Positions 1-64,000 of a stretch of DNA of 64,000 nt are shown here, piece by piece. How positions within the stretch are numbered: position 1 is the stretch's first letter; each line of letters starts with the position of its first letter. The notes below the pieces were generated by a model, which was not told where the DNA came from, made no database searches, and was given only the letters and a program-made list of their open reading frames with translations. This DNA comes from Clostridia bacterium (GTDB lineage Bacteria; Bacillota; Clostridia; Oscillospirales; Acutalibacteraceae). Location of the stretch: contig JAFXAK010000022.1 in the NCBI GenBank assembly GCA_017517135.1, forward strand, positions 1 to 64,000. Reading direction: 5' to 3'. The translations under genes were made by a program, and so were the position numbers.

Positions 1-16
1 ACGAAACCTTGCATTT

Positions 17-108
17 GATGTTAAACTAACCATAGAAAATTCAACTCCTTTTCGGTAAGTGTTTTTGTGGTTATTAACATCATACCATATTTGAGTTGGA
101 TTTTCTAT
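17..108. repeat. Two interleaved inverted repeats at the window edge
   Basis: ATAGAAAATTCAACTC at 32-47 pairs with GAGTTGGATTTTCTAT at 93-108 (15 of 16 positions complementary). GATGTTAA at 17-24 pairs with TTAACATC at 74-81. The arms are ordered a-b-a'-b', so the two stems cannot nest. The stretch lies just beyond the stop codon of the minus-strand zinc-ribbon gene. It could act as its terminator, although no clean T-tract follows, or be the edge of an element continuing outside the window. Confidence 0.45.
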
Positions 109-109
109 T

Positions 110-892
110 TTATTTGTCACCCATCAATTGTACCATAACATATTTTGCTTTTTTCTGTTCTTTTCTGTTCTTTATAAACGCTTTGTGCTTCGGGGACAGG
201 TATTTGTCTGTTGCAATATTAAGTACAGTATTGAGTGTATAAATCGCAATCCCTGCAAATAAACATACGCTGAGGGAGTGAGAAGTGATGAAATTTACAC
301 CTGTGCCTTCGAGAGAAGAAAAGAATGAGCCGAAAACGAAAACACTTGCACAAATCAGCAATACACTTAATATATTACACACAATATTTCCTTTGCTTCC
401 GAGACTTACAGAGCGTATCATAAGCAGGAAGAAGCTGAGCAGTGCAAGAATGAATGCAAGTAAAAACAATGCTAAAGCTGCAGCGAGTAAAAGGAAGGTC
501 TGTCCCATAATTTCACCCGAAAAAAAGGAAAGAAGAGAGCCGAAATCAATGGAATTTCCGAGCACCCACAAAACGATGCCGAGTATGCTTATTGAGACAT
601 CCCCCTGATTGTACGGGAGATTTATATGTACATTCGCTATGGGAAGAACAAGCACAAGCAGGGGCAGAAAAGTGCATACAAATCTTACAGTCAGAAGCTT
701 TGTTCCGAAAAGAGTTGTTTTGAAATTGTCTTTTCTCTCCCTGAGCTTTGAGAATGCAAGCTCAGAACGCACCGCATCCTCTTCGAGGCGTTCCTCCCAG
801 TTGAAATTCGGAATATTGGTCTTGCATTGCGGACATTCTGCTTTTATGTCCCATAGTCTCAGCTTATAAGAGCAATTAGGGCATTTTGCCAA
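110..892 (-). CDS. Zinc-ribbon membrane protein, paralogue of the 30770-31588 gene
   Basis: Function unknown. The protein begins with a short zinc ribbon (two CPxC pairs: CPNC and CPQC) joined through a charged linker to about four or five hydrophobic segments. I place the start at the TTG at 892, which gives M-A-K-C-P-N-C. A GAAAGGA ribosome binding site at 902-908 lies 9 bases upstream, and the paralogue starts M-A-N-C-P-K-C. The longer reading from an ATG at 934 would run inside the arabinofuranosidase gene. It is the last gene of a three-gene minus-strand operon, 5 bases after the GH51 stop. The ribbon may sense metal or protein partners at the inner membrane face. That role is inference. 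Confidence 0.72.
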   Translation of the reverse strand: MAKCPNCSYKLRLWDIKAECPQCKTNIPNFNWEERLEEDAVRSELAFSKLRERKDNFKTTLFGTKLLTVRFVCTFLPLLVLVLPIANVHINLPYNQGDVSISILGIVLWVLGNSIDFGSLLSFFSGEIMGQTFLLLAAALALFLLAFILALLSFFLLMIRSVSLGSKGNIVCNILSVLLICASVFVFGSFFSSLEGTGVNFITSHSLSVCLFAGIAIYTLNTVLNIATDKYLSPKHKAFIKNRKEQKKAKYVMVQLMGDK

Positions 893-897
893 AGCAA

Positions 898-2400
898 TCA
901 ATCCTTTCTCTTTGTAAGGCGGAGCATATTCCATGACATAGGCTCAAGCTCCGTTTTAAGGATTTTGTCGTCAACAGCGGATATTTTTTTGCTTGAAGGA
1001 GTAACAGCCTCCTTATCACGGGTGTTTGTTGCATCAACTTCAAAGCCCTCAATCGTAATATGCTCGACGGGGGTAAAGCCTTCAAAATCAAGAAGCTTTG
1101 TTTCAAGGGTTATTTTTTCTTCGGTGTCTCTGTTGACTGCAAAAATCACAAGCTCATTTCCGTCCTCTGAAAGAACATATGCTGTGTCAACATCGGGAAC
1201 ATCGCTGTACCATCTTGTGTCGTGCTTTGAAACATCGTTTACTGTTTCAAGAGTGTAGCCTCTTGCATATTTTGAAGCATACATAAACGGATAGAAGATA
1301 GTCTGCCGCCATGCCTTTCCGCCATCGTCTGTCATAATGGGAGCTATAACATTTACAAGCTGTGCAAGGCAGGCAATCTTAACTCTGTCACAATGACGCA
1401 GTATTGCATTCATCATTGTGCCCACAACAAGGACATCCGCAAAGTCATAAACATCCTCAAGAATGTGCGGAGCCTTGCTCCACTTTTCAAAGGGAGTGCC
1501 GTTTGAATGGTACCATACATTCCACTCGTCAAAGGATATATGTATCGGCTTCTTTGCGTGGCGTTTGCCCTGAACATAATCGCAGGCTGCAATAACACTC
1601 TTTATAAAGCCTTCGGTTTCAACACCCTTTGCAAGGAAATTTTTAAGATCGTGGTCGTTGTTGCCGTGATACTGATGCATTGAAATATAGTCAACATGGT
1701 CGTATGCAATATCGAGAGCGGTGCTTTCCCATTCACCGAAGGTTTTCATTCCCCAGCCTGAGCTGCCGCAGAGCACGGTTTCTATAGACGGATCCGTCCA
1801 TTTCATAACCTTTGCGGCTTCAAGAGCGCAAAGCCCGTATTCCGTTGCATTTTTCTGGCCCATCTGCCAAGGGCCGTCCATTTCGTTTCCGAGACACCAC
1901 AGCTTTATGTCGTGAGGAGCTTCAGCACCGTTTTTGCGTCTGAGGTCACTCCAGTATGTGCCGGACGGATGATTGCAGTATTCAACAAGATTTCTTGCCG
2001 CAACAGGACCTCTTGTGCCGAGGTTTACTGCCATCATAGCCTCGGTGTTTGCTTCTTTGCACCATTTCATAAATTCGTCTGTGCCGAATTCGTTTGTTTC
2101 TGTTGTGCCCCAGGCAAGCTCAAGTCTTTTAGGTCTGTCTGCCACGGGACCTATGCCGTCTTCCCAGTTATAGCCCGAAACAAAGTTTCCGCCGGGATAA
2201 CGGACAATCGGAACATCAAGCTCCTTTATAAGTGAAATAACATCTCTGCGGAAGCCGTTTTCGTCAGCCTCGGGATGGCCGGGCTCAAAAATACCGCCGT
2301 ATACGGCTCTTCCGAGATGCTCGATAAAGGAACCGTAAATTCTTTTGTCAATTTTTCCTACCTTGTATTCGCTGCATACTGAAATTTTTGCATGCTTCAT
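898..2400 (-). CDS. abfA: Intracellular alpha-N-arabinofuranosidase, GH51
   Basis: Removes terminal alpha-L-arabinofuranosyl groups from arabinan and arabinoxylan oligosaccharides by a retaining mechanism. The 500-residue length is standard for bacterial GH51. The acid/base glutamate is E173 in GNEMDGPW and the nucleophile is E292 in FDEWNVWY, the expected spacing. The N-terminal GSFIEHLGRAVYGGIFEPGH block is also typical. There is no signal peptide, so it acts in the cytoplasm on imported oligosaccharides. It overlaps the upstream LCP gene by 4 bases (ATGA), which suggests translational coupling. The partnership of a wall-assembly enzyme with an arabinosidase is unusual. No sugar transporter or regulator lies beside it. 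Confidence 0.95.
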   Translation of the reverse strand: MKHAKISVCSEYKVGKIDKRIYGSFIEHLGRAVYGGIFEPGHPEADENGFRRDVISLIKELDVPIVRYPGGNFVSGYNWEDGIGPVADRPKRLELAWGTTETNEFGTDEFMKWCKEANTEAMMAVNLGTRGPVAARNLVEYCNHPSGTYWSDLRRKNGAEAPHDIKLWCLGNEMDGPWQMGQKNATEYGLCALEAAKVMKWTDPSIETVLCGSSGWGMKTFGEWESTALDIAYDHVDYISMHQYHGNNDHDLKNFLAKGVETEGFIKSVIAACDYVQGKRHAKKPIHISFDEWNVWYHSNGTPFEKWSKAPHILEDVYDFADVLVVGTMMNAILRHCDRVKIACLAQLVNVIAPIMTDDGGKAWRQTIFYPFMYASKYARGYTLETVNDVSKHDTRWYSDVPDVDTAYVLSEDGNELVIFAVNRDTEEKITLETKLLDFEGFTPVEHITIEGFEVDATNTRDKEAVTPSSKKISAVDDKILKTELEPMSWNMLRLTKRKD

Positions 2401-3476
2401 TTTGCTGTCACATCCTCATCTTTATAAATAAATCTGTCAAGAATATTCTTGTTTGCCTCAAAATCAACAACGAGTACCGCCATTGAATTTTTTGTTGCAT
2501 TTGACCAGGTGCCGTCTGCGGGAATCTGCAGCTGGTCAACACCGCCCGTAAAGCAACGCAGAGCCTTGAAGCCGAGGGACATAAATTCATCCTTTGAAAT
2601 ATTTGAATCCACCTTTTCGATAAGGCTTGTTGCTATTGAAATAAGCTTTGTGGGTGAGGTTTTTATTGCAGTATTTATAAGCTCGGTCAGAACCTCTCTC
2701 TGACGCTCGGTGCGTTGGAAATCCGATTGCCCTTTTCTTATACGGCAATACTGCAATGCTTCGTTACCGTCAAGATGAACATCTGTGCCGGGTTCTATTG
2801 AAACACCTTCTTTTTTAAGTGCCTTGCTTTCAACCTCGGAAATTTCAGCAACCGTTACGCCGCCCAGAGCATCAACAAGCTCAATGAGAAGCTCATAGCC
2901 GATTTTTACATATCCGTCAATATCTATGCTGAAATTGTATTCAATAGTGTCCACGGTTAACTGAGGACCGCCGTACTGACACGCGTGGGTAAGCTTTGTG
3001 TTGTAGTAGCCGGGAACATAAACATACATATCTCTCATAAAGGATGTAAGCTTTACCTCGCCGTGAACGGTATCGAACGAAAGAAGAATCATTGAATCAG
3101 AGCGTGTTGACTTGTTTGTGTTCTTGTTGTCAACACCCATAAGCAGAATGTTCGTAACACCCATACTGCTCATAAGCTCGGATGAATCAACATATTCATT
3201 CGGGGCAAGAGGCTCGGGCGTATAGTTTCTGAAAATAAGCCCCGAAAGAGCAATTATTCCTGCCGATATCACAATTATCATACAAAGCACAGCAGCAACG
3301 AGTTTTCTGAGAACTCTGTGTTTTTTCTTTGTTTTGTTCTTTTTTGCTTTCTTTGGCTTACCGTTTTCAGCCTTGTCTGACGGCGGCGGTGTGCCTTCAA
3401 GCTTTTCAACAAAGCCGTCGTGATTAGTATATGAAGCGGTGTTTTTATTTTTGTTAAAATATATATCGTTTGCCAT
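2397..3476 (-). CDS. LytR-CpsA-Psr (LCP) family wall-polymer ligase
   Basis: LCP proteins transfer undecaprenyl-linked secondary polymers (teichoic acid or capsule) onto peptidoglycan outside the cell. This one has a Lys-rich cytoplasmic tail of about 58 residues, one membrane segment at about residues 59-82, then the extracellular LCP domain. Recognisable motifs are LLMGVD near 112-116, the R..SD pair near 125, the FMRDMYV block near 146-152, N-T-K-L-T-H-A, and C-R-I-R-K-G followed by the Arg-rich R-T-E-R-Q-R-E-V. The start at 3476 is set by a GAGGAG site about 8 bases upstream. An ATG at 3491 lies before that site. It is first in an operon with GH51 and the zinc-ribbon gene. Confidence 0.92.
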   Translation of the reverse strand: MANDIYFNKNKNTASYTNHDGFVEKLEGTPPPSDKAENGKPKKAKKNKTKKKHRVLRKLVAAVLCMIIVISAGIIALSGLIFRNYTPEPLAPNEYVDSSELMSSMGVTNILLMGVDNKNTNKSTRSDSMILLSFDTVHGEVKLTSFMRDMYVYVPGYYNTKLTHACQYGGPQLTVDTIEYNFSIDIDGYVKIGYELLIELVDALGGVTVAEISEVESKALKKEGVSIEPGTDVHLDGNEALQYCRIRKGQSDFQRTERQREVLTELINTAIKTSPTKLISIATSLIEKVDSNISKDEFMSLGFKALRCFTGGVDQLQIPADGTWSNATKNSMAVLVVDFEANKNILDRFIYKDEDVTAK

Positions 3477-3508
3477 AAAACAACTCCTCATTTCAATATA
3501 TCATATCT

Positions 3509-3537
3509 ATTTTAACTGTTTTCTGATAATTTTACAA
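3509..3537 (-). promoter_or_regulatory. Promoter of the LCP-abfA operon
   Basis: On the minus strand, TTGTAA (3532-3537) and TAAAAT (3509-3514) are separated by exactly 17 bases, about 33 bases before the LCP start. It is a housekeeping sigma-factor match found by eye. Confidence 0.6.
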
Positions 3538-3615
3538 CATATTTTTTAATATTGCTTAAAATCGGGTAAATCTTTTGATAAAAATACCGAATATATTTAA
3601 ATATTCAAAAAAAAC

Positions 3616-3644
3616 TTGAAAAACTGCGGTGTGTTATATATAAT
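3616..3644 (+). promoter_or_regulatory. Promoter of the NUDIX gene
   Basis: TTGAAA (3616-3621), a 17-base spacer and a perfect TATAAT (3639-3644), about 30 bases before the chosen start at 3676. It diverges from the LCP promoter. Confidence 0.72.
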
Positions 3645-3675
3645 TATGTAAATGATTAGAATTGCGGAGAGAAAA

Positions 3676-4407
3676 ATGTTAGGAAAAATGGTTAAGGTTA
3701 AAGTGACTAAACCGTGCAATTCATATGATCCCCGCACCGGAGTAAGATATATAGTGAACTACGGTGTTGCCGAAATGCAGACAGAGAAAAGAAATTTTAT
3801 TCTCGGTGCATATATTCTCGGAGTAAATCACCCCGTCAGGGTTTTTGAGGGAAAAATAATTGCGGTTATGCACTGTAACGACAGCAGAAAATCCATGCTT
3901 GTTGTTGCACCTAAAAATATGAGAAGGATTGATTATGAAATAAGAGATGTGCTTGAGTTTGCACACAGCAGAGATTCCTATACTCTGGAGTGTCTGTATG
4001 AGCATTCCTGCGGTGCTGTTGTTTTCAGAAGCATAAATGAGGAATACAGATATCTGCTCATAAAAAACAAGAGAAGCAATCATTGGGGCTTCCCTAAGGG
4101 GCATATGGAAAAAGGTGAGAGCAGGGAAGAGACTGCCAAAAGAGAGGTTCTTGAGGAAACAGGTATTCATATAGATATTGTTGAGGGCTTCTGCAGCGAA
4201 TCGCAGTATAAAATCGGTGCGCGGATTGAAAAAAGGGTAGATGTATTTTTAGGTTCAACCGAGGATACGCAGACGGTTATCCAGAAGGAAGAAATCGAAG
4301 ATTATATCTGGCTTCGTTATCCCGAGGCATTCAATATGCTGAAATTTGAAAACGACAAGGAAATTCTTTCGGATGTAAGGCAATTTATGCTTGAACACGC
4401 AATATAA
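3676..4407 (+). CDS. NUDIX hydrolase with an extra N-terminal domain
   Basis: The C-terminal half is a NUDIX pyrophosphohydrolase. A complete box (G-x5-E-x7-R-E-x2-E-E-x-G) runs from about G142 to I164, preceded by HWGFPKGH. Such enzymes cleave nucleoside diphosphate-linked substrates, dinucleoside polyphosphates or mRNA caps. The substrate here is unknown. The first 110 residues form a separate beta-rich domain (K-x-K-V-T-K-P, then YDPRTGVRYIVNYG) that resembles the inorganic-pyrophosphatase-like domain seen before some clostridial NUDIX enzymes. That resemblance is a recollection and not a search result. The start at 3676 follows GGAG by 6 bases. An ATG at 3652 has no ribosome binding site. 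The gene stands alone behind a strong promoter. Confidence 0.85.
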   Translation: MLGKMVKVKVTKPCNSYDPRTGVRYIVNYGVAEMQTEKRNFILGAYILGVNHPVRVFEGKIIAVMHCNDSRKSMLVVAPKNMRRIDYEIRDVLEFAHSRDSYTLECLYEHSCGAVVFRSINEEYRYLLIKNKRSNHWGFPKGHMEKGESREETAKREVLEETGIHIDIVEGFCSESQYKIGARIEKRVDVFLGSTEDTQTVIQKEEIEDYIWLRYPEAFNMLKFENDKEILSDVRQFMLEHAI

Positions 4408-4443
4408 TTGTAGTATCCTGCGAAAACAAAAAGGAGAAAAATA

Positions 4444-4947
4444 ATGACCGAACAGTTAGTTACATGGTTTCAGGGACTTTTTTCAGACGGTATAGGCGGA
4501 GAAATAATTGCATTTCTCGCATCACTGTTGCCCGTTATTGAATGCAGAGGCGGTATGATAATTGCAAAGGGCTTTGAAATACCGTTTATAAAGGCATTTC
4601 TGCTTTGTTATCTCGGCAATATGCTTCCCTTGCCGTTCATTATCCTTTTTATCAAAAAAATATTTGCGTTTATGAGAAAACATAATATTCTTACGGGCTT
4701 TATTGAGAAGCTTGAAGGAAAGACTGCAAAAAATCAGGATAAGGTTATGAAATATAAGCAATGGGGACTTCTGCTTTTCATTGCAATTCCTCTTCCCGGA
4801 ACAGGCGGCTGGACGGGTTCATTGTTTGCCGCATTGCTTAATATTGATTTTAAGAAGGCTCTTCCCATTGTGGCTCTCGGTGTGTTTATTGCGGATATAA
4901 TTATGTCTGTTCTGACTTACGGAACGGGAGCGATTTTCGGCTTCTGA
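4444..4947 (+). CDS. Small multidrug export family membrane protein (COG2426 type)
   Basis: This 167-residue, very hydrophobic protein has about four membrane segments. The hallmarks of the family are LLPVIECRGGMI near the N-terminus, GNMLPLPFI, and the second-half block IAIPLPGTGGWTGS. The two proline/glycine-rich re-entrant-like motifs resemble each other, as in DedA-like folds. The family is named for putative small-molecule export, but its transport substrate is not established. A GGAG-type site precedes the start. It lies 36 bases after the NUDIX gene on the same strand and is probably co-transcribed with it. Confidence 0.8.
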   Translation: MTEQLVTWFQGLFSDGIGGEIIAFLASLLPVIECRGGMIIAKGFEIPFIKAFLLCYLGNMLPLPFIILFIKKIFAFMRKHNILTGFIEKLEGKTAKNQDKVMKYKQWGLLLFIAIPLPGTGGWTGSLFAALLNIDFKKALPIVALGVFIADIIMSVLTYGTGAIFGF

Positions 4948-4966
4948 GAGAGAAGGAAGGTTTATT

Positions 4967-5497
4967 ATGATCAGAAAAAAAAGAAAAGCTGTCATTGAAG
5001 CAATGCCGTTTCCCGAAGACGGCAGTAATGAGAGTGCGATTGTAAACGAAAATGATGCTGAAGTGAAAAAAGTAAGGAAAAATACCTTCAAAGAGTTCTT
5101 TTTCAGCAAAATATTTAAAGAAAACACCGATTTGTTTTCATTTGTAATGACAGCGGTTAATATGATTGTGTCTGTTTTATGGGGAATTGTGTATATTTTT
5201 CTTCTTATGTACAGAAGCTCTGTTTTCAGCAGTATGGAAATGAACACAACTCTCAATTTGCCTGCATATACCGTTATATTTTCTTCACCTCTTTTTGCCG
5301 TGCTGAGAGTATTGGTTTATGTTCTGCCTGCCGTGTATATTGTTTGGGCAGTCTCTGTTGCAACCGCACACAGAAGAAACAAAAAGCTTTGCACAGGTGC
5401 ATTTTTGTATGCATCTGTAGGCTTGGATTTTCTTGTTGCCGTACTCACACTTTTTGATCTTGCTGCTGCAAATCTTATTTTCGGTGTGGTGGCTTGA
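4967..5497 (+). CDS. Hypothetical membrane protein with a charged N-terminal tail
   Basis: I do not recognise this family. The first 60 residues are charged and cytoplasmic. They are followed by about four hydrophobic segments (one starting near residue 57, one near 95, then two toward the C-terminus), separated by the basic loop HRRNKK. An AAGGAAGG ribosome binding site supports the start. It lies 19 bases after the small export-family gene and ends inside the -35 region of the tyrS leader promoter, so it closes this operon. No enzymatic motif is visible. Confidence 0.6.
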   Translation: MIRKKRKAVIEAMPFPEDGSNESAIVNENDAEVKKVRKNTFKEFFFSKIFKENTDLFSFVMTAVNMIVSVLWGIVYIFLLMYRSSVFSSMEMNTTLNLPAYTVIFSSPLFAVLRVLVYVLPAVYIVWAVSVATAHRRNKKLCTGAFLYASVGLDFLVAVLTLFDLAAANLIFGVVA

Positions 5498-5522
5498 CAA
5501 ATCGGGGTACATCGGTTATAAT
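5494..5522 (+). promoter_or_regulatory. Promoter of the tyrS T-box transcript
   Basis: Perfect TTGACA (5494-5499), a 17-base spacer and perfect TATAAT (5517-5522). The -35 overlaps the stop codon of the upstream membrane-protein gene. Transcription should start near 5529. Confidence 0.85.
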
Positions 5523-5528
5523 CATTTT

Positions 5529-5788
5529 ACTTCAAAGGCTTTGAAGGGAAAAAGTAGTACGGAAAACTGCTTAAAGAGAGTTGCTGTCAGGTGAGAAGCG
5601 CATGCAAGTACCGTATGAATACATCCCGGAGCTTCGCACCGAAATAACAGTAGGCTGCGACGGTATCGTCCGTTATCTTGCGAAAAAGTGTATTTTCACT
5701 TGTTAAGGAAAAGACTGTGAGGTCTTTTTGAAAAAAGGTGGTAACACGGGATTTTATGCCTGTCCTTTTGTTAAGGACAGGTTTTTTT
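5529..5788 (+). promoter_or_regulatory. Tyrosine-specific T-box riboswitch with terminator
   Basis: This leader of about 260 bases senses uncharged tRNA. The conserved T-box is AAAGGTGGTAACACGGG at 5734-5750. Its UGGU bulge (5739-5742) would pair with the free ACCA end of uncharged tRNA-Tyr. The Stem I 3' side contains GAA followed by UAC (5620-5622) and the common CCCGGAGC. UAC is a tyrosine codon and the likely specifier, which agrees with the downstream gene. The terminator is CCTGTCCTT (5759-5767) paired with AAGGACAGG (5773-5781), followed by seven Ts. Antitermination under tyrosine starvation should allow readthrough into tyrS. Exact stem boundaries were not folded. Confidence 0.93.
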
Positions 5789-5814
5789 AATGACTGATAT
5801 AAGGAGTAACAACT

Positions 5815-7032
5815 ATGCAGATTTACGAAGAATTGGTAGCAAGAGGTCTTATTGCCCAGACTACGGATGAAGAAGAAATAAGAGAGCTTGTCAACAGCGG
5901 AAAGGCTATATTCTATATAGGCTTTGATCCGACTGCGGATTCTCTCCATGTAGGTCATTTTATGGCACTTTGCCTTATGAAGAGACTTCAGATGGCAGGC
6001 AACAAGCCTATTGTTCTTATTGGCGGCGGTACCGCATATATCGGTGACCCCTCAGGCAGAACGGATATGCGTTCAATGATGACAGCTGAAACTATACAGC
6101 ACAACTGCGATTGCTTCAAAAAGCAGATGGAGCGTTTTATTGAATTCGGTGAAGACAAGGCTATTATGGTAAATAATGCCGACTGGCTTCTCAAGCTTAA
6201 CTATGTTGAGCTTTTAAGAGAGGTCGGTGCCTGCTTCTCTGTTAACAATATGCTCCGTGCAGAGTGCTACAAGCAGAGAATGGAAAAAGGTCTTTCCTTC
6301 CTTGAATTCAACTATATGATAATGCAGAGCTATGACTTTTTAGAGCTGTACCGCCGTTACGGCTGTAACCTTCAGTTCGGCGGTGACGATCAGTGGTCAA
6401 ATATGCTCGGCGGCAGAGAGCTTATCCGCAGAAAGCTCGATAAGAGTGCAAACTCTATGACAATAACTCTTCTTCTCAATTCAGAGGGCAAGAAGATGGG
6501 TAAGACCGCTTCAGGCGCAGTATGGCTTGATCCCAATAAAACAGCTCCCTACGATTTCTATCAGTACTGGAGAAATGTGGGGGATGACGATGTTCTCAAA
6601 TGCATCAGAATGCTCACATTCCTGCCCTTAGAGGAAATCAACAAGATGGATGAATGGGAAGGCAGTCAGCTCAACACAGCAAAGGAAATTCTTGCATTCG
6701 AGCTTACAAAGCTTGTTCACGGTGAAGAAGAGGCTCTCAAAGCACAGGCAACGGCAAAGGCTCTTTTCTCAGACGGCTCAACGGATGCTCCCGAGGCTGA
6801 GCTTGCTGTCCGAGACCTTGTTGACGGCAGCGTTGATATTCTCACAATTCTTGTAAAATCAGGTCTTTGTGCATCCCGATCAGAAGCCAGAAGAGCAGTT
6901 GAACAGGGCGGTGTCAGCGCAGACGGTGAAAAGGTTGCCGACATCAAAAAAAGCTTTGACGAAGAACAGCTCAGAAACGGTGTTCTCATTAAACGAGGCA
7001 AAAAGAACTTTAAGAAAGTTATCATAAAATAA
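5815..7032 (+). CDS. tyrS: Tyrosyl-tRNA synthetase
   Basis: Charges tRNA-Tyr with tyrosine in two ATP-dependent steps in the cytoplasm. The 405-residue length is typical of bacterial TyrS. The class I HIGH motif appears as HVGH (residues 45-48) and the KMSKS loop as KMGKT (227-231). The tyrosine-binding YMIMQSYDF block lies between them. A C-terminal S4-like RNA-binding domain (SGLCASRSEARRAVEQGGV) follows. An AAGGAG site precedes the ATG. It is the only gene between its T-box leader and a strong terminator, so it is a monocistronic, tRNA-regulated unit. Confidence 0.98.
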   Translation: MQIYEELVARGLIAQTTDEEEIRELVNSGKAIFYIGFDPTADSLHVGHFMALCLMKRLQMAGNKPIVLIGGGTAYIGDPSGRTDMRSMMTAETIQHNCDCFKKQMERFIEFGEDKAIMVNNADWLLKLNYVELLREVGACFSVNNMLRAECYKQRMEKGLSFLEFNYMIMQSYDFLELYRRYGCNLQFGGDDQWSNMLGGRELIRRKLDKSANSMTITLLLNSEGKKMGKTASGAVWLDPNKTAPYDFYQYWRNVGDDDVLKCIRMLTFLPLEEINKMDEWEGSQLNTAKEILAFELTKLVHGEEEALKAQATAKALFSDGSTDAPEAELAVRDLVDGSVDILTILVKSGLCASRSEARRAVEQGGVSADGEKVADIKKSFDEEQLRNGVLIKRGKKNFKKVIIK

Positions 7033-7037
7033 TAGTT

Positions 7038-7080
7038 CAGGACTGTAAAAAACAAAAAAGTTTTTTACAGTCCTGTTTTT
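7038..7080 (+). terminator. tyrS intrinsic terminator
   Basis: CAGGACTGTAAAAAAC (7038-7053) pairs with GTTTTTTACAGTCCTG (7060-7075), then TTTTT. A close relative of this CTGTAAAAAA-type hairpin lies at 58620-58656. Confidence 0.9.
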
Positions 7081-7206
7081 ACTTTATAGGAATTTTCTTC
7101 CTATAAAGTAAAAAAATTATATGTCCCTCCGAACGGGAAGTAAACTTCCCTCGGAGATGGACTATACGAAAACGCTCCGCCGTAGGCGTACGGCGAAGCT
7201 GTTTTC
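7081..7206. repeat. Three consecutive palindromes after tyrS
   Basis: The stretch holds no plausible gene but three back-to-back hairpins. ACTTTATAGGAA (7081-7092) pairs perfectly with TTCCTATAAAGT (7098-7109), and flanking Ts and As lengthen the stem. CTCCGA and GGGAAG (7127-7132, 7135-7140) pair with CTTCCC and TCGGAG (7145-7150, 7151-7156). A longer imperfect palindrome at about 7168-7206 has the core CGCCGTA/TACGGCG flanked by GAAAAC/GTTTTC. Such arrays resemble short palindromic intergenic elements. Confidence 0.7.
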
Positions 7207-7209
7207 TTA

Positions 7210-7316
7210 ATATATAGGAAATTGCTCGCAAAAAGTGAGCAATTTGCTTATATCAAGAAACACCTTTCCCCCAAGATTGGGGGTAGGGGGTTGATAAATC
7301 GTAAGATTTTTTCTTA
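7210..7316. repeat. Copy 1 of a 106-107 bp dispersed structured element
   Basis: This copy differs from the one at 62403-62508 only in a loop (a 2-base length change plus one substitution) and a single 1-base gap. Its parts are AAATTGCTC paired with GAGCAATTT, then CCCCCAA paired with TTGGGGG, then GTAAGA and TCTTA flanking a T-tract. The last three bases (TTA, 7314-7316) are the stop codon of the minus-strand gerC gene. The same junction occurs at the second copy. Confidence 0.88.
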
Positions 7317-8471
7317 TGCAAACAGGCTTTCTTTGCCAACCCGCCTTACGCTGATTTCAATATCAAGGCTATATTGTATTTTATCGGCAAAATTCCCCCG
7401 GGAAATATATTTGTTGTAAAAATCGCTGTCCTTCAGCATCAGTATTTTCCCGAATCGGCATATATCACAGTTGTTTGCATAGAAGGATATTTTAAGTGTC
7501 TGCTCTAAGCGTTTGCCTATAATTTCAAGAGCATTTTTCTTTATTATTTCAATATCCTCTTCACTTATAACGGAAAAATCTGCATTTTCATATTCAACAA
7601 TATCACATTTCAGAGTTGTTGTTATATCAAAAAGAGCCGTGTTTTCCTTGATTGTAGGCTTGATTTTTGTTTTCCCCGAAACTATACCGAGTGTGTATGT
7701 GCCGCCCTGAGTTTCAACGGGAATACTTGCACCTCCCGCCAGATTGGTCAGAAGCATAAGCCCTAAGGTGTCCTCGTCGTTTATAACAGTCTGAAGAGTG
7801 TTGTCGTAAAACAATGCGGTGCCGTAAACAAAGGCAATCATATTGTCAGAAAACTCGTTTTTTTCAACACCTATTACGGGGCAGTATGCGCAGTCTGTTT
7901 CTCCCGATATCAGGTTTATGAATTTGTACAGGGGAACAGTTACGCTTTTGCTTGTATATTCGCCTGATTTTACTGCATTTTCAAGCTCCTTTGCACCGAT
8001 TACGGAATCTCCGAATGAAGCGGAAACAACCTCTTTTGCTGTTGAAAGAGAAACAGCTAAAAGAATGTCTGTTCTTGTTGCATATTCACGAAGAAAAAAG
8101 TCAATGGACTGACTTAATTTTTCTTCGGCGGCTCTTTTCCCGAGCACTAATATTCTTGCCTGTGAATACAGCGGTTTGAAGCCTGTTTTTGTGTATATCT
8201 GTAACAGTGCATCTCCGACGGTTTCCCCCGAAACGCTGAAATGCTGTGTTGCCTGAGAGCCTGAGCTCTGAGAGGATGAATTCCCCGAGCCGCCTGAGGA
8301 TGTGTTGAGTGCCTGTACCGTTACCTCATAGCCCTCATCAGTTACATCAATTCCTAAAGCTGTAATAATTAAACGGTCATCTATTTCAACAATTTCAACA
8401 AAAGAGCATGCGCAGAGAATTAATATCAACACAGTAAGAACAAGAAGCTTCAGGATTGATTTTGCTGACAT
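7314..8471 (-). CDS. gerC: Spore germination lipoprotein, Ger(x)C family
   Basis: The C subunit of a GerA-type germinant receptor, a lipoprotein on the outer face of the spore inner membrane. The start at 8471 gives a signal peptide with a lipobox (ILCAC, lipid-anchored Cys about residue 21) preceded by a GAGGAA site. A longer open frame upstream lies inside gerB and lacks a signal sequence. Characteristic text includes EIDDRLIITALGID and DVTDEGYEVTVQ, then a Ser/Gly-rich loop and the Ger(x)C core. Its 385 residues match the family. It overlaps gerB by 22 bases. The stop codon is supplied by the dispersed element at 7210-7316. Confidence 0.93.
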   Translation of the reverse strand: MSAKSILKLLVLTVLILILCACSFVEIVEIDDRLIITALGIDVTDEGYEVTVQALNTSSGGSGNSSSQSSGSQATQHFSVSGETVGDALLQIYTKTGFKPLYSQARILVLGKRAAEEKLSQSIDFFLREYATRTDILLAVSLSTAKEVVSASFGDSVIGAKELENAVKSGEYTSKSVTVPLYKFINLISGETDCAYCPVIGVEKNEFSDNMIAFVYGTALFYDNTLQTVINDEDTLGLMLLTNLAGGASIPVETQGGTYTLGIVSGKTKIKPTIKENTALFDITTTLKCDIVEYENADFSVISEEDIEIIKKNALEIIGKRLEQTLKISFYANNCDICRFGKILMLKDSDFYNKYISRGNFADKIQYSLDIEISVRRVGKESLFA

Positions 8472-9562
8472 AAATTTTCCTCTTTTCTGCGTTTTTTGCC
8501 GCTTAATTTTGCTGAAAAGAAAACAGCAAGCGGTATCAGAACCGCGACGGCAATATACAAACCGGAAATTATATCTGAGCCTATAATTTCCGAGAATGTA
8601 ACAACAGTTCCCGAGGTCAGTAAAAATACCGTGAAAACTGCTGCACTTATTCCCGTATGAAAAAGCTTTGTCGGTTTTTTTCCGAAGCCCTGTTCTATGC
8701 ATTTTGCTGCAATCAGACAGTAAAACGCGGTTTTCAGGAGTGTGCAAAGCACCCATGAGCCTGTTATCAGGTCATCAAGGCGTTCAAATATGCTGAATTT
8801 TGCAATCAGAGTAAGGGAATATAGCTGAAACAGCTGTTTTGCACCGTATGCACCTAAAATACCGTCTGTACAGGTGAATAAAACAGCGGCAACTGCCCCG
8901 AAAGCAATCAGCCATTTGATAAAACCGCTTCGCAGCCTGCCCGTTACTTCGGGGGCTATAATCATAATGCTTATAAGCTCCATCGTTCTTGTTGCGGAAT
9001 AAAAGGAGCTTTCTGCAAGGGGAGCCAATCCGTTCATAAAAACGGGCAACAGATTTGTGTACTGAAACTCCTTTACAACCGAAAGAGTGATAAATACTGT
9101 GGATATCCCGACTGCAAAAAGAATTACGGCAGAGCTTCTTCCTATTGCCTGTATTCCTCTGAATACCGCAAAAAGCGATGCTGCCAGAAGCAGGGCGATA
9201 AAGAAAGAAATTTCAGCGCCGGGAAACATAACCGTGCTGACAAACAGTTCAAATCTGCTGACACTTATTCCTGCCGCGAATATAAAAGCACAGCAGTATA
9301 TAAGCGATATTATTTTTGAAAAAAGAGCCGAGGATTTTTTTGCGGCACCGATAATTCCCTGAGAATTGTCTTTTTTTATTACCGTAAAGACGGGAACGGC
9401 AAAAATAAGCTGAAACAAGACAAAAAATATACTGAGAAGAACGCTGTTGACCGTTTCGGCATTTTTTGTTTCCGGTGTCATATAGGTGAAAAGAGCAACA
9501 ACTCTGCACACGAAAAGTATACAGAAAAGCTGTGCTGAGCTGATTTTTCCTGAGGATGTCAT
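8450..9562 (-). CDS. gerB: Spore germination permease-like subunit, GerAB family
   Basis: The B subunit of a germinant receptor, related to amino-acid/polyamine transporters (APC superfamily) and thought to bind the germinant. The 370 residues carry about ten membrane segments, starting with KISSAQLFCILFVCRVV and ending in the basic tail SGKKRRKEE. It overlaps gerA by 4 bases (ATGA) and gerC by 22 bases, so the three subunits are translationally coupled. The germinant cannot be read from sequence. Confidence 0.93.
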   Translation of the reverse strand: MTSSGKISSAQLFCILFVCRVVALFTYMTPETKNAETVNSVLLSIFFVLFQLIFAVPVFTVIKKDNSQGIIGAAKKSSALFSKIISLIYCCAFIFAAGISVSRFELFVSTVMFPGAEISFFIALLLAASLFAVFRGIQAIGRSSAVILFAVGISTVFITLSVVKEFQYTNLLPVFMNGLAPLAESSFYSATRTMELISIMIIAPEVTGRLRSGFIKWLIAFGAVAAVLFTCTDGILGAYGAKQLFQLYSLTLIAKFSIFERLDDLITGSWVLCTLLKTAFYCLIAAKCIEQGFGKKPTKLFHTGISAAVFTVFLLTSGTVVTFSEIIGSDIISGLYIAVAVLIPLAVFFSAKLSGKKRRKEENLCQQNQS

Positions 9563-11028
9563 CCGCGTTTCATTCCTTGTACAAGATTATTTTTTTTACC
9601 CATTTTCCGCCAGCTTGCCCTGAAAAGAGTGTCTCTCTGGGCTGAAAGAATAAAGGGCGAAAACGGAGCGGATAACGGAATTTTATAAGGTCTCTCGGAG
9701 CATAAGTCCACAAGCATAAGTCCCACTCCGAGTGTAACCCCGTATATGCCCGAAAGTCCGCCAACTATTATGAAAGCAAAACGAAGAATTGCAACAGGCT
9801 CATGAAGTCTTGATATGACAGATGATGTTATAGCTGTCAGAGCAACAACTATAAGCATCGGAGCCGCAATAAGTCCTGCCGTAACAGCCGCATCGCCGAT
9901 TACCAGGGCTCCCACTATATTTACTGCATGTCCTATGGATTTGGGCATACGAAGACCTGCTTCACGCACAATTTCATAAATCAGATGTATTATGAGTGCT
10001 TCAAGCATAAGAGGAAAGGGCGTTTTGCTTTCTGCCGACACAATGTCGAGCATTATATCCGACGGTATTATTTCGGGGTGAAAAATACATACGGCAACAA
10101 AAAATCCCGGTAATGCAGTTGCAACAAAGAAGCTTATAAAACGCAGAAACCGCATAAAAAATGCGTAATAAGGACGGGAAAGATAATCGTCGGGAGTGTG
10201 AAAATAATCCGAAAAAAGGTAGGGGACTATTACTGCATAGGGTGTTCCGTCAACTATAATTCCTATTCTTCCCTCACAGAGCATTGCCGATAGCACATCG
10301 GGCCTTTCCGTAACTCCCGTGTCCGTAAAAAGCGATTTTTTCGTGCTGTCGAGAAAAGGCCGTATATAGCCCGAACCCAGTACGGCATCAAGCTGAACCT
10401 TGTTGAGCCTTCCCCGGACGCTGTTCAATAATTCTTCGCTCACTCTGTCGGACATATAACACAGAATAACATTTGTGTTACTGCTTTTGCCTATAGTCAG
10501 CTGTTCGAGTATCAACAGGGGAGTTTTTAGCCGTCTTCGCATAAGAGTGGCGTTGTCCTTGAAATTATCCGTAAAAGCTTCCGTGGAGCCTCTTTCATTC
10601 TGTTCGCTCTGAGGCTCGGTTATCCCTTTTCTTGCAAAGCCCTGTGCACCGAAGGACAGGGAATGGCTGTAGCCGTCTGCAATAAGCACTAAGTTGCCCG
10701 AAATGATGCTTTGTATATTTTCTTCAAGATGCTGCAGATGCTTTATGTCCGTTCCCGTGTACATAAGCTTTTCAATCTGCTCATATAAATCGGCTGTGCT
10801 TGTTTTTCTGAAGGATAAATCTGTTACGGGCTGGAGAATACAGTCACTTATTCTCTGCTCGTTACACATTCCGTCAATGGAAAAAACGGCACATTGCGCA
10901 CCCTCAATAACAATGCGTCTTATAAGCAGGTCAAAGCTTTCTCCGAAGGCATTTTTTATAGCCTGAATATTCTTTCCGAGTGAACAGTCCAGAGGAGTTT
11001 TATTTTGTTCCTGCCCGGTTATCGGCAT
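9559..11028 (-). CDS. gerA: Spore germination receptor subunit GerA
   Basis: The A subunit of a nutrient receptor in the spore inner membrane. The N-terminal soluble region carries family text such as TGTDIKHLQHLEENIQSI, SGNLVLIADGYSHSL and RGSTEAFTDNFKDNATLMRRR. Membrane segments start near residue 300, with the conserved AESKTPFPLMLEALIIHLIYE block. Its 489 residues are normal for the family. First in the gerA-gerB-gerC operon, which is normally made in the forespore under sigma-G. No convincing sigma-G promoter was found by eye. The ATG at 11028 has a weak GGAAAG site close by, and a stronger GGGGG site lies further up, so the start could be slightly longer with a rare codon. Confidence 0.94.
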   Translation of the reverse strand: MPITGQEQNKTPLDCSLGKNIQAIKNAFGESFDLLIRRIVIEGAQCAVFSIDGMCNEQRISDCILQPVTDLSFRKTSTADLYEQIEKLMYTGTDIKHLQHLEENIQSIISGNLVLIADGYSHSLSFGAQGFARKGITEPQSEQNERGSTEAFTDNFKDNATLMRRRLKTPLLILEQLTIGKSSNTNVILCYMSDRVSEELLNSVRGRLNKVQLDAVLGSGYIRPFLDSTKKSLFTDTGVTERPDVLSAMLCEGRIGIIVDGTPYAVIVPYLFSDYFHTPDDYLSRPYYAFFMRFLRFISFFVATALPGFFVAVCIFHPEIIPSDIMLDIVSAESKTPFPLMLEALIIHLIYEIVREAGLRMPKSIGHAVNIVGALVIGDAAVTAGLIAAPMLIVVALTAITSSVISRLHEPVAILRFAFIIVGGLSGIYGVTLGVGLMLVDLCSERPYKIPLSAPFSPFILSAQRDTLFRASWRKMGKKNNLVQGMKRG

Positions 11029-11132
11029 ACTTTCCGAATTTTTGCTTTTTATAGAAATTCCCCCTTTGCATTATGTATTGACAGAATTTTTCAGGTTATA
11101 CTGTTTGTAGAAAAACAAACGGAGAGAAAAAT

Positions 11133-11813
11133 ATGCTTACTGTTTTTTTCAGAACGATTATTTTGATTATGTTCATCGTTGTGTCTCTGCGTATTATGGG
11201 TAAGCGGCAGATAGGACAGCTTCAGCCGTCCGAATTTGTTGTGACCATTCTTTTGTCGGAAATTGCAGCCACTCCCATACTTGAAGACGATATTCCGCTT
11301 CTTTACAGCCTTGTTGCTATTTGCGTGCTTGTGGGTATTGAAATTCTTATGTCGGCGGCTTGTCTTAAAAGTCTGAAGCTCAGAAGCACATTGCAGGGAA
11401 ATGCCGTTGTGCTGATAAACAACGGAAAGCTTGAGCTTGAACAGCTGAAAACACTTCGTTATACTATTGATGATCTTATGGAGGCTTTGAGACAGAAGGA
11501 TGTTTTTAATATTGACGATGTGCAGTTTGCCGTTGCCGAAACAAACGGAAGTCTGAGTGTTTTATTAAAGCCCGAAAAACGGACGCTGACAGTTGAGGAT
11601 GCGGAAAAAAACGGCTGTGACGATGCTATGGCCTGTGTTGTTGTTGCCGACGGGCAGATTATCCGTTCGGATTTCGGATATTGCGGTATGACTGAGGAGA
11701 AGCTTGCAAAAATAATAAAAAAACTTAAGGTCAGAACAGAGGATATTTTTCTGCTGACGGTTGATTTAAGCGGAAAAACCTGTCTTGTGAAAAAGGAGCG
11801 GAAGAAATGCTGA
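11133..11813 (+). CDS. DUF421 (YetF-like) membrane protein
   Basis: DUF421 proteins have an N-terminal three-helix membrane part and a small cytoplasmic alpha/beta domain. Here the membrane part carries the family signature LRIMGKRQIGQLQPSEFVVT, and the soluble domain contains ALRQKDVFNIDDVQFAVAETNGSLSVL. The family is common in spore formers and some members are made in the developing spore, but the biochemical role is unknown. A GGAGAG site precedes the ATG. It diverges from gerA and overlaps the next gene by 7 bases, which argues for a shared, perhaps sporulation-linked, function. Confidence 0.9.
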   Translation: MLTVFFRTIILIMFIVVSLRIMGKRQIGQLQPSEFVVTILLSEIAATPILEDDIPLLYSLVAICVLVGIEILMSAACLKSLKLRSTLQGNAVVLINNGKLELEQLKTLRYTIDDLMEALRQKDVFNIDDVQFAVAETNGSLSVLLKPEKRTLTVEDAEKNGCDDAMACVVVADGQIIRSDFGYCGMTEEKLAKIIKKLKVRTEDIFLLTVDLSGKTCLVKKERKKC

Positions 11814-12187
11814 AAAGAGTTGCTGCGGCTGCCTGTATGATGTTTTTTTCACTTGTATTTGCTGTTTTTTCCTGTTTTTATGTTGAGAATGTCGGCACAC
11901 AGCTTGAACAGCTGCTTGAAGCATCATTAACCGAGGATGAATTTGTCGGGGAAATTTCTTATGAGAGCATCCGACAGGCTCTTTCTTTATGGGATGAGAG
12001 GAAGGCTTTTTTCGGTATTCTGCTGACGCATTCTGCCTCCCGCGAAATAAGCGATGCATTCTCCGAGCTTGAATTTCTGATAAATTCCCGACAAAGCGAT
12101 TCTGTCAGGGAAAGTGTTACAAAGTGCATTGTTCTGCTGAAATCGGCAGTCGGAAGGGAAAAATTTACTTTCGGTAATATTTTTTAG
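11807..12187 (+). CDS. DUF4363 family protein
   Basis: A 126-residue protein with one N-terminal membrane anchor (about residues 5-24) and a helical extracytoplasmic domain. DUF4363 genes commonly follow DUF421 genes in Clostridia, and this one starts inside the end of its DUF421 partner. The helical pattern (ESIRQALSLWDERKAFFGILLTH) fits the family. Role unknown. It is likely to partner the DUF421 protein in the membrane. Confidence 0.75.
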   Translation: MLKRVAAAACMMFFSLVFAVFSCFYVENVGTQLEQLLEASLTEDEFVGEISYESIRQALSLWDERKAFFGILLTHSASREISDAFSELEFLINSRQSDSVRESVTKCIVLLKSAVGREKFTFGNIF

Positions 12188-12219
12188 TGTTAAAAAGGGG
12201 TGTTTGTCAAAAATACCTC

Positions 12220-12248
12220 TTTACTTTTCTAAATAATATATATATAAT
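12220..12248 (+). promoter_or_regulatory. Possible promoter of the miaB-mutS operon
   Basis: TTTACT (12220-12225), a 17-base spacer and TATAAT (12243-12248) in a very AT-rich stretch upstream of miaB. The -35 is only a 4-of-6 match, so the call is tentative. Confidence 0.4.
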
Positions 12249-12282
12249 ATATTGGTCATAGAATTTTTTTTGGAGGCTAATT

Positions 12283-13713
12283 TTGACTGACCTTAACAAA
12301 AAAACTGTTTTCGTGTCTCCCCGGGAGATGCAAAAGCAGCAGGAATTTATAAATCTCATAAAAACGGTGCTTGCGGCAAAGTACCCGTCTTCTGCCCCCA
12401 AGGCCTTTGTACATACCTACGGCTGTCAGGGAAATGTGGCGGATTCCGAAAGAATAAAGGGAATGCTCTCACAGATGGGCTATGTTTTCACCGAGGACAA
12501 GCATGAGGCTGATTTTGTGCTCTTCAACACCTGTGCAATCCGTGAGCATGCAGAGGACAGAGTTTTCGGTAATGTAGGTGCGTTAAAGCCTGTCAAGAAC
12601 GAAAAGAAGGATATGATAATTGCTCTTTGCGGATGTATGATGCAGCAGGAGCATGTAAGTGAAAGAATCAGAAAAAGCTATCCGTATGTCAATCTCGTTT
12701 TCGGCACCTTTGCAACCCACCGCTTTCCCGAGCTTCTTTATTCGGTGCTGAGAAACAAAAAAAGAGTTTTTGATGTAAGGGAAGACGGACCGATAATTGC
12801 CGAGGGTATGCCCGTGTACAGGGACAGCGATTTCAAAGCCTGGCTGCCGATAATGTACGGCTGTAATAATTTCTGCAGCTACTGTATCGTGCCTTATGTC
12901 CGCGGCAGAGAGAGAAGCCGTACTCCCGAAAGCGTTATTGCCGAGGCAAAGGAGATTATTGCTTTCGGTGCAAAGGAAATAACCCTTCTTGGTCAGAATG
13001 TTAATTCCTACGGTAAGAACAGCGACTTCGGTGTCAACTTCCCGAAGCTTCTGAAAATGATAAACGAGCTTGACGGTGATTTCAAAATCCGCTTTATGAC
13101 CTCTCACCCCAAGGACTGCACAAAGGAACTGCTTGACACTATGGCACAATGCAAAAAGGTCGCAAGGCATCTGCATCTGCCGTTCCAGTCGGGTAACAAC
13201 AGAGTGCTTAGAGAGATGAACAGGGGATATACAAGAGAGCAGTATCTCGAGCTTATAAATTATGCAAAAGCCGTAATGCCCGATATTTCAATTACGAGCG
13301 ATATAATCGTAGGCTTCCCGGGTGAAACCAAAGAGGAATTTGAGGACACGCTTTCTCTCATCAGAGAGGTTAAGTTTACCTCACTCTTTACCTTTATTTT
13401 CTCTGCCCGTGAGGGAACAAAGGCTCAGAAAATGGAAGATCCCGTGCCCTACAGCGAAAAATCAAAATGGTTTTCCGAGCTTCTTAAGGTTCAGGAGGGC
13501 ATTGCTTGTGAGAGAAGCCGAAATATGCTCGGCAAGACCTATACGGTGTTTGTTGAGGGAACAACAAAGGAAAATGACGGACGGCTTACGGGCAGAACGG
13601 ACGGCAGCATAAATATAGATTTTCCCGGAGATGAAAGTCTTATCGGCACTTATGTTAATGTGAAAGTAACAAATGCCCTTAACTGGATTTTATCGGGTGA
13701 AATATGTGAATAA
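12283..13713 (+). CDS. miaB: tRNA-2-methylthio-N6-dimethylallyladenosine synthase MiaB
   Basis: A radical-SAM methylthiotransferase that converts i6A37 to ms2i6A37 in tRNAs reading UNN codons, the step after MiaA (encoded downstream at 18853). The N-terminal UPF0004 domain shows HTYGCQGN, FNTCAIREHAE and CGCMMQQ, whose cysteines hold the auxiliary cluster. The SAM cluster motif is CNNFCSYC, followed by IVPYVRGRERSR. A TRAM domain ends the 476-residue protein. The start is a TTG at 12283 with TGGAGG 6 bases before it. The first gene of a tRNA-modification and mismatch-repair operon. Confidence 0.97.
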   Translation: MTDLNKKTVFVSPREMQKQQEFINLIKTVLAAKYPSSAPKAFVHTYGCQGNVADSERIKGMLSQMGYVFTEDKHEADFVLFNTCAIREHAEDRVFGNVGALKPVKNEKKDMIIALCGCMMQQEHVSERIRKSYPYVNLVFGTFATHRFPELLYSVLRNKKRVFDVREDGPIIAEGMPVYRDSDFKAWLPIMYGCNNFCSYCIVPYVRGRERSRTPESVIAEAKEIIAFGAKEITLLGQNVNSYGKNSDFGVNFPKLLKMINELDGDFKIRFMTSHPKDCTKELLDTMAQCKKVARHLHLPFQSGNNRVLREMNRGYTREQYLELINYAKAVMPDISITSDIIVGFPGETKEEFEDTLSLIREVKFTSLFTFIFSAREGTKAQKMEDPVPYSEKSKWFSELLKVQEGIACERSRNMLGKTYTVFVEGTTKENDGRLTGRTDGSINIDFPGDESLIGTYVNVKVTNALNWILSGEICE

Positions 13714-13736
13714 AAAACAGAAACGGAGAAAAAACA

Positions 13737-14153
13737 ATGGATGTAATCAAATGTACAAGAGAACTCGGAAAGGCTATTCAGCAGGACGAAAGATATCTTA
13801 AATTCGTTGAAGCAAAAAAGGCAAACGATGAAGATATGCAGCTTAATTCTCTTATAGGCAAGCTTAATCTTATTCAGCTTTCTTATCAGAACGAGGCTTC
13901 AAAGGAAGCTCCCGACGAAAAGAAGCTTGAAGAGATGGATGCTCAGTTCAGAGATATCTACGGTGAGATTATGCTCAATGAAAATATGCACAAGTTTGAA
14001 GAAGCAAAGCAGGGCGTTGACGATATGATGAACTATGTTATCCAGCTTCTCACTCTTTGCGTAAACGGAGACGATCCCGAAACAGCTGAACCCAAGCCGG
14101 CAGATGAAGCAGCCTGCACAGGCTCCTGCAGCACCTGCGGCGGATGCGGCTGA
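13737..14153 (+). CDS. YlbF/YmcA family protein with a cysteine-rich tail
   Basis: A small helical YlbF/YmcA (DUF964) protein. In Bacillus, YmcA, YlbF and YaaT form a complex that assists RNase Y and phosphorelay signalling and carries Fe-S clusters. Most of the 138 residues are helical (LGKLNLIQLSYQNEA, LNENMHKFEEAKQGVDDMM). The C-terminus is C-T-G-S-C-S-T-C-G-G-C-G, with four cysteines in twelve residues, a likely metal or cluster ligand set. The position between miaB and mutS matches the ymcA neighbourhood of Bacillus, so it may be the YmcA counterpart. The ATG follows GGAG by about 10 bases. Confidence 0.85.
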   Translation: MDVIKCTRELGKAIQQDERYLKFVEAKKANDEDMQLNSLIGKLNLIQLSYQNEASKEAPDEKKLEEMDAQFRDIYGEIMLNENMHKFEEAKQGVDDMMNYVIQLLTLCVNGDDPETAEPKPADEAACTGSCSTCGGCG

Positions 14154-14198
14154 TACAGTATAAAAAACTATTAACTTGTTGAAAGGCAGAAAAAAAGA

Positions 14199-16811
14199 AT
14201 GGCTGAATATACACCGATGATGCAGCAATATTTCAAAATAAAAGAACTTCACAAGGATGCTATTCTTTTTTACCGCCTTGGTGACTTCTACGAAATGTTC
14301 TTTGACGATGCAAAAACTGCATCAAGAGAGCTTGAGCTTGTTCTCACGGGCAGGGATTGCGGTCAGGAAGAAAGAGCACCGATGTGCGGTGTTCCTTTCC
14401 ATGCGGCAGAAAACTACATAGCAAAACTTGTTTCAAAGGGCTACAAGGTTGCCATCTGTGAGCAGACACAGGATCCGTCTCAGGCAAAGGGAATTGTAAC
14501 AAGGGATGTTATAAGAATTGTAACCCCCGGTACCGTTACCGACAGCATTATGCTTGACGAAACGAAAAACAATTATCTCGCTGTTGTGTATAAGTCAGAG
14601 GATAAAACAGGTCTTTGCTTCTGCGATATTTCAACCGCCGAGCTTGTTGTGAGCGAATATTCGGACGACAAAAGCGGAGAAAAAACCGTAAACGAGCTTG
14701 CACGCTTTATGCCGACCGAGCTTATAAGCAACTGCGAAGCTGCCGATAACAAGCAGATACGCACCTTTGTAACCCGCAGAAGCGATATTATTGCATCTGT
14801 CAGAGATAACAGAGAATTTGATTTTTATAATGCAAAGCAGATAATCGAAAAGCATTTTGATAAGTCGCTTGAGCAGCTCGGTATTGCAGACTATCCGCTT
14901 AGTGTATGTGCATTGGGATGTATATTGCAGTATCTGTTTGATACTCAGAAAAACGGACTTGACAACATAACCGAGCTTAAAATACATAGCGAAGAAAAAT
15001 ACTTAGCCCTCAATGCGGCAGCAAGAGCAAATCTTGAATTGACCGAAACTCAGAGACGAAGAGAAACAAAAGGCTCACTTTTGTGGGTGCTTGACAAAAC
15101 AAAAACCGCTATGGGCAAAAGACTTCTGCGCTCATGGATAGAACAGCCGCTTGTCAATGTTTCGTCCGTTGTGTACAGGCAGAATGCCGTTGAAGAGCTT
15201 TTGTGCGATAATGTCAGGTGTTCTGAGATAATGAATATTCTTTCGGGCGTAAATGACCTTGAAAGAATAATCACCAGAGTTGTGTACGGCTCTGCAAATG
15301 CCAAGGAGCTGAGAAGCCTCTCGCAGACCTTGGAAAAGCTCCCCGCCGTAAAGACGCTCCTTTCGGATTCGGGTTGCAATATGCTTGCGGATATTTACAG
15401 GGAAACAGATATCTTATCCGATGTCTGCACACTTATAAACGAAGCAATCAAGGAAGAGCCTCCTTTCTCTGTGCGTGAGGGCAATATGATAAAGGACGGC
15501 TATAATGAAGAGCTCGACGAGCTTCGTTCAATAGTTAACGGCGGTAAGGATTATCTTGCAAGGATAGAGCTTGAGGAACAGGAAAAAACAGGCATCAAAA
15601 AGCTTAAAATCGGCTATAACAGGGTTTTCGGCTACTATATTGAGGTGCTTAACTCCTTCAAGGAGCTTGTTCCCGAAACTTATATAAGAAAACAAACACT
15701 TTCAAACTGTGAAAGATATATAACTCCCGAGCTTAAGGAGCTTGAGTCAAAGGTGCTCGGTGCTCAGGAGAGAATTGCAAAGCTTGAATATGAAATTTTC
15801 AGCTTTGTAAGAGAAAAGGTAGCAAATGAGCAGATGAGAATAAGAGCAACGGCTTGTGCGTGTGCAAAGCTTGATGTTCTCTGTTCATTGGCATATGTTG
15901 CCCAGACAAATTCATATGTCCGTCCCGTGGTCGATAATTCCGATGTTATAGATATCGCAAACGGCAGACATCCCGTGGTTGAAAAATTCCTTGACGGTGC
16001 GCCCTTTGTTCCGAATGACACTATGCTTGATTCCGACGAAAACCGCACCGCAATAATAACAGGACCTAATATGGCGGGTAAATCAACATATATGCGTCAG
16101 ACAGCTCTGATAGTTCTTATGGCACAGATGGGCTCCTTTGTTCCCGCAAGCAGAGCAACGATAGGTATTGTTGACAGTATTTTTACCAGAGTGGGTGCAT
16201 CGGATGACCTTGTTGCAGGTCAGTCAACCTTTATGACGGAAATGAGCGAAACTGCTGCAATACTTGCTTCGGCTACATCAAAAAGCCTTATCATTCTTGA
16301 CGAAATCGGCAGAGGCACATCTACCTTTGACGGTATGAGTATTGCAAGAGCCGTTCTGGAGTTTGTTACGGATAAAAAGAAAATCGGTGCAAAAACACTT
16401 TTTGCAACACACTATCACGAGCTCACCGAAATGGAAAACGAGATGGACGGTATCAAAAACTATAATACCTCCGTAAAAAAACGCGGTGAGGATATAACAT
16501 TTTTACGCAGAATTGTCCGCGGTCCCGCAGACGGCAGCTACGGTATTGAGGTTGCTAAGCTTTCAGGTGTTCCGCAAAGCGTTGTTAACCGTGCAAAGGT
16601 AATTCTTGCAGGTCTTGAACGCGGCGACAAGGTTGAAATTCCCGTAAAAATGCAGAAAACAGCAAAAGAAGAGCCCGACAGTATGCAGATGGGACTTTTC
16701 GGCGGTGTCAACGATGCCGTGCTTGAAGAAATAAGACAGATGGATGTAAACACACTTACTCCCATCGAAGCATTGACAAAGCTGTATGAAATAAAAAACA
16801 GAATTGTCTGA
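14199..16811 (+). CDS. mutS: DNA mismatch repair protein MutS
   Basis: Recognises base mismatches and small loops and recruits MutL in an ATP-dependent way. The mismatch-reading domain I begins with the MQQYFKIK...FYRLGDFYEMFFDDA block, which contains the F-x-E of MutS1 proteins. The Walker A motif GPNMAGKST is at about residues 622-630, followed by the Walker B region LIILDEIGRGTSTFDG and ATHYHEL. The 870 residues are full length. An AAAGG site precedes the ATG. It sits between ylbF/ymcA and mutL on one transcript. Confidence 0.98.
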   Translation: MAEYTPMMQQYFKIKELHKDAILFYRLGDFYEMFFDDAKTASRELELVLTGRDCGQEERAPMCGVPFHAAENYIAKLVSKGYKVAICEQTQDPSQAKGIVTRDVIRIVTPGTVTDSIMLDETKNNYLAVVYKSEDKTGLCFCDISTAELVVSEYSDDKSGEKTVNELARFMPTELISNCEAADNKQIRTFVTRRSDIIASVRDNREFDFYNAKQIIEKHFDKSLEQLGIADYPLSVCALGCILQYLFDTQKNGLDNITELKIHSEEKYLALNAAARANLELTETQRRRETKGSLLWVLDKTKTAMGKRLLRSWIEQPLVNVSSVVYRQNAVEELLCDNVRCSEIMNILSGVNDLERIITRVVYGSANAKELRSLSQTLEKLPAVKTLLSDSGCNMLADIYRETDILSDVCTLINEAIKEEPPFSVREGNMIKDGYNEELDELRSIVNGGKDYLARIELEEQEKTGIKKLKIGYNRVFGYYIEVLNSFKELVPETYIRKQTLSNCERYITPELKELESKVLGAQERIAKLEYEIFSFVREKVANEQMRIRATACACAKLDVLCSLAYVAQTNSYVRPVVDNSDVIDIANGRHPVVEKFLDGAPFVPNDTMLDSDENRTAIITGPNMAGKSTYMRQTALIVLMAQMGSFVPASRATIGIVDSIFTRVGASDDLVAGQSTFMTEMSETAAILASATSKSLIILDEIGRGTSTFDGMSIARAVLEFVTDKKKIGAKTLFATHYHELTEMENEMDGIKNYNTSVKKRGEDITFLRRIVRGPADGSYGIEVAKLSGVPQSVVNRAKVILAGLERGDKVEIPVKMQKTAKEEPDSMQMGLFGGVNDAVLEEIRQMDVNTLTPIEALTKLYEIKNRIV

Positions 16812-16856
16812 TTATTATCTTGAATTACATTTGTGAAGAAAGGCAGGTGACATAAT

Positions 16857-18833
16857 ATGCCCAGAATCAATGTATTGCCGAAGGCTGTTGCAGAGCTTAT
16901 TGCGGCAGGTGAGGTTGTTGAACGCCCCGCATCCGTAGTCAAGGAGCTTGTTGAAAATGCAATAGATGCAAAGGCAACTGCAGTAAGCGTGGAAATAAAA
17001 AACGGCGGTATAAAATATATCCGTGTGACCGATAACGGCTGCGGTATTTTGAGAGAAGATGTAAAAACCGCTTTTATAAGCCACGCAACAAGTAAAATAC
17101 AATCGGCAGATGACCTTAATTCTATTTTTACTCTGGGCTTCCGCGGTGAAGCGTTACCGTCTGTTGCCGCTGTGTCACGCTTGTCTGTTCTCACAAAAAC
17201 TGCCGAAGAGGAAATCGGCACCTCCTTTGTTATAGAAGGCGGTCAGGCAGGGGACACGGAGGATGCAGGCTGTCCTGACGGAACAACGATTATTGTCAGA
17301 GACTTGTTCTTCAATACCCCCGCAAGAATGAAATTCCTTAAAAGAGACATTACCGAGGGCGGATATGTTGCGGATATAATAACAAAAACCGCACTTTCAC
17401 ACCCCGAAATTAAATTTTCATTTATTAAGGACGGAAAACCTATATTGTCAACTCCGGGCAACGGAGAATTGCTCTCAACAATATATGCCCTTTTCGGTAA
17501 GGACATTGCAGATGCACTTATAGAGTGCACATACGAGCTTGACGGCATAAAGGTCAACGGATATATTTCCAGACCTCTTAATAACCGTCCGAACAGAAAT
17601 ATGCAGTTCTTTTTTGTAAACGGAAGATTTGTCCGTATACCCGCTGCCGTTCCCGCTCTGGACGAAGCATATAAAAACAGAATTATGGTAGGCAAATTCC
17701 CGATGTGCTTTTTGTTTACCGAGATTCAGCCCGAAAAAATAGATGTAAATGTTCATCCCGCAAAAACGGAAATCCGTTTTTCTGATGAAAGAAAAATATT
17801 TGAGCTCTTTTATTATGCCGCAAAGGGTGCACTAAATATGGGGGATAATAAAAGACCTGATGTTAAGCTTAAAGCTGAAAGAGATATTCTCAGAAAGCCG
17901 CAGGAAGAAGTACGACAGCTTGAAATAAAAGCAGAACCTGTAAAGCCTCAGGTAAAGCCGCAGACTATGCTGAGAGATACCACCTCTGTTTTTGAGAATT
18001 TTATAAATAAATCAGAAGAGCCGTCGGTTGAGGCAAAAAACAAGGTGATTGCAACGCAAAGACCGTTTGCCGAGTTTGACCGACAGCAAAGAGAAAAACA
18101 GCAGGCGGATATTTCTGTTGTTTTTGAAGAAAAAAATATTACATCTCCTAAAGAGGACAGGCTTTCTTTTGTTGAAGACATAAAAAACGAAGAAAAACCT
18201 CAGATAAATACGCAGATAAATACTCAGACGGTACAAAAAGAGGAAATACCGGAAAAGGTCATTCCTCATTTCAATGTTATCGGCGAGATTTTCAAAACAT
18301 ATATTCTCGTTGAATGCGGTGATAAAATGCTTATTATAGACAAGCATGCCGCACACGAGAGAATGATTTTCAACGAGATAAGCAAAGCGAAGGGTAATGT
18401 AAATTCACAGTTGCTTCTGTCTCCCGTTGCCGTAACGCTTTCGGGAAGGGAGCACAGTGCAGTTATTGATAACCTTGATATCTTTTCACAATGCGGATAT
18501 CTTGTTGAGGATTTCGGAGCATCCTCTGTTATAGTCAGAGAATGTCCCGTAGAGCTTGGCAGGGAAGACATTTCTTCTCTGATTACGGAAATGGCAGGTC
18601 AGCTTCTTAAAGGAAATATGAACCCCGTTCCCGAAAAGCTTGACTGGCTGTATCATTCAACAGCCTGCCGTGCTGCAGTTAAAGCGGGCGACAAAACAAA
18701 TATACTGGAAATGACATCCTTTGTTAAAAGGATTCTTGAAGATGATGAAATACGATACTGTCCTCACGGCAGACCTGTTGTGTATGAGCTGTCACGCCGT
18801 GAAATAGAAAAGCAGTTCGGCAGATTAGGTTAA
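16857..18833 (+). CDS. mutL: DNA mismatch repair endonuclease MutL
   Basis: Couples MutS to strand incision. The N-terminal GHKL ATPase shows ELVENAIDAKA, DNGCGI and GFRGEALPS. A long polar linker follows, then the C-terminal dimerisation/endonuclease domain. The nuclease motif is present as DKHAAHERMIFNE (family form DQHAx2Ex4E), with CPHGRPV near the end, so this is an incising MutL as in organisms lacking MutH. 658 residues. GAAAGGCAGGTG precedes the start, and miaA follows after about 20 bases. Confidence 0.97.
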   Translation: MPRINVLPKAVAELIAAGEVVERPASVVKELVENAIDAKATAVSVEIKNGGIKYIRVTDNGCGILREDVKTAFISHATSKIQSADDLNSIFTLGFRGEALPSVAAVSRLSVLTKTAEEEIGTSFVIEGGQAGDTEDAGCPDGTTIIVRDLFFNTPARMKFLKRDITEGGYVADIITKTALSHPEIKFSFIKDGKPILSTPGNGELLSTIYALFGKDIADALIECTYELDGIKVNGYISRPLNNRPNRNMQFFFVNGRFVRIPAAVPALDEAYKNRIMVGKFPMCFLFTEIQPEKIDVNVHPAKTEIRFSDERKIFELFYYAAKGALNMGDNKRPDVKLKAERDILRKPQEEVRQLEIKAEPVKPQVKPQTMLRDTTSVFENFINKSEEPSVEAKNKVIATQRPFAEFDRQQREKQQADISVVFEEKNITSPKEDRLSFVEDIKNEEKPQINTQINTQTVQKEEIPEKVIPHFNVIGEIFKTYILVECGDKMLIIDKHAAHERMIFNEISKAKGNVNSQLLLSPVAVTLSGREHSAVIDNLDIFSQCGYLVEDFGASSVIVRECPVELGREDISSLITEMAGQLLKGNMNPVPEKLDWLYHSTACRAAVKAGDKTNILEMTSFVKRILEDDEIRYCPHGRPVVYELSRREIEKQFGRLG

Positions 18834-18852
18834 GATTATTATGGAGAGTGCT

Positions 18853-19818
18853 ATGAAAAAAATTCCCGTTATTGCCGTTGTGGGTGCAACAGCCTCGGGT
18901 AAAACCGCTATGGCTGTGAACCTGGCAAAGCTTTTTAACGGTGAAGTTATATCTGCCGATTCAATGCAGATATACAAGGAAATGAACATAGCAACAGCAA
19001 AGCCCGATAAGTCCGAGCAGGACGGTATACCTCATCACCTTATAGATTTTCTCGAAACAGATGAAAAATACAGTGTTGCACGGTTTGTTGAAGATGCCAA
19101 AAGGTGTGCAAAAGATATATATTCAAGAGGAAAAATTCCCGTTGTTGCGGGCGGTACAGGCTTGTATGTTGATTCATTTCTTGAAAATGTTTTATTTGAT
19201 GATGAGCCTGATAATACCGTTGTCCGTGAAAAGCTGCTTGAAAGACGGCAGAAAGAGGGAATTGACAGTCTTTTTGAAGAGCTGAAAAAAATCGATCCCG
19301 AAACCGCAAGCTCTCTTCACATAAACAATGAGGGCAGAATAATAAGGGCACTTGAAATTTATTATCTTACGGGGCAGACAAAAAGTGAACGGCTTGTCTT
19401 ATCCAGACGCGCACAGTCAGCTTTTTCCCCCGTATATATAGGTCTTGATTATAAAGACAGAGAAAAGCTTTATTCGAGAATAGACCTTCGTGTTGACATA
19501 ATGCTTCAAAACGGTTTGCTCGAAGAAGCAAAGGAATATTTTTCGATTGAGAAAAACTGTACAGCCGCACAGGCAATAGGCTACAAGGAGTTAGCACCGT
19601 TTTTCAACGGGGAAATAACTCTTGAAGAGGCCGTGGACAATCTGAAAAGAGCCACAAGGCGTTATGCAAAACGGCAGCTTACTTGGTTCAGAAAAAACAA
19701 AAAAATAAATTGGATATATTGTGATGAATACGAGGATTATCAGGATATTCTGAACAGGGCATCCTGTATTATAAGAAAGCATCTTGACGGAAAGGTGAGT
19801 GACAATGGAGAAGAGTGA
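18853..19818 (+). CDS. miaA: tRNA dimethylallyltransferase MiaA
   Basis: Adds the dimethylallyl group from DMAPP to A37 of tRNAs, producing the substrate of MiaB (encoded at the head of this operon). The P-loop is GATASGKT. DSMQIYKEMNIATAKP and HHLIDFLETDE are family blocks, and YAKRQLTWFRK is the C-terminal RNA-contact region. The start at 18853 follows GGAG by 6 bases. An ATG 12 bases upstream overlaps that site and is less likely. 321 residues, normal length. It ends a few bases into the next gene. Confidence 0.96.
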   Translation: MKKIPVIAVVGATASGKTAMAVNLAKLFNGEVISADSMQIYKEMNIATAKPDKSEQDGIPHHLIDFLETDEKYSVARFVEDAKRCAKDIYSRGKIPVVAGGTGLYVDSFLENVLFDDEPDNTVVREKLLERRQKEGIDSLFEELKKIDPETASSLHINNEGRIIRALEIYYLTGQTKSERLVLSRRAQSAFSPVYIGLDYKDREKLYSRIDLRVDIMLQNGLLEEAKEYFSIEKNCTAAQAIGYKELAPFFNGEITLEEAVDNLKRATRRYAKRQLTWFRKNKKINWIYCDEYEDYQDILNRASCIIRKHLDGKVSDNGEE

Positions 19819-21130
19819 CGATAACAAAAAGGCTGTGAAGAAAATAAAATTCGGAATCAGAACAGATATAGATTTCAAGTTTGTTCCGAAAGCAAAAGCC
19901 GTATTCAGTATTATTCTTATTTTTACGGTACTCGTTTTTTCCGTTCATCAGGTTTTTGTTCTGTTCGGAAACGAAAAAGGAGAGGAAATGCAGACACAGA
20001 CTGCAAATCTTCAGACGATATACAGAAATATTAATACTCGCGGTTTTGTTCTCCGTAAAGAGCATGTCATATCGGGCAGTGCTTCGGGAATGGTTGTGCC
20101 GCAGGTTGAAAACGGAAGTAAGGTTGCTTTCGGTGATACCGTTGCAAGGGTATATAAAAACGAACAGGTCGCAAGAAATGCTATGGAGGCAAAAACACTT
20201 GAACGGGAAATTGAGTATTATGAAAGTATAGCCTCCACTCTTTCGGGAAGCTTATTGGCAGATATCAATTTATATGAAAGCAATGTGCTGAATTCTTTGA
20301 TTGAAACAAAAGACTGTATAGATAGCGGAGCACTTAAGGATTTAACACCCCTTTTACAGGATTTACGCCTTGATATTACAAAAAAACTGATTGCAGTAGG
20401 CGGAAAAATTGATGTAAGTGAAAAGATAAACGAATTGTATGCGCAATATAATTCTCTGACGGCATCTGCATCAGGGTATACATCCATAACAACCTCTTAT
20501 GCAGGATTTTTTGTAAATGAAACCGATTCTCTGGAGTCGCTTGCTGATTATGAAAATGCAGCGTCACTTTTGTATGATGATGTTGAAGAGCTGCTTTCAA
20601 GAGATGTTGTATATAAAAGCGAAGCATTAGGAAAGGTTATTACGGAATTTACATGGTATCTTGTCTGTAATGTTGAAGACAGCCAGCTTGACGGAATAAA
20701 AGTGGGCAACAAATATAAAATCGGTTTTTCCGAGCTTTCGGGCAAAGATATAAAAATGAAAGTTATTGCAATAAATCAGAATGATAACGGCTATGCAACC
20801 GTAATTTTTGAAAGCAATGAAATGAGTAATGATATTGCCACGCTTCGTATTAGCGATATTAAAATCCGTGCGGAAGAATACACAGGCTACGGAATAAGCA
20901 TCAATGCTGTAAGAACGCTGAAGGAAGAGAAAGACGGCGTTGAAACAAGCACAGTCGGAGTATATGTCAAGTTAGGCAGTGTTATCAGATTCAGAAAAAT
21001 TGACATTGTCTATTCCGACGACAATATAATCCTTGCATATTCAAAGCCCGGAGAAAGCGGATATATCGAAAGATATGATGAAGTAATAACGGAAGGAACT
21101 GATTTGTATGACGGAAAAATTGTCGCCTGA
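19805..21130 (+). CDS. HlyD/membrane-fusion-like protein of the division cluster
   Basis: A single-pass membrane protein. It has a charged cytoplasmic N-terminus, one membrane helix at about residues 32-52, then an extracytoplasmic region with a lipoyl/biotinyl-like beta-hairpin half (GFVLRKEHVISGSASGMV, followed by ENGSKVAFGDTVARVY), a helical insert, and the returning barrel. This is the layout of periplasmic adaptor proteins, but no ABC or RND transporter gene is nearby. Related proteins sit beside yggS-sepF in many Clostridia, so a role in envelope or division is more likely than efflux (inference). The ATG at 19805 follows AGGTGAG and overlaps miaA. It overlaps yggS by 23 bases. Confidence 0.7.
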   Translation: MEKSDDNKKAVKKIKFGIRTDIDFKFVPKAKAVFSIILIFTVLVFSVHQVFVLFGNEKGEEMQTQTANLQTIYRNINTRGFVLRKEHVISGSASGMVVPQVENGSKVAFGDTVARVYKNEQVARNAMEAKTLEREIEYYESIASTLSGSLLADINLYESNVLNSLIETKDCIDSGALKDLTPLLQDLRLDITKKLIAVGGKIDVSEKINELYAQYNSLTASASGYTSITTSYAGFFVNETDSLESLADYENAASLLYDDVEELLSRDVVYKSEALGKVITEFTWYLVCNVEDSQLDGIKVGNKYKIGFSELSGKDIKMKVIAINQNDNGYATVIFESNEMSNDIATLRISDIKIRAEEYTGYGISINAVRTLKEEKDGVETSTVGVYVKLGSVIRFRKIDIVYSDDNIILAYSKPGESGYIERYDEVITEGTDLYDGKIVA

Positions 21131-21833
21131 TATTTCTTTTGATTATCTTGATGAAAACTATAAAGAAATAAAAGAAAACATTGCCGAAGCCGCAATAAAG
21201 ACTTCAAAAAAGCCTGAGGATATAACTCTTATGGCAGTAACCAAAACAGTACAGCCTGTTTTTATAAATCATATTATATCTCTCGGAGTCGGACTTATAG
21301 GTGAAAATAAGGTTCAGGAGCTTTTAGGCAAACTCGAATATCTTAAAACAGATAATCTTGATATGCATATAATCGGTCACCTTCAATCAAACAAGGTAAG
21401 AAAAATTATTGATGTTGTTTCAATGATACAGTCGCTTGACAGCATTTCTTTAGCCGAAGAAATATCAAAGCAGGCACAAAAAAACTCTTTGACAATGAAG
21501 GTGCTTATGGAAATAAACATCGGCAGAGAAGAGTCAAAAACAGGCTTTTCCCCTGAGGAATGTATTGAGCGGGCATTTCAGATTGCCGAAATGCCGGGTA
21601 TAAGCTTGCAGGGACTTATGGCTGTGCCCCCCATATGCGATACCGAAAATGAGGTAAGAAAATATTTTGAAAGAATGAACACTCTGTATCAGGATTGTAA
21701 GAGTAAGCTCTCGGAAAAAGCACAGCTTACAACTCTTTCAATGGGTATGTCGTCAGACTATGTTCCGGCAATTATCGAGGGTGCAAATCTTGTCAGGGTA
21801 GGCAGTGCACTTTTCGGTGCAAGAAGATATTAA
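21108..21833 (+). CDS. yggS: YggS family PLP-binding homeostasis protein
   Basis: YggS/YlmE/PROSC proteins bind pyridoxal phosphate in a TIM barrel with no known catalysis and buffer PLP and amino-acid metabolism. The PLP lysine lies in LMAVTKTVQP. IGENKVQELLGKLE, HIIGHLQSNKVRKI and LSMGMSSDY with GANLVRVGSALFG complete the signature. The 241 residues are slightly long because of an N-terminal leader. It overlaps the HlyD-like gene and precedes sepF, as ylmE does in the Bacillus ylm/divIVA cluster. Confidence 0.94.
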   Translation: MTEKLSPDISFDYLDENYKEIKENIAEAAIKTSKKPEDITLMAVTKTVQPVFINHIISLGVGLIGENKVQELLGKLEYLKTDNLDMHIIGHLQSNKVRKIIDVVSMIQSLDSISLAEEISKQAQKNSLTMKVLMEINIGREESKTGFSPEECIERAFQIAEMPGISLQGLMAVPPICDTENEVRKYFERMNTLYQDCKSKLSEKAQLTTLSMGMSSDYVPAIIEGANLVRVGSALFGARRY

Positions 21834-21886
21834 TAAGGTATTAAATAAAATTTATAATAAAGATTTAATAAGAAAGGAAAGCAAAA

Positions 21887-22363
21887 ATGAAATTTACTGA
21901 TAAACTCAAGCAGATGGTAAGTATTGATAACGGTTACTTTGAGGATGTTGATCCCGAGGAAATTGATTCCTATTCACAGCCCGAAGCTGCACCCCGCCGC
22001 AGCAATTCTGTTCTTCGTCCCGAAAGAAGAGAAGTTTCGGCACATGTCTCAGGCTCAACAAAGGTTGTTGACATCCACACAACAGCAAAATTACAGGTAG
22101 TTCTCAAAAAGCCCGAGCGCTTTGACGAAGCAACCTCAATCGCAGATGAGCTGCTTGAAAAAAGAACAGTTGTGCTTAATCTTGAATTTACCGCAAAGGA
22201 TGAGGCAGGAAAGCTGTTGTGCTTCTTAAGCGGTGTTGCCTATGCAAACGGCGGAAAGCTTAAAAAGATTGCAAATAACACATATATCATCACTCCTTAT
22301 AATGTTGATGTTATGGGTGATTTGCTTGATGAGCTTGAAAACAACGGAATGTTTTTTGTTTGA
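21887..22363 (+). CDS. sepF: Cell division protein SepF
   Basis: SepF anchors FtsZ to the membrane and shapes the septum in Firmicutes. The protein has the N-terminal amphipathic membrane helix (MKFTDKLKQMV), an acidic and proline-rich linker, and the C-terminal dimerising DUF552 domain. The latter shows the fatty-acid-synthase-like block ATSIADELLEKRTVVLNLE and DEAGKLLCFLSGVAYANGG. 158 residues. AAGGAAAG precedes the ATG. It lies between yggS and the DivIVA-like gene, the conserved division-cluster order. Confidence 0.95.
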   Translation: MKFTDKLKQMVSIDNGYFEDVDPEEIDSYSQPEAAPRRSNSVLRPERREVSAHVSGSTKVVDIHTTAKLQVVLKKPERFDEATSIADELLEKRTVVLNLEFTAKDEAGKLLCFLSGVAYANGGKLKKIANNTYIITPYNVDVMGDLLDELENNGMFFV

Positions 22364-22405
22364 TTCTAAAACAAATTGGAAAAAGAGTGAAAGGACGAGA
22401 TAAAA

Positions 22406-25294
22406 ATGCTCACACCGGCTCAGATTAAACAGTTGATACCGCAGAAGGACGAAAGCGGCTTCTATCAGTCCGAACAGGTTGACCGTATATTAACCAGAAT
22501 TGCGGATGATTATGATGAGATTTTTACTGAAAACGGAAATCTTATAAGAAAATTGAGTATTCTTGCTGCAAAGCTTGACGAGTACAGAAAGGATGAAAAT
22601 ATACTCCGCGATGTGCTTCTCAATGCTCAGAAGAGTGCAGACCTGATTATTTCAGCCGCTCAGGAAAGAGCAGATGAAATGATAGAGGAGGCAAACCGCA
22701 GCGTTCAGGATATTGTTGTTACGGCAGACGGTATCATTGAAAATGCAAAGCTTCAGGCTCAGAAAATAAACGATGCCGCAGAGGCTGAATATTCAAGTAT
22801 TATTTCTTCTGCAAAGGTGCTCTCTGAGGGCTATATTACAAGTGCGAAGGAAAATGCTCAGAGTATAACAGATGAGGTTGAAAAGTCTGTTGAAGAGCTT
22901 ATGGCTGATTGCGATGAAAAGGCAATTGCCGTGCTTGAAAGTGCACAGAATAAGGCAAAAGAAATTCTTGAAGAAGCAAAAAATGCTGCAGATACTCTTG
23001 TTGAGACCGCTCAGTCTCAGGCGGAAAGTCTGACACAGGAAAGCAAAGCTGCCGCAGCAGCACTTAAAGAAGAAAGTGAAGCAGCTGCTTCAAAAATTTT
23101 AGAGGAAGCAAAAGAACAAAGCACTCAGCTTCTTGAAGAATCACAGACAAAGAGTGCACAGCTGCTTGAGGAGTCACAGACAAAGAGCACTCAGCTTCTT
23201 GAAGAATCACAGACAAAGAGCACTCAGCTTCTCGAGGAATCGCAGACAAACAGCACACAGATGCTTGATGAAGCAAAACAGCAAAGCACACAGCTGTTAA
23301 AGGATGCTCAGCAGCAGAGCACAGCTATGCTTGAAGAAGCAAAGCAGAAAGCATATGATATTGTAACTCAGGCTCAGACAAATGCCACTCAGCTTCTTGA
23401 TACAGCCAATGCTCAGGCAAAGGAAATTGCAGAGGTAAGTAACCGTAATGCATTTTTGTGTCTGGAAGAAGCACGCACAAAGGCAGAAAATGCAGTTGAA
23501 TTGTTAAAGGAAAAAAGCTCGGTTGAATTTTCTCAGGCAAAGGAAAGCTCCAAGGCTTTGCTTGACGAAACAAAGCAGCTTTGTGAGGAGCTCAAAGCAA
23601 AAACCTTTGATGAGGCAACAAGAATTATAAATGAAGCAAAGCAGAAGGCTCAGGAATTGATAGAGCTTGCTGAAAATGATGCAAAAACAGTTGCACTTGA
23701 AGCGGAAAACAGAGCAAATCAGGCGTTGATAGATGCTGATAATACTGTTGAGAAAATACTTTCCGAAGCAAAAGAGAAGAGCAATATAATGGCAAGTCTT
23801 GCTACAGAGAATGCAAAGAACAAGACGGATTGTGCCGAAAAGAATGCTCAGGAAATGATAGATGACGCAAAAGCAAAAGCCGCATCAATGTTGCTTTCAG
23901 CAAAAACCGAGTGCGAAAGAATGGCAGCTATTGCATCGGATCTCAAGGTAAGAATAACAGATCTGCTCACAACTGCCGCACAGAATTATAATACCGTAAG
24001 AAGTCAGGCTAAGGGACTCAGAGAAAACCTTGAAAAACAGGTTGTTGCAAGTGAAGAGATGCTGTTTGCACAGAGAGCCGCACTTGAAGTTCTCCCTGCT
24101 TTTGAGGATGATTCAATATTCAATGTTAATCTTGATGCTGTTATTGAGCCCGTAACGGAGGGTATTGATGCCGTTGCCGTTCTCAAGGCATTCGGACTTG
24201 ACGAAAACAGAACTGTAGCAAAGGAAGAGATTTCCGAGGCTGAGGATTATTCCGGAATGGCAAGCACACAGAAGACACAGCCTATTACGGTCAGCGCTGA
24301 TTTTGAAAACGAAATTAACATAACAAAAGAAATTACAGCTGTTGAAAATGAAGCTATTACAGAAAAAGAAAACGGATTTGAGGATTTTTCGTCAATTGAC
24401 TTGCCTGAAAGCGTTAATGACTGTGATGTGAATAAGGTCGGAAACACTATTATGGATGAGCTCAATGTTACCGTTGAACAGGAAGAAAATTATACTGCAC
24501 AGTCAATCAACGAGGATGCTGAAGCACTTAAGGCAGACATTGATGCAGGTGTTGCTCAGTTTACAGATTCTGTTGCAGCGGTTGTTCTTGAGAACAGCGT
24601 AATACCCGAAGAAACGGAAGCTGAACAGAAAGAAGAGCAGACGGCAGCTGCGATTGAGATACCGCCTGTAGACATTGATGATTTTGATGATTTTGACGAT
24701 TTCGAGTCTATTGATATCGGTGAAGCAACGCAGGACAAGGCAGCAGAGATGGTCAATGAAAATACCGAGACTGTAAAAGAGGCAATTGAAGCTGTTGAAG
24801 AAAAGGCAGAGCAGGCTGCAAAGGAAAATGCTGAAGCTGCAAAAGAGGCAGAAGAAGCTCTTCAGGAAACTGTACAGAACGCACAAGTACAGTTAAACGA
24901 AAGTCAGAAGAAGCTTGACGAAGAAGCGGAAAAAGCGGCTCTTATTGATATCGATGACGATTTTTCCGATATCGCGGACAGCCTTTTTGAGAAAATAGCA
25001 GATGCAATGGGAGAAAAGCAGTCAGCAGTAAAATCAATCGGTGCAAAGGTTACTCTTGCCGAAGATAAAGCTTCCGAAAAAGAAGAAGCGGATGATTTTG
25101 CACTTGTTGACGACACTCTGAGTGAGCCTAAGGTGCTCAGCGACGAAACAGCACAGGCAGAAAAATCATTAGAGCAGGAAACTGCAGGCTTCAATATTGA
25201 TTTCAGTGCTTTTGAGGATGTCCCCGCAGCGCGTCCCGTTGCTGACAGCAATAACTCAAAATCAAAAAAGCGTTCCAAGAAAAAGAAAAAATAA
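22406..25294 (+). CDS. Giant DivIVA-like coiled-coil protein
   Basis: The position (after sepF, before lspA) and the N-terminus indicate a DivIVA-type curvature-sensing scaffold (MLTPAQIKQLIPQKDESGFY, then EQVDRILTRIADDYDEI). DivIVA is normally about 160-250 residues, but this protein has 962. After the N-terminal domain comes a continuous Ala/Glu/Gln/Lys coiled coil to about residue 560, including an 11-residue tandem repeat (residues 239-315). A long acidic tail follows with the block DFDDFDDFESIDIG, and the C-terminus is Lys-rich (KKRSKKKKK). There is no membrane segment. An 11-residue period fits a right-handed hendecad coil. It probably forms filaments or a long spacer at the septum or pole. 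That role is inference. Confidence 0.75.
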   Translation: MLTPAQIKQLIPQKDESGFYQSEQVDRILTRIADDYDEIFTENGNLIRKLSILAAKLDEYRKDENILRDVLLNAQKSADLIISAAQERADEMIEEANRSVQDIVVTADGIIENAKLQAQKINDAAEAEYSSIISSAKVLSEGYITSAKENAQSITDEVEKSVEELMADCDEKAIAVLESAQNKAKEILEEAKNAADTLVETAQSQAESLTQESKAAAAALKEESEAAASKILEEAKEQSTQLLEESQTKSAQLLEESQTKSTQLLEESQTKSTQLLEESQTNSTQMLDEAKQQSTQLLKDAQQQSTAMLEEAKQKAYDIVTQAQTNATQLLDTANAQAKEIAEVSNRNAFLCLEEARTKAENAVELLKEKSSVEFSQAKESSKALLDETKQLCEELKAKTFDEATRIINEAKQKAQELIELAENDAKTVALEAENRANQALIDADNTVEKILSEAKEKSNIMASLATENAKNKTDCAEKNAQEMIDDAKAKAASMLLSAKTECERMAAIASDLKVRITDLLTTAAQNYNTVRSQAKGLRENLEKQVVASEEMLFAQRAALEVLPAFEDDSIFNVNLDAVIEPVTEGIDAVAVLKAFGLDENRTVAKEEISEAEDYSGMASTQKTQPITVSADFENEINITKEITAVENEAITEKENGFEDFSSIDLPESVNDCDVNKVGNTIMDELNVTVEQEENYTAQSINEDAEALKADIDAGVAQFTDSVAAVVLENSVIPEETEAEQKEEQTAAAIEIPPVDIDDFDDFDDFESIDIGEATQDKAAEMVNENTETVKEAIEAVEEKAEQAAKENAEAAKEAEEALQETVQNAQVQLNESQKKLDEEAEKAALIDIDDDFSDIADSLFEKIADAMGEKQSAVKSIGAKVTLAEDKASEKEEADDFALVDDTLSEPKVLSDETAQAEKSLEQETAGFNIDFSAFEDVPAARPVADSNNSKSKKRSKKKKK
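23120..23350 (+). repeat. 33-bp coding tandem repeats in the DivIVA-like gene
   Basis: Seven consecutive 33-base units encode S-T-Q-L-L-E-E-S-Q-T-K and variants. The first four (23120-23251) are nearly identical in DNA. The following three (23252-23350) diverge to forms such as S-T-Q-M-L-D-E-A-K-Q-Q. The high DNA identity of the early units points to recent expansion by slippage or recombination. Confidence 0.9.
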
Positions 25295-25318
25295 TTACGG
25301 TATGCGAAAGGAGCAGAC

Positions 25319-25831
25319 TTGAAAATTAATAAAAAAAATGTGCAACGCATTTTAATACAGATGTTAGGTATTGCTGCTCTGGTTTTTGTTGACTTTTTAA
25401 CCAAGGAAGCCGCAATAAAATATCTCAAGGGAAATGATACTTTTGTGCTGATAAAGGGTGTTTTCGGACTTACATATGCAGAAAACACGGGTGCGGCATT
25501 CAGTATGTTTTCTTCGTCAACAGATATGCTGTCCGTAGTTACGGGTATTGCAATAACAGCAGTGCTTATATATATAATCTTTTTCAAAAAAGCTCTTGTA
25601 TATGATATCTGTCTTCCGTTTATTGTAGCAGGTGGCTTGGGAAATCTTATAGACCGAATGACCAGAGGTTTTGTGGTTGACTATATCCACACCCTGTTTG
25701 TGAATTTCCCTATATACAATTTTGCAGACTGCCTTATAACCTGTTCAGCGGTTGCACTTATAATTTATCTTTTATACGAGATAGTAAGAGACACAAAAAA
25801 ACAAAAAAACAAGGAGCAGGAAAATGGCTGA
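25319..25831 (+). CDS. lspA: Lipoprotein signal peptidase II
   Basis: A membrane aspartic protease that removes signal peptides from lipidated prolipoproteins. Its clients in this window include the Ger(x)C protein and the lipoprotein at 48461. Four membrane segments are visible. The catalytic aspartates lie in NLIDRMTRGFVVDYI and in YNFADC, and AENTGAAFSMF is the third family block. 170 residues. The start is a TTG at 25319, with GAAAGGAG 5 bases upstream. It overlaps the next gene by 8 bases, the usual lspA-rluD arrangement. Confidence 0.96.
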   Translation: MKINKKNVQRILIQMLGIAALVFVDFLTKEAAIKYLKGNDTFVLIKGVFGLTYAENTGAAFSMFSSSTDMLSVVTGIAITAVLIYIIFFKKALVYDICLPFIVAGGLGNLIDRMTRGFVVDYIHTLFVNFPIYNFADCLITCSAVALIIYLLYEIVRDTKKQKNKEQENG

Positions 25832-26741
25832 GGAATATATTCTTGTTTCCGAAGAAAATGCAGGCGAAAGACTTGATAAGCTCATTGCAAATGAAATTCC
25901 CGAGCTGTCAAGAAATGCCGTGCAGAAGCTTATAAATGACTCTCTTGTTTTTGTAAATTCGGTAGCGGTCAGCAAAAGCGTCAAGCTAAAAAAGGGAGAC
26001 GAAATTGTTTTTGAAATCCCCGAGCCTGTTGAGCTTAAAGCCGAGCCGCAGAATATCCCCGTCGAAATAGTCTATGAGGATGATGACCTTCTTGTTGTAA
26101 ACAAGCCTAAGGGAATGGTGGTTCACCCGGCACCGGGTAATCTTGACGGTACTCTTGTGAATGCACTTTTGTATCATTGCAAGGGAAGACTTTCAGGTAT
26201 AAACGGTGTTATAAGACCGGGAATTGTTCACCGCATAGATAAAGACACAAGCGGCTTGCTTATTGTTGCTAAAAATGATACATCCCACGCTTTTCTTGCC
26301 GAACAGATAAAGGAGCATTCCTTTAAGAGGGAATACAGAGCAGTTGTTGTCGGCAGAATGCCGAATGAAAAGGGAACTGTTGATTTGCCCTTGGGCAGAA
26401 GCAGAAATGACAGAAAAAAACAGGCAGTAAACGGACTTAATCCGAGAAATGCCGTCACTCATTATGAGGTTTTAGAGCATTTCAACGGCTTTGATTATTG
26501 CCGTTTTTCTCTCGAAACGGGCAGAACGCACCAGATAAGAGTACACAGTGCGGCTCTCGGCAGACCTGTTGCGGGCGATACCGTTTACGGCTCACCCAAG
26601 AACACATATTCTCTTTCGGGGCAATGTCTTCATGCCGCACTAATAGGCTTTATTCACCCTGTCACAAAAGAATATATGGAATTTACAAGCGAATTACCCG
26701 ATTACTTTACGCAATTTCTGAATAAAATCAGTAAAAAATAA
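25824..26741 (+). CDS. rluD: RluA/RluD family 23S rRNA pseudouridine synthase
   Basis: Converts uridines to pseudouridine in the large-subunit rRNA. An N-terminal S4 domain (ERLDKLIANEIPELSRNAVQ) is followed by the synthase domain with the catalytic aspartate in HRIDKDTSGLL. VVNKPKGMVVHPAPG and RTHQIRVH are further family blocks. 305 residues. It overlaps lspA by 8 bases and is followed after 25 bases by the transketolase pair. Which uridines are modified (RluD-like or another RluA-family site) cannot be decided here. Confidence 0.93.
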   Translation: MAEEYILVSEENAGERLDKLIANEIPELSRNAVQKLINDSLVFVNSVAVSKSVKLKKGDEIVFEIPEPVELKAEPQNIPVEIVYEDDDLLVVNKPKGMVVHPAPGNLDGTLVNALLYHCKGRLSGINGVIRPGIVHRIDKDTSGLLIVAKNDTSHAFLAEQIKEHSFKREYRAVVVGRMPNEKGTVDLPLGRSRNDRKKQAVNGLNPRNAVTHYEVLEHFNGFDYCRFSLETGRTHQIRVHSAALGRPVAGDTVYGSPKNTYSLSGQCLHAALIGFIHPVTKEYMEFTSELPDYFTQFLNKISKK

Positions 26742-26766
26742 ATGCACTAAAAAAGGAGACTTTTGT

Positions 26767-27609
26767 ATGGAAAATGCAGAAAAAAAACAGCTTAAAAAAA
26801 TAGCCTGCAATGTCAGAAAGGGCATTATTGAAGGCACATTTAATGCTAAAAGCGGACATCCCGGCGGCTCTCTTTCAATTGCAGATGTGTTGACATATCT
26901 CTATTTCAAGGAAATGAATGTTGATCCTAAGGATCCTAAAAATGAAAAGAGAGACCGTTTTGTTCTTTCAAAGGGACATGCTGCTCCCGCTCTTTATGCC
27001 ACACTTGCTCACAAGGGCTTTTTCCCTGTTGAAGACCTTAAAACTCTTCGTAAATCCGATTCATATCTTCAGGGACATCCCAATATGAATTATGTTCCCG
27101 GTGTTGATATGAGCACAGGCTCTTTAGGTCAGGGTATCTCCGCGGCATGCGGCTTTGCTCTTGCTTCAAAAATAGAAAACGATTCCTTCAGAGTGTATAC
27201 CGTTCTCGGTGACGGTGAAATTCAGGAAGGTCAGGTATGGGAAGCAGCTATGTTTGCCGCTGCTAAAAAGCTTGACACTCTTACAGTTATTGTTGACAAT
27301 AACAATCTTCAGATAGACGGCAGCATTGAAGAGGTAAACTCTCCCTATCCCATTCCCGAAAAATTTGCTTCCTTCGGCTTCAATGTAATTGAAATCAACG
27401 GTCATTGCTTTGATGAAATAGAAGCCGCTTTCAATCAGGCAAAGGCTTGTAAGGGTAAGCCTACAGCAATTGTTATGACAACCGTAAAGGGTAAAGGCGT
27501 TTCATTTATGGAAAATCAGGTAAGCTGGCACGGCTCTGCTCCCAACAAAGAGCAGTATGATATTGCTATGGCTGAGCTTGACAATGCTCTCAAAGAGCTT
27601 GAAGCATAA
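26767..27609 (+). CDS. Transketolase, N-terminal (TPP-binding) subunit
   Basis: Half of a split transketolase, which moves a two-carbon ketol unit between sugar phosphates in the pentose phosphate pathway. SGHPGGSLSIAD, LSKGHAAPALYA and the TPP/Mg motif GDGEIQEGQVWEA ending in DNNNLQIDG are all present. 280 residues, without the pyrimidine-binding domain, which the next gene supplies. The promoter is not obvious, so it may be read from the lspA-rluD transcript. A divergent homologue is encoded at 42218. This copy is more likely to be the housekeeping enzyme because the other lies in a dedicated operon (inference). Confidence 0.93.
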   Translation: MENAEKKQLKKIACNVRKGIIEGTFNAKSGHPGGSLSIADVLTYLYFKEMNVDPKDPKNEKRDRFVLSKGHAAPALYATLAHKGFFPVEDLKTLRKSDSYLQGHPNMNYVPGVDMSTGSLGQGISAACGFALASKIENDSFRVYTVLGDGEIQEGQVWEAAMFAAAKKLDTLTVIVDNNNLQIDGSIEEVNSPYPIPEKFASFGFNVIEINGHCFDEIEAAFNQAKACKGKPTAIVMTTVKGKGVSFMENQVSWHGSAPNKEQYDIAMAELDNALKELEA

Positions 27610-27626
27610 TAAGGGAGGAAATAATA

Positions 27627-28574
27627 ATGGCAGATATAATTAAAACCGCTACCAGAGATGCTTACGGTAAAGCATTGGTAGAATTAGGCGAAAAGAATGA
27701 TAAGGTTATTGTTTTTGATGCTGACCTTGCAGCTGCAACAAAAACAGGTATGTTCAAAAAGGCATTTCCCGACCGTTTTTATGACACAGGTATTGCAGAG
27801 GGCAATATGATGGGTGTTGCAGCAGGTCTTGCAACCTGCGGCTATACTGTTTTTGCAAGCTCCTTTGCTATGTTTGCAGCAGGCAGAGCCTTTGAACAGA
27901 TAAGAAACACAATCGGTTATCCCCATATAAATGTAAAAATCGGTGCAACACATGCAGGTATTTCCGTCGGTGAGGACGGAGCAAGCCATCAGTGCTGTGA
28001 GGATATCGCATTGATGCGTACAATCCCCGGTATGACAATAATCAACCCCGCAGACGATGTTGAAGCAAGACTTGCAGTTCTCGCTGCCGCTGAAATGCAG
28101 GGCCCCGTATATATGCGATTCGGCAGACTTGCAGTACCGCGTGTGTTTGATGAAAATTATAAATTTGAAATCGGCAAGGGAACATATCTTGCAAAGGGAA
28201 GCGATGTAACAATTGTTGCAACAGGTCTGATGGTTGAAAGAGCCATTGCCGCTGTTGAGCTTCTCAAGGCAGAGGGCATCAATGCATCTCTTATCAATAT
28301 GGCAACAATCAAGCCCATTGACAAGGATATTCTTCTTGATGCCGCAAAAACAACAGGCTGTATTGTTACGGCAGAAGAGCACAGCGTTATCGGAGGTCTC
28401 GGTAGTGCAGTTGCTGAAGCACTCGCAGAAACCTATCCCGTACCCGTTCTTCGTGTCGGTGTTGAAGATACCTTCGGTAAGTCAGGTCCTGCTCTTGAGC
28501 TTCTTGAAATCTTCGGACTTAATGCAGCTAATATTGTTGAAAAAGCTAAAAAGGCAATCGCTTTGAAAAAATAA
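27627..28574 (+). CDS. Transketolase, C-terminal subunit
   Basis: Supplies the pyrimidine-binding and C-terminal domains of the split transketolase. [33 protein letters not shown] (with the TPP-activating Glu), [16 protein letters not shown] and [15 protein letters not shown] are typical. 315 residues. GGGAGG precedes the start, 17 bases after the N subunit. The two proteins should form an alpha2beta2 enzyme. rhaA follows 19 bases downstream, so sugar catabolism and carbon rearrangement may share a transcript. Confidence 0.93.
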
Positions 28575-28593
28575 AATCCGGAGGAAATATTTT

Positions 28594-29844
28594 ATGTCTT
28601 CTGAAATGTATAATAACGCAAAGGCTTTATATAAGACCATTGGTATAGATACCGATGAAGTATTGAAAAAGCTCGGAAATGTATCAATTTCAATGCATTG
28701 CTGGCAGGGTGACGATGTAGGCGGCTTTGAGAGCAATGAAGCTCTTTCGGGCGGAATTCAGGCAACGGGTAATTATCCCGGCAAGGCTTCAACTCCCGAG
28801 GAGCTTATGAGCGATATTGATAAGGTGCTTTCTCTCGTTCCCGGTAAGCACCGCATTAATCTGCATGCAAGCTATGCTTTTTATGACGGAGAAAAGGTAA
28901 GCCGTGATAAGCTTGAGCCTCAGCATTTTGATAAATGGATTGAATTTGCAAAGGAAAGAGATTTAGGTCTTGATATAAACCCCACCCTCTTTTCACATCC
29001 TTTAGCTTCTGACGGTCTGACACTTTCTCATCCTGATGAGAATATCCGCCGCTTCTGGATAGAGCATTGCAAGGCAATAAGAAAAATCGGTGCATATATA
29101 GGTGAAAAGCTCGGCAAAACCTGTCTTAACAACATATGGATTCCCGACGGATACAAGGAAAATCCTGCTGACAGACTTTCTCCGAGAGCGCGTCTTAAAG
29201 CCTCTCTCGATGAAATATTCAGCGTAGAATACGATAAGAAGTATCTTGTTGACAGCGTTGAATCCAAGGTTTTCGGTATCGGTGTTGAATCATATACCGT
29301 AGGTTCACACGAATTTTATATGAATTATGCCGCAAAGAACGGTTGTATGTGTCTGCTTGATAACGGACACTATCATCCCACCGAAAGTGTTGCAGATAAA
29401 ATTCCCTCAATGCTTCTTTTCTCTGATAAGGTTGCTTTGCATGTAACAAGAGGTGTCCGTTGGGACAGCGACCATGTTGTTGCTTTCAACGATGAATTGC
29501 AGGATATTGCAAGAGAAATAGTCCGCTGTGACGCTCTTGACAGAGTTCTTATCGGTCTTGACTATTTCGATGCAAGTATTAACCGTATTGCCGCGTGGGT
29601 TATCGGTATGAGAAATATGCAAAAAGCCTTGCTTGCCGCTATGCTTGTTCCTCATACACAACTGGCTGAGTTACAGAATAAAGGTGATTTCACCGCTATG
29701 TTTGCTCTGAGTGAGGAATACAAAAATTATCCTATGAGTGTTGTGTGGGATTATTTCTGTGAAATAAACGGTGTTCCTGTAAGGGAAGCTTGGCTTGACG
29801 AAGTCAGAAAATACGAAAAAGAAGTTCTTAATGAAAGGAAATGA
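28594..29844 (+). CDS. rhaA: L-rhamnose isomerase
   Basis: Interconverts L-rhamnose and L-rhamnulose in the cytoplasm with divalent metal. The N-terminal [17 protein letters not shown] is diagnostic. The metal and substrate region includes [40 protein letters not shown] and DNGHYHPTE. 416 residues, like the E. coli enzyme. GGAGG precedes the ATG. The aldolase gene follows, but no rhamnulokinase or rhamnose regulator is in the window, so phosphorylation must be encoded elsewhere or done by another kinase. Confidence 0.97.
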
Positions 29845-29851
29845 CAGTAAA

Positions 29852-30673
29852 ATGAAATCTCCTCTTGAATTAAGAGTAATGCAGGAATTTATTGAAACCT
29901 GCACAATATCGTGGCAAAAGGGCTGGAACGAAAGAAACGGCGGCAATATGTCCTACAGAATGAAGGACGAGGAGGTTGACGCGGTAAAGCAGTTTTTCAG
30001 CTTTGATAAGCCCTTTGTGAAAATAGGCTTGAAGGTCCAAAATCTTGCAGGCGAGTTTTTTATAGTAACGGGAAGCGGAAAGTGCTATAAGAATGTTGCA
30101 AAATATCCCGAGGACAATATCTGTATAGCTCAGATAGACGAAACGGGTGAAAGCTACAGAATTGTGTGGGGACTTGTAAACGGCGGTAAGCCCACAAGTG
30201 AATTTTCCACACATCTTCTCAACCATTCTGTAAAAAAGGAAGCAACTGACGGTAAGTTCAGACTTATAATGCATGCACACCCCGTAAATACAGTTGCTCT
30301 TACATTTATTCTGCCCCTTGATTCCAAGGTATTTTCAAGAGAGCTTTGGGAAATGATGCCCGAATGTGCATTTGTTTTCCCCGAAGGTCTCGGAGTGTTA
30401 CCCTGGATGCTCTGCGGAGGAACAGAGATAGCATATGCTACAGGTGAGCTTATCAGAAGATTCAATACGGTAATCTGGGCTCATCACGGTGTATTCACAA
30501 GCGGTCCCGATTTTGACGAAGCCTTCGGCATAATGGAAACAGTTGAAAAGGCTGCCGAGATGCTTGTAAAGGTAATTTCCTGCGGAGGAAAGCGTCAGAC
30601 AATGAAAAAAGAGCAGATTCTTGCACTTTCTGAAAATTACGATGTCAATATTGACAAAACTTTGCTTGAATAA
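29852..30673 (+). CDS. rhaD: Rhamnulose-1-phosphate aldolase
   Basis: A zinc-dependent class II aldolase that splits L-rhamnulose 1-phosphate into DHAP and L-lactaldehyde. The RhaD-specific text includes GWNERNGGNMSYR, FIVTGSGKCYKNV, HAHPVNTVALTF and WAHHGVFTSGPDFDEAFG, covering the zinc histidines. Starting at 29852 gives 273 residues, the E. coli length. In-frame ATGs at 29831 and earlier lie inside rhaA. The ribosome binding site AAAGGA overlaps the rhaA stop. The operon seems to end here, and a new promoter lies at 30704. Confidence 0.96.
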   Translation: MKSPLELRVMQEFIETCTISWQKGWNERNGGNMSYRMKDEEVDAVKQFFSFDKPFVKIGLKVQNLAGEFFIVTGSGKCYKNVAKYPEDNICIAQIDETGESYRIVWGLVNGGKPTSEFSTHLLNHSVKKEATDGKFRLIMHAHPVNTVALTFILPLDSKVFSRELWEMMPECAFVFPEGLGVLPWMLCGGTEIAYATGELIRRFNTVIWAHHGVFTSGPDFDEAFGIMETVEKAAEMLVKVISCGGKRQTMKKEQILALSENYDVNIDKTLLE

Positions 30674-30703
30674 TACACATTTTTCACAAAAAATAAATTT
30701 CTC

Positions 30704-30732
30704 TTGTAATATACGACTTATTATGTTAAAAT
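30704..30732 (+). promoter_or_regulatory. Promoter of the zinc-ribbon gene
   Basis: TTGTAA (30704-30709), a 17-base spacer and TAAAAT (30727-30732), about 38 bases before the ATG at 30770. Confidence 0.65.
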
Positions 30733-30769
30733 AAGATAGTATTATTTTGCATAGGATTGGTGATTTTTT

Positions 30770-31588
30770 ATGGCTAATTGCCCCAAGTGTAATTATAAAC
30801 TCCGTTTAAGAGATTGGCGGCCCGAATGCCCTAAGTGCGGTGTTAATGTTGTTTACTACGGTATTGAAGATTCTCTTCGTGCGGAAGCTGATGCTGCAGA
30901 GCTTGAGCACGCAAAATCTCAGCCTAAGTTTGACCGCCTGAAGGCTTCTGTCTACGGTCATCCTCTTTCAATCGTAAAATTAGTTGTCGGTTTGCTTCCT
31001 ATTGTTGCAACACTGCTTCCTATGGGAACGCTTTCATATGTTCTTCCGTACGGTGCACATGAAACAGGGGTAAACATTGTTTCTATTGTAACATACATAA
31101 TCGATAACGGTCTTGATGTCAATCTGCTGTTAAGCCTTTTCGGCAGTAAGCTTATCGGAACTGCAATGATATGTTGGGCAGTTGCTGTTGTAGGACTTGT
31201 GCTTGCAGTTGTTATCGCTCTTGTCGGTGATATTCTCAACATTCTTTCCTGTTCACCCAAGGGCTTCCCCAGAAACATCACAATGGCTTCTCTCGGTATG
31301 TTTTTTGCAACAGCTGCTCAGGTAGCATTTGCTGTTATGGTAAATCAGCTCAATGCAAATCTTCCCGGTATATTCACAGGCTCCGTAAACTACATTGCTT
31401 ATATTGTAATGATGCTTGTTTTCGTTGCAATCATTGTGCTCAATGTTGTTTATAAGAAGATGAATATCCCCGTAAAATATAAGGATGTATCAGAGTTCCT
31501 TCTTCCTTACAATGAGCGTCCTTCAACTCTTGCAAAGCTTGCTGCACAGCAGTCTGCAGAAGCAAACACCGCAAACGGCGAAGCTTAA
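30770..31588 (+). CDS. Zinc-ribbon membrane protein, paralogue of the 110-892 gene
   Basis: Function unknown. The first 30 residues form a zinc ribbon with two CPxC pairs (CPKC, CPKC) around the conserved YKLRLRD. A charged linker and about five membrane helices follow. It shares the ribbon text and the linker-to-first-helix arrangement with the minus-strand gene at the window start (both have CPxCxYKLRL and a helix ending in LLP or VLP plus a loop with LPY). 272 residues. The C-terminal tail is Ala-rich and polar. The ribosome binding site is weak. It has its own promoter and terminator. Confidence 0.75.
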   Translation: MANCPKCNYKLRLRDWRPECPKCGVNVVYYGIEDSLRAEADAAELEHAKSQPKFDRLKASVYGHPLSIVKLVVGLLPIVATLLPMGTLSYVLPYGAHETGVNIVSIVTYIIDNGLDVNLLLSLFGSKLIGTAMICWAVAVVGLVLAVVIALVGDILNILSCSPKGFPRNITMASLGMFFATAAQVAFAVMVNQLNANLPGIFTGSVNYIAYIVMMLVFVAIIVLNVVYKKMNIPVKYKDVSEFLLPYNERPSTLAKLAAQQSAEANTANGEA

Positions 31589-31600
31589 TAGTTAAAGAAT

Positions 31601-31632
31601 AAAGAGGCTGTATTTTGCAGCCTCTTTTTTTT
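31601..31632 (+). terminator. Intrinsic terminator abutting the rlmA start
   Basis: AAAGAGGCTG (31601-31610) pairs with CAGCCTCTTT (31618-31627) over a 7-base loop, followed by more Ts. It ends only 13 bases before the rlmA ATG, leaving no space for a promoter between them. Confidence 0.88.
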
Positions 31633-31645
31633 CGGAGAAAAAAAT

Positions 31646-32443
31646 ATGTTATTATGTCCTGTTTGCAATGCTCCTCTGGAGCGTGTTGATAATTCATATA
31701 AATGTCAGTCCTCTCACAGCTTTGATATATCAAAAGAAGGCTATGTCAATCTTCTGACCTCCTCAAAGGCGGGAGACAAAACAGGTGACAATAAGGATAT
31801 GGCGAAAAACCGCCGTAAGGTATTGTCTGCCGGCTACTATGAGCTTTTGGCTTGCGGACTTGTTGAAAAAATAAAAAGTCTGTATACAAACGGTGAGCTG
31901 CTTGATATCTGCTGCGGGGAGGGATATTATTCTGCTTTTGCAGCCGAAAAACTGCCGGGGATTAATGTGTACGGCTTTGACCTTTCAAAGGAAATGATCC
32001 GTCTTGCGGCAAAAAGAAAAAGCAGGGCGCAGTTTTTTGTTGCAAATATGAAGAAAATTCCCTTTGCAGACGAAAGCTTTGATGTTGTTCTTCATCTGTT
32101 TGCGCCGTTCAATTCTGCCGAATTTGCCAGAGTGCTTAAAAAAGACGGTATGCTTATAAGCGTTGTGTCGGGCGAAAGACATTTATTCGGATTAAAAGAG
32201 GTGCTTTATGACAATCCTTATATTAACGATGAAGCACCGCCCGATGCCCCCGATTTTGTTCTGAGTGAAAAAATAAAGCTGTGCGGAAAAATAAATATTG
32301 ACTCTGCGGAAGATATTTTGTCTTTATTGAAAATGACTCCGTATTATTATCACACCCCGTCTTCGGGGCTTGAACGAATTGAAAAATACAGCTCTCTTGA
32401 AACCGAAACAGAGTTTGTTCTGTTTGTTTACCGGAAAAAGTAA
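31646..32443 (+). CDS. rlmA: RlmA-type 23S rRNA guanine-N1-methyltransferase
   Basis: RlmA enzymes methylate G745 or G748 in helix 35 of 23S rRNA. The protein opens with the zinc-binding segment CPVCNAPL ... SHSFDISKEGYVNLL that marks the family. The Rossmann domain follows with the SAM motif LLDICCGEGYYS, and FADESFDVVLHLFAP. 265 residues. In some Gram-positives the RlmA(II) type affects tylosin sensitivity, but whether this one targets G745 or G748 cannot be read here. It starts just after a terminator hairpin, so expression may depend on readthrough. The alpha-galactosidase gene follows after 27 bases. Confidence 0.85.
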   Translation: MLLCPVCNAPLERVDNSYKCQSSHSFDISKEGYVNLLTSSKAGDKTGDNKDMAKNRRKVLSAGYYELLACGLVEKIKSLYTNGELLDICCGEGYYSAFAAEKLPGINVYGFDLSKEMIRLAAKRKSRAQFFVANMKKIPFADESFDVVLHLFAPFNSAEFARVLKKDGMLISVVSGERHLFGLKEVLYDNPYINDEAPPDAPDFVLSEKIKLCGKINIDSAEDILSLLKMTPYYYHTPSSGLERIEKYSSLETETEFVLFVYRKK

Positions 32444-32470
32444 TAAAATATCCGAAAGGAATGAAAATAT

Positions 32471-34651
32471 ATGCCCATTATTTTTGACAGCGAAAAAAAG
32501 ATTTTCAAGCTTGATACCCTTAATTCAAGCTACATTTTCAAAATTTACAGAGAAAATTATCTTGTTCATTTGTATTACGGAGCAAAAATCCCCGATTATA
32601 ATCTGACTGATTTTGAAAAGAGAAATATGTATGCATCCTTCAGTCCGTCAAACTGTAATATGACAGACTGCGATTTCTCCGCGGATACCTATCCCTTTGA
32701 AATAGGCTGTAACGGAGCAGGAGATATGCGTATTTCCGCTTTGCAGATAAGAGGCTCAAGCGGCTGTGCCGCAACAGATGTGAGATATGTTTCTCATAAG
32801 ATTTATTCAGGTAAGAGAGCACTTGAGGGGCTTCCCGCACTTTATGCAAATACCGATGACGAATGTACAACCCTTGAGGTTGAAACACTCGATAAGGTAA
32901 CAGGGGCTAAGGTAACACTTATCTATACTGTTTTTGAAAAGCTTTCAGCAATGACTCGTTCATTGGTTATCGAAAACACATCCGATAAGTCTTTTGAAAT
33001 TGAAAGAGCATTAAGCTTTTCACTCGATTTACCCACAAAGGATTTTGAGCTTTATACTCTTTACGGCAGACACAACAAGGAAAGAGTTGTTGAAAAGAGA
33101 CCTCTTGCCCACGGTCTTCAGGGAATTCACAGTAAACGCGGCTCGTCTTCTCATCAGCACAATCCCTTTATGGCATTGCTGAAGCTTGACGGCGGTGAAG
33201 AACACGGAGATGCATACGGCTTCAATCTTGTTTACAGCTGTAACTTTACTTCACAGGTAGAGGTTGACTATAACTGCTCCTCGCGTGTCACAATGGGCAT
33301 AAATCCCGATGATTTCGGTTGGACTCTTGCTCCCTCTGAAAAGTTCTATACTCCCGAGGCAGTTCTTGTTTACTCCGACGAAGGCCTTGGCGGTATGAGC
33401 CGTACCTTCCATAAGCTTTATAACACAAATCTTGTCAGAGGTCCCTGGAAAAACAAAAAGAGACCTTTGCTTATCAATAACTGGGAAGGCACATATTTTG
33501 ATTTCACAGACGATAAGCTTTTTGATATCGCTAAATGGGCAAAGAGTGTTGGCATAGAAATGCTTGTTATGGATGACGGCTGGTTCGGTGTTCGTAACTG
33601 CGATAACTGCTCATTGGGTGACTGGTATGTCAATGAAAACAAGCTCAAGGGCGGTCTTTCCAAGCTTATTGAAAGAATCAAGGGCTTGGGACTTAAATTC
33701 GGTATCTGGTACGAGCCTGAAATGATTTCTCCCGATTCAGACCTTTACAGAGCACATCCCGATTGGTGCATACATGTTGAGGGCAGAGAAAGGTCTATCG
33801 GCAGACAGCAGTATGTGCTTGATATGACAAGAGCTGATGTCAGAGACAATATATTCAATCAGATGAGTGAGGTTTTCGCCAACAACGATATAGACTATAT
33901 CAAGTGGGACTTCAACCGTAACATTTCCGAAGCAGGTTCAGCTATATTGCCTCCCGAAAAGCAGAAGGAATTTTTCCACAGATATATCCTCGGCACATAC
34001 GAGCTTATGGACAGATTTGTAAAGGCATTCCCGCATCTTCTGTTTGAAAACTGCTCGGGCGGCGGCGGAAGATACGATCCCGGTATGATGTACTTCTCAC
34101 CCCAGATATGGTGCTCTGATAATACTGATGCTCTTGAAAGACTTGATATTCAGTTCGGTTCTTCTCTTTGTTATCCCGCATCTGTTCAGGGTGCACATGT
34201 ATCAGCAAGCCGCAGAACAAGCTATGAAACAAAGCGCAATGTTGCAATGTGGGGCAGCTTCGGCTATGAGCTTGATCCCGCAAAGCTTGACGATGAGACA
34301 AATGAAATCGTAAAGCAGCAGGTTGCTGATTATCATAAGTATTATGATCTTATTCATTACGGTGAGCTTTACAGACTTATTTCTCCCCACAACGATCCTT
34401 ATAAGTGTGCCTGGGAATTTGTAAGCGAGGATAAAACACAGGCAATGCTAACGGTTGTTTTCAGACATTATATTGAAAAAGGCAATTTCTTTATAAAGCT
34501 CCGCGGACTTTGTGCAGATAAGTATTATAAGTGCGAAGAAACCGAGCAGATTTATTCAGGCGCACTTCTTATGAAGGCAGGACTTAATCTGAATGACTAT
34601 GATGATTATGACGGTGAAAGCTATGCACTTCATTTCAGCGAAGTAAAATAA
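32471..34651 (+). CDS. Alpha-galactosidase, GH36
   Basis: Releases alpha-1,6-galactose from raffinose-family sugars and galactomannan fragments by a retaining mechanism. 726 residues with the full bacterial GH36 layout: N-terminal beta-sandwich, (beta/alpha)8 barrel and C-terminal domain. The catalytic nucleophile is D480 in YIKWDFNR and the acid/base is D550 in WCSDNTDA. NWEGTYFDF, MDDGWFG and WYEPEMI are conserved barrel motifs. No signal peptide, so it is intracellular. AAAGGA lies about 12 bases before the ATG. It is last in the rlmA unit and ends at a bidirectional terminator. Confidence 0.96.
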   Translation: MPIIFDSEKKIFKLDTLNSSYIFKIYRENYLVHLYYGAKIPDYNLTDFEKRNMYASFSPSNCNMTDCDFSADTYPFEIGCNGAGDMRISALQIRGSSGCAATDVRYVSHKIYSGKRALEGLPALYANTDDECTTLEVETLDKVTGAKVTLIYTVFEKLSAMTRSLVIENTSDKSFEIERALSFSLDLPTKDFELYTLYGRHNKERVVEKRPLAHGLQGIHSKRGSSSHQHNPFMALLKLDGGEEHGDAYGFNLVYSCNFTSQVEVDYNCSSRVTMGINPDDFGWTLAPSEKFYTPEAVLVYSDEGLGGMSRTFHKLYNTNLVRGPWKNKKRPLLINNWEGTYFDFTDDKLFDIAKWAKSVGIEMLVMDDGWFGVRNCDNCSLGDWYVNENKLKGGLSKLIERIKGLGLKFGIWYEPEMISPDSDLYRAHPDWCIHVEGRERSIGRQQYVLDMTRADVRDNIFNQMSEVFANNDIDYIKWDFNRNISEAGSAILPPEKQKEFFHRYILGTYELMDRFVKAFPHLLFENCSGGGGRYDPGMMYFSPQIWCSDNTDALERLDIQFGSSLCYPASVQGAHVSASRRTSYETKRNVAMWGSFGYELDPAKLDDETNEIVKQQVADYHKYYDLIHYGELYRLISPHNDPYKCAWEFVSEDKTQAMLTVVFRHYIEKGNFFIKLRGLCADKYYKCEETEQIYSGALLMKAGLNLNDYDDYDGESYALHFSEVK

Positions 34652-34664
34652 GAATTAACAAACA

Positions 34665-34700
34665 AAAAAACTTTCCTCTCAAATCTGAGGAAAGTTTTTT
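34665..34700. terminator. Bidirectional terminator between the GH36 and TetR genes
   Basis: AAAAAACTTTCCTC (34665-34678) pairs perfectly with GAGGAAAGTTTTTT (34687-34700), giving a T-tract in both directions. It serves the converging GH36 and TetR genes. Confidence 0.92.
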
Positions 34701-34710
34701 GATGTAAAGT

Positions 34711-35313
34711 TTATTTTTCTGTTGAAAGGTTTTTTATTTCATCCGGTCTGTTTGACATATAAAATTCTGTAATATATTTAGCACATTCTTCGGCGGAGAT
34801 ATCAAGCTTTCCGCTAAGCCAATGGAATATTACCGATTTTAATGCTCCGAGAGTGTAAATAATGTATGTTCTGGCTTTTGATAAGCTTTCGGGCGGGAAT
34901 ATTTCAACCACCTGAGAAGCAAATTTTTCCTCCAGACAGGCAATTATTCTGTTTACAAACTTTTCGGCTTCATTGGATAAAAGGAAAGACGAGTATTCTT
35001 TCTTGTGCGAATCAAGATAGTTCATTGCAAGGGTAAAAGCAAGCGTAGGATCTGCAATAATATTTTCTATTCCTATTTTTGTGATAGCATAGTCTATTGA
35101 TTCGATAATGCTTGTCTGCAATGAGGAATAGAGGTCATAAATATCAAAGTAGTGAGCATAAAATGTTCCGCGTGAAATGCCTGCTTTTTCAACCACATCC
35201 GTAACCGTTATTTTGCTGAGCTCTTTTTCGGCAAGCAGCTGTGTGAAAGCGTATTTTATCAGAGTTTTGGAACGCAGAGCATTTTTGTGCTCTGATTTTT
35301 TTTCAGATGCCAT
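34711..35313 (-). CDS. TetR family transcriptional regulator
   Basis: A 200-residue one-domain repressor. The N-terminal helix-turn-helix reads FTQLLAEKELSKITVTDVVE, then AGISRGTFYAHYFDIYDL, a textbook TetR DNA-binding segment. The ligand domain is helical and unassigned. It is the last gene of the minus-strand operon with the aminotransferase and the tandem aldolase, so it probably regulates that operon. It might also act on the five-gene operon at 40168, which has a palindromic site near its promoter. That link is inference. Confidence 0.9.
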   Translation of the reverse strand: MASEKKSEHKNALRSKTLIKYAFTQLLAEKELSKITVTDVVEKAGISRGTFYAHYFDIYDLYSSLQTSIIESIDYAITKIGIENIIADPTLAFTLAMNYLDSHKKEYSSFLLSNEAEKFVNRIIACLEEKFASQVVEIFPPESLSKARTYIIYTLGALKSVIFHWLSGKLDISAEECAKYITEFYMSNRPDEIKNLSTEK

Positions 35314-35332
35314 CAGAAACTATCCCCTGAAA

Positions 35333-36550
35333 TTATTTTGACTTTTTTGAATACTTTGTCTTGTAAACAATTCTCATAAGAGCGCTTTCAAGCAGATTTA
35401 TGGGCTTGTTGTCTGTGCCGTAAATATTAGCGGCAACTGCAGCCTTACAGCCCTTTTCTGTTACAAGCTTAACTGCATTTGCTTCGTCTTCGTTTGCACC
35501 CACACAAACAGCACCGTTGTTTTTAAGAAGAACGGCATCTCTTGATTTAAGAGCCTTTGTAACAGCCTTAGCAGTCTTCAGGGAGTTGTTGGGGGAGTAA
35601 TCAACATTTTTAACGGTGATTCCTGCAATCTGTGCAAAGTCATCAAGGAATGGACGGATAGTTTTTCCTATTTTTGAAACAGAAAGAACATCCTCCTCCT
35701 TTGTATGGATAACTGCATTGACATCCTCGCGTTTTTTGTATATTGCACTGTGCAGTACTGCTGTTTCGGGGCAGTCGGCTGTTTTGTCAACAGGCTCACC
35801 GCTTGCAATATCAATCATTACGCTTTCTCCGCCGTTAACAGGAGTCATTCTGATTGCACCGTATTCTCTTGTTGAATTATAAGCTTCGTATTCAACAGTT
35901 GAGGTTGAAGTCATAAGATTGTTTGCAACATATTCGCTGAGAGAATTGAAGCTGTCAACTGTTTTTCCGGTAAGCTCTCTGTATCTTTCAAGAAGAGCTG
36001 CCTTTGAAACCTCTTCAAGCTCATTTGCAACGGCAAAAGCATCGTCAAGGTCTGTGCCTACGCATAACGCACCGTGATGTATCATAAGAACAGCCTTTGA
36101 ATCCGAGCGCTTAAGTGCAGCAACAACACCCTTTTTGAGCTTTCCTGTGCCGGGAAGACCGTAGGAGGCAATAGGCACATCAGTACCTATAATTTCCGCA
36201 GATTTCCCTGTGATATTGTTTATATCAAGACCTGAAAGCCCAACAATAGAAGCATAGGTCTGATGTGTGTGAATAACAAAATTAACATCACTTCTTAATG
36301 CATAGCACTGTGCGTGAATACCTTTTTCTGATGAAGGCTTGACTTCTCCCTCATAGCTTAAATCGTTTATTGTTACTATAACAATATCTTCGGGGGTAAG
36401 AGTCAGATATCCTTTGCCGCTGGGAGTGATAACAAAATGATTATCGTCAATTCTGCAGCTGACATTTCCCCAGGTTCTCTGAATAAGACCGTTTTCAACG
36501 AGCATCTTTCCGGCATTGATAACGGCAAGCTTTGCTTCTAAAATATCCAT
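35333..36550 (-). CDS. Tandem class II aldolase/adducin protein with a degenerate second half
   Basis: Two class II aldolase domains are fused. The first (about residues 1-200) is complete: the zinc ligands are H94 and H96 in IHTHQTY and H159 in HHGALCVG, E75 is the candidate catalytic acid, and WGNVSCR and ITPSGKGY bind the substrate phosphate region. The second (about 225-390) keeps E262 and H282 but has K284 and N345 where zinc histidines should be (HTK and NNGAVCVG), so it is probably non-catalytic. Family members cleave or form sugar 1-phosphates such as fuculose phosphate or decarboxylate. The substrate here is unknown. It lies between the aminotransferase gene and tetR. Confidence 0.85.
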   Translation of the reverse strand: MDILEAKLAVINAGKMLVENGLIQRTWGNVSCRIDDNHFVITPSGKGYLTLTPEDIVIVTINDLSYEGEVKPSSEKGIHAQCYALRSDVNFVIHTHQTYASIVGLSGLDINNITGKSAEIIGTDVPIASYGLPGTGKLKKGVVAALKRSDSKAVLMIHHGALCVGTDLDDAFAVANELEEVSKAALLERYRELTGKTVDSFNSLSEYVANNLMTSTSTVEYEAYNSTREYGAIRMTPVNGGESVMIDIASGEPVDKTADCPETAVLHSAIYKKREDVNAVIHTKEEDVLSVSKIGKTIRPFLDDFAQIAGITVKNVDYSPNNSLKTAKAVTKALKSRDAVLLKNNGAVCVGANEDEANAVKLVTEKGCKAAVAANIYGTDNKPINLLESALMRIVYKTKYSKKSK

Positions 36551-36612
36551 AATCTTTTCACCTTTTCAAAAAACAGGAGCCGTGCTGAACAGCTCCTCTT
36601 CCTTATCTTAAA

Positions 36613-38088
36613 TTATTCTTTAACAGCAATCTGAGAGAATACCTTATCAAAACGGGTAAGAGCATCGTCAATTGCTTCTTCTGTGTATGCAGCACTTGTG
36701 TAAAGACGGCTGCCTGCAAGAGTAACAATACCTTCAGCCATATATGCGGCACCCATATGAGTCATTTCTTTCTTTCTGATATCTGTTGCCTTAAGAACAG
36801 CGGGGATAGTCCAGGGCTTTGACCAGTCAATAGCGAACTGAAGAGTACCTACTGTTTCCATATGGCAGATTGAACCCTGATTGAATGCTACGAAGGGAAG
36901 GTGACGCTTAGCAATGATTTCCTGAAGTCCCTTTGTGATTCTGTCACCCATTTCGCCTGCCTTCTGGCAAGCATTTGTTCTGTCAATTTCTTCGAGTGTG
37001 AAGTAACCTGCTGCACAGCTCAAGGGGTTAGCTGAAAGAGTACCGCCTGTGAAAGCCTTCTTGACCTTAACGGCACCGTCAAGACCTGCACCGAGATATT
37101 TCATATATTCCTTTTTACCGCCGACACCGCCTGCACCGGGATATCCGCCTGCGATAACCTTACCGAAGATAGTAAGGTCAGGAGAACAGCCGAAGTAGCC
37201 CTGAGCACCTGCCATACCGACACGGAAGCCTGTAACAACCTCATCGAATACGAGAAGAGCACCGTACTTTCTGCAAAGTCTTTCAACGCCCTTGCAGAAG
37301 TTAGCATCAACGGGACGGGAACCGCTTTCGGGACCGAGGGGTTCAAGATAAACAGCAGCTGTGCCGCCTCTTAAGAGGTTAAGACGAAGCACTCTTTCAA
37401 GAGAATCCAGGTCACCGGGGAAGAATTCCTGAGTATCTCTCATAATACGCGCGGGAACACCGTTTGCCTGAGTGAACTTTGTGCCGGGAATACGGATGCC
37501 GTAGCCGAGCTGATCTGACCAGCCGTGGTAAGCACCGCCCATTTTAACTATGTTCTTATTCTTTGTTGCAAGACGGGCAATTCTTGCTGCAACCATACAA
37601 GCCTCTGTACCTGACTGGAGCATACGGAACATATCAACTGTTTCAATGCTGTCTGCCACTTTCTTAGCAAGCTTATATTCAAATTCGTGGAAAAGACCTG
37701 TGGAGGGACCGCAGGTGTTAAGTACATCAATAACCTGTTCGCGGATACAAGCGGGGTTTGAGCCGAGAACTGTGGGACCGCCAGCCTGAAGGAAGTCATA
37801 ATATTCGTTGCCGTCTATATCATAGAGCTTGTAGCCGTCTGCCTTTGTGAAAACAAGGGGGAAGGGATAGTTGAATGCAAGGTTGTGCTGAACACCGCCG
37901 GGGATGATCTGCTTAGCTTCGCTGATCATTGCCTTTGACTTTGCACATTTCTTTTCAAAGTATTCTTCTTCATATTTCTTGAGAGCTTCGTCTTCGATTG
38001 TGTAAACAGGTTTTTTGATAAGCTCATCAAGTGCATTGTTTATTTTCGCTGCATCGGGGTACTGGGAAATTGCAAAACGAGTATCCAT
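36613..38088 (-). CDS. Class III aminotransferase (glutamate-1-semialdehyde aminomutase-like)
   Basis: A PLP enzyme of the ornithine/GSA aminotransferase group. The PLP lysine is K310 in FGKVIAGGYP and the ring-nitrogen aspartate is D282 in FDEVVTGFR. The block IIPGGVQHNLAFNYPFPLVF and the SGTEAC phosphate loop are typical. 491 residues, with an N-terminal extension of about 50 residues beyond the GSA aminomutase core. No other haem-synthesis gene is nearby, so tetrapyrrole synthesis is unlikely. It heads an operon with the tandem aldolase and TetR genes. AGGAGG lies 8 bases before the ATG. The substrate is unknown, but a keto-sugar or ketone amination fits the neighbours. Confidence 0.88.
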   Translation of the reverse strand: MDTRFAISQYPDAAKINNALDELIKKPVYTIEDEALKKYEEEYFEKKCAKSKAMISEAKQIIPGGVQHNLAFNYPFPLVFTKADGYKLYDIDGNEYYDFLQAGGPTVLGSNPACIREQVIDVLNTCGPSTGLFHEFEYKLAKKVADSIETVDMFRMLQSGTEACMVAARIARLATKNKNIVKMGGAYHGWSDQLGYGIRIPGTKFTQANGVPARIMRDTQEFFPGDLDSLERVLRLNLLRGGTAAVYLEPLGPESGSRPVDANFCKGVERLCRKYGALLVFDEVVTGFRVGMAGAQGYFGCSPDLTIFGKVIAGGYPGAGGVGGKKEYMKYLGAGLDGAVKVKKAFTGGTLSANPLSCAAGYFTLEEIDRTNACQKAGEMGDRITKGLQEIIAKRHLPFVAFNQGSICHMETVGTLQFAIDWSKPWTIPAVLKATDIRKKEMTHMGAAYMAEGIVTLAGSRLYTSAAYTEEAIDDALTRFDKVFSQIAVKE

Positions 38089-38132
38089 ATTTTTTTGCCT
38101 CCTAAATTAATGCAAAATTTTACACAGTAAGT

Positions 38133-38161
38133 ATTTTAACATATAATTATACCTAAAACAA
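38133..38161 (-). promoter_or_regulatory. Promoter of the aminotransferase-aldolase-tetR operon
   Basis: On the minus strand, TTGTTT (38156-38161) and TAAAAT (38133-38138) are 17 bases apart. The spacer carries the palindrome TATAATTATA (38142-38151), a possible but weak operator. Confidence 0.5.
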
Positions 38162-38208
38162 GAGCAAAAAAGCTAAAACTTGTTTTTTTATAAATAAATT
38201 TCAGCTTG

Positions 38209-38697
38209 TCATATTGTTTTAAGCTCGGGAATCAGCTTTTCTTCGTCAATTTCTATAATGCCGTAACGCCCGTCCTTTACCGCACCGGGATTAAACAGAT
38301 GTATACCTGCGTAATATTCGTTATTCGGGATATGTGTGTGTCCGTATAAACAGATGTCGGCACCTTTTTCCTTTGCTGCAAAATATATCGTATTAAGCCC
38401 GCTTTTGACATTATACCTGTGTCCGTGACAAGCCATAATCTTTTTTGAGCCTGATGTAAAATTCAATTCGGGTGAAAAATTATAAAGAGAGGAATCGCAG
38501 TTGCCCTGACACTGGTAAACGGGAACGGATTGTGTCAGCTCTCTGATATCCCACATATTTGTTCCGCCGTCACCGAGATGTATTACGGCATCAATATTTT
38601 TTTCTTTTTTCAGTATGCTCTCCAATGTGCTTATATCGCCGTGGGAGTCTGATAAAATCAGAAGTTTAATCAAGAATAACACCGCACTTTCTTTCAT
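38209..38697 (-). CDS. YfcE/MJ0936-type metallophosphoesterase
   Basis: A small calcineurin-like phosphodiesterase with the complete metal motif series: LSDSHGD, HLGDGG, QGNCD, CHGHR and GHTH, then NPGAV. 162 residues, the usual size. Family members hydrolyse phosphodiesters in vitro, and their physiological substrate is generally unknown. The ATG at 38697 has no clear ribosome binding site. A TTG eight codons inside, preceded by GCGGTG, would give a shorter N-terminus beginning just before LLILSDSHGD. It is divergent from the small-gene operon at 38722. Confidence 0.88.
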   Translation of the reverse strand: MKESAVLFLIKLLILSDSHGDISTLESILKKEKNIDAVIHLGDGGTNMWDIRELTQSVPVYQCQGNCDSSLYNFSPELNFTSGSKKIMACHGHRYNVKSGLNTIYFAAKEKGADICLYGHTHIPNNEYYAGIHLFNPGAVKDGRYGIIEIDEEKLIPELKTI

Positions 38698-38721
38698 AAT
38701 TATAATTGGGAGGTTTTGTGT

Positions 38722-38940
38722 ATGAATTCAAATGATTACAGCAATCTTTTTAAGGGAATGGGACTGTCTGAAGAAAATGATGAGAAAATTGCAAACAGCC
38801 TTTTTGAAAAACTGAATGACTCTCAGAAGCAAAAGCTGAAGGATGCACTTAATGATCCGCAGCTGCTTCATAATCTTATGAATTCAACTGAAGCACAGAA
38901 AATTATATCAAAATTTTCAGAAAAAGAAAAGAGGGAATAA
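38722..38940 (+). CDS. Small hypothetical protein (72 residues)
   Basis: I do not recognise this protein. It is acidic-to-neutral, helical and without membrane segments. The middle (IANSLFEKLNDSQKQKLKDA, then L-N-D-P-Q-L-L) looks like a short helical bundle. The ATG at 38722 lies 8 bases after GGGAGG, while an in-frame TTG at 38716 is too close to that site. The following gene starts 6 bases after its stop, so it is the first of a three-gene unit. Confidence 0.65.
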   Translation: MNSNDYSNLFKGMGLSEENDEKIANSLFEKLNDSQKQKLKDALNDPQLLHNLMNSTEAQKIISKFSEKEKRE

Positions 38941-38946
38941 ATCAGT

Positions 38947-39294
38947 ATGGATATAAGTTCATTGCTCAGCTCTCTGAGCGAGGATGATATTCAGAAGCTT
39001 AAGAATACCGCAAGTCAGATTTTCGGAGAAAGCACAAGCAGGGAAGAGACGGAAAACAAACAGACGGATTTTTCAAAAAATTCTCCGTTTGCGGGCTTTA
39101 ACGGTATTGATGCCAATATGCTCGGCAGTGTTGCTAAGTTTTCATCAATGCTTTCCGAGCCTGACGACAGATGTAATTTTATTCTTGCTCTGAAACCGCT
39201 TCTCAGCGAAAACCGAAGAAATAAAGCTGATGATGCCGTAATGATGCTGAAGTTTATGAAGATTATAAGTGCTATGCAGGAGAACGGCAGATGA
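38947..39294 (+). CDS. Small hypothetical protein (115 residues)
   Basis: Unrecognised. It begins ISSLLSSLSEDDIQKLKNTA and ends in a helical segment (CNFILALKPLLSENRRNKAD) with a Ser/Thr/Lys-rich middle. The opening resembles the first gene of this unit in its short helix followed by S-E-D-D or S-E-E-N, which hints at related helical domains. It overlaps the next gene by 4 bases (ATGA), indicating coupled translation. No signal peptide or catalytic motif. Confidence 0.62.
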   Translation: MDISSLLSSLSEDDIQKLKNTASQIFGESTSREETENKQTDFSKNSPFAGFNGIDANMLGSVAKFSSMLSEPDDRCNFILALKPLLSENRRNKADDAVMMLKFMKIISAMQENGR

Positions 39295-39761
39295 AAGAGT
39301 ATACATACAGAGATCTTGCGGCAATGCAGGAAGAGGCAAAGCAGCGTGTTATGGAGATGCAGAAAAGATCAAAATATGCCGTTGAAGATATGAATAGGAT
39401 TTTTGAACGAAGGACAGAAAATGAAAATACTTATGAAGCTACCGAAAACCGCAGTTTATTTTCACAGCGAAGCGTACCTGTAGCGCAGCAGCCGAGGAAT
39501 ATCCAATATCCCACGGGAATTGTAAATTCCGATAGTGAAAAGCAAAAAAGCGTTTGTGAAAGAAAAGCTGTTGATAAAACAACAGATGATGTGAAAAAAG
39601 CGCAGGAAAAAAATAATGTTACAACAAGGTTTTTCAATGTTTTCGGTAAGCTGAGCCGTGAAGAAAGTGAAAAAATGCTCATTTTGGCTTTGTGTCTGCT
39701 TTTGTCAAATGAGCAGGCAGATGAAAATCTGATAATGTCCTTGCTTTATCTTATCGCATAA
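39291..39761 (+). CDS. Hypothetical protein with a hydrophobic C-terminal helix
   Basis: Unrecognised, 156 residues. An N-terminal charged helix (RDLAAMQEEAKQRVMEMQKR) leads to a long polar, probably disordered linker rich in Glu, Asn and Gln. The C-terminal 30 residues form a compact hydrophobic segment (EKMLILALCLLLSNEQADE, followed by NLIMSLLYLI). The third gene of a coupled unit. The pattern of helix, linker and hydrophobic end suggests an adaptor tethered to membrane or partner proteins. That is inference. Confidence 0.62.
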   Translation: MKEYTYRDLAAMQEEAKQRVMEMQKRSKYAVEDMNRIFERRTENENTYEATENRSLFSQRSVPVAQQPRNIQYPTGIVNSDSEKQKSVCERKAVDKTTDDVKKAQEKNNVTTRFFNVFGKLSREESEKMLILALCLLLSNEQADENLIMSLLYLIA

Positions 39762-39923
39762 TCTGTCTTATAAATCAACAACGCAACCGACAGTTTTTGT
39801 CGGATATCTTTCGTTTGTTGTATTAAATGTATAAAAAAGAGCCTGAAAATTTGGTTACCGTTCAGATAAAAAAATATATACTTGCAGATAAAAGGGTGAT
39901 ATAATAAAAGAAAAAGGAGTTAA

Positions 39924-40010
39924 ATGATGATAGAAGTATTTGTAAATTATGTATTGGATTTTATTGAAACAATAAAAAATCTTGTTGCCAATATAACGGG
40001 AATGTTATAA
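39924..40010 (+). CDS. Short amphipathic peptide gene (28 residues)
   Basis: An ATG-ATG start lies just after AAAAAGGAG (39911-39919). The frame encodes M-M-I-E-V-F-V-N-Y-V-L-D-F-I-E-T-I-K-N-L and then V-A-N-I-T-G-M-L before TAA. The peptide would be an amphipathic helix with acidic residues on one face. A hairpin terminator follows 20 bases later, so this looks like a complete miniature transcription unit. The surrounding 400 bases (39762-40167) hold no other gene. A further stem, CCGACA/TGTCGG, is at 39787-39803. The role is unknown. Toxin-like, surfactant-like or membrane-regulatory peptides have this form. Expression is unproven. Confidence 0.5.
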   Translation: MMIEVFVNYVLDFIETIKNLVANITGML

Positions 40011-40030
40011 TTGTCATGTCTGAAGAGTGA

Positions 40031-40059
40031 ATTGTCGGTTGAAAAATCGGCAATTTTTT
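40031..40059 (+). terminator. Terminator of the small peptide unit
   Basis: ATTGTCGGTT (40031-40040) pairs with AATCGGCAAT (40045-40054) with two G-T pairs over a GAAA tetraloop, followed by a T-tract. Confidence 0.8.
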
Positions 40060-40089
40060 CTTTTTTTGGTATATTGTAATAAATATTCA

Positions 40090-40118
40090 TTGACTTTACT
40101 GCACAAGTTTGTTAATAT
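40090..40118 (+). promoter_or_regulatory. Promoter of the SCP2-aminotransferase-transketolase operon
   Basis: TTGACT (40090-40095), a 17-base spacer and TAATAT (40113-40118), 50 bases before the TTG start at 40168. Confidence 0.68.
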
Positions 40119-40132
40119 AGTAATGATTATAA

Positions 40133-40146
40133 AGGTTTATAAACCT
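40133..40146. promoter_or_regulatory. Candidate operator palindrome
   Basis: AGGTTTATAAACCT is a perfect 14-base palindrome about 15 bases after the -10 box, so it overlaps the early transcribed region. A bound repressor would block initiation or early elongation. The TetR protein encoded at 34711 is one candidate ligand-responsive regulator (inference). Confidence 0.5.
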
Positions 40147-40167
40147 GAAATATAGGAGGAATGTGTT

Positions 40168-40929
40168 TTGACAGATTCAAAGACTCTTGCATACATAAAT
40201 ATGTATGCGGTTCTCGGAACTCTTGAAAACCTTTGCGAACTTGATGAAAACGCAAGAGCTTTGCTCAAAAACAAAAAGCCTGTATCTATAGGTCTTGAGG
40301 TTAAGGACGGACCTGCAGCAACGCTTATGTTCAAGAACGGCTACTGCCGTATGGAGGACGGCTGCAGAAGTGATTGTACCATAAAAATTCCTTTCTCATC
40401 CTGTGAGAAGTTCAACGGAATGATTGACGGTACCGTTACACCTGTTCCCACAAAAGGTCTTATGCATATCGGATTTTTGCTCAAGAGCTTTATTCCGCTT
40501 ACTGACCTTCTTTCAAAGTATATGCGTCCCGATCCCAAGGATCTTGAAGACAGAGCTTTCTTTGAAATGAGCACCACGCTTATGTTCTATACAATTGCTG
40601 TGGCAATTGCTCAGATCGGTAATAATGATGCAATCGGTAAATTCAGTGCAGATCATATTGTTGACGGTGATATTCTTATGTCAATAGGAGATAAGATCAG
40701 CGCTACAATCAGATGCAAGAATCACCGTCTTATCACAATCAAAAAGGATATGGGCACTCCCAGATCACTTATGAAATTCTGTGATATGGATCTTGCAAGA
40801 GCATTGTTTGACGGAAAAGTCAATGCCGTTGCCTGCATCGGTGAAGGCACCATTATTATGGGTGGTATGATTTCTATGATAGACAATGTCAACAGAATTC
40901 TTGACAGAGTTGCACTCTATCTTGCCTAA
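40168..40929 (+). CDS. SCP2-like protein, probably a tandem lipid-binding fold
   Basis: The sequence follows the SCP2 sterol/lipid-carrier pattern: a hydrophobic strand, a 'dG' turn (MFKNGYCRMEDGC), an acidic strand, then a helix ending in FNGMIDGTVTPVPTKGLMHIG. The second half repeats the pattern (ISATIRCKNHRLITIKKD, then ARALFDGKVNAVACIGEG and IIMGG), so two such domains may be fused. 253 residues, no signal peptide. The start is a TTG at 40168, 8 bases after AGGAGG. It heads the operon, and a homologous protein ends it at 44125. SCP2 folds bind fatty acyl chains, sterols or CoA esters. The ligand here is unknown and the fold assignment is by eye. Confidence 0.62.
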   Translation: MTDSKTLAYINMYAVLGTLENLCELDENARALLKNKKPVSIGLEVKDGPAATLMFKNGYCRMEDGCRSDCTIKIPFSSCEKFNGMIDGTVTPVPTKGLMHIGFLLKSFIPLTDLLSKYMRPDPKDLEDRAFFEMSTTLMFYTIAVAIAQIGNNDAIGKFSADHIVDGDILMSIGDKISATIRCKNHRLITIKKDMGTPRSLMKFCDMDLARALFDGKVNAVACIGEGTIIMGGMISMIDNVNRILDRVALYLA

Positions 40930-40943
40930 AGGAGGAATTGAAA

Positions 40944-42194
40944 ATGGCAATAAAGATTAATGATTACACAAAAAGCCGTGAGTGGTTTTCAAGAGCCACA
41001 AAGGTAATTCCTTCAGGCGTTTACGGACATTTAGGTCCTGCAGAAGGTAACTTTATGCCCGTAACCTCATTCCCTTTGATGGGTGACAGAGCACAGGGTA
41101 CATATTTCTGGGATGTTGACGGTAACAGATTTATAGATTATATGTGTGCATACGGTCCCAATGTTCTCGGTTATAACGATCCCGATGTTGATGCTGCAGC
41201 TATTGAGCAGCTCAAAAAGGGTAACTGTATGACATCTCCCTCATACAAAATGGTTGAATTTGCAGAGCTTATGGTTGATACCGTAAACTGTGCAGACTGG
41301 GCTTTCTTTGCAAAGAACGGTAACGATGTTACAACAGCCGCTATTATGACTGCCCGTAACGCAACACACCGCAAGAAGATTGTTTTTGTAAACGGCTTCT
41401 ATCACGGTGTTTCACCCTGGACACAGAAAATAGACTATCCCGGTGTTATCCCCGAGGATGTTGCAAATAACCTTTATATTGACTGGAATGATTTTGATCA
41501 GCTTCAGCAGGTTTTTGATGATAACAAGGGCGAAATTGCCGCATTTATCTCAACTCCCTATATGCACGGCAACTATCTTGATAACTCCCTTCCCGCAGAC
41601 GGCTACTGGAAGAAGGTAAGAGAGCTTTGCACAGCTAACGGAACAGTTCTTATTATAGATGATGTAAGAGCAGGCTTCAGACTTGATATCGCAGGCTCTG
41701 ACCATTTCTACGGCTTTGAGGCAGACCTTATCTGCTTCTGTAAGGCACTTGCAAACGGATACAATGTATCCTGCCTTTGCGGTAAGGATTTCCTCAAGGG
41801 AGCAGTAAGCGGTCTTTCATATACAGGCTCCTACTGGATGAGTGCAATGCCCTTTGCAGCAGGTATTGCCTGTGTAAACAAGATGAAGCAGCTCGACATT
41901 CCCACAATGTTCAGAGAAAAGGGACTTAAGCTCACAAACGGTCTTAAGGAAGCTGCAGCAAACAACGGCTTCAATCTGGTAGTTTCAGGCGAGCCCGCAC
42001 TGTTCTATCTTCGTATAGCTGATGACGATTCACTCTTTATTCATCAGGATTGGATTCAGGAATGTGTTAAGAGAGGTGTCTTCTTCGCGGGACATCATAA
42101 CCATTTCATCAATGCAGCACTCACAGATGAGGATATCAACTTTACTCTTGAGGTTGCAGACGAAGCATTCAAAGCAATAAGACCTAAATACTAA
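40944..42194 (+). CDS. Class III aminotransferase of the transketolase operon
   Basis: A PLP enzyme of the GSA-aminomutase/ornithine aminotransferase group. The Schiff-base lysine is K267 in FCKALANGY, the PLP aspartate pair is D239-D240 in IIDDVRAGFR, and the N-terminal VIPSGVYGHLGP with FWDVDGNRFIDYMCAYGPNV is typical. The usual D-E before V-x-x-G-F-R is D-D here. The start at 40944 is 8 bases after AAAGGAGG, while a TTG at 40938 is too close. 416 residues. It is only distantly like the aminotransferase at 36613. Between an SCP2-like gene and a transketolase pair, it probably aminates the ketol product or supplies its acceptor (inference). Confidence 0.88.
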   Translation: MAIKINDYTKSREWFSRATKVIPSGVYGHLGPAEGNFMPVTSFPLMGDRAQGTYFWDVDGNRFIDYMCAYGPNVLGYNDPDVDAAAIEQLKKGNCMTSPSYKMVEFAELMVDTVNCADWAFFAKNGNDVTTAAIMTARNATHRKKIVFVNGFYHGVSPWTQKIDYPGVIPEDVANNLYIDWNDFDQLQQVFDDNKGEIAAFISTPYMHGNYLDNSLPADGYWKKVRELCTANGTVLIIDDVRAGFRLDIAGSDHFYGFEADLICFCKALANGYNVSCLCGKDFLKGAVSGLSYTGSYWMSAMPFAAGIACVNKMKQLDIPTMFREKGLKLTNGLKEAAANNGFNLVVSGEPALFYLRIADDDSLFIHQDWIQECVKRGVFFAGHHNHFINAALTDEDINFTLEVADEAFKAIRPKY

Positions 42195-42217
42195 GAAAAA
42201 AAGAGGAGGAAAAGCAT

Positions 42218-43090
42218 ATGTCTTTAACCAAGCAGGAATGGCTTAAGCTTGAAGAAAAAGCCAATGATTTGCGTAATCTCACCCTCGATACAACATATTG
42301 GGCAGGTTCCGCACACATCGGTGGCGGTCTTAGTGTTCTTGACATTATGACTGTACTTTATCACAAATATATGAACATCAAGGTGGATGATCCCCAGTGG
42401 GCAGACCGTGACAGATTCATTCTTTCAAAGGGCCACGCAGGTGTATCATATGCCGCCACACTTTGTGATTACGGCTTCAATGATGTTGAACAGCTCAAAA
42501 CATTTAACCTCTACGGCTCAAAAATGGGTATGCATCTTGATTCCAATAAGGTTATCGGTGTTGATGCTTCAACAGGCTCTCTCGGACACGGTATGTCCAT
42601 AGCAGTAGGTACTGCTCTTGCAGCCCGTCTTCAGGGTAAGGACTACAAGACTTTCGTTGTTCTCGGTGACGGTGAATGTGACGAAGGCTCAAACTGGGAA
42701 GCAGCAATGAGTGCAGTTCACTACAAGACCACAAATATGATAAGCTTTGTTGACCGCAATAAATGTATGATTGACGGCAGAACAGAGGATGTTATGAATC
42801 TTGAGCCCTTCTGTGCAAAGTGGGAAGCTTTCGGATTCATTGTAAAGGAAATTGACGGTAACAACATCAAGGAGCTTTGCGAAGCTATTGATTTTGCTTA
42901 TGAAAATAAAACAGATAAGCCCGTTATGATTGTATGTAACACTCTTAAAGGCTGCGGTATTGACTTCATTGAAGACGATTACAAATGGCATTACGGTGCT
43001 TTTGATGATGAAAAATATGCAAAAGGTAAAGAAGCTCTCAAGGCATCATACGCTAAGCGTATTGCAAGAGTTGAAAAGGAGGCTAAATAA
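42218..43090 (+). CDS. Transketolase-like N-terminal subunit (second copy)
   Basis: Binds the pyrophosphate of TPP. HIGGGLSVLDIMTVLYHKYM, LSKGHAGVSYAATL and the TPP/Mg motif GDGECDEGSNWEA ending in DRNKCMIDG are intact, so it should be active. 290 residues. It differs from the 26767 copy around the acceptor site (YGSKMGMHLDSNK instead of the LQGHPNMNYVPG segment), which suggests another acceptor. GAGGAGG precedes the start. It is coupled to the C subunit, which starts 2 bases after its stop. Confidence 0.9.
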   Translation: MSLTKQEWLKLEEKANDLRNLTLDTTYWAGSAHIGGGLSVLDIMTVLYHKYMNIKVDDPQWADRDRFILSKGHAGVSYAATLCDYGFNDVEQLKTFNLYGSKMGMHLDSNKVIGVDASTGSLGHGMSIAVGTALAARLQGKDYKTFVVLGDGECDEGSNWEAAMSAVHYKTTNMISFVDRNKCMIDGRTEDVMNLEPFCAKWEAFGFIVKEIDGNNIKELCEAIDFAYENKTDKPVMIVCNTLKGCGIDFIEDDYKWHYGAFDDEKYAKGKEALKASYAKRIARVEKEAK

Positions 43091-43092
43091 GT

Positions 43093-44103
43093 ATGGCAGG
43101 CGGTTTAAGTTATACAGCTCTTGATTCTACATCACTTTCCACAGCGGAAATTTACGGTAAGGCACTTGTTGAGCTCGGAAGAGAGCATCCCGAGGTAGTT
43201 GCTCTTACTGCAGACCTTGCTAAGTCCACAAAAATCGGTGATTTCCAGAAGGAATTCCCTGACAGATTTTTCAATGTAGGTATAGCAGAACAGAATATGT
43301 TCGGTGTTGCTGCAGGTATGGCAAGAGCAGGTCTTGTTCCTTTCCTTTCAACCTTCTCACAGTTCGCTTCCTTGCGTTCTGCTGACCAGTTGTCAACAGA
43401 CCTTTGCTATCAGAATGTAAATGCAAAGGTAATTGCAACTCATTCAGGTACATCCTTCGGTCAGGCCGGTTCAACACACCACGCTATTTCTGACCTTGCT
43501 GTTACCCGTTCCTTCCCCAATCTCACAGTAATCTGTCCTGCTGACGGTATGGAAACATATAACGCAGTTATGGCTGCATACAACACACCCGGTCCGTTCT
43601 ATATCAGAATAAACCGCGGCTTTGACCGTGTTCTTTATAAGGATACCGATTACGGCTTTGAGGTAGGTAAGGCTGTAACCGTAAACGAGGGAACAGACCT
43701 CACAATCATTGCCTGCGGCTCATGTGTATTCCAGGCTGTTCAGGCTGCCGATTTCCTTGAAAAGGCAGACGGACTTAAGATCCGTGTTCTTGATATGCAC
43801 ACAATCAAGCCCATTGACAAGGAAGCTATTGTTAAGGCTGTTATGGATACACGCAGAATTATTACTGTTGAAGACCATAACATTGTTGGCGGTCTCGGTT
43901 CTGCCGTTGCAGAGGTTGTTGTTGAATCCGGTAAGGGTTGTGCATTCAAGAAACTCGGTGTTCAGGATAAATTTGCTCCTATAGGTCTTCATGAAGACAT
44001 TATGGCAGATCTCGGTATTGATGCTAACGGTATCATTGCTGCTGTCCGTGAGGTAATGAAGGCTGACTTTGAGCTTGATGACGACTGGGACGATGAGGTT
44101 TGA
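43093..44103 (+). CDS. Transketolase-like C-terminal subunit (second copy)
   Basis: The partner of the preceding gene, with the pyrimidine-binding domain (FNVGIAEQNMFGVAAGMARA, the activating Glu present), ATHSGTSFGQAGSTHHAISD and a C-terminal domain with [15 protein letters not shown]. 336 residues, about 20 longer than the copy at 27627, with an N-terminal leader and an acidic C-terminus (ELDDDWDDEV). The N and C subunits and both SCP2-like genes are tightly spaced, so this should be a dedicated two-subunit ketol transferase. Confidence 0.9.
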   Translation: MAGGLSYTALDSTSLSTAEIYGKALVELGREHPEVVALTADLAKSTKIGDFQKEFPDRFFNVGIAEQNMFGVAAGMARAGLVPFLSTFSQFASLRSADQLSTDLCYQNVNAKVIATHSGTSFGQAGSTHHAISDLAVTRSFPNLTVICPADGMETYNAVMAAYNTPGPFYIRINRGFDRVLYKDTDYGFEVGKAVTVNEGTDLTIIACGSCVFQAVQAADFLEKADGLKIRVLDMHTIKPIDKEAIVKAVMDTRRIITVEDHNIVGGLGSAVAEVVVESGKGCAFKKLGVQDKFAPIGLHEDIMADLGIDANGIIAAVREVMKADFELDDDWDDEV

Positions 44104-44124
44104 TTTTAGAAAGGGTTGATTTTA

Positions 44125-44937
44125 ATGGCATCTGAAGCTATTTATACTAATAAAATATTCCTTTGCGGTGCTTTGCCCCTTCTGAAGACTATTGTCGCTG
44201 ATGTTCCGTCACTCAATTCAAAATTCAAAAAAGTGCATTGCGTTTTTCAGGTAAGCTGTCTTGATCCTGACGCTCCCGACGGAAAATGGGCAACACACTT
44301 TGTTGTAAACGGTGACGAATGGAAGGTTCATGCAGATAAGGTTGCTTACAGAGTAGGCAAGCAGAAGTTTGTTGAGCTTGAATTCAAGAGCGTTGAAACC
44401 ATGAATGCATTTTTCAAGGGCAAAATAGGTCCCGCAACACTTCCCAAAATGAGAGGTGTGAATTTCATTTATGAATTCGGCGTATTTATGATGGCTCTTC
44501 TTAAAATGGCAGATCTTTTAGGTCTGGAAACTCCTCCCGAGGACGAAGATACAAAGCGTTTGCTTGTTAAGTGCTATTTCTATCTTCTTTCTGTCGGTAT
44601 TTCCACTCTTAATAAGCTCGGTCATGAGGCAATTCACGATTGGACTCTCAAGAGCCCTGACCGTGTTTATGCATGGAAGGTTGACGGCGAAGAAAGTGTT
44701 TCCGCTTATATCCGTATCAAAGCCGGTAAGTCAAAGGCAGGCAAGGGCGAATATAAGAGAGCTATGCCTTTCTTTACAATGAGATTCAACAATCTTGATT
44801 CTGCATTGGGCATACTGATGTCTACCGATGATATGCTTGAATCCGTTCGCGGCGGAAAGCTTATTATGGAAGGTGCACCTGAATTCGGTGCTCAGCTGGG
44901 TGACTATATGATGCAGATAGGCGCATACGCAAAATAA
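44125..44937 (+). CDS. Second SCP2-like protein of the operon
   Basis: Related in plan to the first gene of the operon: two successive SCP2-like halves. The first has HFVVNGDEWKVHADKVAYRV, the second SVSAYIRIKAGKSKAG, then RGGKLIMEGAPEFGAQLG. The first half ends with MNAFFKGKIGPATLPKMRGV, like the FNGMIDG block of the other protein. A hydrophobic segment (FMMALLKMADLLGLE) separates the halves. The ATG at 44125 is 9 bases after AAAGGG, while an in-frame TTG at 44116 abuts that site. 270 residues. It closes the operon at a strong terminator. The ligand is unknown. Confidence 0.58.
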   Translation: MASEAIYTNKIFLCGALPLLKTIVADVPSLNSKFKKVHCVFQVSCLDPDAPDGKWATHFVVNGDEWKVHADKVAYRVGKQKFVELEFKSVETMNAFFKGKIGPATLPKMRGVNFIYEFGVFMMALLKMADLLGLETPPEDEDTKRLLVKCYFYLLSVGISTLNKLGHEAIHDWTLKSPDRVYAWKVDGEESVSAYIRIKAGKSKAGKGEYKRAMPFFTMRFNNLDSALGILMSTDDMLESVRGGKLIMEGAPEFGAQLGDYMMQIGAYAK

Positions 44938-44944
44938 TATATCG

Positions 44945-44972
44945 CAGGGAGATGCAAAATCTCCCTGTTTTT
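44945..44972 (+). terminator. Terminator of the SCP2-transketolase operon
   Basis: CAGGGAGAT (44945-44953) pairs with ATCTCCCTG (44959-44967) over a 5-base loop, then TTTTT. No promoter is evident between it and the GH5 gene 31 bases on. Confidence 0.9.
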
Positions 44973-45003
44973 GCGTTGTTTTGTGTTTTTTTAGGAGAGA
45001 AGT

Positions 45004-46263
45004 ATGAAAAAAATAATTTGTTTATTTCTTGTTTTTGCCGTTTCTTTGTCCTCGCTTATATGTGCTTATGCTGCAGACACAACACAGGAATTATCTGCAC
45101 TTAAAGCGGTGGACGGTATAATAGTAAACGAGGAGGGGGAACAGGTGATATTGAGAGGCACTAATCTTAGCGGCTGGCTTGTTTTTGAGGAATGGATGGG
45201 ACTTGCCAATGCCAAGGACGGCACCGAGCTTACCGACACATTGATTGAACGCTTCGGTTACGAAAAGGCAATGGAATTGCTCAATACATATTACGATAAT
45301 TATATAACCGAAAACGATTTTGATATTATGGCGGCAATGGGCTTTAACTGTATCCGTATCCCGTTCTGGTACAGAAATTTCACGGATGAAAACGGAGAGT
45401 GGAGGCTTAACGAAAACGGAGAAATTGACTTCTCCCGTCTTGACTGGGCGGTTGAGCAATGTGCAAAAAGAGGAATGTATGCAATACTTGACCTGCACGG
45501 TGCACCCGGAGCACAGAGTGTTGCACATCACGCGGGTACTTCGGGAGTATGCAAGCTTTATGATGAAACCGAAGAGGGTGAGGCTTACCGTGAGCAGACC
45601 GCATATCTCTGGAGAGCATTGGCAACACATTTCAAGGACAACAAAGCCGTTGCAGCCTATGATTTACTCAATGAGCCGGGCTGTGATATGGATATTGAAA
45701 GCGTGAGACAGAAAATCACCGAAGTTTACGATTATCTCTATAAGGAAGTCAGAAAGATAGATACAGAGCATATTATTACTCTTGAATGTATCTGGACTAT
45801 GGACGCTCTTCCCGCACCCGAGGAAATGGGCTGGGAGAATGTTATGTATCAGCTTCACACCTATGATTATACCATCGGAGCGATAAACGGTGTTGCAAGA
45901 AGCATCAGGAAGCACTCTCATTACAATGTCCCCGTGCTTATAGGAGAACTGAATGCCGGTAAGCATTACGGATATATGCTTCACAAGTATGATAAAAAGG
46001 ATATCAGCTGGACAACCTGGGGCTACAAGGGGGCTCTCTCTGACACAACAACCTGGTTTATGTATAATCTCGGCAGAAACGGTGTTGCAGATGTGTATAA
46101 TGACTCATATGAAACAATACTTGAAAAGTGGGGCAATGCAATACAGACTGAAAATGCCGTTAAAAACAAGTATCTCACCACACTCACGAGTGATGAAGCA
46201 AACAATAAGCCTTATATATTCACATGGCTCAAAAACATTCTGATATACTATTTTTCAAAATAA
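45004..46263 (+). CDS. Secreted GH5 glycosidase (endo- or exo-glucanase)
   Basis: A retaining beta-glycosidase with a Sec signal peptide (about residues 1-23, cleavage after AYA). The catalytic acid/base is E224 in YDLLNEPG and the nucleophile is E315 in VLIGELNAG. RGTNLSGWLVFEEWM, GFNCIRIPFWY and DLHGAPGAQ resemble the cellulase/exo-1,3-glucanase branch of GH5. The HTYDY motif (H285, Y287) lies in the active site. 419 residues. No carbohydrate-binding module or dockerin. It probably acts on beta-glucan outside the cell, though the exact linkage is not decidable. GGAGAG precedes the ATG, and a terminator follows. Confidence 0.9.
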   Translation: MKKIICLFLVFAVSLSSLICAYAADTTQELSALKAVDGIIVNEEGEQVILRGTNLSGWLVFEEWMGLANAKDGTELTDTLIERFGYEKAMELLNTYYDNYITENDFDIMAAMGFNCIRIPFWYRNFTDENGEWRLNENGEIDFSRLDWAVEQCAKRGMYAILDLHGAPGAQSVAHHAGTSGVCKLYDETEEGEAYREQTAYLWRALATHFKDNKAVAAYDLLNEPGCDMDIESVRQKITEVYDYLYKEVRKIDTEHIITLECIWTMDALPAPEEMGWENVMYQLHTYDYTIGAINGVARSIRKHSHYNVPVLIGELNAGKHYGYMLHKYDKKDISWTTWGYKGALSDTTTWFMYNLGRNGVADVYNDSYETILEKWGNAIQTENAVKNKYLTTLTSDEANNKPYIFTWLKNILIYYFSK

Positions 46264-46274
46264 ATATGCTATGG

Positions 46275-46305
46275 CGGTTTTGTGAATTTTCACAAAGCCG
46301 TTTTT
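46275..46305 (+). terminator. GH5 gene terminator
   Basis: CGGTTTTGTGAA (46275-46286) pairs with TTCACAAAGCCG (46289-46300, with one mismatch), then TTTTT. Confidence 0.8.
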
Positions 46306-46318
46306 CTTTTCAAAACAC

Positions 46319-46347
46319 TTGAATTCAGTTGTTAAAACAGTTATAAT
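46319..46347 (+). promoter_or_regulatory. Promoter of the acetyltransferase-DUF6320 pair
   Basis: TTGAAT (46319-46324), 17 bases and perfect TATAAT (46342-46347), 31 bases before the start at 46378. Confidence 0.75.
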
Positions 46348-46377
46348 TTAACCATCAATAAAGACTGGATTGAGAAA

Positions 46378-47664
46378 ATGACATTAAAAGAAAAAAATCT
46401 TAAACCGCCATTCTGGTTTAAGCTTGATAATGCAGCAAAAATTTTCCCCGGGCAGAATTCACCCACCTGGTCAAGCAGCTTCAGAGTATGCTTTGAAATG
46501 AAAGAGGATATAGATCCCGTACTTCTGCAACAGGCTGTGGTTGATGTTATGCCGCGTTTTCCTTGTTATGATGTGCAGATCAGACGGGGCTTTTTCTGGT
46601 TTTATCTTGAAAAAAATCCGAACACGCCAAGTGTTTTACCCGATATAAACAATCCGTGCTACAGGGTTAATTTCAAGGAAAACAACAGATTTCTTTTCAG
46701 ACTTTATTATCACAATAACCGTGTGTCGGTTGATATGTATCATGTTTTGTCCGACGGTCACGGCGGAGCGATTTTTCTTTCAACTCTTGTTGCACAGTAT
46801 CTGCGGCTCAAAGGACATCAGATTCCCGTCGGCGGCTTTGTGCTTGATATAGAACAGCCTGCAAGGGAAAGTGAGTTTGAAGACAGCTTTGTAAAGAATG
46901 CAACCTCCAAGGCAAAATATAAGCGTGCCGATAAATTTGTTTATCACCCCAAAGGAACAAAGCTGCCGCCCCACACAATTAATATAATATCAGGAACCAT
47001 TCCATTTGATAAATTGCATAAGCTTACTAAAGAAAAAGATGTAACCGTAACAGAATTTCTTGCAGCCCTTATGCTTCAGATACTTATAAAAAAACAGTCA
47101 CTTGAAAAAAAGCATCAGAAGGAAGTAAGCATACAGATTCCCATTGATTTGCGAAAACATTTTAATTCAGATACATTAAGAAATTTTACTATTTGTTTAA
47201 GAGTCAAAATAGATCCGAACAGAGGAGAATATTCTTTTGATGATTTGTTACGGCAGGTTAAATATCAGTTAAGACTTGCAATCAACAAGCAGGATCTCAA
47301 TATGATGATAACTGCAAATATGGGAATAGAAAGAAATCCCATAGTCCGTGCTGTTCCGCTTGCTGTAAAAAATCTCAGCGTGGGTATTTCCTTCGCCATT
47401 ACTGCCGAGCAGACAACCTCTTCGCTTATCACAAATCTGGGGCTTATTAATATTCCTGATGAAATGAAAGCATTTATAAACAAAGCACTCTTTATGCCCC
47501 CCGCAGGAATTGTCAATTCGTCAAGACTGGGTGTTTGTACCTGTAATAACAATCTTGTTATCACATTTGCAAATTCATACGAGGAATGTGATGTTGAAAG
47601 AGAATTTTTTACATCTTTTGTGAAAATGGGAATACCCGTAAAAATTGAAAGCAATAAAGAATAG
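46378..47664 (+). CDS. Alcohol acetyltransferase-like, condensation-domain fold protein
   Basis: The protein belongs to the chloramphenicol-acetyltransferase/condensation superfamily. The active-site motif reads H122-V-L-S-D126-G, the reduced form of HHxxxDG, and a later IPIDLRKHFNSDTLRNF block fits the second half of the fold. 428 residues, no signal peptide. Family members esterify alcohols, lipids or glycolipids with acyl-CoA, or act in PapA-type lipid assembly. Substrate and acyl donor are unknown. The zinc-ribbon DUF6320 gene begins 10 bases after its stop, and such pairs are common in Clostridia. Confidence 0.75.
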   Translation: MTLKEKNLKPPFWFKLDNAAKIFPGQNSPTWSSSFRVCFEMKEDIDPVLLQQAVVDVMPRFPCYDVQIRRGFFWFYLEKNPNTPSVLPDINNPCYRVNFKENNRFLFRLYYHNNRVSVDMYHVLSDGHGGAIFLSTLVAQYLRLKGHQIPVGGFVLDIEQPARESEFEDSFVKNATSKAKYKRADKFVYHPKGTKLPPHTINIISGTIPFDKLHKLTKEKDVTVTEFLAALMLQILIKKQSLEKKHQKEVSIQIPIDLRKHFNSDTLRNFTICLRVKIDPNRGEYSFDDLLRQVKYQLRLAINKQDLNMMITANMGIERNPIVRAVPLAVKNLSVGISFAITAEQTTSSLITNLGLINIPDEMKAFINKALFMPPAGIVNSSRLGVCTCNNNLVITFANSYEECDVEREFFTSFVKMGIPVKIESNKE

Positions 47665-47674
47665 GAGACAATTT

Positions 47675-48373
47675 ATGTCATACTGCGTTAATTGCGGTGT
47701 TGAGCTTGATTCAAGTGCAAAAAAATGTGCGCTGTGTTCAACTCCCGTTATCAATCCTAATATTCAGATTCGGGAAGAAGCAAAAAAGCCTTTTGCTGAT
47801 GAACCGGTTATCCCGAAAACAATGCAGAAAAAATTTGTTGCATTTGTAATCACAATGATATTGCTTATTCCCAATATTGTGCTTTTCTTTGTAAATGTAT
47901 TTTTTCTGAGTGAACAGCGTTGGTCGCTTTATGTTTTTGCAAGCTCTGTTCTGTTATGGGCACTTACGGTTTTGCCGTTCTATATGAAAAAACGCAATCC
48001 CTATGTTGTGTTGGCTGTTGATACTGTTGCTTTTTGTGCATATAACTTATTTTTCCGTTTAATGGGGCATGAAAGTCCTTTGCTTTTCGGCAGTATAACA
48101 GGAATAATTCTTACGGTTGCCTTGCTGACATTTATACTCACGGTATGGCTTCGGGCAAAAAAGAGACATTGGAGTGCCGTGGTTATCCATATTCTTTCCG
48201 ACATTATTCTTTCGTCGTTTATTTCAGGCAGTATTATGAGTGTTTTTCATATCAATTTTCTTATTGTGGGTATAATTATTGCACTTTGCTCGCTTGCATT
48301 ATTGGGATTTTTTATATATTGTAACCGCAGTAAGCATATGAGAGCGTGGCTTAACAGATTTTTTTATGTTTAA
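47675..48373 (+). CDS. DUF6320 zinc-ribbon membrane protein
   Basis: A 232-residue membrane protein opening with a zinc ribbon (CVNCGVELDSSAKKCALC) and carrying about six helices. DUF6320 proteins accompany condensation-fold acyltransferase genes, as here. The start at 47675 is fixed by AGGAG 7 bases upstream. An ATG at 47645 lies inside the upstream gene without a site. It may tether or regulate the acyltransferase at the membrane (inference). Its ribbon differs from those at 110 and 30770. Confidence 0.75.
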   Translation: MSYCVNCGVELDSSAKKCALCSTPVINPNIQIREEAKKPFADEPVIPKTMQKKFVAFVITMILLIPNIVLFFVNVFFLSEQRWSLYVFASSVLLWALTVLPFYMKKRNPYVVLAVDTVAFCAYNLFFRLMGHESPLLFGSITGIILTVALLTFILTVWLRAKKRHWSAVVIHILSDIILSSFISGSIMSVFHINFLIVGIIIALCSLALLGFFIYCNRSKHMRAWLNRFFYV

Positions 48374-48396
48374 TTTGTAAATTTAACAATTTTTTA

Positions 48397-48425
48397 TTGC
48401 AAATTTAAGCTTTTTGAATTACAAT
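48397..48425 (+). promoter_or_regulatory. Promoter of the lipoprotein gene
   Basis: TTGCAA (48397-48402), 17 bases and TACAAT (48420-48425), 36 bases before the ATG. Confidence 0.65.
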
Positions 48426-48460
48426 AAAGATTAAATGATTTCTCTTTCAGGAGGCAAACA

Positions 48461-49423
48461 ATGAAGTTATTAAAAATTTCACTTTCATTAACATTGATTT
48501 TTGTTCTGCTGTTTTCTTTTAACGGCTGTCTTAAATATACAAGCAATATTCTTGAGGTAACAAATCCGGGTATTCAGCAGACAACTCAGGCACCCGTGGT
48601 TGAAACAACTCTGCCTCAGCAGGAAAGCACAACTCTTCCCACGGTTGAGACCACAACTCTTCCCGCGGTTGAACAGACAACTCTTCCTCCTGCAGTTGAG
48701 CAGACAACTCTTCCTCCCGCAGTTGAGCAGACAACACTTCCTCCCGTTATTGAAACAACCACTCAGGCTGCGGCAAAAACTCCCGATACAATGTCTAATC
48801 AGGAGCTTCTCGACTTCTTCAATTCAAGTGTAAATGCGCTTAAAACAAATAATGTAGGTATCACACGCTCCAAGCTTACAACAATGCAGGATCTTGTTCT
48901 TTCAAACTCACTTGCAAACTCACTTGTAGGTCTTGTAAAGGGAATGCTTTTCTCGGATGAAACAGAATATGCATCCTCTGCAAAGGGACAGTCAAATAAC
49001 GACATTCTTCCTCCCTCAGGTCAGTCCTTTGCATCAGCTCTCACATTGAACGATATAAAGAATATTTCAGTTCAGAAGAACGGAAATAACTATGTTATAA
49101 CAGTTGTAGGTGTTGACTGTGTGAATCCCACCACGGCAAGCCCCTGTGCAAAGGTATTTGACTATCTTACCATTGACGATGTTATGAATACATATGTTCC
49201 CAAGGTAGGCGCTACCGTTGCAAGAGAGGATGTAAGCGTTTCATTCAAGAACAGCAGTGCCGTTCTCACAGTTTCCGCTGACGGTGTTGTGTCCGCTTAT
49301 GAAACACTCACCTATAACTATCTCACAATGAAGAATGCTTCTATCAAAAAGGGTGTAACAATCAGCACCGACCTTGATGTAACACTTTACACCGTTACAA
49401 AGTTCTACGATATACAGTATTGA
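48461..49423 (+). CDS. Lipoprotein with a Thr/Pro repeat stalk
   Basis: A secreted lipoprotein. The signal ends in the lipobox FNGC (Cys about residue 24). A stalk of about 70 residues, rich in Thr, Pro, Glu and Val, follows and contains nine-residue repeats (A-V-E-Q-T-T-L-P-P). The C-terminal 200 residues form an unrecognised, probably beta-rich domain with motifs such as SVQKNGNNYVITVVGVDCV and TVSADGVVSAYETLTYNY. 320 residues. AGGAGG precedes the ATG. It probably extends from the membrane through the wall, and its binding role is unknown. It stands alone between a promoter and a terminator. Confidence 0.8.
   Translation: MKLLKISLSLTLIFVLLFSFNGCLKYTSNILEVTNPGIQQTTQAPVVETTLPQQESTTLPTVETTTLPAVEQTTLPPAVEQTTLPPAVEQTTLPPVIETTTQAAAKTPDTMSNQELLDFFNSSVNALKTNNVGITRSKLTTMQDLVLSNSLANSLVGLVKGMLFSDETEYASSAKGQSNNDILPPSGQSFASALTLNDIKNISVQKNGNNYVITVVGVDCVNPTTASPCAKVFDYLTIDDVMNTYVPKVGATVAREDVSVSFKNSSAVLTVSADGVVSAYETLTYNYLTMKNASIKKGVTISTDLDVTLYTVTKFYDIQY
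48665..48745 (+). repeat. Three 27-bp tandem coding repeats
   Basis: Units at 48665-48691, 48692-48718 and 48719-48745 each encode A-V-E-Q-T-T-L-P-P and are almost identical in DNA. Weaker copies precede them. They can vary in number by slippage and so change stalk length. Confidence 0.9.
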
Positions 49424-49503
49424 TTTAAGGTTAAATAATTGCCGTGTGAAAATTATCCTATGAAAAACACGGCAAAGCAACCGATACATCCGATATAAAA
49501 AAT

Positions 49504-49550
49504 CAACTCCTTATGTACCGCATAAGTGTACATAAGGAGTTGTTTTTTTT
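49504..49550. terminator. Bidirectional terminator, lipoprotein and aminotransferase genes
   Basis: CAACTCCTTATGTAC (49504-49518) pairs perfectly with GTACATAAGGAGTTG (49528-49542), with Ts after and As before. The two genes converge on it. A second stem, GCCGTGT/ACACGGC, lies just upstream at about 49441-49473. Confidence 0.92.
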
Positions 49551-49561
49551 GCTTTTTGAAA

Positions 49562-50725
49562 TTACATCTTTTTTCTTATGTCAGCCAGTCTGTTGAGAGC
49601 TTCGTAGAGGGTTTCGTCCTTTTTAGCAAAGTGGAAGCGGGCGAGATGGTTTATATCTTCCTTGAAGAAGGATGAACCGGGAACAGCCGCAACACCGACT
49701 TTTCTTGCAAGCTCCTCGCAGAACTCAACATCGGTTCTGCCGTTTGCAAACTCTGAAATATCAACCATCATAAAGTAGGAGCCTTCGGGTTCTGTAAATG
49801 TAAATCCGATATCTTTAAGACCTTTTGTGAAGATGTTTTTCATATGAGTGTAGTGAGCCTGAAGCTCTTTATAGTAGCTCATAGGCTGTTCAAGACCAAC
49901 AACTATTGCTTCCTGCAGAGGAGAGGGAGCGCATACGGTGAGGAAATCGTGCACCTTCTTACAGCGGTTCATAAGCTCCTCGTTGGCAACAATATATCCG
50001 AGTCTCCAGCCTGTTATTGAATATGTTTTTGAAAGAGATGAACAACAGATTGTTCTTTCCCACATTCCGGGTAATGCCGCTATATATGTGTGCTGATGGG
50101 GCTCAAAAACAATATGCTCATAAACCTCGTCTGTTACTATGATTACATCATATTTGATTGCAAGGTCAGCTATTGTCTGTAATTCTTCCTTTGTGAAAAC
50201 TCTGCCCGAGGGGTTTGAGGGGTTACAAAGAAGCATAGCCTTTGTTTTGGGATCCTTGAAGGCTTCCTCGAGCACATTTGCATCAAATGTGAAAGCAGGG
50301 GGATTAAGGAGGACAAAGATAGGCTCAACATCATTGAAAAGGCTTTGTGCCGCATAGTTTTCAAAATAAGGGGAGAAGATAACAACCTTATCTCCGGGAT
50401 TCATAATAGCCATAAAGGTTGCCATCATAGCTTCCGTGCTGCCTACCGTACCGAGCACATTCTTATCGGGATCAAGGTCTATTCCCATAAACATTGAAAC
50501 TTTTTTTGCAACAGCCGCACGGTAATTGTATGCACCCCAGGTGGGAGAATACTGATGCGGACCTTCCTTTACAACCTCACAGAGGCGGTCTAATATGCAC
50601 TGAGGCGGATCAAAATCAGGGAAGCCCTGAGAAAGATTTATAGCACCGCATTCCATAGAAATTCTTGTCATTCTGCGGATAACGGAATCGGTTATTTGTT
50701 CTGTTTTCTGATTTAACGGTTTCAT
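49562..50725 (-). CDS. Class I PLP aminotransferase (aspartate/KAT-like)
   Basis: A fold-type I aminotransferase of the aspartate/aromatic/kynurenine group. The PLP lysine is in SSLSKTYSITGWRLGY, the phosphate loop in VGSTEAMMATFM, and NPSNPSGRVFTKEEL with TDEVYEHIVFE are canonical. The substrate could be aspartate, methionine or an aromatic amino acid. The start at 50725 (MKPLNQ) follows GGAAGG by 10 bases, while an in-frame TTG six codons upstream has no site. 387 residues. It diverges from the two-component operon, and a putative response-regulator box lies in its promoter spacer. Confidence 0.9.
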   Translation of the reverse strand: MKPLNQKTEQITDSVIRRMTRISMECGAINLSQGFPDFDPPQCILDRLCEVVKEGPHQYSPTWGAYNYRAAVAKKVSMFMGIDLDPDKNVLGTVGSTEAMMATFMAIMNPGDKVVIFSPYFENYAAQSLFNDVEPIFVLLNPPAFTFDANVLEEAFKDPKTKAMLLCNPSNPSGRVFTKEELQTIADLAIKYDVIIVTDEVYEHIVFEPHQHTYIAALPGMWERTICCSSLSKTYSITGWRLGYIVANEELMNRCKKVHDFLTVCAPSPLQEAIVVGLEQPMSYYKELQAHYTHMKNIFTKGLKDIGFTFTEPEGSYFMMVDISEFANGRTDVEFCEELARKVGVAAVPGSSFFKEDINHLARFHFAKKDETLYEALNRLADIRKKM

Positions 50726-50755
50726 TATTTTTTTTCCTTCCAAGTATGATTATTA

Positions 50756-50784
50756 ACTTTATCATTTTTAAGTGAGTTAGTCAA
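50756..50784 (-). promoter_or_regulatory. Promoter of the class I aminotransferase gene
   Basis: TTGACT (minus strand, 50779-50784), 17 bases and TAAAGT (50756-50761). The spacer contains TTTAAGTGAG (plus strand, 50767-50776), related to the boxes at 50902-50922. Confidence 0.55.
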
Positions 50785-50901
50785 GGAGTATACTGATTTA
50801 CAGTTTATATGTTAAACATTAATAAAATTAATATAAAAATAAAAGTTATTCAATTTTTGTAATTGTTTGTTAATGTTTGCAAAACTACAGGAAATAATTT
50901 C

Positions 50902-50922
50902 TTTAAGCGATATTTAAGTGAT
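50902..50922 (+). promoter_or_regulatory. Direct repeat, candidate response-regulator site
   Basis: TTTAAGCGAT (50902-50911) and TTTAAGTGAT (50913-50922) repeat with an 11-base period, the spacing of tandem OmpR-family sites. They end 3 bases before the -35 box of the two-component operon, so autoregulation is likely. Confidence 0.6.
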
Positions 50923-50925
50923 TTG

Positions 50926-50954
50926 TTGTAAATTTGTATAAAATATTGTATTAT
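50926..50954 (+). promoter_or_regulatory. Promoter of the two-component operon
   Basis: TTGTAA (50926-50931), 17 bases and TATTAT (50949-50954), 42 bases before the TTG start of the response-regulator gene. Confidence 0.65.
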
Positions 50955-50996
50955 ATATCTGAATGAAAATAATCTGATTAAGGGAGGGGAATTTTT

Positions 50997-51686
50997 TTGC
51001 AGATACTTGTTGTTGAAGACGAAAAACGCCTTGCTGATGCTTTGGCACAGATACTTATTGAGAAAAAATATATGGTGGATATAGCAAATGACGGTGCAGA
51101 CGGCTTAGACTATGCTTTAAGCGGAATATATGATGTTATAATCCTTGATGTTATGCTGCCAAAGCTCAACGGACTGCAGGTTGTTTCCGAAATAAGAAAA
51201 AACAAAATAGATACCCCCGTGCTTATGCTTACCGCTAAAGACCAGATAAGTGATAAGGTGCAGGGGCTCGATGCGGGTGCGGATGATTATATGACCAAGC
51301 CCTTTTCACCCGATGAGCTTCTTGCGAGAATAAGAGCACTCACAAGAAGGCAGGGTGAGGTTGTGCTTGACGAGCTTGAGTTCGGCTCAATAAAGCTTAA
51401 TCTTTCTTCGTGTGACCTTGTGTGCAATGAAAACAGTGTTCATCTCAATTTCAAGGAATTTGAGATAATGAAAATACTTATGCAGAACACCTCTATTGTA
51501 ACAACCAAGGATGACCTTATAGTCAAGGTATGGGGCTATGATTCAAATGCGGTTGATAACAATGTTGAAGTGTATATATCCTTTTTAAGAAAAAAGCTTG
51601 AGTTTATAGGTGCGGATGTTGAAATACTGTCACTTCGCAAAATCGGCTACCGCCTTGAGGTGAAAACGGATGATAAAAAAGCTTAG
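50997..51686 (+). CDS. OmpR/PhoB-family response regulator
   Basis: The receiver domain has the acidic pair VVEDEK near residue 7 and the phospho-acceptor D51 in VIILDVMLPK. It also has LTAKDQ and the conserved lysine in MTKPFSPDELL. The C-terminal winged helix (EFEIMKILMQNTSIVTTKDD, then YISFLRKKLE) binds DNA. 229 residues. The start is a TTG at 50997, preceded by AGGGAGGGG. It overlaps the kinase gene by 17 bases. The nearby 11-base-period repeats are its probable target. Confidence 0.95.
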   Translation: MQILVVEDEKRLADALAQILIEKKYMVDIANDGADGLDYALSGIYDVIILDVMLPKLNGLQVVSEIRKNKIDTPVLMLTAKDQISDKVQGLDAGADDYMTKPFSPDELLARIRALTRRQGEVVLDELEFGSIKLNLSSCDLVCNENSVHLNFKEFEIMKILMQNTSIVTTKDDLIVKVWGYDSNAVDNNVEVYISFLRKKLEFIGADVEILSLRKIGYRLEVKTDDKKA

Positions 51687-52914
51687 ACGCCGATTTATAG
51701 GAACAACTATGGGGCTTGTCGGTGTTGTAATGGTGTTTCTGTTTATTTTTACAATGGTTATAATGTTTATTCTTGTAACCCAGGATATGCAGGCGTTTTT
51801 AAGAGAATGCGCAACTGTTGATTTATCTACATATCCCGGAATAGATGAAACACCGTCGGGAAGCTCAAACCTTGTTGCACAGTACCTCGGCAGAGTGTGT
51901 GTGGTTGAGGTGCTTGACAACGGTAAGCTGTCGATATTGGATATAAGCCGTTCGGATATAGATATGACGGTTCTGCAGAATGCCGTCAGAACGGTCAATG
52001 CCGGAGATTATACCTTCGGTATTCTTAACCGCAGCAATCTGTTCTTTTACAGAGTTGAATGGTCGCACGGTCAGCGCATAGCTTTTGTTGATTCGAGTGC
52101 GTATATGCAGTATCTCAAAGCAATGTTTTTTTACGGAGGATTTCTGTGTCTTTTTGCAATGTTTGTTATTTATCTGATAAGCCGCTTTCTTGCAAAAATG
52201 ATGCTCAATCCCGTTGAAAAAGCCTGGAAACAGCAAAAGGAATTTATAGCAGATGCCTCACACGAATTAAAAACTCCGCTTACGGTTATTCTTGCAAACA
52301 ATAATATTCTTCAGATGTATAAATCGGATACTGTTGCAAATCAGATGAAATGGATTGAAAGCACACAGGAAGAAGCAACGCATATGAAGGAGCTTATAGA
52401 TGATCTTCTTATGCTTGCCAAAACCGAGAATATGCAGGAGAGTAAAATTTACACCGATGTGGATATTTCTTTCCTTGCCAATAAGATAGCTCTGCAGTTT
52501 GAGCCTGTTGCATACGAAAAGGGTGTAAATCTTATATGCGATATAGACAAGGGGATAAAGCTTAAGGGCGACGCTACTGCAATAAATCAGATTATGCACA
52601 TTCTGCTTGATAATGCCGTAAAATATGCAGGCCTCGGCGGGGAAGCACAGTTCAGTCTCAAAAAACGGCAGAATTTCATTTATCTTTCCGCAAAAAATAC
52701 GGGCGAGCCTATTTCTCAGGAGGATATGCCGCATCTGTTTGAAAGATTTTACCGTTCGGATAAGGCAAGAACCTCGGGCAACGGTTACGGTCTGGGACTT
52801 TCTATTTTAAGAAACTTAGCCCAGATGATGGGGGCACAGGTAAGTGTAACAAGCGATGCCGCTAACGGTACAATTTTTACTGTAAGATTTAAAACGGAAA
52901 CAAGAAAATATTAA
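51670..52914 (+). CDS. Sensor histidine kinase
   Basis: The partner of the regulator. Two membrane helices (about residues 13-35 and 155-175) enclose an extracytoplasmic sensor of about 115 residues of unknown fold. The phospho-accepting H198 is in FIADASHELKTPL. N-, G- and F-box motifs of the ATPase domain follow (ILLDNAVKYA, LFERFYRSD, GYGLGLSI). 414 residues. It ends directly at a strong terminator. The signal is unknown, and no transporter or envelope target is linked except the divergent aminotransferase. Confidence 0.95.
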   Translation: MIKKLRRRFIGTTMGLVGVVMVFLFIFTMVIMFILVTQDMQAFLRECATVDLSTYPGIDETPSGSSNLVAQYLGRVCVVEVLDNGKLSILDISRSDIDMTVLQNAVRTVNAGDYTFGILNRSNLFFYRVEWSHGQRIAFVDSSAYMQYLKAMFFYGGFLCLFAMFVIYLISRFLAKMMLNPVEKAWKQQKEFIADASHELKTPLTVILANNNILQMYKSDTVANQMKWIESTQEEATHMKELIDDLLMLAKTENMQESKIYTDVDISFLANKIALQFEPVAYEKGVNLICDIDKGIKLKGDATAINQIMHILLDNAVKYAGLGGEAQFSLKKRQNFIYLSAKNTGEPISQEDMPHLFERFYRSDKARTSGNGYGLGLSILRNLAQMMGAQVSVTSDAANGTIFTVRFKTETRKY

Positions 52915-52957
52915 AAAAAGGATGCAGAAAACAAAAAATTTCTGCATCCTTTTTTTT
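52913..52957. terminator. Terminator between the kinase and nuclease-family genes
   Basis: AAAAAAAGGATGCAGAAA (52913-52930) pairs with TTTCTGCATCCTTTTTTT (from 52939). It has T-tracts in both directions and serves converging genes. Confidence 0.92.
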
Positions 52958-52968
52958 GAAATGTTCAA

Positions 52969-53724
52969 TTAAAATTCAACATCCGCAAAAACGGGGTAGT
53001 GGTCAGAGGGGATTGCACCGTCAATGTGGTCTTTTATAACCTTGAACTGAGAAACCTTGACATCTCCCTTTGCAAACACATAGTCAATTATGCAACCGGG
53101 AATTTCCGTTGATTCAAAAGCGTGATATGTAATGCTCATATCGGTTGTTTCGGCAGCATCTCTGCTGTCAACAAAGCCGCCGTCAAGCACAGCCTTACAG
53201 GGAGCCGAATCGGGCGTTACATTGAAGTCTCCCGTAAAGAAGGACACACCCTCGGGACAGATTTCTGCTGCTTTCTTTGCAACAAGCTCTGCTCCCTTCT
53301 GCATAGCTTTTTCGCCCTTGTGGTCAAGGTGTGTGTTGAAATGAACAAAAATTTTGCCTGTCTTTTTATCCTTGAGCTTTGCCCAAGAGCATATTCTGAC
53401 ACAAGCCGCATCCCAGCCCTTACCGGGCTTTTCGGGGTGCTCAGAAAGCCAGAAATTACCCTTGTCGAGTATCTTAAATGAATCCTTCTTGTAGAAAACA
53501 GCGGAAAATTCACCGTCATCCTTACCGTCATCACGGCCGACACCTACATAGTCATAATCGGGGAATGCACCTGTCAGAGCATTCATCCACTCCTTGTGCG
53601 CCTCCTGAACACCGAAGGTATCGGGATCATAGTTTCTTATTGTCCGAACAACAAGAGGAATACGCTTGAACCATTCATTTTCGCCCTTGCCTGCACATAA
53701 AATATTGAAACTCAGTATTCTCAT
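52969..53724 (-). CDS. Endonuclease/exonuclease/phosphatase family enzyme
   Basis: A DNase I-like fold hydrolase. The motifs are LSFNILC, TFGVQEAHKEW (metal Glu), HFNTHLDHKG, FTGDFNVTPDS and SDHYPVFADVEF (catalytic His). Family members cleave nucleic acids, phosphoinositides or other phosphodiesters. With no signal peptide and a compact length it resembles cytoplasmic members of unknown substrate. The start at 53724 follows GAGGCG by 8 bases. A longer frame upstream has no site and would enter its own promoter region. 251 residues. Confidence 0.9.
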   Translation of the reverse strand: MRILSFNILCAGKGENEWFKRIPLVVRTIRNYDPDTFGVQEAHKEWMNALTGAFPDYDYVGVGRDDGKDDGEFSAVFYKKDSFKILDKGNFWLSEHPEKPGKGWDAACVRICSWAKLKDKKTGKIFVHFNTHLDHKGEKAMQKGAELVAKKAAEICPEGVSFFTGDFNVTPDSAPCKAVLDGGFVDSRDAAETTDMSITYHAFESTEIPGCIIDYVFAKGDVKVSQFKVIKDHIDGAIPSDHYPVFADVEF

Positions 53725-53773
53725 TTTTTTTCGCCTCTTTGATAAAAAATTTAACATTGTTTCCCCTGAAAAC

Positions 53774-53802
53774 ATAATAACATAGCTTTTAATTAAATGC
53801 AA
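53774..53802 (-). promoter_or_regulatory. Promoter of the nuclease/phosphatase gene
   Basis: On the minus strand, TTGCAT (53797-53802) and TATTAT (53774-53779) are 17 bases apart, 50 bases before the start. Confidence 0.62.
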
Positions 53803-53886
53803 TAAATATGAAAAATTTATAAAAATTTGTGGCAAAAAATGAATTGATGTGTTATTATGTATAAAAAAGGAAACGGAGATGTTTTT

Positions 53887-54612
53887 ATGCTTGCTGTTTA
53901 TTCAGGATGTCTTATTGCAGGTCTTGTTTTTTTGAGTCTGTTCCTTAAATTCCGTGTTCAGAAAAGCACGGCAAAGGCGGCTGTCGTAAAAGCTGTAACA
54001 AGTGTATTTTTTATACTCACCGCAGTTTTTGCAACGCTCAATGTGTATGATAAGCTGAGCTTTGATAAATTGTTATCTGCAGGACTTATTGTCGGAGGGC
54101 TTGTGTGCGGTCTTTTAGGTGACATATGGCTTGACCTTAAATTTGTATACAGGGCAGACGAAAGATTTTTTACATATACAGGCTTCTTGTCCTTTGCCGC
54201 AGGTCACTTTTTCTATATCGCCGCCGTTATCTGCGGTATAAACGGAAAAATTTCTCTTTGGGCGGTTTTGTGCTCGCTCGCACTTGCCGTTGTATCGGCA
54301 CTTGTTATTTTCTTCGGCGAAAAAGCTATGCAGTTGAGGTACGGTGAATACAAGCTTATTTCCACCCTTTACGGAGCATTGCTGTTCTTTATGACGGCAT
54401 TTTGCGGCTTTAACGCATTCTTTAGCGGTGTTGCGGAAAATAAGCATCTGCTTGTTATGGCAATAGGCGGTGTGTTCTTTATAATTTCAGACCTTATCCT
54501 TTCGGGAACATATTTCGGAGAGGGTAAGAACAGACCGGTTGATATAATTACAAACCATGCAACATACTATTTAGCACAGTTTATAATTGCTTCGGCAATA
54601 CTTTTTATCTGA
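53887..54612 (+). CDS. YhhN-family (lysoplasmalogenase-like) membrane protein
   Basis: A multi-helix membrane protein of the YhhN/TMEM86 family, some of whose members hydrolyse the vinyl-ether bond of lysoplasmalogens. Family text includes GLLGDIWLD, FAAGHFFYIAAV and the C-terminal FIISDLILSG plus THATYYLAQFIIA-like HATYYLAQ. About eight helices. The start at 53887 follows CGGAGA. An ATG at 53857 is unsupported. 241 residues. Many Clostridia make plasmalogens, so an ether-lipid role is plausible. The next gene begins 16 bases after its stop. Confidence 0.85.
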   Translation: MLAVYSGCLIAGLVFLSLFLKFRVQKSTAKAAVVKAVTSVFFILTAVFATLNVYDKLSFDKLLSAGLIVGGLVCGLLGDIWLDLKFVYRADERFFTYTGFLSFAAGHFFYIAAVICGINGKISLWAVLCSLALAVVSALVIFFGEKAMQLRYGEYKLISTLYGALLFFMTAFCGFNAFFSGVAENKHLLVMAIGGVFFIISDLILSGTYFGEGKNRPVDIITNHATYYLAQFIIASAILFI

Positions 54613-54628
54613 TAACGGGGGATATAAA

Positions 54629-55591
54629 ATGAGAAGACAAAAAACACTTGACTTTTCGGGGATCACAACATATTCTTCAAAGGACAGGATAAATCTTGTT
54701 ACTATTGATAATATGATGACACCCGGTGTAACACCGCACGAGGAGTATATCTATGAGGGCTTTGATGAACTGATTGAAAGAATCATCAGAGCAAGAAAGA
54801 ACGGCAGACCTGTGATATGGAGTATGGGTGCACATGTTGTAAAAAACCGTCTTTCAAGATATATTATTGAGCTTATGAAAATGGGGATAATTACCCATAT
54901 TGCCGCAAACGGTGCCACAAGTATACACGATTTTGAGTTAGCATATCTCGGCGGTACATCCGAGGATGTTCCCACCGCTATAGAAGACGGCTCCTTCGGT
55001 ATGTGGGAGGAAACAGGTGCTTGGATGAATGAGGCTATAAAGCTCGGTGCTGAAAAAGGTATAGGCTACGGTGAAGCATTGGGTGAATATATAGACACAC
55101 ATCTCGAAAAATTCCCGAACAAGGAAGACTGTATTCTCTGGAATGCATATAAGCTTGATATTCCCGCAACATATCATATTGCACTCGGAACGGACATCAT
55201 TCATCAGCATCCCACCTGTGATATGAGTGCAATCGGAAAATGCAGCGGAGTAGATTTCAAGAAGATGGCATACAGTGTCTGTGAGCTTGACGGCGGTGTG
55301 TTCCTCAATTTCGGTTCGTCTGTTATAGGTCCCGAGGTTTTCCTTAAAACTCTGTCAATCGCAAGAAATCTCGGTAATCAGACCTTTAATATAACAACGG
55401 CAAACTTTGACCTTATCAATCTCGGTAATTTCCGTTGCAAGATAGGTTATGAGGATCCCAATTACTACTACAGGCCCCGTAAGAATATAGTAAACCGTCC
55501 TACCTGCCGCGGCGGTTGGGGATGGCACTTTGTTGGTGACCACCAGATAACAATTCCCACACTCTATGATAAATTAAAGGAATTATACTGA
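54629..55591 (+). CDS. Deoxyhypusine-synthase-like protein
   Basis: The sequence resembles bacterial deoxyhypusine-synthase-family proteins of unknown substrate: HIAANGATSIHDFELAYLGG, then TSEDVPTAIEDGSFGMWEET, and HQHPTCDMSAIGKCSGVDFK. Bacteria lack eIF5A, so the family must act on another substrate, perhaps an NAD- or amine-dependent one. The start at 54629 is 8 bases after GGGGGA. An ATG at 54587 lies within the YhhN gene. 320 residues. The RfaE-type kinase gene begins 1 base after its stop, so the two are translationally linked and probably share a pathway. The assignment is from motif memory. Confidence 0.68.
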   Translation: MRRQKTLDFSGITTYSSKDRINLVTIDNMMTPGVTPHEEYIYEGFDELIERIIRARKNGRPVIWSMGAHVVKNRLSRYIIELMKMGIITHIAANGATSIHDFELAYLGGTSEDVPTAIEDGSFGMWEETGAWMNEAIKLGAEKGIGYGEALGEYIDTHLEKFPNKEDCILWNAYKLDIPATYHIALGTDIIHQHPTCDMSAIGKCSGVDFKKMAYSVCELDGGVFLNFGSSVIGPEVFLKTLSIARNLGNQTFNITTANFDLINLGNFRCKIGYEDPNYYYRPRKNIVNRPTCRGGWGWHFVGDHQITIPTLYDKLKELY

Positions 55592-55592
55592 T

Positions 55593-56600
55593 ATGTTGAA
55601 AAAAGAAGAAGTCAGAGAAATTACCGCCAAAATAAAAAGAAGTAAAATCGGTATTATAGGCGATTTCTGTGTTGATATATACTGGCATGCCAATATGACG
55701 CTGTCGGAATTATCCCGTGAAACTCCGCATTATCCTCTGCCCGTAACACAGGAAAAAACATCAATGGGAGCAGGCGGAAATGTTGCCGCAAACCTTGCAG
55801 CTTTGAATCCCGAAAAGATATACGCTGTTTCTCTCATCGGTGATGATTGGAGAGGAATGTTACTTAAAGAGCTTCTTGTTAAAGGCGGCATAAGTGACGA
55901 ATATATAATAAAAACAGAGGGCAGATTTACAAACGCATACTGTAAGCCTATGCGGCACGGTATTTCTGCAACTGTTTACGAGGACCCGAGGCTCGATTTT
56001 GAAAACCGCTGTCCCATAAGTGAAGAAACAGAAAATAAGGTAATAGAGAATCTGCGTGAGCTTGCAAAAAAGGTCAATGTTCTTTGTGTTGCCGATCAGT
56101 TCCGTTACGGTATTGTAACAGACAAGGTAAGAGAAGAAATTATTTCACTTGCAAAAAACGGACTTACCGTTATCTGTGACAGCCGGTATAATATCGGGAA
56201 ATATACAGACTGCATATTAAAGCCCAACGAGGTTGAAGCCTGGAGAGCGGTTTATGCTGATGACGGCTTTATAAAAGCAAGCGAAGAAGAATTCACACAA
56301 GCCGCAAAGGCACTTGCCGTTAAGAACAATGCAAGAGTTTTCTGTACCTTAGGTGCAAAGGGCTCCTTTGTTACGGACGGTAAGGACGGTATCAGTATCG
56401 GGGCTAAAACACTTACGGGTGAGTTAGATATATGCGGTGCGGGGGACACCTCACTTTCTGCATTTTCCCTTGCAATAACAACAGGGGCACCTTTGGAAAA
56501 AGCAGCAGCGTTTGCAGGACTTGCATCTGCCGTAACAGTTAAAAAAATCGGTATGACAGGTACTGCAAGTGCCGAAGAAATAGACGCTATTGCAGACTGA
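55593..56600 (+). CDS. PfkB-family carbohydrate kinase, RfaE/HldE-like
   Basis: A ribokinase-fold kinase. The N-terminal GIIGDFCVDIYW and MGAGGNVAANLAAL are family substrate motifs. The C-terminal anion hole and catalytic base lie in LDICGAGDTSLSAFSLA, and LGAKGSFVTDG precedes it. The layout and length (335) resemble D-glycero-beta-D-manno-heptose-7-phosphate kinase (the kinase domain of HldE). No adenylyltransferase domain or other heptose gene is nearby, so the substrate is open. It is coupled to the deoxyhypusine-synthase-like gene and followed by a terminator. Confidence 0.85.
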   Translation: MLKKEEVREITAKIKRSKIGIIGDFCVDIYWHANMTLSELSRETPHYPLPVTQEKTSMGAGGNVAANLAALNPEKIYAVSLIGDDWRGMLLKELLVKGGISDEYIIKTEGRFTNAYCKPMRHGISATVYEDPRLDFENRCPISEETENKVIENLRELAKKVNVLCVADQFRYGIVTDKVREEIISLAKNGLTVICDSRYNIGKYTDCILKPNEVEAWRAVYADDGFIKASEEEFTQAAKALAVKNNARVFCTLGAKGSFVTDGKDGISIGAKTLTGELDICGAGDTSLSAFSLAITTGAPLEKAAAFAGLASAVTVKKIGMTGTASAEEIDAIAD

Positions 56601-56620
56601 TAAATTCAATAAAAGCAAAG

Positions 56621-56658
56621 AAAAAGCATCTTACCGTTTGACAGGCAAGATGCTTTTT
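56621..56658. terminator. Bidirectional terminator
   Basis: AAAAAGCATCTT (56621-56632) pairs with AAGATGCTTTTT (56647-56658), with As upstream and Ts downstream. It serves the kinase gene (+) and the DUF4838 gene (-). Confidence 0.9.
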
Positions 56659-56672
56659 GTCAAATATTCGGT

Positions 56673-58550
56673 TTATTCCCAGTTGATAGGACGCTGAATG
56701 AAGTTTACATCTTCTTTTTCGGGAAGAATTGAGAAGGAGGAAACACGGTTTATTCCGTATTTTTTATAATCATCATACAGGTCTTTCTGTTCTTTTATTC
56801 TCAGAGGATTGAGGAAGAAGAATTCTCCCTGCATCTGATTAGCCTTGAAAAATCTCCAGCTCAGGCTTGCGATTTCAACATTTTTGAACTGTTCATCTGT
56901 TATATCGGCATTGAGTGCCTTTTCCCACAGACAGTCAAGCTTTGCCATTGTGTGCACGGGATAATAGCCTGACTGATAGTGCCAGTCAAAGTCAAAGGCG
57001 TGTGCTGTAGCTTTAATCTGTGCGGTCTGTATATCAAGAATTTCCTTTATATACTGTGCGGCATCCTCACCGTAATACGCGTTCATAAAGTCCATCATAT
57101 GATATTCAACATCAGCATTGACATCCCATTGAAGCTTGCACAAAAGATAGTTTCTCAGCTCATTGAAGGCAGCCGTATGACCGTCACCGCAGTTGTAGAT
57201 ATATCCTGTGATGCCGATATCGTGCATATATTTCATAGTTTCCTGCATATATTCAAAGTTTGAGAAAAACTGTGCAGAGTAAAGGAAATTTATCGTATAA
57301 TCATAGATATAAGTTCTGTCGGCAATCTGTGTCCATCTTTCAAAATCCTTGGCAATTGTTGTATCGGGATCGCCGTAAAGGTTCATAAAGCTCTCGTCTC
57401 CGTCCTGAGCACCGCACTCTAAAAGAGAATGGCTGCGGCAGGCCTTGTGAAGTCCGCAAAGCACGGGCGCAACATTGGGACGGCACTTTAAGGACATATC
57501 CGTGGGAGGACGGTCTGTTTCATTGTATGCATAGAAAGTGAAGGTATAATCGGGGAATTCGGGCCCGAGAATATCTGCCAGATTATTTGTGAAGATAATT
57601 GTGGGAGCAGAAACAGAGCCGTATTTTTCGTAAAGAGCCTCACAGTTTTCGCAACGGCAATAGTTTATGTTATCATCCTGACCTATATGGATAAACTTTG
57701 CATCGTTTGTTGCATTTGTCATTATTTCTCTTGCATTTTTAACAACGAGGTCGAGCACATCGGGATTTGTTAAGCATACATGGTCTGTTGTTCTCTGTCC
57801 GTCCTCACCGAGAGCAAAATATTCGGGATGCTCTGCAAAAAGGGATTTGGGAACAAGTGTGATAAGGGTTGCATCCCATAATGAATATGTAAGTGTGCCG
57901 CCGTATTTTGTTGCATTCTGATGGAATGAAACATTCATTTTTGTTCTTGCTCTGTATGCTTCATTTGTGCCCATAGTGTCATTTCTTCTGACAACAAAGG
58001 ACGGCTCAACAACACGGTTAAGGTTTGCATCAATTACGATATCTTCATTTTCGGGCACTTTTTCGAGTGTGGGAGTAAACCAACGGACACCGAGATATTC
58101 CTCAAGGAAGGTATACACACCGTAAAGCGTACCTCTGCTGTCTTCACCGCGGATTATAAAATTCTTTCCGTCGGAATAAAGCAGAAAACCGTCTTCACCT
58201 ATAGCGGAATAGTCAAAGCTTACTGTGTCGGAAAGCTTTGTTTCGCCGAGGAAAATAGCTTTTGCCCCCTGCGGGAGAGAAGCTTCAGTCGTGACGGGGA
58301 GCTTGACACCGCATATTTTTTCAATATAGGTTTGCAATTCATCGCTTGCCGTGTCGATACATTCATCATGCTCATCGGCTGTGACAATATAGTAATCAGA
58401 CTCACCGTCTTCAACTATATACATTGCTGTGGTAATTTGCGGAGCAACATATTCATTACCGCCGTAGTTTATGTTTGTGTCAACGGGTATAGCACCGATA
58501 GACAAGAGAAAAACCTGCATAAAGGAAATAATCGCTCTTATAGTTGCCAT
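56673..58550 (-). CDS. DUF4838 glycosidase-like protein
   Basis: A 625-residue protein. The N-terminal domain resembles the alpha-glucuronidase N-domain type (ASDELQTYIEKICGVKLPV, GTLYGVYTFLEEYLGVRWF), and the central domain is the DUF4838 TIM-barrel-like region (HIGQDDNINYCRCENCEALY, FTFYAYNETDRPP). The first 20 residues are hydrophobic and may be a signal peptide or anchor. The start at 58550 is close to GGAGG. Related proteins are found in polysaccharide-use loci, but the activity is not established. It lies alone between a promoter and a shared terminator. Confidence 0.75.
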   Translation of the reverse strand: MATIRAIISFMQVFLLSIGAIPVDTNINYGGNEYVAPQITTAMYIVEDGESDYYIVTADEHDECIDTASDELQTYIEKICGVKLPVTTEASLPQGAKAIFLGETKLSDTVSFDYSAIGEDGFLLYSDGKNFIIRGEDSRGTLYGVYTFLEEYLGVRWFTPTLEKVPENEDIVIDANLNRVVEPSFVVRRNDTMGTNEAYRARTKMNVSFHQNATKYGGTLTYSLWDATLITLVPKSLFAEHPEYFALGEDGQRTTDHVCLTNPDVLDLVVKNAREIMTNATNDAKFIHIGQDDNINYCRCENCEALYEKYGSVSAPTIIFTNNLADILGPEFPDYTFTFYAYNETDRPPTDMSLKCRPNVAPVLCGLHKACRSHSLLECGAQDGDESFMNLYGDPDTTIAKDFERWTQIADRTYIYDYTINFLYSAQFFSNFEYMQETMKYMHDIGITGYIYNCGDGHTAAFNELRNYLLCKLQWDVNADVEYHMMDFMNAYYGEDAAQYIKEILDIQTAQIKATAHAFDFDWHYQSGYYPVHTMAKLDCLWEKALNADITDEQFKNVEIASLSWRFFKANQMQGEFFFLNPLRIKEQKDLYDDYKKYGINRVSSFSILPEKEDVNFIQRPINWE

Positions 58551-58577
58551 AAAAAAACCTCCGATCTGTATGTTTTT

Positions 58578-58606
58578 ATAATAACAGTAAAAATAAGGAA
58601 TGTCAA
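58578..58606 (-). promoter_or_regulatory. Promoter of the DUF4838 gene
   Basis: Perfect TTGACA (minus strand, 58601-58606), 17 bases and TATTAT (58578-58583). Confidence 0.75.
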
Positions 58607-58619
58607 ATAAATAAAATAA

Positions 58620-58656
58620 GGGGCTGTAAAAAAACAAAATTTTTTTACAATCCCTT
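58620..58656 (-). terminator. Terminator of the lipid kinase gene
   Basis: On the minus strand an A/T-rich stem with the arms TGTAAAAAAA and TTTTTTTACA, flanked by GGG and CCC runs, is followed by a T-rich tract. It resembles the tyrS terminator at 7038-7080. Confidence 0.75.
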
Positions 58657-58667
58657 ATTGAGAATAT

Positions 58668-59588
58668 TTATTTTTCAGGCTTCAGTATTCTTATTTTTTT
58701 GCCTATTTCATAGTGAAGCTCATTGTTGAAATCTGCTATTTCAAAGCCGACCTTTTCACCGTCATTGTCAACAGGGTAGTCAGGGTTACCGTTGTTGAAT
58801 TTTATATCGAGCTTGTCTGTTCTGAAGAAATCTCCGAGATGTATGTAATCGGCAAGATTTACGCTGCCTTTAAGGTAATCGAGGAAAATATCAAAAATAG
58901 CCTTTGCCTTGACCATACCGATAAGGAAAACCTCAAATTTGCCGTCATTCTGGTCGGAGTCCTTGTAAAGTGTTATTCCGCCCATTCCTTTTGATGTGCT
59001 TATCAGCGCAAGGGCACAGTCTTTTGTTTTTGTTTCACCGTTTGCCGTGTAGGTTATATTATATCTCTTTGGACCTGCAAGAAGAATGGGGAGCGCTGCA
59101 ATAACATAAGCCGCGTGACCTAATTTTTTCTTTAATTTTGAGTTTGTAAGGTAAGGGACGGGAGCAACATATCCGAAGGTTGAAACATAGCAGGCAGGCT
59201 CACCGTTGACGATAAGTGTATCCATATAGGTTTCCTTGCCGAAATCAACAAGCTTGTCAATTGATTTCATAGGATCCTTTGTGTCAAGCTCAAGGTTGTT
59301 TGCCATATCGTTTGTGGTTCCGGCGGAAATATGTGCATAAATTGAGTGCTGTTCTATTTCATTGAAGGCCTTTACCGCTTCATTTACCGTGCCGTCACCG
59401 CCGAAGGTTACAAGAATATCCGATTCGGGATCCAGCTCCTTTATGAGAGGAATAACATGACCTGCGTATTCGCTCTGTTTTACTTTATGTAAAGTGTAGC
59501 CCTTATCCTTGAATCTTTTTATAAGATGATCGAGAGCTGCCTGTGTGAATTTTGTTGCTATAGGGTTATAAATTATACTGAAATTCAT
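58668..59588 (-). CDS. Diacylglycerol kinase-family lipid kinase
   Basis: The family shares the NAD-kinase-like fold and the glycine-rich ATP loop VTFGGDGTVNEAVKAF, with IYNPIA near the N-terminus and HISAGTTNDMANNLEL. Substrates include diacylglycerol (DgkB) and other lipids such as sphingosine-like bases (YegS/SphK relatives). The start at 59588 is 7 bases after GGAGG. A longer frame upstream is unsupported. 306 residues. A membrane-lipid role fits the YhhN and SCP2-like genes elsewhere in the window, but no direct link is visible. Confidence 0.9.
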   Translation of the reverse strand: MNFSIIYNPIATKFTQAALDHLIKRFKDKGYTLHKVKQSEYAGHVIPLIKELDPESDILVTFGGDGTVNEAVKAFNEIEQHSIYAHISAGTTNDMANNLELDTKDPMKSIDKLVDFGKETYMDTLIVNGEPACYVSTFGYVAPVPYLTNSKLKKKLGHAAYVIAALPILLAGPKRYNITYTANGETKTKDCALALISTSKGMGGITLYKDSDQNDGKFEVFLIGMVKAKAIFDIFLDYLKGSVNLADYIHLGDFFRTDKLDIKFNNGNPDYPVDNDGEKVGFEIADFNNELHYEIGKKIRILKPEK

Positions 59589-59616
59589 TTGAAGCCTCCT
59601 ACTTTTTATCAAGCAT

Positions 59617-59644
59617 ATCATATCAGAAAAACAAAAAAAATCAA
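59617..59644 (-). promoter_or_regulatory. Promoter of the lipid kinase gene
   Basis: TTGATT (minus strand, 59639-59644), 16 bases and TATGAT (59617-59622). Confidence 0.5.
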
Positions 59645-59700
59645 TCATAATGTAACATTTGAATTAATAATTGTAATTTTTGTTTTACTGTTATCTGCTA

Positions 59701-59729
59701 TTGAATAATATGTAAATTTATGCTAAACT
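59701..59729 (+). promoter_or_regulatory. Promoter of the aminopeptidase-NhaC operon
   Basis: TTGAAT (59701-59706), 17 bases and TAAACT (59724-59729), 33 bases before the start. Confidence 0.5.
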
Positions 59730-59761
59730 TAAATTTATCTTGTGAAAGGAGCATTATTGCT

Positions 59762-60994
59762 ATGAAAAAAACATTGATGAGAAAATATGCCCGTCTTATT
59801 GCAAGGACAGGGGCTAATATACAGAAAGGTCAGGCTGTTAAATTATATGTGGCAGTTGACCAGTTTGAATTTGCAACCATTATGGTTGACGAGTGCTATA
59901 AGGCAGGTGCCGCAAAGGTGGAGCTGGAGTGGGATTTCCAGCCCATAACAAAGCTTCACTACAGACATCAGAGCCTTAAAAACTTATCAAAGGTATCAAA
60001 ATGGCAGGAGGAAAAGCTCAAGGCTATGACCGAGGAATTGCCCTGCAGAATTCATATTATCAGTGACGATCCCGACGGTCTTAAGGGTATCAATCAGGAA
60101 AAGATGCAGAAGGCACAGCAGGCAAGATATCCCATCATAAAGCCCTACAGAGATGCAATTGAAAGCTGTCATCAGTGGACTATTGCCGCTGTTCCGAGTG
60201 AAAAGTGGGCAAAAAAGGTATTCCCCGAGCTTCGCACAAGTGCTGCCGTTGAAAAGCTCTGGCAGGAGATTTTAGCAAGTGTGCGTGTAAGTGACAATAA
60301 TGATCCCGAAAAAGAATGGGAAACTCATAATAAAAATTTCAAACAGCGCTGCGAATGGCTCAATTCCTATAAGTTTGATTATCTTGAATACAAAAGCTCC
60401 AACGGAACTGATTTCAGAGTATGGCTTATTCCCGAAGGTCATTGGTGCGGCGGCGGTGAAACCACAAAGCAGGGTGTATATTATAACCCCAATATGCCCA
60501 CGGAAGAAATTTTCACAACACCTATGAAGGGCAAGGCAGAGGGTACGGTTGTATCAACAAAGCCCTTATCATATGAAGGCCAGCTTATTGATAATTTCTC
60601 AATAACCTTTGAAAACGGCAAGGCTGTTAAATGGGTGGCTGAAAAAGGACAGAGTGTTCTTGATAAAATGCTCACAATGGACGAGGGCGCAACAATGCTC
60701 GGTGAGGTAGCCCTCATTCCCGTGGACAGCCCGATAAATAACTCCGGAATACTTTTCTATGAAACCCTGTTCGATGAAAATGCAAGCTGTCATATAGCTC
60801 TCGGCAGAGGCTATAACGACTGTATTGACGGTTATCTTGAAAAGACAAACGAGGAATGTCTGGCACTCGGTGTCAATGACAGTATGATACATGTTGACTT
60901 TATGATAGGCTCTGACGATATGTCTATAACAGGCTATAAAAACGGTGAAGCTGTTAAGATTTTTGAAAACGGAAACTGGGCAAAACAGTTTTAA
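59762..60994 (+). CDS. M29-family aminopeptidase
   Basis: A cytoplasmic metallo-aminopeptidase of the AmpS/AmpT (M29) family, which removes N-terminal residues from peptides. Metal-ligand blocks can be seen in the second half: FYETLFDENASCHIALGRGY and DSMIHVDFMIGSDDMSITGY, with GEVALIP before them. The start at 59762 (MKKTLMRKYARLI) is 10 bases after AAAGGAG, while an ATG at 59720 lies before that site. 410 residues. NhaC follows after 15 bases on the same strand, which may link peptide use with ion homeostasis. Confidence 0.9.
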   Translation: MKKTLMRKYARLIARTGANIQKGQAVKLYVAVDQFEFATIMVDECYKAGAAKVELEWDFQPITKLHYRHQSLKNLSKVSKWQEEKLKAMTEELPCRIHIISDDPDGLKGINQEKMQKAQQARYPIIKPYRDAIESCHQWTIAAVPSEKWAKKVFPELRTSAAVEKLWQEILASVRVSDNNDPEKEWETHNKNFKQRCEWLNSYKFDYLEYKSSNGTDFRVWLIPEGHWCGGGETTKQGVYYNPNMPTEEIFTTPMKGKAEGTVVSTKPLSYEGQLIDNFSITFENGKAVKWVAEKGQSVLDKMLTMDEGATMLGEVALIPVDSPINNSGILFYETLFDENASCHIALGRGYNDCIDGYLEKTNEECLALGVNDSMIHVDFMIGSDDMSITGYKNGEAVKIFENGNWAKQF

Positions 60995-61009
60995 TGTCAG
61001 AGGTGCAGT

Positions 61010-62344
61010 ATGCCTGAAATTTTAACCCTGCTTTTGTTTTCTGCAACGCTGATTGTCTGTGTTGTCTGCGATTTTTCAATTCTTTATGCACTTGTTTTCG
61101 GCTTTTTTCTGTTTTTTATTTACGGAATACTTAAAAAGCACAAGGCAAAGGAATTATTGCAGGCATCATTCAGGAGTATGCTTACGATAAAGAATATACT
61201 TATAACCTTTATGCTTATAGGTATGATAACGGCAGTATGGCGTTCAGGGGGCACAATAGCATATATAATCTATCACTCATCACGCTTTTTCTCTCCGGAT
61301 ATTTTCTATCTTGTTGCATTTCTTTTATGCTGTCTTATGTCTGTGCTTACGGGCACATCCTTCGGCTCGGCTGCAACAATGGGTGTTATCTGTATGATGA
61401 TATCCAACACTCTCGGGCTGTCCCCGATGATATGCGGAGGTGCAATACTCTCGGGTGTTCTTTTCGGTGACAGATGCTCGCCTATGTCAACAAGTGCGGC
61501 GCTTGTCTGTCAGGTTACAAAAAGCAACTATTATTCAAATATAAAGCCAATGATAAAAACCTGTATCGTGCCTACTGTTATAACCTGTATAGCATATTTG
61601 CTGTTAGGTATGAACAATGCCTCGGATAATGCAGGCTCAATTGAGCTGCTTGAGGTTTTCCCCGAGTGCTATAATCTCAATATTGCCGTGCTTATACCTG
61701 CAGCTCTGATTATTGTGCTGGCTCTTTTTAAGGTCAATGTTAAAATTGCAATGACTGTAAGCATAATAGCAGGAGTTTTTGTCAGTCTGTTTTTGCAGAA
61801 AATTGAACTTGTTGAGCTTTTCAGGCTTTTAATTACAGGCTTTAAGGCTGAAAACGAAACCTTGGCTGTGCTTATGAATGGCGGCGGACTTGTTTCAATG
61901 CTCAAAACAAGTGCAATAGTGTGTATATCATCAAGTTATTCGGGACTTTTCAGAGTTACGGGGCTGTTGAACGGCATAAGAGATATTCTTATAAAGCTTT
62001 CAGATAAAATCAGCTTTTTCGGCTCGGTAACTTTAGGCAGTCTTCTCACAAGCCTTGTTGCCTGTAATCAGACACTTGCAATTATGCTCACCCATCAGAT
62101 AACAAATAATCTGCCCGAAGACGCAAGCGACGAGCAAAAGCGTGATTTTGCCGTAATTTTAGAAAACACGGTTGTGCTTATAGCTCCGCTTATCCCTTGG
62201 TCGGTTGCGTGTGCCACTCCGCTTAACAGTATAAACGCGCCGGATTCCTCGGTCTTCTTTGCAGTATACCTCTATAGCGTTCCCGTGTGGAATCTGCTGT
62301 TACACATTATAAAGAGCCGTAAAAAGGAAAAGGTAATAAAATAA
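61010..62344 (+). CDS. NhaC-type Na+/H+ antiporter
   Basis: A secondary transporter of about 11-12 helices in the NhaC/ion transporter superfamily. The family block LTGTSFGSAATMGVICMMI is followed by SGVLFGDRCSPMSTSAAL, the conserved Asp-containing core, and ACNQTLAIMLTHQI with PWSVACATPL in the C-terminal half. 444 residues. NhaC relatives may exchange organic acids (malate-lactate) as well as Na+ and H+, so the substrate is open. CAGAGGTG precedes the ATG. It ends the operon before a terminator and the second dispersed element. Confidence 0.9.
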   Translation: MPEILTLLLFSATLIVCVVCDFSILYALVFGFFLFFIYGILKKHKAKELLQASFRSMLTIKNILITFMLIGMITAVWRSGGTIAYIIYHSSRFFSPDIFYLVAFLLCCLMSVLTGTSFGSAATMGVICMMISNTLGLSPMICGGAILSGVLFGDRCSPMSTSAALVCQVTKSNYYSNIKPMIKTCIVPTVITCIAYLLLGMNNASDNAGSIELLEVFPECYNLNIAVLIPAALIIVLALFKVNVKIAMTVSIIAGVFVSLFLQKIELVELFRLLITGFKAENETLAVLMNGGGLVSMLKTSAIVCISSSYSGLFRVTGLLNGIRDILIKLSDKISFFGSVTLGSLLTSLVACNQTLAIMLTHQITNNLPEDASDEQKRDFAVILENTVVLIAPLIPWSVACATPLNSINAPDSSVFFAVYLYSVPVWNLLLHIIKSRKKEKVIK

Positions 62345-62356
62345 TCAAGAAATGTA

Positions 62357-62400
62357 AAAGAGATAACTCGGAAAATCTGACCGCGTTATCTCTTTATTTT
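62357..62400 (+). terminator. Terminator of the NhaC gene
   Basis: AAAGAGATAAC (62357-62367) pairs with GTTATCTCTTT (62385-62395), with an inner CGG/CCG. A T-rich tail follows. The dispersed element begins 3 bases after it. Confidence 0.88.
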
Positions 62401-62402
62401 TC

Positions 62403-62508
62403 ATATATAGGAAATTGCTCGCGAAGTGAGCAATTTAGCTTATATCAAGAAACACCTTTCCCCCAAGATTGGGGGTAGGGGGTTGATAAATCGTAAGATT
62501 TTTTCTTA
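62403..62508. repeat. Copy 2 of the 106-107 bp dispersed structured element
   Basis: It aligns with 7210-7316 over its whole length. AAATTGCTC/GAGCAATTT and CCCCCAA/TTGGGGG stems are unchanged, and GTAAGA/TCTTAC forms a third stem around Ts. Only the loop of the first stem and one base after it differ. The final TTA (62506-62508) is the stop codon of the HAD gene, just as copy 1 supplies the gerC stop. Confidence 0.88.
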
Positions 62509-63288
62509 CAGCTCGTTTTTGATAAGCTCTGTTACGCTTACGGTTGTTTTATCCGCAAGCTGTTTTATTGCATCAACACCGTTTTCCATAGCATAGGAAT
62601 AAAATTCCCTTATCATATCGGCATCGTTTATATTATCACCGACTGTTATGACATCTTCTTTTTTTGCTCCAATGGCATCCAGAAGAGCATATATACCGCT
62701 TGCCTTGTCAACCCCCTTGGGGACAATATCAATGCATCTTCCGTTCTGCAGAGGATTTAGTCTGTCTGAGAAACGCTCTCTCAGCACCTTTGCCACCTCA
62801 AAGGCTTCCTCGTCTGTATCAAGAATAGTGCTTATCTGATTGAAAAAGGGGAAGGACGGCATATTCTCAAGAGTAAATTCATCCGTCTCGCAATGCTCTT
62901 TATCGGGCTTGATATATGTATCGTCAAATGTTGAGCCGCATACACAAGCCAAAGGACAATTTAAGTCAAAAAGCACCTTTATGAGAGGTTCAATAATATC
63001 TGTTTTACATTTTGTCTGAGTTAATACATTCATTTTCCCGTCACAGATAACAGCACCGTTATTTGCTATGAGAAAATCACAGCTGTAGCTTTGAGTTTTT
63101 CCTGTTTTTACAAGATTTTTCGGATTTTCTTTTCCGCTGATAAGCATTTTCAGTCCTTCAAGACTTCTTCCGCTTACTATTCCGAAAAGATTTCCGTTTT
63201 CCTGCCATTTTTTGATAGCATCGCATTTTTCCTTATCTATTCCGCCGTGGTTTAATGTTCCGTCATAATCAGTTGCAAGTATTTTCAT
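62506..63288 (-). CDS. Cof-type HAD-IIB phosphatase
   Basis: A haloacid dehalogenase-superfamily phosphatase with a C2B cap. The nucleophile motif is ATDYDGTL (D6 and D8), motif II is VSGRS, and the metal motif is ITVGDNINDADMI. Family members dephosphorylate sugar phosphates, PLP or nucleotides, and the substrate here is unknown. 260 residues. AGGAGA precedes the ATG. Its stop codon lies at the end of the dispersed element. It is transcribed toward NhaC. Confidence 0.92.
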   Translation of the reverse strand: MKILATDYDGTLNHGGIDKEKCDAIKKWQENGNLFGIVSGRSLEGLKMLISGKENPKNLVKTGKTQSYSCDFLIANNGAVICDGKMNVLTQTKCKTDIIEPLIKVLFDLNCPLACVCGSTFDDTYIKPDKEHCETDEFTLENMPSFPFFNQISTILDTDEEAFEVAKVLRERFSDRLNPLQNGRCIDIVPKGVDKASGIYALLDAIGAKKEDVITVGDNINDADMIREFYSYAMENGVDAIKQLADKTTVSVTELIKNEL

Positions 63289-63316
63289 TTTTGTATTCTC
63301 CTGAATTGATAATTAA

Positions 63317-63345
63317 ATGATAATATCAAAAAAATCAAATGTCAA
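63317..63345 (-). promoter_or_regulatory. Promoter of the HAD phosphatase gene
   Basis: Perfect TTGACA (minus strand, 63340-63345), 17 bases and TATCAT (63317-63322), 29 bases before the start. Confidence 0.78.
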
Positions 63346-63374
63346 GTTAACAATATTTGATGTTAGTATAAATT

Positions 63375-63415
63375 TAACCGCTCCGATTTGTGTTAAACAG
63401 ATCGGGGCGGTTTAA
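63375..63415 (-). terminator. Terminator of the second NUDIX gene
   Basis: AACCGCTCCGATTTGT and its near complement around 63398-63413 form a GC-rich hairpin with flanking A/T. It lies directly downstream of the minus-strand NUDIX gene. Confidence 0.75.
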
Positions 63416-63428
63416 ACTGACGGGGTTT

Positions 63429-63923
63429 TTATTTTATGTAATCAAGATATTTATTGATAACGGTGTATTCTCGCAGATACAAGCTTTCTTTATCGGGAGT
63501 CTGTTGCTTGTATGTACCGAAAATTTCAAGTGCTTTGGGGAAATCAAGCCAGGCAGGAGCCATTCCCTTGAAAATTTCCGTTTCGGTCAAAGCGCGTTCA
63601 CATTCTCCCGTTATCTCACACAAAAAGTAGTGACTGATATACAGAATATCGTAACAGTATTCCTTTACGGTGATGAAGGGCTTTAAGGGCTTTACAATAA
63701 AGCCTGTCTCCTCCATAAGCTCTCTGATACAGCATTCCTCAAGGCTTTCACCCTCCTCAAGAGAGCCGCCGGGGGACATATAAAAGCCTGTTTTTGTTTC
63801 ATTTGAAAACAGCATTTTGCCGTCCTTTACCACTATTGCCCTGCAGGATATCCGTGTTTCCTTGTGCGGGGCAGAGTATGTTTTACTGATTTGTTCAACC
63901 GTTTCACAGATGTTTGTTTTCAT
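63429..63923 (-). CDS. NUDIX hydrolase
   Basis: A 164-residue single-domain NUDIX enzyme. The box runs GGSLEEGESLEECCIRELME, then ETGF, preceded by FYMSPGG. An N-terminal beta-strand segment (ETRISCRAIVVKDGKMLF) and a C-terminal helix complete it. Substrate unknown. GAGGATATTTAA precedes the ATG. It has no sequence likeness beyond the box to the larger NUDIX protein at 3676. The upstream 77 bases to the window end hold nothing recognisable. Confidence 0.92.
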   Translation of the reverse strand: MKTNICETVEQISKTYSAPHKETRISCRAIVVKDGKMLFSNETKTGFYMSPGGSLEEGESLEECCIRELMEETGFIVKPLKPFITVKEYCYDILYISHYFLCEITGECERALTETEIFKGMAPAWLDFPKALEIFGTYKQQTPDKESLYLREYTVINKYLDYIK

Positions 63924-64000
63924 TTAAATATCCTCATATTAATATTTTGCCGACAGCTTTTCACTTTTTTTAAGAATAACAGTTATTGGGTAAATAAGCA

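Follow-up and report, generated by a model that had tools for sequence, protein, structure and literature searches.

A conserved five-gene operon of uncultured Clostridia with a predicted role in making or breaking sphingoid bases

What reactions might bring a class III aminotransferase and a two-chain transketolase together between two proteins that resemble lipid carriers? This question is raised by an operon in the window, a 64,000-nucleotide stretch of contig JAFXAK010000022.1 from a Clostridia bacterium (assembly GCA_017517135.1). A sequence-only reading of the window had suggested that, given a long-chain aldehyde as acceptor, the two enzymes would produce a sphinganine-like amino-diol without serine palmitoyltransferase; an amino-sugar was its alternative product.

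Layout and conservation of the operon

Five open reading frames lie on the same strand at 40168–44937, as tightly packed as that reading had held (order on the + strand SA, AT, TN, TC, SB; Table 1), and none of them is an uptake, transporter or regulatory gene. With the start codons of AT and SB that we prefer on the basis of sequence and family alignment, the intergenic gaps are 14, 23, 2 and 21 bases. The single terminator and single promoter that had been assigned to the operon fared differently. A terminator-like stem follows SB; such sites number 9 in the region against 4.0 expected, and a second stem lies upstream of the operon at 40029–40056. Promoter-like sites, including the one ahead of SA, did not exceed chance in the region (11 found versus 12.5 expected).

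Table 1 Features of the operon and its flanks in the window
Feature	Positions	Strand	Description	Basis
Promoter-like site	40090..40118	+	TTGACT-17-TAATAT	Consensus scan
SA	40168..40929	+	SCP2-like, tandem halves, 253 aa	Pfam SCP2 matches of homologues; halves align
AT	40944..42194	+	FumI-like class III aminotransferase, 416 aa from ATG 40944	Pfam Aminotran_3; best PDB match 6hbs FumI
TN	42218..43090	+	Transketolase ThDP-binding chain, Asn97 at Arg91 position	Pfam Transketolase_N; residues
TC	43093..44103	+	Transketolase pyrimidine and C-terminal chain, Ala18/Ala125 at Arg358/Asp469 positions	Pfam; PDB 6yaj
SB	44125..44937	+	Second SCP2-like protein, from ATG 44125	Homologous to SA; distant member passes Pfam SCP2
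Terminator-like stem	44944..44968	+	Intrinsic type	10 pairs, then T run

Uncultured gut bacteria carry the operon as a conserved unit. The five-gene order recurs in 32 of the 36 other regions from the same family; of 80 further loci, 68 share it, and a contig end cuts 11 of the remaining 12. The co-occurrence that the sequence-only reading had proposed to look for was thus found. The internal order stays fixed while the flanking genes vary between loci; no single neighbour gene is shared by most of the 36 regions, and no other biosynthetic gene recurs around the operon in them. The amino-sugar alternative, modelled on AHBA-type antibiotic clusters, was dropped because no kanosamine- or aminoshikimate-type gene recurs around the operon across these regions.

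The enzymes and their putative carriers

AT matches Pfam Aminotran_3 with 123.8 bits, and its nearest PDB structure is FumI (6hbs; E 5.9e-86), with 154 of 399 aligned residues identical (38.6%). It is much nearer to FumI than to glutamate-1-semialdehyde aminomutase (GSAM) in the PDB (E 6e-86 versus 4e-47), and its score against NCBIfam hemL, 204.4 bits, falls below the cut-off of 527.3; no NCBIfam model is matched at its cut-off by AT, TN or TC. FumI, the aminopentol aminotransferase of Sphingopyxis sp. MTA144, has DYMCAYGPN and DDVRAGFR in common with AT. Signatures taken from this alignment rather than from curated motifs, DDVRxGF and DYMC, occur in 113 and 109, respectively, of 117 full-length AT sequences. 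The substrate of FumI is hydrolysed fumonisin, a sphinganine analogue, and the enzyme is the nearest relative of AT that has a solved structure; we know of no transketolase or SCP2 partner of FumI. Because many soil bacteria carry FumI-like proteins with about the same identity in different settings, likeness to FumI by itself was rejected as not specific.

TN and TC make up a complete two-chain transketolase (Pfam Transketolase_N 157.1 bits, Transket_pyr 146.7, Transketolase_C 99.3) that is, as proposed earlier, distinct from the copy at 26767, the N-chains being 43% identical. The catalytic Glu411 and the active-site histidines are kept in every ungapped row of the operon transketolases. Missing from them is the sugar-recognising trio of pentose-phosphate transketolases, Arg358, Asp469 and Arg91, which is kept in all 30 housekeeping enzymes: in E. 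coli numbering, Asp469 is replaced by Ala in 115 of 116 rows and Arg91 by Asn in 112 of 113, while both are retained in 30 of 30 housekeeping transketolases. The Asp469/Arg91 pair is also missing in four separate modules. Two residues that touch phosphate or border the entry remain unchanged: Ser385 and, as aligned here, Arg520. The best PDB match of both TC and the window's housekeeping transketolase is 6yaj from Carboxydothermus hydrogenoformans, which is split into two chains as TN-TC is but retains Asp469 (GEDG in the alignment) where the operon enzyme has Ala, with Asn at Arg91; the available text describes this enzyme as lacking the D469E change (PMC7661550).

Asp469 is the residue altered in engineered E. 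coli transketolases. D469A shifts preference towards propanal in the available account (PMC3657141), and the D469A/S/T/Y variants are described as favouring non-hydroxylated aldehydes, with propanal converted to 1,3-dihydroxypentan-2-one, in the accessible parts of two reports (PMC3657141, PMC5073344). These variants differ from TN-TC in being man-made and single-chain and in acting on short or aromatic aldehydes without lipid carriers. Judged by its active-site residues, the operon transketolase looks retuned for fatty aldehydes.

The SCP2 assignment of the flanking proteins, made earlier from the letters of the window, appears right but is weak in the window itself, where neither SA nor SB matches Pfam SCP2 (PF02036) and PDB profile searches returned no match for SA and a single uninformative one for SB (E 0.71). 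Support comes from their relatives: 26 of 37 SA homologues and 2 of 31 SB homologues match SCP2 at E ≤ 5 (best 2.8e-7 and 0.002, respectively), and 5 of 10 distant SA/SB members exceed the Pfam cut-off, one distant SB member reaching 33.8 bits. The two proteins had also been taken to be homologous and probably tandem. Their homology held (hhalign probability 96, E 4e-9), as did the internal tandem of SA, whose halves align (probability 93.8, E 3e-8); no repeat was detected within SB.

Making or breaking a sphingoid base

In two genomes (G257 and G270), serine palmitoyltransferase and a ketosphinganine-reductase-like gene stand behind SA-AT, in the slot usually taken by the transketolase. Serine palmitoyltransferase with 3-ketosphinganine reductase makes sphinganine, the former by condensing serine with acyl-CoA, unlike the transketolase route proposed here. 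Among SA-AT genomes, serine palmitoyltransferase was found in 1 of 42 with the transketolase module and in 4 of 5 without it (p 1.4e-4); avoidance within the family alone was not significant (p 0.20). In the operon's own genome, which is 94% complete, none was found at E ≤ 1e-30. G493 has both serine palmitoyltransferase and the module, and G553 has neither.

The nearness of AT to FumI, the loss of Asp469 and Arg91, the SCP2 matches and the exchange with serine palmitoyltransferase underlie our reading that both reactions probably act, in one direction or the other, on a sphingoid-type lipid. In the operon, two enzyme modules would be coupled, each would have an SCP2-like lipid carrier to itself, and both would work on a long-chain 2-amino-1,3-diol that we infer to be sphinganine or something close to it. 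TN-TC, paired with SB, would transfer a two-carbon ketol unit from a ketose phosphate or hydroxypyruvate to a fatty aldehyde (R-CHO), giving R-CHOH-CO-CH2OH, and AT with SA would aminate this to R-CHOH-CHNH2-CH2OH, yielding a sphingoid base without serine palmitoyltransferase. The four lines of evidence give good support to the long-chain aldehyde option of the earlier reading; as to its direction, synthesis, from fatty aldehyde to sphinganine, has our guarded and slight preference over breakdown.

Several observations weigh on the other side. AT seems redundant, yet is retained, where serine palmitoyltransferase makes sphinganine. A LuxC-type reductase was rejected as the source of fatty aldehyde: it is absent from the operon's own genome and present in 10 of 150 genomes overall, only 2 of them SA-bearing. 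This absence, the exceptions G493 and G553, the retained Ser385 and Arg520, the wide occurrence of FumI-like proteins and the lack of significance for avoidance inside the family count against the proposal.

Run in reverse, the same two reactions would salvage or break down sphingoid bases that originate in the diet, the host or other bacteria: pyruvate would receive the amino group from AT, and the transketolase would cleave the 1,3-dihydroxy-2-ketone to a fatty aldehyde, with a sugar phosphate taking up the two-carbon unit. This direction, which we consider somewhat doubtful, matches FumI itself, presented in the available text as a catabolic, pyruvate-dependent deaminase (PMC2933618), and would suit the aldehyde dehydrogenase that follows TN-TC-SB in G199 and the YqhD-like dehydrogenase that follows SA-AT in G022. 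An exchange of the transketolase module for serine palmitoyltransferase would, however, make no sense in degradation, and the operon brings no transporter. Genes of the ceramidase family are present in 21 of 37 genomes with SA versus 7 of 113 other genomes of the bacterial family (p 2.7e-10), and G040 has a true neutral ceramidase. As proof of breakdown this co-occurrence is weakened by low scores (mostly 18–45 bits), by the presence of GDxSPN in only the G040 protein among 7 found by motif in 11 regions, and by the distribution outside the family, where such a gene is carried by 2 of 11 SA-AT genomes but by none of the 4 that have the operon. A ceramidase-like protein of the operon's own genome had no match in the PDB.

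Action of AT and the transketolase on some other hydrophobic or non-sugar amino-polyol, for a lipid or secondary metabolite, would fit the diverse contexts of FumI-like proteins and a loss of Asp469 that suits any aldehyde lacking an alpha-hydroxyl; it is unlikely, given that serine palmitoyltransferase and the ketosphinganine-reductase-like gene take the same slot and that no further biosynthetic gene recurs nearby. The generic Pfam names and unreached NCBIfam cut-offs would allow TN-TC to be simply a second, ordinary transketolase that lies by chance beside an aminotransferase of the glutamate-1-semialdehyde type. This very improbable reading was dropped in view of the altered active site and the fixed order amid changing flanks; the affinity of AT to FumI over GSAM also speaks against it.

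Relation to known routes

To our knowledge, all known entry routes to sphingoid bases use an alpha-oxoamine synthase. A non-classical bacterial route, the polyketide-derived sphinganines of SgaAB in Pseudomonas fluorescens MYb115, differs from the operon in that, as far as the available text describes it, it still uses such an enzyme (SgaB) and involves no transketolase (PMC12134224). The accessible part of a review of unusual sphingoid bases contains neither "transketolase" nor "transamin-" (PMC11765627), and that of a report on phytosphingosine from Flavonifractor plautii gives no enzyme (PMC11914097). Judged by titles, no described pathway with this gene set was found in the literature. The set fits no system found, the single families being already known; a route through it for making or breaking sphingolipid backbones seems undescribed.

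More tentative still is the full picture of synthesis, in which uncultured Clostridia may build a sphingoid base by joining a two-carbon unit taken from sugar to a fatty aldehyde, with a transketolase specialised for lipids, a FumI-like aminotransferase, dedicated SCP2-type carriers and no alpha-oxoamine synthase, by a route evolutionarily interchangeable with serine palmitoyltransferase. Should breakdown prove true, the scheme would resemble FumI followed by a ThDP enzyme. If the transketolase route is true, nature would have altered a transketolase at the residue that engineers change for non-sugar aldehydes, and surveys based on serine palmitoyltransferase would miss sphingolipid makers (or users) among the bacteria of ruminants and the hindgut.

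Conservation and modular structure of the operon

We followed the operon SA-AT-TN-TC-SB, in which the two-chain transketolase (TN, TC) and the aminotransferase AT are proposed to convert a fatty aldehyde to a sphinganine-like 2-amino-1,3-diol, across related genomes. SA was present in 37 of 150 genomes of the family Acutalibacteraceae (own genome counted), in 7 of 197 order-sample genomes (including the own genome and G021, both already in the family count) and, by profile search, in 7 of 398 phylum-sample genomes (own genome counted). All five genes occurred in order in 32 of the 36 other family regions (in L046 a contig end truncates SB); two regions stop at a contig edge (L039, L062) and two have AT without adjoining transketolase genes (L043, L069). 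A scan of species genomes for SB gave 326 loci; among the best 80 of these, all MAGs or uncultured by title, from Clostridia, Oscillospiraceae and similar, many of ruminant gut, 68 carried the five genes. Eleven of the remaining 12 loci start at a contig edge; the twelfth, L141, has TN-TC-SB without SA-AT. The order kept in these 32 and 68 regions bears out the co-occurrence on which the sequence-only reading depended.

Coordinates of the operon, its neighbors and other genes discussed
Feature	Position	Strand	Description
SA-AT-TN-TC-SB	window 40168-44937	one strand	five genes: SCP2-like, class III aminotransferase, two transketolase chains, SCP2-like
TetR-like regulator, ALD, AT2	window 34711-38088	minus, divergent from operon	regulator, class II aldolase (405 aa), second class III aminotransferase
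Housekeeping two-chain transketolase with the ORFs that follow it	window 26767-30673		
G040 ceramidase	L223 778-3681		neutral ceramidase, 967 aa
Ceramidase-family-like proteins	own genome: L218 1629-3485; L219 1193-2809; L220		THxHS, without GDxSPN
Haloprofundus salinisoli plasmid gene	L237 11751-13100		annotated ceramidase N-terminal domain

With the preferred ATG starts of AT (40944) and SB (44125), the intergenic gaps are 14, 23, 2 and 21 bases. A single promoter and a single terminator were originally assigned to the genes; terminator-like stems lie on both sides, and the promoter-like sequence does not stand out from random expectation. The SCP2-like flanking proteins are related, as first supposed: SA and SB are homologous. 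The tandem build is seen in SA, whose halves align with each other. Neither window protein matches Pfam SCP2; 26 of 37 SA homologues (best 2.8e-7) and 2 of 31 SB homologues (best 0.002) match at E ≤ 5, and among ten distant SA/SB proteins five are above the cut-off, one just under it and four without a match.

Four genomes (G043, G199, G494, G022) carry SA-AT by itself, with TN-TC-SB grouped at another place (L238-L241), and SB always accompanied transketolase in the regions fetched; we take SA to be paired with AT, and SB with TN-TC. No further gene was common to most of the 36 family regions around the operon. The AT2/ALD pair adjoins it in 24 of the best 80 of 326 SB loci (AT2 alone in one more) and in the family regions L034, L049 and L067. 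The nearest PDB relative of AT2 is a GSAM; speculatively, deamination and retro-aldol cleavage by this pair would be a fitting way to handle phytosphingosine, much as cleavage by a transketolase would fit sphinganine.

Aminotransferase and transketolase active site

The best PDB match of AT was FumI (6hbs, 'aminopentol aminotransferase'; E 6e-86), followed by a GSAM (E 4e-47). AT and FumI share 154 of 399 aligned residues, including DYMCAYGPN and DDVRAGFR, and DDVRxGF is present in 113 of 117 full-length ATs. With pyruvate as acceptor, FumI removes the amino group from C2 of hydrolysed fumonisin B1 (PMC2933618), and fumonisins are described as sphinganine-like (PMC9858248). This likeness should be read with caution because FumI-like proteins of 35-40% identity occur in other contexts, on plasmids of Variovorax, Novosphingobium, Agrobacterium, Shinella, Streptomyces, a haloarchaeon and others, where ABC transporter genes and regulators often adjoin and class II aldolase genes occurred in 4 of 9 regions viewed. 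In the haloarchaeon Haloprofundus salinisoli, the plasmid gene listed in the table has a FumI-like aminotransferase gene and ABC transporter genes in its neighborhood.

In an alignment with solved transketolases (E. coli numbering), Ala replaces both Arg358 (human 318) and Asp469 (human 424) in the window's TC, and Asn replaces Arg91 in TN. Across 118 TC rows, position 469 is Ala in 115, Gly in one (L176) and a gap in two; position 358 is Ala in 101, Ser in nine, Thr and Gly in two each, Arg in one (L176, a different transketolase) and a gap in three. Position 91 is Asn in 112 of 114 TN rows (one Arg, one gap). The catalytic Glu and active-site histidines are retained in all ungapped rows, and housekeeping copies from 30 family loci retain Arg358, Asp469 and Arg91 throughout (30/30). 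In the four separate TN-TC-SB modules, position 469 is Ala, Ala, Ala and Ser and position 91 is always Asn, with Arg358 retained in two. Since Asp469 and Arg91 form a salt bridge in the E. coli enzyme (PMC5073344), the operon enzyme has lost both partners of one interaction, one per chain. With the D469A change in the E. coli enzyme, the ratio of propanal to glycolaldehyde activity goes up from 0.04 to 0.20, and propanal is converted to 1,3-dihydroxypentan-2-one (PMC3657141), the five-carbon analogue of the proposed ketone. Ser385 and the position taken for Arg520 are retained, which counts against a fatty-aldehyde acceptor.

Transketolase pyrimidine domains number three in the window's assembly: the operon, the copy at 27645 and a 631-residue frame that we take to be DXS. 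Downstream of the housekeeping transketolase, on its strand, lie ORFs resembling genes for rhamnose isomerase and rhamnulose-1-phosphate aldolase.

Serine palmitoyltransferase and the direction of the proposed pathway

In G257 and G270, serine palmitoyltransferase (SPT) lies directly behind SA-AT, followed by an SDR; in G184 and G189 the SPT-SDR pair is elsewhere in the genome. The G257 SPT best matches PDB 3a2b, an SPT (E 1.2e-129), and its SDR the NCBIfam 3-ketodihydrosphingosine reductase model, and both fall under curated NCBIfam cut-offs (536 bits against 640; 228.8 against 400). In a midpoint-rooted tree of 47 of the 118 ATs, those of the four genomes and L062 form one clade (100/99) among transketolase-linked ATs. 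Matches scoring 450 bits or more were counted as SPT, together with one 372-bit match cut by a contig end, and weaker ones, taken to be BioF/Kbl-like, were excluded (8 of 12 counted in the family; 11 inspected, all but G096).

The transketolase module is present in 42 of 48 SA-AT genomes on this count, and one of the 42 (G493) also has SPT. Five genomes lack the module, their best TN match being at housekeeping level (35-42% identity); four of these five have SPT. G077 is assigned to neither class, its contig ending behind AT. The association is significant (Fisher p 1.4e-4) with genomes treated as independent, the four SPT genomes being closely related by the AT tree. Avoidance of SPT by SA-bearing genomes, looked at in the family only, is not significant (0/37 SA-bearing against 8/113 others, p 0.20). 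The fifth, G553 (6.4 Mb; SA-AT at L172), has neither module nor SPT genome-wide. SPT also occurs in uncultured relatives (L177-L184, L242-L244), with a ketosphinganine-reductase-like gene adjoining in L178, L179, L181 and L242-L244; these are apparent sphingolipid makers among gut Clostridia.

Replacement of the module by SPT in SA-AT genomes, an operon without uptake or regulatory genes, and the lack of a detected SPT in the own genome each argue for synthesis, which we favor tentatively, at somewhat short of even probability. A LuxC-type aldehyde source was not found in the own genome. The same reactions might instead run in reverse to break down sphingoid bases, a reading we consider slightly less probable than synthesis. 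It accords with the known direction of FumI, with an aldehyde dehydrogenase gene after TN-TC-SB in G199 and a YqhD-like dehydrogenase gene after SA-AT in G022, and with the frequency of ceramidase-family genes, which 21 of the 37 SA-bearing family genomes have but only 7 of the 113 others (p 2.7e-10). This last sign is weak, however, most matches scoring 18-45 bits: 11 fetched regions held seven THxHS-motif proteins, of which only that of G040 has GDxSPN, and outside the family such a gene occurred in 2 of 11 SA-AT genomes and in none of the four with the operon. Retention of AT beside SPT is not well explained by either direction. The G040 protein, from an operon carrier, matches PDB 2zws (E 1.4e-52) and reads GDISPN; the ceramidase-family-like proteins occur several per genome, and that of L218 had no PDB match at E ≤ 1.

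The single protein families of the operon are already known. Going by titles and abstract beginnings in the open-licence PMC literature, none of the papers retrieved describes a pathway with this gene set, in agreement with the sequence-only reading. In synthetic chemistry, transketolase and transaminase have been coupled for the preparation of 2-amino-1,3-diols. If the proposed route is true, the operon would be a natural, lipid-acting counterpart of that coupling.
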